Both the position numbers and the translations under genes were made by a program. From a virus, in IMG/VR virus record IMGVR_UViG_3300027896_000279, positions 1-20,475 of that record: a DNA stretch of 20,475 nucleotides; one strand, 5' to 3'. This document shows, piece by piece, positions 1 through 20,475 of this stretch; position 1 is the stretch's first letter, and each line of letters opens with the position of its first letter. The notes under the pieces are model-generated. The model was not told the DNA's origin. It made no database searches and saw only the letters and a program-made list of their open reading frames with translations.

Positions 1-431
1 CGTCGTATGCCTTGTCAGCCCGTTCGGCCAGTCATGCGTTACGAGCAGACAATGCATTGGTAGCTGATACAGTAACCAACTTTCCATTCCCAACATTCAT
101 CGCACCTGTTACTGTATATTCTAATACGGCTGCGATTGGTTGGAAATCCTTTGATTGTTCCGTTTCGGCCCTTGCTGTTCCAGTTACGGCAACCGTAGCA
201 ATTTTGGATTGTGTAGTATTAAGTTACGATTCAACTACTACTGGGTATATTTACATTAGAAAAAATTCGGGAGCTTCGGGTTATGTTTTATCGGCGTATC
301 GCCCGAGCAATTCAGATTATGCGGCCAATAGTGGTCAGGGGTTTTTTCCAATGGATACTTTAACATTTGAATATACAGCCACACAGGGAGCAGCTAATGG
401 AATAACCATCCGTCTAATTGGATACATGTAA
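1..431 (+). CDS. Fibre-type structural protein, C-terminal part (5' end outside window)
   Basis: The reading frame is open from position 3 with no stop upstream, and the residues encoded before the first possible start already continue the Ser/Ala repeat (SYALSARSASHALRAD), so this is the 3' part of a longer gene and not a 139-aa protein. The last few shaft repeats lead into a tip of about 120 residues that is rich in beta-forming residues, Tyr and Gly and ends in ITIRLIGYM. Small beta-sandwich tips of this kind are common at the ends of phage fibres. The next gene, which has the same type of shaft, starts 3 nt after the TAA stop. Role by inference: virion fibre or receptor-binding protein. 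The specific fold and target are unknown. Confidence 0.75.
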   Translation, partial: SYALSARSASHALRADNALVADTVTNFPFPTFIAPVTVYSNTAAIGWKSFDCSVSALAVPVTATVAILDCVVLSYDSTTTGYIYIRKNSGASGYVLSAYRPSNSDYAANSGQGFFPMDTLTFEYTATQGAANGITIRLIGYM

Positions 432-434
432 AAT

Positions 435-2420
435 ATGAGCCACAAAAAAGTATCACGATTAGTAGAATTGACAGCGCCTGAAATCCAGACGAACGACTTG
501 TTCTATATTGTTGATGTCAGTGCAACGGAAGGTAAAAAACTCCAAGTTACTTCTTTGGCTGCATATTTGAACAGTAGTGGAAGTTTATATGCTATTCACG
601 CCTTAACCGCAGATACCGCTTCATACATTCTTGGTAGCAATGTATATGGCTTGGTCGAATCTTCTTCATATTCATTGTTTTCCAATGCGTCGATTTCATC
701 TTCTTGGGCAACCCGGTCATTCAGTGCTTCTTATGCTGAGACGGCTTCGTTTGCCATGAATTCGGTAGGTGGGTCAACGGTGTCATCGTCGTGGGCAAAT
801 AGAGCCGGGTCGTCTTCATGGGCAGACCGTTCGGGTATAGCGCTGACAGCAAATGTTGCTTCGTCGTTGGTGTGGCCTAATACCTCTACGGCTTCATACG
901 CCATGGCCAACCAATCGTCATCTTATGCCAAAACCGCGTCATATGTTAACGAGGGAACAACATCGTATGCTCACAGAGCAGGTTGGACATCTTTATCTGA
1001 TACATCAACGGTAACTAACAACTTGGTTTATCCAAATGTATCTACAGCGTCATATGCTATGACGGCTGCGAATTTTGTGTATAACCACTACATTGATTAT
1101 GGTGTATCAGTGGCTACTTCACAATCCATTACTTGTTCTCAACTAGATTTGGTCGTTGTGTCATCTTCTATGGGAACAGCAAGGAATACAAGTATAGATG
1201 CTTATGGAACAGTCACAATCCCCTATACATCTTCGGTTGCCGTTAACGAATCGTTGAGGTTGATTGTCAAAAACAGAGATACCGGCATCGAAACCGTAAT
1301 AGATACTACTCCAGTTTATGTTTATATCAGTCGAACGGTTAATAATTGGAATGATTTGATGAGCGGCTCGATAAAAATTCCATACAGTTTGATGGGAAGC
1401 TCTAGTATGCTCGGAAATTACATGGTGTTTGTTAGTGGGTCGTCAACAAATATCCAAATTGATTCCAATCGTGTAAACCGTTTCCATTTGGCAAGTTTAA
1501 GCGATTCCTTAACCGTGTCTGTGTATGAAGAACCGTTGTTCAATTTGACGGTGCTGGTGCCTCCAGCGTTGCTTGCTTTTTCATCCAGTGTGGCTGGAAC
1601 ATTTTTTGATTCCAGAGATGGCATGTTATCATCTGGGTCTAGTAATGTTTATTACCTCAATATCAGCAGTTCGGATGTTACATCGTTGAGATATGTCTGG
1701 TCACTATCCAATTTAAGGTCTTTGGATTGTAGTGGAAACCCAATGTTGACTACATTGGCTGGAATGCCGGATACACTAGAAACAATGTCATGCCAATCTT
1801 GTTCTATTAGTTCAATGGTTTCATTGGAAAACACAACGATGTCATATTTCAACATTGGGGCTAATAGTTTGACCGCTTTACCTGTAATGCCGGAAACCAT
1901 GTCCTATTTGAATTGCTCGAATAACAACATCACATCATTGTTGAATGTTCTTCCACTTACGGCATCATACTTGAACTGTTCTGATAACTTGATTGCGAAT
2001 ATGCCCCCGTCTTTACCCGGCAACTTGACCGAACTATGGATGGGGTCTAATGGATTGACGAGTATTGCGGTAACATTACCAACTTCGTTGCTCACGATGT
2101 CTGCTTACAACAATACTTCATTGGGAACTATTGCTTCTTCAATACCGCAATCTTTGGGGTGGATAGATGTAAGTTATACTTCCTTGACATCACTTCCAAC
2201 ATTGCCATCTGGGTCTTTGATATACTTAAATGCCACAAGTTGTAGTTTGAGTTCTGTAGCAATGACTAACATTTGTTCTCAACTAAGCTCAAGTAATGTG
2301 ACGAGCGGAAGTTTGCTAATGAGAGGAAACGGACCTATTACAACGGCTACCGAAACTACTTATGTCTATGATTTACGAATGTTTTTGAGTTGGAGTGTTG
2401 AATACGATTATTCGGTATAA
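435..2420 (+). CDS. Fibre-type protein with Ser/Ala shaft and leucine-rich-repeat C-terminal domain
   Basis: 661 aa. Residues 1-45 form a short module (LFYIVDVSATEGKKLQVTSL) that resembles the N-terminal part of the next two genes and is of the kind that begins many phage fibre proteins. Residues about 48-215 are a repetitive shaft with units such as SSSWA, SASYA, TASYA and the spacer WPNTSTASYA. A beta-rich linker follows to about residue 420. Residues about 424-610 contain roughly nine leucine-rich repeats of 20-22 residues, close to LPxxLxxLxCSxNxLTxL, and a 50-residue cap ends the protein. The repeat length and the Pro-Leu start resemble the short LRR class of YopM/IpaH proteins. Start: ATG 3 nt after the preceding stop; there is no Shine-Dalgarno sequence. 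Function by inference: receptor recognition at the virion surface. Confidence 0.85.
   Translation: MSHKKVSRLVELTAPEIQTNDLFYIVDVSATEGKKLQVTSLAAYLNSSGSLYAIHALTADTASYILGSNVYGLVESSSYSLFSNASISSSWATRSFSASYAETASFAMNSVGGSTVSSSWANRAGSSSWADRSGIALTANVASSLVWPNTSTASYAMANQSSSYAKTASYVNEGTTSYAHRAGWTSLSDTSTVTNNLVYPNVSTASYAMTAANFVYNHYIDYGVSVATSQSITCSQLDLVVVSSSMGTARNTSIDAYGTVTIPYTSSVAVNESLRLIVKNRDTGIETVIDTTPVYVYISRTVNNWNDLMSGSIKIPYSLMGSSSMLGNYMVFVSGSSTNIQIDSNRVNRFHLASLSDSLTVSVYEEPLFNLTVLVPPALLAFSSSVAGTFFDSRDGMLSSGSSNVYYLNISSSDVTSLRYVWSLSNLRSLDCSGNPMLTTLAGMPDTLETMSCQSCSISSMVSLENTTMSYFNIGANSLTALPVMPETMSYLNCSNNNITSLLNVLPLTASYLNCSDNLIANMPPSLPGNLTELWMGSNGLTSIAVTLPTSLLTMSAYNNTSLGTIASSIPQSLGWIDVSYTSLTSLPTLPSGSLIYLNATSCSLSSVAMTNICSQLSSSNVTSGSLLMRGNGPITTATETTYVYDLRMFLSWSVEYDYSV
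1704..2264 (+). repeat. About nine leucine-rich repeats encoded in the fibre gene
   Basis: Protein-level tandem repeat, residues about 424-610 of the fibre protein at 435-2420. Recognisable repeat cores include LRSLDCSGN, METMSC-like (LETMSCQSC), MSYFNIGAN, MSYLNCSNN, ASYLNCSDN, LTELWMGSN, LLTMSAYNN, LGWIDVSYT and LIYLNATSC, each followed by a Leu/Ile/Met turn and a Pro-rich start of the next unit. The spacing between cores is 20-22 residues. At DNA level the copies are diverged. Confidence 0.8.
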
Positions 2421-2429
2421 GGATAAGAT

Positions 2430-3434
2430 ATGGCAAGCATACCCATTAGCCAACTAGACAACTTCACCACCATAAGGGATGAAGATTTTATTGCTTTGGT
2501 GGACAGTAGTTCCAAGACGACATATAGAGTTCCTGTAACCTCGGTTGGAGCATGGATGGCAGTTAGCGGCTCTTCTTTGTCTTCGTCTTGGGCCTCGGCT
2601 TCAGCACATTCAATTTCTTCAAGCTGGGCAAGTAGCAGTATTTCTTCGTCGGTTTCAGGCCATTTAACTTGGCCCAATACATCTACCGCATCCTTTGCTC
2701 AAAGAGCACTTTCTTCCAGTTGGTCGGACAGGAGTGGATATGCTTTTCTAGCAAACACAGCCTCAATTGCTGACACGGCATCGTATTACAACTTCACATT
2801 GCCTTCTAGCACACCACCTTTTGCTGATGCTTGTACTTCGGCTTCGTGGGCATCATCGTCACTGAGTTCATCTTATGCTTTGTCAGCGTCGTATTCTGAC
2901 GCGGCAAAAAGTGCGTCGTGGGCTAACACAGCTTCATATGCTTTAACAAGTTCACAGGCTTTGACGGCTAGTTATGTGAAGCCGACGTCTGGTGGAAGTG
3001 TAACACCTATTGCATGGGCCACTGTTTTAATACCTGATAACACAAATTACAGTAGCGATACACCATCAACTGTATTATATGGAAATATACACAACAAACC
3101 CATTGTCATAAACGGTTACAATGTAAGTGACGTTAGTTGGTACAAAAAAACATTAACGCCGAATTCAGGTTATTTGTATGGAGTAACTTTCACGCCAAAC
3201 AATCAAGACGACGCACCCAATCTATTGATTACTTTGACAAACGCTTCTTCCAACTTAAATTATTGTGTTATAGGTAGTGGAGCAGAAACCGATAACAGAA
3301 ACGAAGAAATTTCAATAGCATTTTATCCGTATCAGTTAAGAACCAGTACACAATTTGTTATATCTATGTTCGGACACCCGGATTTCGGTGGTTCTGATGA
3401 ATCGCTTTATTTTTCGTTTGTAGTTTACGCGTAA
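2430..3434 (+). CDS. Fibre-type protein, shared N-terminal module and shaft, beta-rich tip
   Basis: 334 aa. Residues 1-45 (from SIPISQLDNFTTIRDEDFIA to VGAWMAVSG) match the following gene nearly residue for residue. Residues about 48-180 are a shaft of SSSWAS, SASYS and TASYA units with the spacer WPNTSTASFAQRALSSSWSD. From about residue 190 the sequence becomes unique and beta-rich (VTPIAWATVLIPDNTNYSSD onwards) and ends SLYFSFVVYA. The ATG at 2430 is supported by an AAGGA at 2419-2423, six bases upstream, one of few Shine-Dalgarno-like sites in the window. It starts 9 nt after the LRR fibre gene and ends 4 nt before its paralogue. Likely a receptor-binding or accessory fibre; target unknown. 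Confidence 0.82.
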   Translation: MASIPISQLDNFTTIRDEDFIALVDSSSKTTYRVPVTSVGAWMAVSGSSLSSSWASASAHSISSSWASSSISSSVSGHLTWPNTSTASFAQRALSSSWSDRSGYAFLANTASIADTASYYNFTLPSSTPPFADACTSASWASSSLSSSYALSASYSDAAKSASWANTASYALTSSQALTASYVKPTSGGSVTPIAWATVLIPDNTNYSSDTPSTVLYGNIHNKPIVINGYNVSDVSWYKKTLTPNSGYLYGVTFTPNNQDDAPNLLITLTNASSNLNYCVIGSGAETDNRNEEISIAFYPYQLRTSTQFVISMFGHPDFGGSDESLYFSFVVYA

Positions 3435-3960
3435 TTTTATGACAAGCATACCCATTAGCCAATTAGACAACTTCACCATCGTTAGAGATGAAGATTTCGT
3501 CGCTTTGGTGGACAGCAGTTCCTTGACTACCTACAGAGTTCCGGTGACTTCCCTCGGAGCGTGGATGGCGGTAAGTGGGTCTGTTATATCATCGTCTTAT
3601 GCTAGTGCATCTGGGGCATCCATATCCTCAAGTTGGGCATCAAGCAGCATTTCCGCCTCCGTTTCTGGTCATCTGACTTGGCCCAATACATCTACCGCGT
3701 CGTTTGCACAACGGGCACTCTCTTCAAGTTGGTCGGATAGAAGCGGATATGCCCTCGCTTCGTTATCGGCCTCGTGGTCTGAAACAGCTTCTTATTTTGA
3801 TTTTTCATTGCCAAGTTCTACACCGCCTTTTGCTGATGCTTGTACTTCGGCTTCGTGGGCGTCGGCCTCATTGAGTTCTTCTTACGCTCTATCTGCTTCA
3901 TGGGCCGATAGAACAATGAGCGCTTCGTATGCTATTACAGCGTCATATGTTGACACGGCT
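2430..3960 (+). repeat. Direct duplication of the 5' halves of two adjacent fibre genes
   Basis: The 5' part of the gene at 2430 (to about 2950) recurs in the gene at 3439 (to about 3960) at a fixed offset of 1009 nt, with no gaps visible. Both gene starts and a 35-nt perfect match (2817-2851 and 3826-3860) lie at exactly that offset. Similarity stops where the tip domains begin. Confidence 0.85.
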
Positions 3961-4893
3961 TCGTATGCTAGAACGGCAAGTGTTTTGTTAAACTCCGCCG
4001 GGGGCGTGACAAGAAACTATGGTGGTATTGGAGGTTCGTGGCGGGTTGCGAATCCGGGTGGGGCGTTTGCAGTTGATAACGATTTGTATGTTTACAACCA
4101 GAACAACCAAACTGGTAGAATGAACTTGGTTAAAATCAACATGCAGACAAATGTTGTAACATACCTTAAACAATGGCCACAAAATTCATGGAACTGGTAT
4201 GGAAGGCCGTTTAGGAATTCGGGAGATGGTAAAGTTCATACGTTGGCATTTACAGACGACGGGTTGTATGATTACAATGTCACGGACGACACTGCTCCAT
4301 CGCTTATTTCTGCCGGTGGATATTGGGAAGATTTGCCTGTGAAAGTTGTGACTTGGCCCGCCGCCGCAGCGGGCGATTTTTATTGTTTATATGGTGGTTC
4401 CAATGCTGGCACTTACGGAAACTATCCGTATTTCAGATGGAGAAGACATTATTACAGCGGTGGTACATGGCATGAAACATGGGCGTCAGCAAACCTTACC
4501 ATCAGTAGTGTTGCCAACAACACCGAGTTAAGAAAGTTCCTCAATTTTTCAACAGACCCACTTCATCATCAAAACACATTACTGTGGGATTTCAACTACA
4601 TCAAAAAGAGATATTATCTAATGGGTGATGATACAGGCTACATGCATATTTTTAGTCAGACAACAGGTGATATCGAAACGAGCTGGCTCAACGCATCCAT
4701 TACCTACGAAAAAACCATAGCCGTTCCATTACCGAACACGGAAATCTTGTCTGACATTGATACGGAACATATTCATATTGACTATGATGTTGATACTGGC
4801 GAAGAAAAAGGAATTGTGTTGGTCAGACGAGGAAACCAATCTTATCATGGTTGTATTACATATGTGAACTGGCCTGAAATTAACAACTGGTAA
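3439..4893 (+). CDS. Fibre-type protein, paralogue of preceding gene, Trp/Tyr-rich possible beta-propeller tip
   Basis: 484 aa. The first about 175 residues align without gaps to the product of the preceding gene, at a constant DNA offset of 1009 nt, so the two 5' halves arose by duplication. After the shaft, residues about 192-484 are unrelated to the sister protein. They are rich in Gly, Trp, Tyr and Asp and contain repeated strand-turn patterns such as FAVDNDLYVYN, GDGKVHTLAFTDDGLYDYN, DFYCLYGGS and KRYYLMGDDTGYMHIF, which look like blades of a beta-propeller. That fold is an inference. No catalytic motif is evident. There is no Shine-Dalgarno sequence; the ATG follows the previous stop by 4 nt. 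Probable role: receptor-binding fibre with an exchangeable tip. Confidence 0.82.
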   Translation: MTSIPISQLDNFTIVRDEDFVALVDSSSLTTYRVPVTSLGAWMAVSGSVISSSYASASGASISSSWASSSISASVSGHLTWPNTSTASFAQRALSSSWSDRSGYALASLSASWSETASYFDFSLPSSTPPFADACTSASWASASLSSSYALSASWADRTMSASYAITASYVDTASYARTASVLLNSAGGVTRNYGGIGGSWRVANPGGAFAVDNDLYVYNQNNQTGRMNLVKINMQTNVVTYLKQWPQNSWNWYGRPFRNSGDGKVHTLAFTDDGLYDYNVTDDTAPSLISAGGYWEDLPVKVVTWPAAAAGDFYCLYGGSNAGTYGNYPYFRWRRHYYSGGTWHETWASANLTISSVANNTELRKFLNFSTDPLHHQNTLLWDFNYIKKRYYLMGDDTGYMHIFSQTTGDIETSWLNASITYEKTIAVPLPNTEILSDIDTEHIHIDYDVDTGEEKGIVLVRRGNQSYHGCITYVNWPEINNW

Positions 4894-4899
4894 ACTTTC

Positions 4900-5931
4900 A
4901 TGAAAGATAAACTCTTGTCTCCATCAAGATTCCCTTGGCTTTTGGGTTTTTCAGCCCTTTTCATAGCTTTGTGTGCAGCCTGTTTTTCCGTCTATGGTAT
5001 TGCTACTTTGTTTGCTGGGGCCACCATTTCAGTCATCATCATGGCATCATCTCTGGAAATTGGAAAACTGGTAGGCACGACTTTCTTGTATCGGTATTGG
5101 AGTAAATGCCAGAAGTTTCTGAAAACGTATCTTGTAGTAGCGATTCTAGTGTTGATGGTCATTACCTCGTTGGGCATTTTTGGATACTTGTCTGCCGCTT
5201 ATCAGAAGTCCTCCATTGAGTTTTCTGTAACTCAGGAGAAAATCAAAAACACTGAAAGTCAAAAAGGGTTCTATCAAGACAAAATTACAGCGTCAAAGAA
5301 GAGAATGGATGACCTTGCTAAACTTCGTTCTGCTCAAGAGTCAAGAATGAGTGAGGTTCTTACCAACGAATTTTTGTCGAGAAACCCTCTACAATTGAAA
5401 CAACTCCAACAACAGACATTGGAATTGATTTCTCAAACGGACAAAGACATGAAGGATGAAAATGATAAGGTTCAAGCCAGCATTGAAGAGATTAGAAAAA
5501 CTGACGGCCAAGTAAACCAATTGAAGATGGGAGCGGCGGGAAAAAAAGATGTTCAGACCTTCAAGTTTGTAGCCGACGCTATGGGATTGCCACTTGACAC
5601 AGTAGCTCGGTGGTTTATTATATCTATTATCTTTGTTTTCGACCCTCTCGCTATCTGTTTGATACTCGCTTACAATGTTGCTGTGTATCGAAAAGAAGAT
5701 GTTCGGGTTTACGGTCCTCCTGAGCAAACTCATACGCCACAACCAGTTGAAACAAAGATACTTCTGAACGATTCCAAATCATCGGAAACATTTTCGGAAA
5801 CCCCAATCATCCCAGAGGATACACCGATTGCTCCCACAACAGAATCCATTCAACCATCTCCGATTGTTGAACCTACATCTGGGTTCAGAAACAACGGAAG
5901 TTCTTTTTTTAAGCAGTATTTCAAAACTTAG
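4900..5931 (+). CDS. Four-TM membrane protein with long cytoplasmic-type coiled coil
   Basis: 343 aa, no recognised enzyme. Hydrophobic segments at residues about 12-34, 36-57, 76-100 and 238-262 look like transmembrane helices. Between the third and fourth, residues about 103-215 are charged and Gln/Lys/Glu-rich with heptad character, fitting a long coiled coil. The last 80 residues are Pro/Thr/Glu-rich and probably disordered, ending FFKQYFKT. Segments such as ASSLEIGKLVGTTFLYRYW and ITSLGIFGYLS resemble, from memory, membrane proteins of unknown role in marine T4-like phages; a database search would be needed to confirm this. It starts 6 nt after the fibre cassette without a Shine-Dalgarno sequence and is followed by the longest intergenic stretch in the window. 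A role at the host inner membrane is inferred; it could concern lysis timing, exclusion or injection. Confidence 0.75.
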   Translation: MKDKLLSPSRFPWLLGFSALFIALCAACFSVYGIATLFAGATISVIIMASSLEIGKLVGTTFLYRYWSKCQKFLKTYLVVAILVLMVITSLGIFGYLSAAYQKSSIEFSVTQEKIKNTESQKGFYQDKITASKKRMDDLAKLRSAQESRMSEVLTNEFLSRNPLQLKQLQQQTLELISQTDKDMKDENDKVQASIEEIRKTDGQVNQLKMGAAGKKDVQTFKFVADAMGLPLDTVARWFIISIIFVFDPLAICLILAYNVAVYRKEDVRVYGPPEQTHTPQPVETKILLNDSKSSETFSETPIIPEDTPIAPTTESIQPSPIVEPTSGFRNNGSSFFKQYFKT

Positions 5932-5934
5932 GGC

Positions 5935-5963
5935 TTGACAAAGTACAAAAAAAGGACTAAACT
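5935..5963 (+). promoter_or_regulatory. Candidate sigma-70-type promoter
   Basis: A perfect -35 hexamer TTGACA at 5935-5940 is followed after 17 nt by TAAACT at 5958-5963, which matches four of six positions of the -10 consensus. It lies just after the stop of the membrane-protein gene, in the longest gap of the window, and upstream of the small ORF, the single-TM protein and the late sigma factor. This would suit early or middle transcription of the sigma gene. TTGACAAAG also occurs inside coding sequence elsewhere here, so the match alone is not strong proof. Confidence 0.45.
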
Positions 5964-6053
5964 ATTCCTACTTAAACACTTATTTTCCGCATTTCCCTAA
6001 TTACCTTACTATGTATGACGCGTATTTGCCCCATAAATGGTGCAACAATTCGT

Positions 6054-6191
6054 ATGATGAATCAATCTGATATCGATTACATAGTAAAATTGTTAGCGAG
6101 TGCTATAAAAAACAAGGATTGGGAGTTAATCACGGAAGTTCAAGAATATGTCATTGACTTTCAAGAAGAACCTCAATACGAAGAAGAGTAA
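6054..6191 (+). CDS. Small acidic hypothetical protein (45 aa)
   Basis: An ORF too short for usual thresholds fills the gap between the membrane protein and the next gene. From ATG 6054 it encodes 45 residues with a plausible amphipathic helix (DYIVKLLASAIKNKDWELIT) and an acidic end (QEEPQYEEE). An in-frame ATG at 6015 would extend it to 58 residues with a less protein-like start (MTRICPINGATIR). Neither start has a Shine-Dalgarno sequence. The following gene starts 7 nt after its stop, the same tight spacing as elsewhere in this operon, which supports it being real. Function unknown. Confidence 0.6.
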   Translation: MMNQSDIDYIVKLLASAIKNKDWELITEVQEYVIDFQEEPQYEEE

Positions 6192-6198
6192 GTAACCT

Positions 6199-6528
6199 AT
6201 GTTATTATTTGTTACAATATTGCTGAGTATTTGCCTAACAGCGTCCGTCATATTCAATATCTTGCTTTACAAAGCGGGGCTCCGTCGTCTCCAAGAAGCG
6301 GAAATCCTTCAAGAAAACAACAAGAGTCTTGAGGAAAATAATAATTTGTTCGAGGGTTGGGTTTCTGAATTCCGAGCTAATGTTATGAAGACATACGCCC
6401 ATATGAAACTCCTTGATGACAAAGAAATGTTTTCCAAGGATGATGATGTGGGTGTTGCTTTCAAAGACATGTCTGATTTAATCCACGACCTGAATGACAG
6501 AACTCAGATAGAATCCGAAAAGGAATAA
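6199..6528 (+). CDS. Small single-TM protein with acidic helical tail
   Basis: 109 aa. Residues about 2-25 form one strongly hydrophobic helix (LLFVTILLSICLTASVIFNI), followed by a charged helical, coiled-coil-like stretch (about residues 28-55) and an acidic C-terminal part containing MKLLDDKEMFSKDDDVGVAF. The layout suggests a membrane-anchored protein with most of its mass in the cytoplasm. From memory, small proteins with a similar acidic segment sit near the late sigma gene in marine T4-like phages; I treat that as a lead only. It lies 7 nt after the small ORF and 10 nt before the sigma gene, probably in one transcript. Function unknown. Confidence 0.75.
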   Translation: MLLFVTILLSICLTASVIFNILLYKAGLRRLQEAEILQENNKSLEENNNLFEGWVSEFRANVMKTYAHMKLLDDKEMFSKDDDVGVAFKDMSDLIHDLNDRTQIESEKE

Positions 6529-6538
6529 CCATTCTACT

Positions 6539-7417
6539 ATGAAGAAGAAAAAAGTTCTACGGAAGCGTAATGTCCACAAACATGACAAAGACCATTTGAT
6601 GGGTAAACGGTCTTACAAACATCAAAAAACCAAAAAGAAGTTGGTAAAAAAGGTCAAGGAAACCGTCGAACCCCCACCTATTGTCGTAAAAAAGAAACCT
6701 CGAAAGACGAGAGGCGCTTCGGGCAACAAGATGTATTTTACCCAAGATACGGAGAATGCTATCATTTTGTATAACAAAACTGTCGATTTGCAGATTCGTG
6801 ATACCATTTACAATGAGAAAATCAAGAATCCGTTCGAAAAGTTGGTTGAGAACATTTTCAATACTTTCAAGTTCTCTTATTTTGAAACGAGCCCGTTAGA
6901 TGTTCAGAAAGAAACCGTTTCCCATCTTGTTGCTAACATGCACAAATTTGAAGCTGGAAAAGGCAAAGCATTTTCATACTTTTCCATCATCGCTAAACAT
7001 TATCTGATTGCTCTCAACAATTCCACTTACAAGAGGTTCAATCAACATGTAGATATCGGAGAGGAACGTGATGAACACACGGTTCAACTACAAACAGAGG
7101 ACAAACATCATAAAGAAGCCGAAATGAAGGAGTTCTTGAGATTGATGATTGAGTTTTGGGAAAACAATGTCGGCAAAATCTTCACCAAACAGAGAGATTT
7201 AGACATTGCTAATGCTGTTATTGAACTCTTCCGTAGTTCTGATAGGATTGATGCCTTCAACAAGAAAGCCCTCTATCTTTACATCAGGGAAATCTCGTCT
7301 TGTAAGACCCAACAGATTACCAAAGTCATCAACAAGATGAAACAGTATCAATCCAACATTTCCAAATCATATGTGGTTAATGGTTCTATAAATACGGAAA
7401 GTTACATAAAGGTTTGA
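6539..7417 (+). CDS. 55: T4 gp55-like late-transcription sigma factor
   Basis: 292 aa. Residues 1-60 are a very basic, Lys/Arg-rich extension, probably disordered. Residues about 64-165 look like the sigma region 2 type core of the gp55 family: NPFEKLVENIFNTFKFSYFE, then DVQKETVSHLVANMHKF, then KGKAFSYFSIIAKHYLI. This pattern (a helix with Phe/Tyr, a D.Q.E helix, and the KGKA-SYF-IAK motif) is what I recognise from T4-like phages. gp55 binds host RNA polymerase core and directs it to TATAAATA late promoters together with the sliding clamp. T4 gp55 has 185 aa, so both the N-terminal extension and the longer C-terminal half are unusual, and I see no obvious clamp-binding tail at the C-terminus. 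A perfect TATAAATA lies near the 3' end of this gene. Confidence 0.8.
   Translation: MKKKKVLRKRNVHKHDKDHLMGKRSYKHQKTKKKLVKKVKETVEPPPIVVKKKPRKTRGASGNKMYFTQDTENAIILYNKTVDLQIRDTIYNEKIKNPFEKLVENIFNTFKFSYFETSPLDVQKETVSHLVANMHKFEAGKGKAFSYFSIIAKHYLIALNNSTYKRFNQHVDIGEERDEHTVQLQTEDKHHKEAEMKEFLRLMIEFWENNVGKIFTKQRDLDIANAVIELFRSSDRIDAFNKKALYLYIREISSCKTQQITKVINKMKQYQSNISKSYVVNGSINTESYIKV
7387..7394 (+). promoter_or_regulatory. 55-dependent: T4-type late promoter box TATAAATA
   Basis: The octamer TATAAATA is identical to the T4 late promoter consensus. It lies in the last 30 bases of the sigma gene coding frame and 54 nt upstream of the next ATG (7448), in the right orientation for the baseplate block. 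Known T4 promoters start transcription about a dozen bases downstream of this box, which here would give a leader of some 45 nt. The presence of a gp55-like gene immediately upstream supports this reading. Confidence 0.6.
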
Positions 7418-7442
7418 AGAACCGACTTCCATCTCTATTTAT
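7388..7442. repeat. Inverted repeat ATAAATA / TATTTAT with inner hairpin
   Basis: ATAAATA at 7388-7394 pairs with TATTTAT at 7436-7442 (7 bp, 41-nt loop). Inside the loop, GGTTTGAAGAACC at 7411-7423 can form a 4-bp stem around the stop codon of the sigma gene. The element sits directly before the ATG at 7448. A similar arrangement occurs at 9907-9935. Confidence 0.5.
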
Positions 7443-7447
7443 GGAGC

Positions 7448-7831
7448 ATGGACATCGAATACGAACTATTCAAAGGTAAGTCTTTCAAAGACTTGTGCAG
7501 AGACATCTACGCTAACCAAGAAGCTCGCAAAGAGCAGATTGAGGTATTCATTAGCGATTTACGCCCCCTTATCAAAAACACCAATGATGCAATGGTCATT
7601 GTTCCTTTGATTAAGGGTTACATGGATACCGGTAACGTTAACGACGAACATTTAGTTCGCCTCGCTGCAATCATCCAAAAAATCATGACAGCCCAAGCCC
7701 AAGCGGAGGCAGATGGCACTAATCTTGGTTTGAGTGAAGAAGAAAAGAAAAATCTTTTGGAAGAAATTGAGGCCATTCAAAAATCCGATTCGGTGGTTGT
7801 CAAGAAAATTACCAAGGAAGAAAAGGCCTAA
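7448..7831 (+). CDS. Conserved-looking hypothetical protein, helical, between late sigma factor and spike gene
   Basis: 127 aa, largely helical, no TM segment. Features: LFKGKSFKDLCRDIY near the start, a middle stretch with PLIKGYMDTGNVNDEHLVRL, and an acidic Glu/Lys-rich C-terminus. This resembles, from memory, a small protein of unknown role in marine T4-like phages. Its place directly after the gp55-like gene allows the guess that it is a late-transcription co-factor like gp33, but nothing in the sequence proves it; a baseplate or assembly role is as likely. The start is the ATG at 7448; an upstream ATG at 7441 is in another frame and soon stops. The spike gene follows 3 nt after its stop. 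Confidence 0.7.
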   Translation: MDIEYELFKGKSFKDLCRDIYANQEARKEQIEVFISDLRPLIKNTNDAMVIVPLIKGYMDTGNVNDEHLVRLAAIIQKIMTAQAQAEADGTNLGLSEEEKKNLLEEIEAIQKSDSVVVKKITKEEKA

Positions 7832-7834
7832 CTT

Positions 7835-9385
7835 ATGTCATATTGGGATAAACCTGCTAGTATTTCTTATCCGCAATTGGAGTCGGTGTCGCTGACCAAA
7901 CTTCGTGGTGGCGGTTCTGGAACGAACGCACAAAATGCATTCTATGAAATAGAACCTGCTCTTGTTTTGGATATCATCCTTGACAAAGACAACGCATATT
8001 TCAAAAAGACGGTGTTGACAATTAACAGCGATAAATGGCCAGCAGATGTTAATGGAGAAGAACCGAAGAATACTGACCCTGACTATACATGGATGGGAAG
8101 AGCTTTGGTTCGTTTCATGTATTCCCACCGTAACATTGAAAAAGAACTTTTAGTATGGGCTCTTCCGTTGGAAGCCAACATTACAGAGTATCCCGTGTTG
8201 AACGAAGTTGTCGGGGTGATTTCTTATTTGGGCCAATACTATTACACTCGTAAAATTAACATGGTCAACCAACCCAATGTTAATGCGGATTTCAATTTGG
8301 AATTGATTAACGGTGGGTTTCAGGATAATAAACAGTCTCCCGTTCAAGGAAATCGTGAACTTAGACTTGAAGACGGGTCTCTCTATGTTCCCTTCAACGG
8401 GCCAAAATCCAAGTTACGAATGAAAGGCGGAGACGGTTATGAGGGGGCTTTGGGCAGATACTTTTATTACAACAGAAGAATCAGAGCATTGAAACGTCGG
8501 GAAGGTGACATGGTGATTGAAAGCCGGTTTGGCCAATCCATTCGGTTTGCTGCTTATGATGATGACAGAAAAAATGATGCTGGCGATTCCAAGAATGTTG
8601 ACTATAAGAGTGACGGAACATCAAATCCATATTCTGGCCTTCCAGCCGGTGGCGGGAATCCGATGCTTCTCATTCGGAACAAACAACGTCCGATTTCGAC
8701 CACGCCCCTTCAAGTATATGATAATCTTCCCAAAACTCAGGGAACGGAAGAAGAAAAGAATGTAGGAGGATACGTTGTGGAAGATGTCAACAATGATGGT
8801 TCATCTATTCATATGACATCAGGAACTACGGTAAGTTTATTCAAAACCAATTGTTTGAAGGCGTTGTGGGGAATGGGAGAAGAACAATCAGCGTTCAACG
8901 GAACAACGCGGTTCAAATACCCGCAACTTCTGGGCGACCAAATCGTTATTAACAGCGACCGTCTTATTCTATCATCCAAAACAGGAGAAACTTTCCATTA
9001 CTCCAAAAAAAGATATGCTGTTGTCACGGATGATGAATATACGGTAGATGCACACGACCAGATGGTGTTTACAACTAACACGAAGGTTGTTATCAACTCT
9101 CCAGCCATTTATCTTGGCGAATACGACCAAACGGGCGAACCCGCACTTCTTGGGCAAACGACGGTATCTTGGTTGTATGAACTCTGTAATTGGTTGTTAG
9201 AGCATACTCACTGGTATAAACACACTCACCCGGATGCTGGTAATGCGAACCCAGATAAAACCCAAACACCAGTTCAAATTGAAAAGTTGAAAGCTTTGCG
9301 GGATTCCTTGCACAGTTTGATGAGTCGTCGTGTATTTGTAACTGGAGGTGGGTATGCTCCGGGAAGTGACGGGGAGGCAATTTAA
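7835..9385 (+). CDS. 5: Baseplate hub/central spike protein, gp5-like
   Basis: 516 aa. The first 170 residues contain an OB-fold-like beta region (residues about 40-145, with LVWALPLEANITEYPVLNEV and GVISYLGQYYYTRKIN). Residues 223-238, EGDMVIESRFGQSIRF, match the pattern GD-E-RFGQSIR that precedes the spike beta-helix in T4-like spike proteins. The C-terminal part ends with two HxH motifs (H457-T-H459 and H463-T-H465); in membrane-piercing spikes such as P2 gpV and phi92 gp138 an HxH motif binds iron at the tip. There is no lysozyme domain, unlike T4 gp5, so it is a spike without visible hydrolase. It should sit at the centre of the baseplate and puncture the cell envelope. It starts 3 nt after the preceding stop, with AAGG eight bases before the ATG. 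Confidence 0.8.
   Translation: MSYWDKPASISYPQLESVSLTKLRGGGSGTNAQNAFYEIEPALVLDIILDKDNAYFKKTVLTINSDKWPADVNGEEPKNTDPDYTWMGRALVRFMYSHRNIEKELLVWALPLEANITEYPVLNEVVGVISYLGQYYYTRKINMVNQPNVNADFNLELINGGFQDNKQSPVQGNRELRLEDGSLYVPFNGPKSKLRMKGGDGYEGALGRYFYYNRRIRALKRREGDMVIESRFGQSIRFAAYDDDRKNDAGDSKNVDYKSDGTSNPYSGLPAGGGNPMLLIRNKQRPISTTPLQVYDNLPKTQGTEEEKNVGGYVVEDVNNDGSSIHMTSGTTVSLFKTNCLKALWGMGEEQSAFNGTTRFKYPQLLGDQIVINSDRLILSSKTGETFHYSKKRYAVVTDDEYTVDAHDQMVFTTNTKVVINSPAIYLGEYDQTGEPALLGQTTVSWLYELCNWLLEHTHWYKHTHPDAGNANPDKTQTPVQIEKLKALRDSLHSLMSRRVFVTGGGYAPGSDGEAI
9371..9377 (+). promoter_or_regulatory. Strong Shine-Dalgarno sequence GGGGAGG
   Basis: It is nine bases upstream of ATG 9387 and decides that start over the in-frame one at 9348. 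It overlaps the last codons of the spike gene, so translation of the two is probably coupled. Most other genes here lack such a site. Confidence 0.7.
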
Positions 9386-9386
9386 T

Positions 9387-9911
9387 ATGGCGTTTCCACT
9401 TCCATCTGTAAATACTCAGGGTGTTGTATCCACTGTTCAAGGAACTTCAACAAATGTCGTGTCGGGTGTAAAATCGAAGGTCCAAAAACTGCCAACTGTT
9501 CCTACGAAAATTGATGTGAAAACAGGGAAGGGTGTCCCCGGTGGATTCTCCGCTGCTAATGTTAAAGTTCCATCGGTAGAAACATCCAAATATGCGGTTG
9601 CTCTCTCCAATGTAGCATCTCAAGCATCTACAGTTTCCAAGTTATTGACAAGTTTGCCGGGTTCGGCTGGCGCTGCTTTGTTGAAACCCGTTATGGGCAA
9701 GTTGGATGCAATGAAGTCTTCTTACACGAAAAAAATGGCTGATATCAAAAAATCTGCTGTTGATTTTACGAAACCAAACTCCATTCCAAAATTACCAGCA
9801 GTTGCTCAAATAGATGTCCCCAAAGTAGAAATTCCACCTATTCCGTCAATGCCGCAAGCACCGGCACTCCCCAATGTATCGGTACCATCCGTGTCATCAT
9901 TCAAGGTATAA
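9387..9911 (+). CDS. Pro/Val/Ser-rich hypothetical protein, probable virion component
   Basis: 174 aa. I chose ATG 9387, one base after the spike gene's TAA, because GGGGAGG (9371-9377) is correctly spaced from it; an upstream in-frame start at 9348 lies inside the spike gene. Low-complexity Val-Pro-Ser-Thr runs (VQKLPTVPTKIDVKTGKGVP, VPSVETSKY) flank a middle helical region of about residues 70-125 (LSNVASQASTVSKLLTSL, then a Lys-rich stretch). The C-terminal 40 residues are a Pro-rich repeat (VPKVEIPPIPSMPQAPALPN). This suggests an extended structural protein in or near the hub. I do not recognise a family. A TATAAATG overlaps its stop codon. Confidence 0.7.
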   Translation: MAFPLPSVNTQGVVSTVQGTSTNVVSGVKSKVQKLPTVPTKIDVKTGKGVPGGFSAANVKVPSVETSKYAVALSNVASQASTVSKLLTSLPGSAGAALLKPVMGKLDAMKSSYTKKMADIKKSAVDFTKPNSIPKLPAVAQIDVPKVEIPPIPSMPQAPALPNVSVPSVSSFKV

Positions 9912-9935
9912 ATGAGATAACAAGAACTATTTATA
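9907..9935. promoter_or_regulatory. Late-promoter-like TATAAATG with inverted repeat to ATTTATA
   Basis: TATAAATG at 9907-9914 differs from the T4 late promoter box by its last base and lies 51 nt before the next gene start (9965), a spacing like that of the box at 7387. TATAAAT (9907-9913) and ATTTATA (9929-9935) form a perfect 7-bp inverted repeat around a 15-nt loop. It could be a late promoter, a hairpin in the leader, or both. It occupies most of the 53-nt gap between the two genes. Confidence 0.45.
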
Positions 9936-9964
9936 GACGGCACCAACAAAAACACATACATGAT

Positions 9965-10525
9965 ATGAAAGTAAATCAAGCAGAACAACTAAGACAGGCC
10001 ATTCGTAAAATAGTAAAAGAAGAAGTATCCTCCGAAATCAACAAGGCAATGGGGAAGATACTGGTCGAAATGGTTAAAGAGGTCAAGAGAACTCCTACGT
10101 CCCCGGCTCCAGAAGAAATGGAAGAACAGGAAGAGACCAATATGCCTATTTTACAAACCCACAACCCAAAACTCAATGGCGTGCTGGCAGAAACAGCCAG
10201 ACATTATAGACCTCTACCAAAAGCAGAGTCAGGCGAGTCGCTCGTTTCGTTGATGGAAGGCGGGTTTGAGAAGATTGGAAAACACGAAGTCGTGGCAGAG
10301 GGAACGCCCGCAACAAAAATGGATTTTTTGAAACAAATGGTCAACGAATCGGTGCGGGAAACTCCGTCTGCTTTGGATGCTAATGCACCTGTTCCTGATG
10401 CGTTGAGGAAGATTTTCAAAAGGGATTTCAGAGCCATTCTCAAAAAGAGTAAAGAGGGTGCTGGTGGCGGATTCTTTAACCCATCTGCGGTTTTGTCGGG
10501 CGAGGGGGAAGCTCCGTCTTCTTAA
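9965..10525 (+). CDS. Hypothetical protein with N-terminal amphipathic helix
   Basis: 186 aa. Residues about 3-40 are a charged amphipathic helix with LRQAIRKIVKEEV, a motif seen in many virion and scaffold-type proteins of T4-like phages. Residues 41-60 are Pro/Glu-rich and acidic, probably a linker. The rest mixes helical parts with a charged region (DALRKIFKRDFRAILKKSKE) and a Gly/Ser-rich end (GEGEAPSS). Start: ATG 9965; an ATG at 9960 opens a two-codon frame and is discarded. It precedes gp25 by 3 nt, so a baseplate or assembly role is inferred. The family is not recognised. Confidence 0.65.
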   Translation: MKVNQAEQLRQAIRKIVKEEVSSEINKAMGKILVEMVKEVKRTPTSPAPEEMEEQEETNMPILQTHNPKLNGVLAETARHYRPLPKAESGESLVSLMEGGFEKIGKHEVVAEGTPATKMDFLKQMVNESVRETPSALDANAPVPDALRKIFKRDFRAILKKSKEGAGGGFFNPSAVLSGEGEAPSS

Positions 10526-10528
10526 CAT

Positions 10529-10951
10529 ATGGCAACTCAACAGACTCAAGTACCAATCGGAATTACCCTTCCACTTAGAAATGGAAATTCGGGGTATTTT
10601 GAGCAGTCTTATGATACGCTTACTCAGGTCAAATCCAACATCATAAATTTGCTGAATACTCGTCAGGGAGAAAGACGAATGCAACCTACATTTGGAACAA
10701 GGTTGTGGAACCTCCTATTTGAACAGAATGTAGATGCTCTTCCAGATATCGCTGTCAACATCATAAAAGAAGACGTTGCTATGTGGATACCGAATGTTAC
10801 GGTGGTAGATGTTACAGCAAATCTTTACAAAAGTGACCAAACAAGCGCCGACCGTGATATTTATAGATTACAAATCGCTGTGAAGTTTTTGTTGAACATG
10901 ACGAAACAAACAGACAGTGTAACAATTACAATAGATAATGTGACGGCATAA
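10529..10951 (+). CDS. 25: Baseplate wedge protein, gp25-like (GPW/gp25 family)
   Basis: 140 aa, the usual size for the family (T4 gp25 has 132). The N-terminal half has PIGITLPLRNGNSGYFEQ, a helix, then GERRMQPTFGTRLWNLLFE (residues 47-65), corresponding to the conserved GER-M-P-FG-L-LLF core of gp25 proteins. The C-terminal half is beta-rich. gp25 is part of the baseplate wedge core together with gp6 and gp53 and helps lock the sheath start. Its normal neighbour gp6 is here separated from it by an inserted endonuclease gene, which begins one base after the gp25 stop. Confidence 0.9.
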   Translation: MATQQTQVPIGITLPLRNGNSGYFEQSYDTLTQVKSNIINLLNTRQGERRMQPTFGTRLWNLLFEQNVDALPDIAVNIIKEDVAMWIPNVTVVDVTANLYKSDQTSADRDIYRLQIAVKFLLNMTKQTDSVTITIDNVTA

Positions 10952-10952
10952 T

Positions 10953-11579
10953 ATGGAAAAGAAATATAAAAGAATTTGTCCCAAATGTGAGACGGAAATA
11001 CTTTATACTCAAAAATATAATGCTAAAAGAGATGAAGGACTTTTGTGTAAATCATGTTGTAGAGTAGGTATTCCATTTTCAAATGAACATAAAAGGAATT
11101 TGAGTATATGCAAAACTGGAACTAAACAGACTATGGTTACTCGGTTGAAAAATTCAGCAACCAACAAACAAAGATTTCTTATCAATCCAGAGTTAAAGAA
11201 AAAAGCATCAGAAACATCAAAACGGATATTACATTTGCCTCACATCAGAAAGAAGCATGTGGAAGCACTATCCAAAACTCGGTGGTTGGGAAAAACATTT
11301 GACAAAGGACAATTGGAGTTTATTGATAAATGGAACAAATTAGGATTCAATTTTGAACCAAATTATCAGCTACACACCGACGATTTTTTGTGTTACATTG
11401 ATGGATACGACAGACAAAAAAATGTAGTTTTGGAATATGACGGAAAATACCACAACACCATTAAACAAAAAAGAAAAGATTTGATAAGACAAGAAAAAAT
11501 AGTTGAAGCATTAAATCCAAAAAAGTTTTGGAGATATGACGCATTCAACAAACAACTCAAAAATGTGATTGGAGAATAA
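10953..11579 (+). CDS. Free-standing homing endonuclease-like protein
   Basis: 208 aa. Residues 9-36 contain C9, C12, C32 and C35 (CPKC and CKSC), a likely zinc ribbon. Residues about 39-55 (GIPFSNEHKRNLS) resemble a NUMOD3 DNA-binding repeat. After a basic helical middle, the C-terminal third holds an apparent PD-(D/E)XK or Vsr-like nuclease core: D150, ten residues, E161, Y, D163, G and H167, followed by a Lys/Arg-rich helix (about 170-182) and FWRYDA at the end. The whole gene is noticeably richer in A and AAA/AAT codons than the flanking baseplate genes. It sits precisely between gp25 and gp6 (1 and 2 nt gaps), as mobile endonuclease genes do in T4-like phages. Similar to the gene at 15617. 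Confidence 0.78.
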   Translation: MEKKYKRICPKCETEILYTQKYNAKRDEGLLCKSCCRVGIPFSNEHKRNLSICKTGTKQTMVTRLKNSATNKQRFLINPELKKKASETSKRILHLPHIRKKHVEALSKTRWLGKTFDKGQLEFIDKWNKLGFNFEPNYQLHTDDFLCYIDGYDRQKNVVLEYDGKYHNTIKQKRKDLIRQEKIVEALNPKKFWRYDAFNKQLKNVIGE

Positions 11580-11581
11580 CC

Positions 11582-13567
11582 GTGGCTAATACTACTCAAA
11601 AATCTTTTCAGCCAAAATGTAAGGAAGTCCGTTACGTTAACCGTGATTTCTCACAGTTTCGTGAAGGTTTGATTAACTTTGCTAAGTATTACTTCCCAAA
11701 CACTTACAAAGACTTCAACGATTCCTCGCCGGGCATGATGTTCATTGAAATGGCATCCTATGTCGGTGATGTCCTCTCCTACTACACGGATTACATCTTC
11801 AAAGAAGGACTTCTCTACAACACTCAAGAGAGGAAAAATATCATTGCTTTGGCTAGATTTTTGGGTTACAAGGCTAAACCCACAAGAGGGTCAACCGGAA
11901 AGATTGATGTCTTTCAAGTGTGTCCGGCCACCGAAGTTGGTGGTGAATATGTTCCAGATGAGAAATTTACTCTCAACATCAAAGAGAATATGCAGGTCTC
12001 CAACAATGCTGGAGCGTCATTCCTGACCTCCGAACCAATCAATTTCAGCGTTGATACAGCACTTTCTCCAAGAACGACAACCGTTTATCAAAGAGATTCT
12101 ACCGGAGTTCCTACCTTTTTCCTTCTACAAAAAACGGCCAATATTCGTGCCGGAAAACTGATTACAAAGACCTTTACCGTTAGCGAACGACAATCTTTCC
12201 TCAAACTATTTTTGGATGAAACCAATGTTATAGAGATTATTGAAGTAAAAGATTCCGACAACAATAAGTGGTATGAAGTCGATTTCTTGGCTCAAGAAAT
12301 GATTCTGTATGATGTGCCGAACGATGAAGCGTTTGAAGGAGTGTTAGCAATCTACAAAGGAACTGTACCTTACATCATGAAGTATCTGAAAACTTCTCGT
12401 AGGTTTACGGTCAATGTTGACGAAAACAACCGAACACATTTGGAGTTTGGAGCAGGAACTAACGGGTTTGCTGATGAAATCATCAACCTAAGTTCACAAC
12501 AAATCGGAGTGGGATTGTCAAATATGAGTAAGTTGAACTTGTCTCTTGACCCGTCCAACTTCCTCCAAAACGACACTTATGGTCTTGCTCCATCCAACAC
12601 ATCCTTGACCATAACATACACGGTCGGCGGTGGATTTGAATCCAACTCTCCTGCCAACTCCATTATCAATGTGAACTCAGCCGACATGGATAACACCATC
12701 ATTGGCCTGACTCCAGAAGACGCAACACTTCTCAACACGGTCAAAACATCTCTGAGAGTAAACAACGAAGACCCAACTGTAGGTGGTGAAGGAGCAGAAT
12801 CCAACGAAGATATTCGTCAAAACGCGATTGCCGCATTTGCCGCTCAAAGCAGAACGGTTACTCAATCAGACTATTTGACGAGAGTGTATTCAATGCCTCC
12901 GAAATACGGAGCAACCGCCAAAGTTCAAGTCATTACCTATAACAGTTTGGATGTCAACCAAAACCAAATTTTAGTGGGAACGGTTAACGAAGCGAATGTG
13001 GCAACCGTTGTGAACAACAACACTCAAAATTACTTCCGAAAAATAGCATATGACCGAAGTAATCCATTTGCGGTTAACTTGTATGCTTTGTCGTTTGACG
13101 AAAACAAAAATCTGACGCCTCCAAACGAAGCATTGGTGACGAACATGATGACTTATTTGAGAAAATACCGCATGTTGACGGATGGTGTTAATGTAATTGA
13201 TGGTTATGTCATCAACATTGGAGTTGAATTTGTCATCACAGTCTTCAAGGGTTACAACAAAAAGGAAGTGTTGAAAAATGCTATTGCCACCGTGCAGGAT
13301 TTCTTTGATATTGACAAATGGGAGTTCTCACAGACCATCAACCTGAGTGGTCTTCGTTTGGAAATTGCCAAGGTTGAAGGTGTTCAAACCGTCGCTTCCT
13401 TGAAGATTACGAACCTGACACCACTCACCACGAATGGTGATAACTACTCGCCGGTGGAGTATGATATAGCAGCAGCAACTCAAAACGACATGATTTATCC
13501 GTCGTTAGACCCGTCGATTTTCGAAGTGAAGTATCCAGACAAGGATATCAAAGGAAACATACTGTAA
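11582..13567 (+). CDS. 6: Baseplate wedge protein, gp6-like (baseplate J family)
   Basis: 661 aa, equal in size to T4 gp6 (660). Opening KSFQPKCKEVRYVNRDFSQF, then DFNDSSPGMMFIEMASYVGD and VLSYYTDYIFKEGLLYNTQE, are hallmark gp6 sequences; this segment, residues about 35-95, is the N-terminal helical region that forms the inner ring of the wedge. The middle part is a beta-rich J-type domain with GGGFESNSPANSI and EDIRQNAIAAFAAQSRTVTQ (the conserved R-TVT-DY motif, with SDYLTRV following). The start is GTG 11582, supported by GGAG seven bases upstream; no good ATG is in frame nearby. It lies 2 nt after the endonuclease gene and 1 nt before the next. Role: gp6 forms the hexameric scaffold of the baseplate. 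Confidence 0.93.
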   Translation: MANTTQKSFQPKCKEVRYVNRDFSQFREGLINFAKYYFPNTYKDFNDSSPGMMFIEMASYVGDVLSYYTDYIFKEGLLYNTQERKNIIALARFLGYKAKPTRGSTGKIDVFQVCPATEVGGEYVPDEKFTLNIKENMQVSNNAGASFLTSEPINFSVDTALSPRTTTVYQRDSTGVPTFFLLQKTANIRAGKLITKTFTVSERQSFLKLFLDETNVIEIIEVKDSDNNKWYEVDFLAQEMILYDVPNDEAFEGVLAIYKGTVPYIMKYLKTSRRFTVNVDENNRTHLEFGAGTNGFADEIINLSSQQIGVGLSNMSKLNLSLDPSNFLQNDTYGLAPSNTSLTITYTVGGGFESNSPANSIINVNSADMDNTIIGLTPEDATLLNTVKTSLRVNNEDPTVGGEGAESNEDIRQNAIAAFAAQSRTVTQSDYLTRVYSMPPKYGATAKVQVITYNSLDVNQNQILVGTVNEANVATVVNNNTQNYFRKIAYDRSNPFAVNLYALSFDENKNLTPPNEALVTNMMTYLRKYRMLTDGVNVIDGYVINIGVEFVITVFKGYNKKEVLKNAIATVQDFFDIDKWEFSQTINLSGLRLEIAKVEGVQTVASLKITNLTPLTTNGDNYSPVEYDIAAATQNDMIYPSLDPSIFEVKYPDKDIKGNIL

Positions 13568-13568
13568 T

Positions 13569-15620
13569 ATGCACCATTTCATTTATCCATCACAAGATAC
13601 TTACATAACCAATACGGTTAACTACCCGAACAAGAATTTTGGGTTGGATGAAATCCTGCGTGTTGGGACAAAAGATTCGTCAAACCGGTTCACTCTTGAT
13701 ACCACAACATTTTCATATAACAGTCAGAGTGTTGTTGGCCTATGTGTTTCGTTATTCACTGGAACCATAACGTCTGGTTCTATAAACGGTTTTGCCTCCT
13801 ATATTACGGCATCATGCACAGGGGGTTCAGGTAGCATTAGTGGGTCTGCATTTTCCGGTTCTGGCGTATTGAATGGACAATGGTTTTCGGGAAGTGCCAC
13901 AGGTTGCACTGGTACACTTTCGTCTTTCGCGGGTCGTATGACGGGCACCGTTACCGGACATTATACAGTGTCACAGTCACATCAAGTTGTTCGAACCAAG
14001 AGATATGTTAACCGTGCTTTGGTTAAGTTTGATTTGACAGCCATTTCTCAATCCGTGGTTTCGGGAAATATTTCCTCCCCACACTTTACATTGAAACTGA
14101 GTGTATCCAAGGAAGAAGAAGTCCCCATTGAATACTTGGTATATGCCTATCCAATCAGTCAAAGTTGGGTCATGGGCGACGGCTATTTGTCGGATGGTGG
14201 GTCAACTCAGGGGGCTAGTTGGAACTACAAAGATTACTACTCCGGAAGTTATTGGACATATGTAACCGACCCGAACGGACTAACTCCGATTGACTTTATT
14301 GGAACTTCATCGTTGACACAACAGGTGTGGAACAGAGGCGGTGGCACTTGGTACACAAGTGCCTATGACAGCCAATCATTCAGTTATGAGGTTGGAGACA
14401 TCAACATGGATGTTACCAACATCGTATATGCTTGGTTGAGTGGAAGCATTCCAAACGAAGGGTTCATACTCATTTCCGGTGAAGAAACAGAACCGACTGG
14501 TTCGGACATGGGGTTGTATTACTTTAGCCAAGATTCCAATACAATTTACCGCCCACATTTGGATGTTGGATGGAATGACTTTACTTGGACAACTGGCAGC
14601 GTTTCAACGGGAAGTGTTGTTATTTCAACCATTCCGTCTGGTTACAATGCTTGGGTTACAAACGGAGAGATTACAGATGCATCTGTTTACGGAACTTTCC
14701 ACGGCACATCAAACTACTCTGTGGATGTTAGTTTGTCGGCTAGTGGCGTTATTGATGTTACTGGACTTACAGGGTCAATTCAAAGCCGGAGAGTTTATGG
14801 AAACTTTTCGGGGTCATCAAGCAGTTCGTATGACATGTCCACTTTGGCTACCAGTTCTTATTTGCTTGGAGGTTTGTTAAATGGGGCATTTAGCGGAAGT
14901 ATATTCACATCTAGTGTGGTTTCTTATACTTTGCCTTGGGGATATTTGACTGGTTCGTGGATTTCTCAAAGTATAGTTGGTAGTCAATTAAAAGCCAACT
15001 TACCATTCCCGATTTACCCAAGCATTTATTGCGATGTTTGGGGGTCATACATATACAACACTGCTTTGGGCACATTCAACATAACAAATTCGTTGACCAG
15101 TGCTAGTTTTGATGGTGTATTTGTTGCTGGATTGTTAATGGGCGGCAAATTAAAAGCCCAACTCAGCGGCACATTTTTGACGAGTAGTTATTCCTATACC
15201 AGTAGCGTAACAATGGCTTCCATGAGTCTTGAACCTGTTCAGTTCACTCCGCCGTTTGTTACTGTTATTCAGAACTTACCTCCGACCGTTAGGGCTGGCA
15301 ACATTGTTCGCATCAATCTGTTTGCTCGACCGGAATTTCCATTCAAGAACTTCCAACGGCGGACTCAATTCACACAGTATCTCACGCCACAATATCTGCC
15401 TACCGAATCCTACTATGCGATAAAAGACAACGAAACCGACCAAATTGTGCTCGATTTTGACAACAACACAAAATTGAGTTGTGATGTTAACGGAAACTAT
15501 TTCCTTCTTGACACCACAGGTTTGCCACAAGAGCGATATTTCAAGGTTTTAATACGAAGTGAACAATCATCTTCTATTTATACATTTGACAAAGGTGATA
15601 TATTCAAAATAGTAAGATGA
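13569..15620 (+). CDS. Baseplate-associated protein with split DNRLRE-like domain
   Basis: 683 aa. The start, YPSQDTYITNTVNYPNKNFG, and NRALVKFDL (residues 148-156) fit the DNRLRE pattern (D-T-Y, N-P-N-G, then a lone KFDL), with the later parts at W-GD-G (about 197-205), a Trp/Tyr strand and VTNIVYAWLSG (about 282-292), ending RPHLDVGW at 328-335. Residues about 40-145 are a Gly/Ser/Thr-rich insertion that splits the first strands. Residues about 340-540 carry further Gly/Ser/Leu beta segments, such as LLGGLLNGAFSGS and LLMGGKLKAQLSGT. The last 140 residues are a distinct, less repetitive domain. DNRLRE domains are known as carbohydrate-binding modules. Position after gp6 implies a baseplate-attached role. 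The TGA stop overlaps the next ATG by four bases. Confidence 0.72.
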   Translation: MHHFIYPSQDTYITNTVNYPNKNFGLDEILRVGTKDSSNRFTLDTTTFSYNSQSVVGLCVSLFTGTITSGSINGFASYITASCTGGSGSISGSAFSGSGVLNGQWFSGSATGCTGTLSSFAGRMTGTVTGHYTVSQSHQVVRTKRYVNRALVKFDLTAISQSVVSGNISSPHFTLKLSVSKEEEVPIEYLVYAYPISQSWVMGDGYLSDGGSTQGASWNYKDYYSGSYWTYVTDPNGLTPIDFIGTSSLTQQVWNRGGGTWYTSAYDSQSFSYEVGDINMDVTNIVYAWLSGSIPNEGFILISGEETEPTGSDMGLYYFSQDSNTIYRPHLDVGWNDFTWTTGSVSTGSVVISTIPSGYNAWVTNGEITDASVYGTFHGTSNYSVDVSLSASGVIDVTGLTGSIQSRRVYGNFSGSSSSSYDMSTLATSSYLLGGLLNGAFSGSIFTSSVVSYTLPWGYLTGSWISQSIVGSQLKANLPFPIYPSIYCDVWGSYIYNTALGTFNITNSLTSASFDGVFVAGLLMGGKLKAQLSGTFLTSSYSYTSSVTMASMSLEPVQFTPPFVTVIQNLPPTVRAGNIVRINLFARPEFPFKNFQRRTQFTQYLTPQYLPTESYYAIKDNETDQIVLDFDNNTKLSCDVNGNYFLLDTTGLPQERYFKVLIRSEQSSSIYTFDKGDIFKIVR

Positions 15621-16366
15621 AAAAATATTTAAGACACTGCTCCAAATGTAAAAAGGAACTTTGGTATTATAGTTACAAACAGTGGTGGAGGGCTAATAAA
15701 AACAAATGTAATTGTAGGTCATGTTCCAAAAAAGGAAAACCTAGCGGTCGAGAAGGCAAAAATCATACTAAAGAAACCATTGAAAAAATTCGTTTAAGCA
15801 ACATTGGTAAACATGTAATTTCTGATAATGCCCGAATCAAATTGTCAATATCAAGAAAAGGCAAAGTAGCATCTTGGGTAACACGGACAAAAATGTCCTT
15901 GAATAGTTCTCCGTGGAATAAAGGAAAATGCCACTCAGAAGAAACAATACAAAAAATCAAGGACAAAAGAAAATCACAAGTTATTACAGAAACATCTAAG
16001 AAAAAGATGCGTATTTCTGCTATAAACAGAGTTAGAAAATATGGTGTTCAAGCTCGAAATTTCAATCCAAAATCATGTTGTTATATTGACCGATTAAACT
16101 TAATGATTGGAACGAATTTACAACATGCCTTGAATGGCGGTGAAATGGAGTTAGAAGGGTATCTTGTGGATGGGTATGACGAAAACAAAAACGTTGTATT
16201 TGAATATGATGAACCTCACCATCACCAACCAAAAAACAAAACAAAAGATTTGGTTAAACAAAAACAGATTGTTGAAAATATAAATCCGTCTTTGTTTCTT
16301 CGATATGATGAACGTTCAAATCGGTTATATGATGTCGAAACCAATCAAAATTTATCACTGGTCTAA
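15617..16366 (+). CDS. Free-standing homing endonuclease-like protein (paralogue of 10953 gene)
   Basis: 249 aa. A zinc ribbon is likely at C8, C11, C33 and C36 (C31 an alternative). It is followed by several NUMOD3-like repeats: GKNHTKETIEKIRLSNIGKH, the SDNARIKLSISRKGK stretch and GKCHSEETIQKIKDKRKS. The C-terminal core matches the gene at 10953 in spacing: D185, ten residues, E196, Y, D198, and histidines 201-203, then a Lys-rich helix and LRYDE near residue 230. This suggests the same PD-(D/E)XK or Vsr-like nuclease type. Its ATG overlaps the previous stop (ATGA), so translation is coupled to the DNRLRE gene. It is A-rich compared with its neighbours. CTATTTATAC at 15574-15583 lies about 35 nt upstream. 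Likely DNA-cleaving mobile gene. Confidence 0.78.
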   Translation: MKKYLRHCSKCKKELWYYSYKQWWRANKNKCNCRSCSKKGKPSGREGKNHTKETIEKIRLSNIGKHVISDNARIKLSISRKGKVASWVTRTKMSLNSSPWNKGKCHSEETIQKIKDKRKSQVITETSKKKMRISAINRVRKYGVQARNFNPKSCCYIDRLNLMIGTNLQHALNGGEMELEGYLVDGYDENKNVVFEYDEPHHHQPKNKTKDLVKQKQIVENINPSLFLRYDERSNRLYDVETNQNLSLV

Positions 16367-16378
16367 TATGTATTCAAT

Positions 16379-16855
16379 ATGGCTGATTTTTCAGTACAAA
16401 TAACCAATTTTCAGAACTACGGCATCTACAATTACCAGTTTGATGAAGCTGGAAATGAGATTCTGAACCCGTCGTCTTCTGTATTCCAGCAACATTACAT
16501 TGCCTTCCCCACGGTGAATTTTGCGTATGACAACGACAAAATTCTGTCGTTTTATGACCCCACATTTACAGAGTTTACGCCTCCGCCAAGCGAGGAAAGT
16601 TCAGCTCCAACCCAGCAAGATACACTTAACCAGTTAAACGAAATGGTGAAACAAAACCAGCTTTTACAGAATCAGTTGGATGTTTTGGTATCCCAAAACG
16701 AATTCTCACCAACAGATGCCGACACCCAAGCGACCAAGGATATCATTCTGGCGCTGAGGATTCAGATGGGACAGGGGACTTCTGCGGCTGATTTTTACAA
16801 CGAATTTCCATATTTACCGGTACCGTTAGAAAAGAAGGACATAACCGAAGTGTAA
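16379..16855 (+). CDS. Small Gln-rich hypothetical protein, probable baseplate component
   Basis: 158 aa. The first 70 residues are beta-rich with many aromatic residues (NFQNYGIYNYQFDEAGNEIL, then FPTVNFAYDNDKI and FYDPTFTEFTPPPSE). Residues about 80-108 are a predicted coiled coil (DTLNQLNEMVKQNQLLQNQL), and the C-terminus is acidic with ALRIQMGQGTSAADFYNEFP. Start ATG 16379 is in frame with the whole protein; an ATG at 16368 is out of frame and soon stops. It lies between an endonuclease gene and the giant wedge-type protein in the baseplate block. I do not recognise a family; gp53 or another wedge component is possible but unsupported. Confidence 0.65.
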   Translation: MADFSVQITNFQNYGIYNYQFDEAGNEILNPSSSVFQQHYIAFPTVNFAYDNDKILSFYDPTFTEFTPPPSEESSAPTQQDTLNQLNEMVKQNQLLQNQLDVLVSQNEFSPTDADTQATKDIILALRIQMGQGTSAADFYNEFPYLPVPLEKKDITEV

Positions 16856-16859
16856 AACT

Positions 16860-19800
16860 ATGTCATTGCCATATCCATTACTAGGAAATTTTACAGGCAG
16901 TGTTTATTCAGCATCCATACTGAATGAACAAGACAATAGTTTGTTCTATGTCTCCCAAAGTGGGGATGTGTGGTATGGATTTTCAACCAAAGATGTCATT
17001 GAAGTTTCTACTTACGACATTGACGATAATACGATGTTGAACTGGTCCGTTCTGGGTCAACAGAAAACATTCAACACGGTGACTCTAACCTATTTGGATG
17101 CTCTCAATGTTCCGCATGAATACTCCTACCGTGAATTGGTAAGGGATTTCATTCAATACAAGAACAATCAAATCCTTATCAATCCTATTGACGATTTGAC
17201 GGTAATGGGTGTTACGAGTGGCAGTTTCAAGGTATCCTACAATTTCAACCGTGAAATGGCTGGTTCTCCGCTGAACCCGCTTTCCATCAAAGAGGTTTCT
17301 CCGTCCAGAAAAGAAATCAAACTTGTCCCTCAAGGACATTCCGATGCTTCTTATGTATCGTTCTGTTTGAAAAAGTTTCCGATTCGTGATGTCGCACCCG
17401 TTCTCTTGAGTACTACTCAAAAATGCCCCTATGACACAGTTTACAGAGTCATGTATCCGTCATACCAAGCGGATATTGAGTTCTTGAAGTTCATGTTTTT
17501 CTTGGCGGATGACGGCTCTGTATTGACATTCTTGAGAAATTTGTATGAGGATTACATCCGATACACCGCTCTTTCAGAAACTCAAATCAGCGAAGGATTT
17601 GAGCCGACTCGTCTTTTCAGAACCCAAGGTATCCGTACCTATTACAGCAACTATCTTCTTCAAAACTACGAATCCATCTCGGATTTTGAGAGTTTGGAAC
17701 AAAAATTTGAAGAATTCGTCAACCTCAGAATAACTCAACAGTTCGGCCAGTATAACTCTCAACAAGGAGCAGATTACAAAGGGGCTAGGAAATTTGTTCA
17801 TGATTTCTTCTTTGTCTATTACTACCAAACGGCCATTCGCCCCCTTCAACGGAATCATCAAGAGAAGTATTTTGGATATTTCAAGAACGCTTTGAATTTT
17901 GGAGATAATAAATACTTCCAAATCCTAGACCACACATACATTGACGAAAGAAATGTTCCATCCGACCCACTGACTTTGGTGGTTAAGTTATCCACAGAAC
18001 TTCCATCTGATTTGGGCCAGAAAGAATTGTGTTGGGTATCCAACTTCAGCATGATACCGTTTGTCATGACGGCTATCTTGAGGAATCCGGTCAAATACAA
18101 GACCGTCAAAATATCAGCCGCTAACTTTGGGGCACCTTCACAGTTCGTTTCAAAAGAGAATGTCAACAAACTCTACTCTTCGGATGATTTGGCGAACAAC
18201 GATGCTACGGATAACAGCATCTATATCAACAAAACCATCGCCAAACTAAACACCGATTACTCAAATTTCTCCAACTTTGTAGTGTTTTCTTCGGCGGCGG
18301 CTCGGCTTAACATCTTCAAAGGAAAGATGAAGACATGGACTACTCTTAGTAGTTCTCTGTCATCATTGAACGATAGATATGCTACAGCGATATCCAGTTC
18401 AACTGTTTATCCATATTACACAGAAGAGAATAACGAAATCAATACTCAGATAAACGACTTGGTTCAGTCATTTGATGGTTATGAATCATATCTTTTTGAT
18501 GGTGGAAAATATGCTTATGATTTAACCACAAACCTGTTTTTGAGTTCCAGTTATGTGTCTAATCAGGATTGGTCAGCTTCCTATTATGACAAGGAGAATC
18601 GTGATTATTTGGTGGCAAACACCCCCGAATACATTCTCAACGACTCAAACAATGAAGAGTATTTGACTTTCTTATCAATGATGGGACATCATTTTGATGA
18701 CATCTACACCTATATTTCAGCCCTTCCAATTGAGAGACAGGTTCAGAACGAGTTGAGTTCAAGCATCCCAACCAACACACTGAAAGAGATGTTGTATTCG
18801 TTCGGCTGGAATGTGGAAGACATTATCGGCAACTTGGATTTGAATGAGGTTTACCTGAACAGTTTGAATAACAGTTCATACAATGTGATGTCAGGTGAAG
18901 AGAGACTTCAAACGATTTGGAACAGGATTCTTGTTACTTTGCCGGGCATTTACAAGACCAAAGGAACGGAAGAGTGTGTCCGTTACTTGATGGCATGTTA
19001 TGGCTTGCCGAGTTCGCTTATCAACATCAGAGAATATGGTGGAACGGATTACTCAGACGCACCACAACCCACTTACAGGCTGGATGAGAAGTTCTACATG
19101 ATGATATTCTCCGGTGTCAATGATTACATCGAAGGACCAATTCCGTCTTCCACTCAAACAGTAGAGTTCAAGTTCTCTGTTGATAGCGGTTCTAGTTACG
19201 CCGATTATCAAAGTAATACACTGTTCTCAATGATTCCGTATCCATATACCACCCCGGCATCGGGTGCTTGGTCTATTGGAATACAAAAAGTTCCGGGTAG
19301 ATACTTGGGGAAAGTATCATTCCAAATGGGGTCTGGTTCAACAGGAGCCATTCTATCAAGTGAATCGTTGCCTATTTTCAACGGGGATATCTTTAGCGTT
19401 ATGCTCAGGAGAAACGACCCCAACCCGAACTTTGAAGTAACCAACAGCGTTGATTTGTATCCGACTGCTTACGACTTGATAGTTCAAAGAAATGAGAACG
19501 GAAGACAAATTTTCTATTCTTCATCGAGCATCATTTTTCAATCGACGGATAACGAAGTGTTCTCTCAATACGGTTCATTTCGTTTTAGTGATGGAACATT
19601 CAAAGGAACATTAGACAAATTAGCCATTTGGGATGTAGCCATTGACGATTCTGATTTCGATGAACATGTCAACGATTTAGATTCATATGGATATAGCGGT
19701 TCTTTCTCCTACAAGAACTTGTGGGTGAGATTGTCGTTGGATTATCCTGAATCACTCTACTACAATTTAAGCGGGTCGTCGTCGGTGTGGGTGGATAATG

Positions 19801-20475
19801 AGGCAACATACTATGCTATACCGAACTACTATACAAATTCTTTGAACTTGAGTAGTTCCATTATTCCGACTGTTTGGAGTGCTTCACAGGAAATCATCAG
19901 TGGTCGTTGGGTGCCCCAGCATCCGACCGGTTCAGTGGAAACCATTGCTAGAAACTTTCCATCCTTTGTTGGACAGAGTTGGTCGTCTTCGTATGATTAT
20001 ACAAGATGTCAAACGATTTCGGAATCGGTGTATCCATATCATTATCGTGAGCTGACTTACCAACAAGATATTGACGCTTCAAAATACGGACCAAATCGTT
20101 ACAAGAACAAGAAAATTAGAACTCTTGATTACACAATTGAAGCTCGTTTTGATGATAGAGACCGTTCCACAAGCCAGAACGACACCGTTTCAGGAGAATC
20201 CAACCAACTTGGATTCTTCATCGACCCACAGGATGCAAAGAACAAAGACATTATTCGTTATGTTGGCCGAGATGGAATAATGCAATTTATTGGAGACCCG
20301 TCTGATTTGTATAGTGACCGTTACCCAGAACTGATAAACAAGAATGTAGAATATCATTCTTCTGGGAACAAGAAAACATACTTCAACGAAATGTTGACGG
20401 TTTTCAAGTTCTATTTTGATAAATCCATTTTCCAAGTCATCAAGAATATATTGCCAGCAAGAGCCAATGTCTATA
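16860..20475 (+). CDS. Large baseplate protein with LamG-like domain, gp7-like position (3' end outside window)
   Basis: The frame is open from ATG 16860 to the window end, at least 1205 codons with no stop, so a full-length product is still longer. The position after gp6 and the size suggest the role of T4 gp7, a wedge protein of 1032 aa, but sequence similarity to gp7 is not evident to me. Residues about 605-730 contain a characteristic segment: MGHHFDDIYTYISALP, then ERLQTIWNRILVTLPGIYKT, then KGTEECVRYLMACYGLPSSL and NIREYGG. Residues about 744-940 look like a LamG or concanavalin-type jelly roll, ending FKGTLDKLAIWDVAIDDSDF, a typical signature. The rest is Ser/Tyr-rich beta structure. 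It begins 4 nt after the preceding stop without a Shine-Dalgarno sequence. Probably the largest structural protein of the baseplate wedge or its periphery. Confidence 0.8.
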   Translation, partial: MSLPYPLLGNFTGSVYSASILNEQDNSLFYVSQSGDVWYGFSTKDVIEVSTYDIDDNTMLNWSVLGQQKTFNTVTLTYLDALNVPHEYSYRELVRDFIQYKNNQILINPIDDLTVMGVTSGSFKVSYNFNREMAGSPLNPLSIKEVSPSRKEIKLVPQGHSDASYVSFCLKKFPIRDVAPVLLSTTQKCPYDTVYRVMYPSYQADIEFLKFMFFLADDGSVLTFLRNLYEDYIRYTALSETQISEGFEPTRLFRTQGIRTYYSNYLLQNYESISDFESLEQKFEEFVNLRITQQFGQYNSQQGADYKGARKFVHDFFFVYYYQTAIRPLQRNHQEKYFGYFKNALNFGDNKYFQILDHTYIDERNVPSDPLTLVVKLSTELPSDLGQKELCWVSNFSMIPFVMTAILRNPVKYKTVKISAANFGAPSQFVSKENVNKLYSSDDLANNDATDNSIYINKTIAKLNTDYSNFSNFVVFSSAAARLNIFKGKMKTWTTLSSSLSSLNDRYATAISSSTVYPYYTEENNEINTQINDLVQSFDGYESYLFDGGKYAYDLTTNLFLSSSYVSNQDWSASYYDKENRDYLVANTPEYILNDSNNEEYLTFLSMMGHHFDDIYTYISALPIERQVQNELSSSIPTNTLKEMLYSFGWNVEDIIGNLDLNEVYLNSLNNSSYNVMSGEERLQTIWNRILVTLPGIYKTKGTEECVRYLMACYGLPSSLINIREYGGTDYSDAPQPTYRLDEKFYMMIFSGVNDYIEGPIPSSTQTVEFKFSVDSGSSYADYQSNTLFSMIPYPYTTPASGAWSIGIQKVPGRYLGKVSFQMGSGSTGAILSSESLPIFNGDIFSVMLRRNDPNPNFEVTNSVDLYPTAYDLIVQRNENGRQIFYSSSSIIFQSTDNEVFSQYGSFRFSDGTFKGTLDKLAIWDVAIDDSDFDEHVNDLDSYGYSGSFSYKNLWVRLSLDYPESLYYNLSGSSSVWVDNEATYYAIPNYYTNSLNLSSSIIPTVWSASQEIISGRWVPQHPTGSVETIARNFPSFVGQSWSSSYDYTRCQTISESVYPYHYRELTYQQDIDASKYGPNRYKNKKIRTLDYTIEARFDDRDRSTSQNDTVSGESNQLGFFIDPQDAKNKDIIRYVGRDGIMQFIGDPSDLYSDRYPELINKNVEYHSSGNKKTYFNEMLTVFKFYFDKSIFQVIKNILPARANVY

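What the first reader, a model, noticed from the sequence alone, without database searches (positions are those of the whole stretch)
1704..2264. Leucine-rich repeats as a phage fibre tip
The C-terminal part of the protein at 435-2420 carries about nine repeats of 20-22 residues with the LRR core LxxLxCSxNxLT, following a Ser/Ala fibre shaft. LRRs are familiar as host recognition surfaces and in YopM/IpaH effectors, but an LRR tip on a repetitive phage fibre is unusual as far as I know. It may bind a host surface protein or glycan. The LRR call and the shaft are seen in the sequence; the receptor role is inferred.
Basis: partly seen in the sequence, partly recalled or inferred. Interest (0 to 1): 0.72.

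Follow-up and report, generated by a model that had tools for sequence, protein, structure and literature searches.

The report
Phage tail fibre with LRR tip
A group of uncultured large phages builds one of its side-by-side tail fibres with a leucine-rich-repeat solenoid at the far end, a protein-recognition fold known from immune receptors and bacterial effectors but hardly described on phage fibres; that it recognises the host is likely but not shown.

Summary
The 661-aa protein at 435-2420 ends in about ten leucine-rich repeats of 20-22 residues (residues 405-616, window 1647-2282) plus a C-terminal cap. Pfam LRR_4 scores above its cut-off, and AlphaFold2 on a 14-sequence family alignment gives a confident solenoid (pLDDT 90-97 over most of it) whose nearest solved folds are SspH2, SspH1, YopM and IpaH.

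The fibre context also holds. The protein has an N-terminal module shared with the neighbouring fibre genes, a Ser/Ala shaft, a beta-rich middle domain, then the LRR tip. I found 14 distinct contigs (two of 279 and 365 kb) with this protein or a part of it, in one position inside a cassette of paralogous fibres. In a tree of a neighbouring gene all ten placeable carriers fall in one clade (98/95); two members lack it. Five homologues lack about one repeat unit.

The receptor role stays inferred. The tip is no more variable than the rest of the fibre, the concave face is not hypervariable, and no reverse transcriptase was found. The host is unknown, with weak hints to Bacteroidota.

Best reading: a modular tail fibre whose distal adhesin is a YopM/IpaH-class LRR solenoid. 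This is a new variant of a known kind.

The parts
435..2420 (+). LRR-tipped tail-fibre gene, 661 aa
   Evidence: ORF; full-length homologues in 9 other contigs, partial or interrupted ones in 4 more
435..584 (+). N-terminal module (residues 1-50), presumed baseplate/adaptor attachment
   Evidence: Shared with paralogous fibres at 2430 and 3439 and with fibres of related phages
585..1070 (+). Ser/Ala/Thr-rich shaft (residues 51-212)
   Evidence: Sequence; 38 S, 25 A, 17 T in 160 residues; kept in the family
1071..1544 (+). Beta-rich middle domain (residues 213-370), unassigned
   Evidence: AlphaFold2 strands E8-14 to E115-123 of the model; 43% mean identity in the family
1545..1646 (+). Variable linker (residues 371-404)
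   Evidence: 35% mean identity in residues 371-402, range 7-84
1647..2282 (+). Leucine-rich repeat solenoid, about ten repeats of 20-22 aa
2283..2417 (+). C-terminal cap of the solenoid
   Evidence: Helix-strand-helix-strand at the end of the model, starting in the last repeat; conserved GNG...GWTV..YD motif
3..431 (+). C-terminal end of a preceding fibre gene (5' end outside the window)
   Evidence: Starts within shaft-like sequence SYALSARSASHALRADNALVADT; homologous contigs have a small fibre gene here
2430..3434 (+). Paralogous small fibre with a different tip
   Evidence: N-module hit E 7e-25; no LRR
3439..4893 (+). Paralogous fibre with a different, non-LRR tip
   Evidence: N-module hit E 1.7e-24; no LRR

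Best explanation
The gene encodes one of several paralogous tail fibres of a large contractile-tailed phage. The N-terminal module, common to the fibres of the cassette, docks the fibre on the virion (inferred). The Ser/Ala shaft and middle domain hold the tip away from the baseplate (inferred from order). The C-terminal YopM/IpaH-class LRR solenoid is the exposed distal adhesin that contacts a surface protein or glycan of the bacterial host during adsorption (inferred). Shown here: the solenoid, the domain order, the shared N-module, the fixed place in the cassette, the clade-wide conservation and a difference of about one repeat unit between homologues. Not shown: presence in the virion, oligomeric state, ligand and host.
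For: LRR call by profile, sequence and model. N-module shared by ten fibre genes of three phages and found by profile in many more; one such gene in a related phage matches PHROGs tail-fibre families at 6e-15 (L059:6167-7714). The contig carries gp25 and gp6 baseplate-wedge homologues. Constant gene order small fibre - LRR fibre - fibre where contig ends allow in most carriers. The ten placeable carriers fall in one clade of the neighbouring-gene tree, 98/95, label clustering not reached in 500 shuffles. Five homologues lack the one ~20-residue repeat unit that the others have. In the phage repeats 55% of concave position +2 residues are aromatic, against 19% in bacterial LRRs of the same class, and the array has only 11 charged residues in 204; a polar, aromatic concave face would suit glycan or protein contact (inference).
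Against: The tip (41% mean pairwise identity) is no more variable than shaft (41%) or middle domain (43%), and concave positions do not differ from the other surface positions (0.41 against 0.35, p 0.29), so no arms-race signature is seen. No direct evidence that the protein is in the virion. The N-module has no match in the PDB and none in phage records. An LRR solenoid has no obvious way to form a threefold tip, and a trimer could not be modelled here.
Confidence: 0.7

Rival explanations
1. The LRR is a structural element of the fibre (stabiliser, fibre-fibre or fibre-baseplate contact, environmental glycan attachment) and host specificity is set by the neighbouring fibres.
For: LRR conservation similar to shaft and middle domain, no hypervariability; other fibres with other tips lie beside it.
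Against: C-terminal position after a shaft; LRRs are usually interaction surfaces (established knowledge); closely placed phages L006 and L029 lack it, so it is dispensable or replaceable.
Confidence: 0.2
2. The protein is not a virion fibre but a secreted or injected effector or immunity-type LRR protein, as the resemblance to YopM/IpaH might suggest.
For: Best solved relatives by sequence and fold are injected bacterial effectors.
Against: Fused to a fibre N-module and Ser/Ala shaft, inside a fibre cassette near baseplate genes in the complete cases; no Pfam domain other than LRR above cut-off, so no E3 ligase domain; resemblance confined to the repeats.
Confidence: 0.06
3. Chance or low-complexity artefact of a Ser/Leu-rich sequence.
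For: Ser-rich composition.
Against: Shuffles, Pfam cut-off, 21-residue periodicity and a high-confidence model.
Confidence: 0.01

Closest known systems
YopM/IpaH/SspH-class bacterial LRR domains (PDB 3g06, 4nkh, 4ow2, 1g9u)
   Same: 20-22 residue repeats with LPxLPxxLxxLxxxxNxLTS-like consensus, same solenoid; best matches by sequence and fold
   Different: Those belong to injected bacterial effectors; here the LRR ends a phage fibre, with no E3 ligase domain
Internalin J (3bz5), LRR with a cysteine ladder
   Same: LxxLxC repeats that stack cysteines; matched by sequence and fold
   Different: Listeria protein in a different architecture; its anchoring to the cell wall is from established knowledge
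LRR proteins of Bacteroidota, e.g. MAG locus L114 with PKD and Por secretion tail
   Same: Same LxxLxCSxN-LTSLPxLP repeat class; main hits in 84,980 species genomes
   Different: Cellular proteins without the N-module, shaft or middle domain; fewer aromatics at concave position +2
Modular tail fibres with a shared N-terminal module and exchangeable tips
   Same: N-module, shaft and distal tip; several paralogues side by side
   Different: The LRR tip; no PHROG of tail function matches the protein
Vibrio phage P. lipares tail-module protein with weak LRR similarity (PMC10945359)
   Same: LRR-like protein in a phage tail module, reported as the protein with the highest diversity
   Different: LRR similarity there was 10% HHpred probability; no fibre architecture described in the passages read
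BspA-family LRR protein of jumbo phage vB_VhaM_pir03 (PMC7765460)
   Same: LRR protein in a jumbo phage
   Different: Annotated as BspA/DUF285, a different repeat class; no fibre architecture stated in the passage read

Membership tests
Leucine-rich repeat proteins (YopM/IpaH class) | Tandem 20-22 residue repeats with LxxLxxxxNxL core | tested here: met
Leucine-rich repeat proteins (YopM/IpaH class) | Solenoid with one continuous parallel sheet, regular strand spacing | tested here: met
   AlphaFold2 pLDDT 90-97 over most of the repeats; fold matches to SspH1, IpaH, YopM. Prediction, not a solved structure
IpaH/SspH effectors | C-terminal novel E3 ligase domain | tested here: not met
   No Pfam domain other than LRR above cut-off; the chain ends in an LRR cap
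Phage tail fibres | N-terminal attachment module shared with other fibres of the phage | tested here: met
   Sharing shown; one carrier of the module matches PHROGs tail fibre families. Attachment itself is inferred
Phage tail fibres | Repetitive shaft between attachment module and distal tip | tested here: met
   Ser/Ala/Thr-rich residues 51-212, kept in homologues; no sharp period found
Phage tail fibres | Encoded near baseplate/tail genes | tested here: met
   gp25 and gp6 homologues 8-11 kb downstream in the same contig
Phage tail fibres | Homotrimer | not testable with these tools
   Only monomer prediction was available
Phage receptor-binding proteins | Binds a host surface receptor | not testable with these tools
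   No host known; no binding data
Phage receptor-binding proteins | Tip more variable than the rest of the fibre (common, not obligatory) | tested here: not met
   41% LRR against 41-43% shaft and middle domain; concave face not hypervariable
DGR-diversified fibre | Reverse transcriptase in the genome | tested here: not met
   No RVT_1 in three homologous or syntenic records, one of 279 kb; records may be incomplete

The most novel reading that the evidence does not exclude
The phage clade took an LRR adhesin module from a Bacteroidota surface protein and uses it as fibre tip, engaging the partner that the host's own LRR protein binds, and changes reach or specificity by adding or losing whole repeats.
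Probability: 0.15. Interest if true: 0.8.

Novelty: new variant of a known kind. Interest (0 to 1): 0.55.

Why it matters
LRR solenoids are the recognition fold of Toll-like receptors, lamprey antibodies, internalins and YopM/IpaH effectors. A clade of large phages that carries one as a fibre tip adds a fold to the list of phage adhesins, gives a binding scaffold that changes by whole repeats, and offers a direct test of whether phages recognise hosts through the same fold that other organisms use for recognition.

Tried and rejected
tblastn against 50,697 phage records with the whole protein, the LRR or the N-module gave no useful relative. The phages nearest by gp6 (Microcystis phage Mel-JY01, a 484-kb uncultured phage, Flavobacterium immuto) have neither the N-module nor the LRR within 20 kb of gp6. 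L113 was dropped: it lacks the fibre parts and reads like an F-box/LRR protein of a giant virus. A diversity-generating retroelement was considered; no reverse transcriptase was found. A hypervariable concave surface was considered and not supported. A first tree carried wrong LRR labels for L010, L109, L110 and L111 and is replaced. Host assignment was not achieved.

Full report
What was checked. The window is an IMG/VR virus record of 20,475 bases. The ORF at 435-2420 codes for 661 residues. Pfam LRR_4 hits it at 1.6e-9, above the curated cut-off. PDB sequence search gives SspH2 (5.9e-20), YopM (2.7e-18), InlJ (1.6e-14) and other IpaH-type LRRs, together over residues 426-611. The repeat motif is more frequent than in shuffles (9 against 2.9, 1 of 2000) and hydrophobicity peaks at lag 21. 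The repeats run from residue 405 to about 616, roughly ten units, followed by a cap.

Structure. With three sequences AlphaFold2 already gave strands every 20-22 residues. With 14 family members the mean pLDDT is 87.7 and pTM 0.74, most of the repeat region being at 90-97. Strands fall at protein residues 405, 429, 450, 471, 491, 512, 533, 554, 576 and 597, and a helix-strand-helix-strand cap closes the array. Residues 213-335 form a beta-rich middle domain that I could not assign.

Fibre architecture. The first 50 residues align with the starts of the neighbouring ORFs at 2430 and 3439 and with fibre genes of related phages. A profile of this module finds ten such genes in three phages and many more in syntenic contigs. 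One of them, L059:6167-7714, matches PHROGs tail-fibre families at 6e-15. A Ser/Ala/Thr shaft follows. The same contig has gp25 and gp6 baseplate-wedge homologues. The attachment function of the module is an inference; it has no PDB match.

Relatives. Direct search found L003 (53% identical along its length), and the neighbouring membrane-protein gene led to L005 on a 279-kb contig. A scan with a conserved neighbour gene (6539-7417) gave 80 related contigs, of which L015, L020/L021 (L020 on a 365-kb contig), L022 and L027 have the LRR fibre. A scan with the LRR alignment added L097, L098, L101, L108, L110, L111 and L112. After removing copies there are 14 contigs: ten full-length proteins, three cut by contig ends, and one (L027) interrupted by a TAA. 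The order small fibre - LRR fibre - further fibre is kept in most of them. In the tree of the neighbour gene all ten placeable carriers lie in one clade of 12 (98/95), the exceptions being L006 and L029; the label needs three changes against 9.4 in shuffles. One gain with two losses fits this.

Evolution of the tip. Mean pairwise identity over ten full-length members is 51.5% for the N-module, 41% shaft, 43% middle domain, 41% LRR and 40% cap. Five members (L097, L101, L110, L111, L112) lack the one repeat unit present in the others, as expected of a solenoid that gains or loses repeats. Concave positions are not more variable than other surface positions (0.41 against 0.35 mean identity, p 0.29), and no reverse transcriptase was found in three related records. 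So nothing points to rapid diversification. The array has only 11 charged residues in 204, and position +2 of the strand is aromatic in 55% of phage motifs against 19% in bacterial ones. The motif pattern and the search patterns bias such counts (the scans that fetched part of both sets asked for Y or F there), so I treat this as a lead to glycan or protein binding only.

Origin and host. In 84,980 species genomes the LRR profile finds mainly Bacteroidota proteins, with a few Lachnospiraceae, Eubacterium and Clostridia MAGs; one, L114, has a Por secretion tail. The nearest annotated phages by gp6 infect Microcystis (42%) and Flavobacterium (36%). The host stays unknown.

Literature. In the held library I found a weakly supported LRR-like protein in the tail module of a Vibrio phage (PMC10945359) and a BspA-type LRR protein in a jumbo Vibrio phage (PMC7765460), but no LRR-tipped fibre. 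A survey of LRRs in dsDNA viruses (Matsushima 2021) is cited in PMC10945359 but I did not read it, so earlier mention cannot be excluded.

Verdict. It is a modular phage fibre with an unusual tip fold: a new variant of a known kind.

Noticed in passing
window 3439-4893; L003:5534-6994: The last fibre of the cassette ends in a ~300-residue Trp/Tyr-rich domain that reads like a beta-propeller by eye; no family match.
   Followed up: no
L027:6474-6476: An in-frame TAA interrupts the LRR fibre of this contig, with the frame open on both sides; truncated fibre or assembly error.
   Followed up: partly
L006:205-9964 (contig IMGVR_UViG_3300031999_003301): In this close relative the stretch upstream of the membrane-protein gene holds genes that read like glycosyltransferase, radical-SAM and aminotransferase genes instead of the fibre cassette.
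   Followed up: no
window 15617-16366 and 10953-11579: Two free-standing homing-endonuclease-like ORFs among baseplate genes; the first named has a NUMOD3 motif (1e-6), both have only weak matches to a homing endonuclease PHROG.
   Followed up: partly
window 6539-7417: A very conserved phage protein (68-87% identity in the closest contigs) reading like a late sigma factor; no Pfam or PHROG match. At least 379 IMG/VR stretches encode a relative.
   Followed up: partly
L110 middle domain (locus 5158-5848): The middle domain carries an inserted stretch of GSFTGSVTGSFTGSISGS-like fibre repeats.
   Followed up: no
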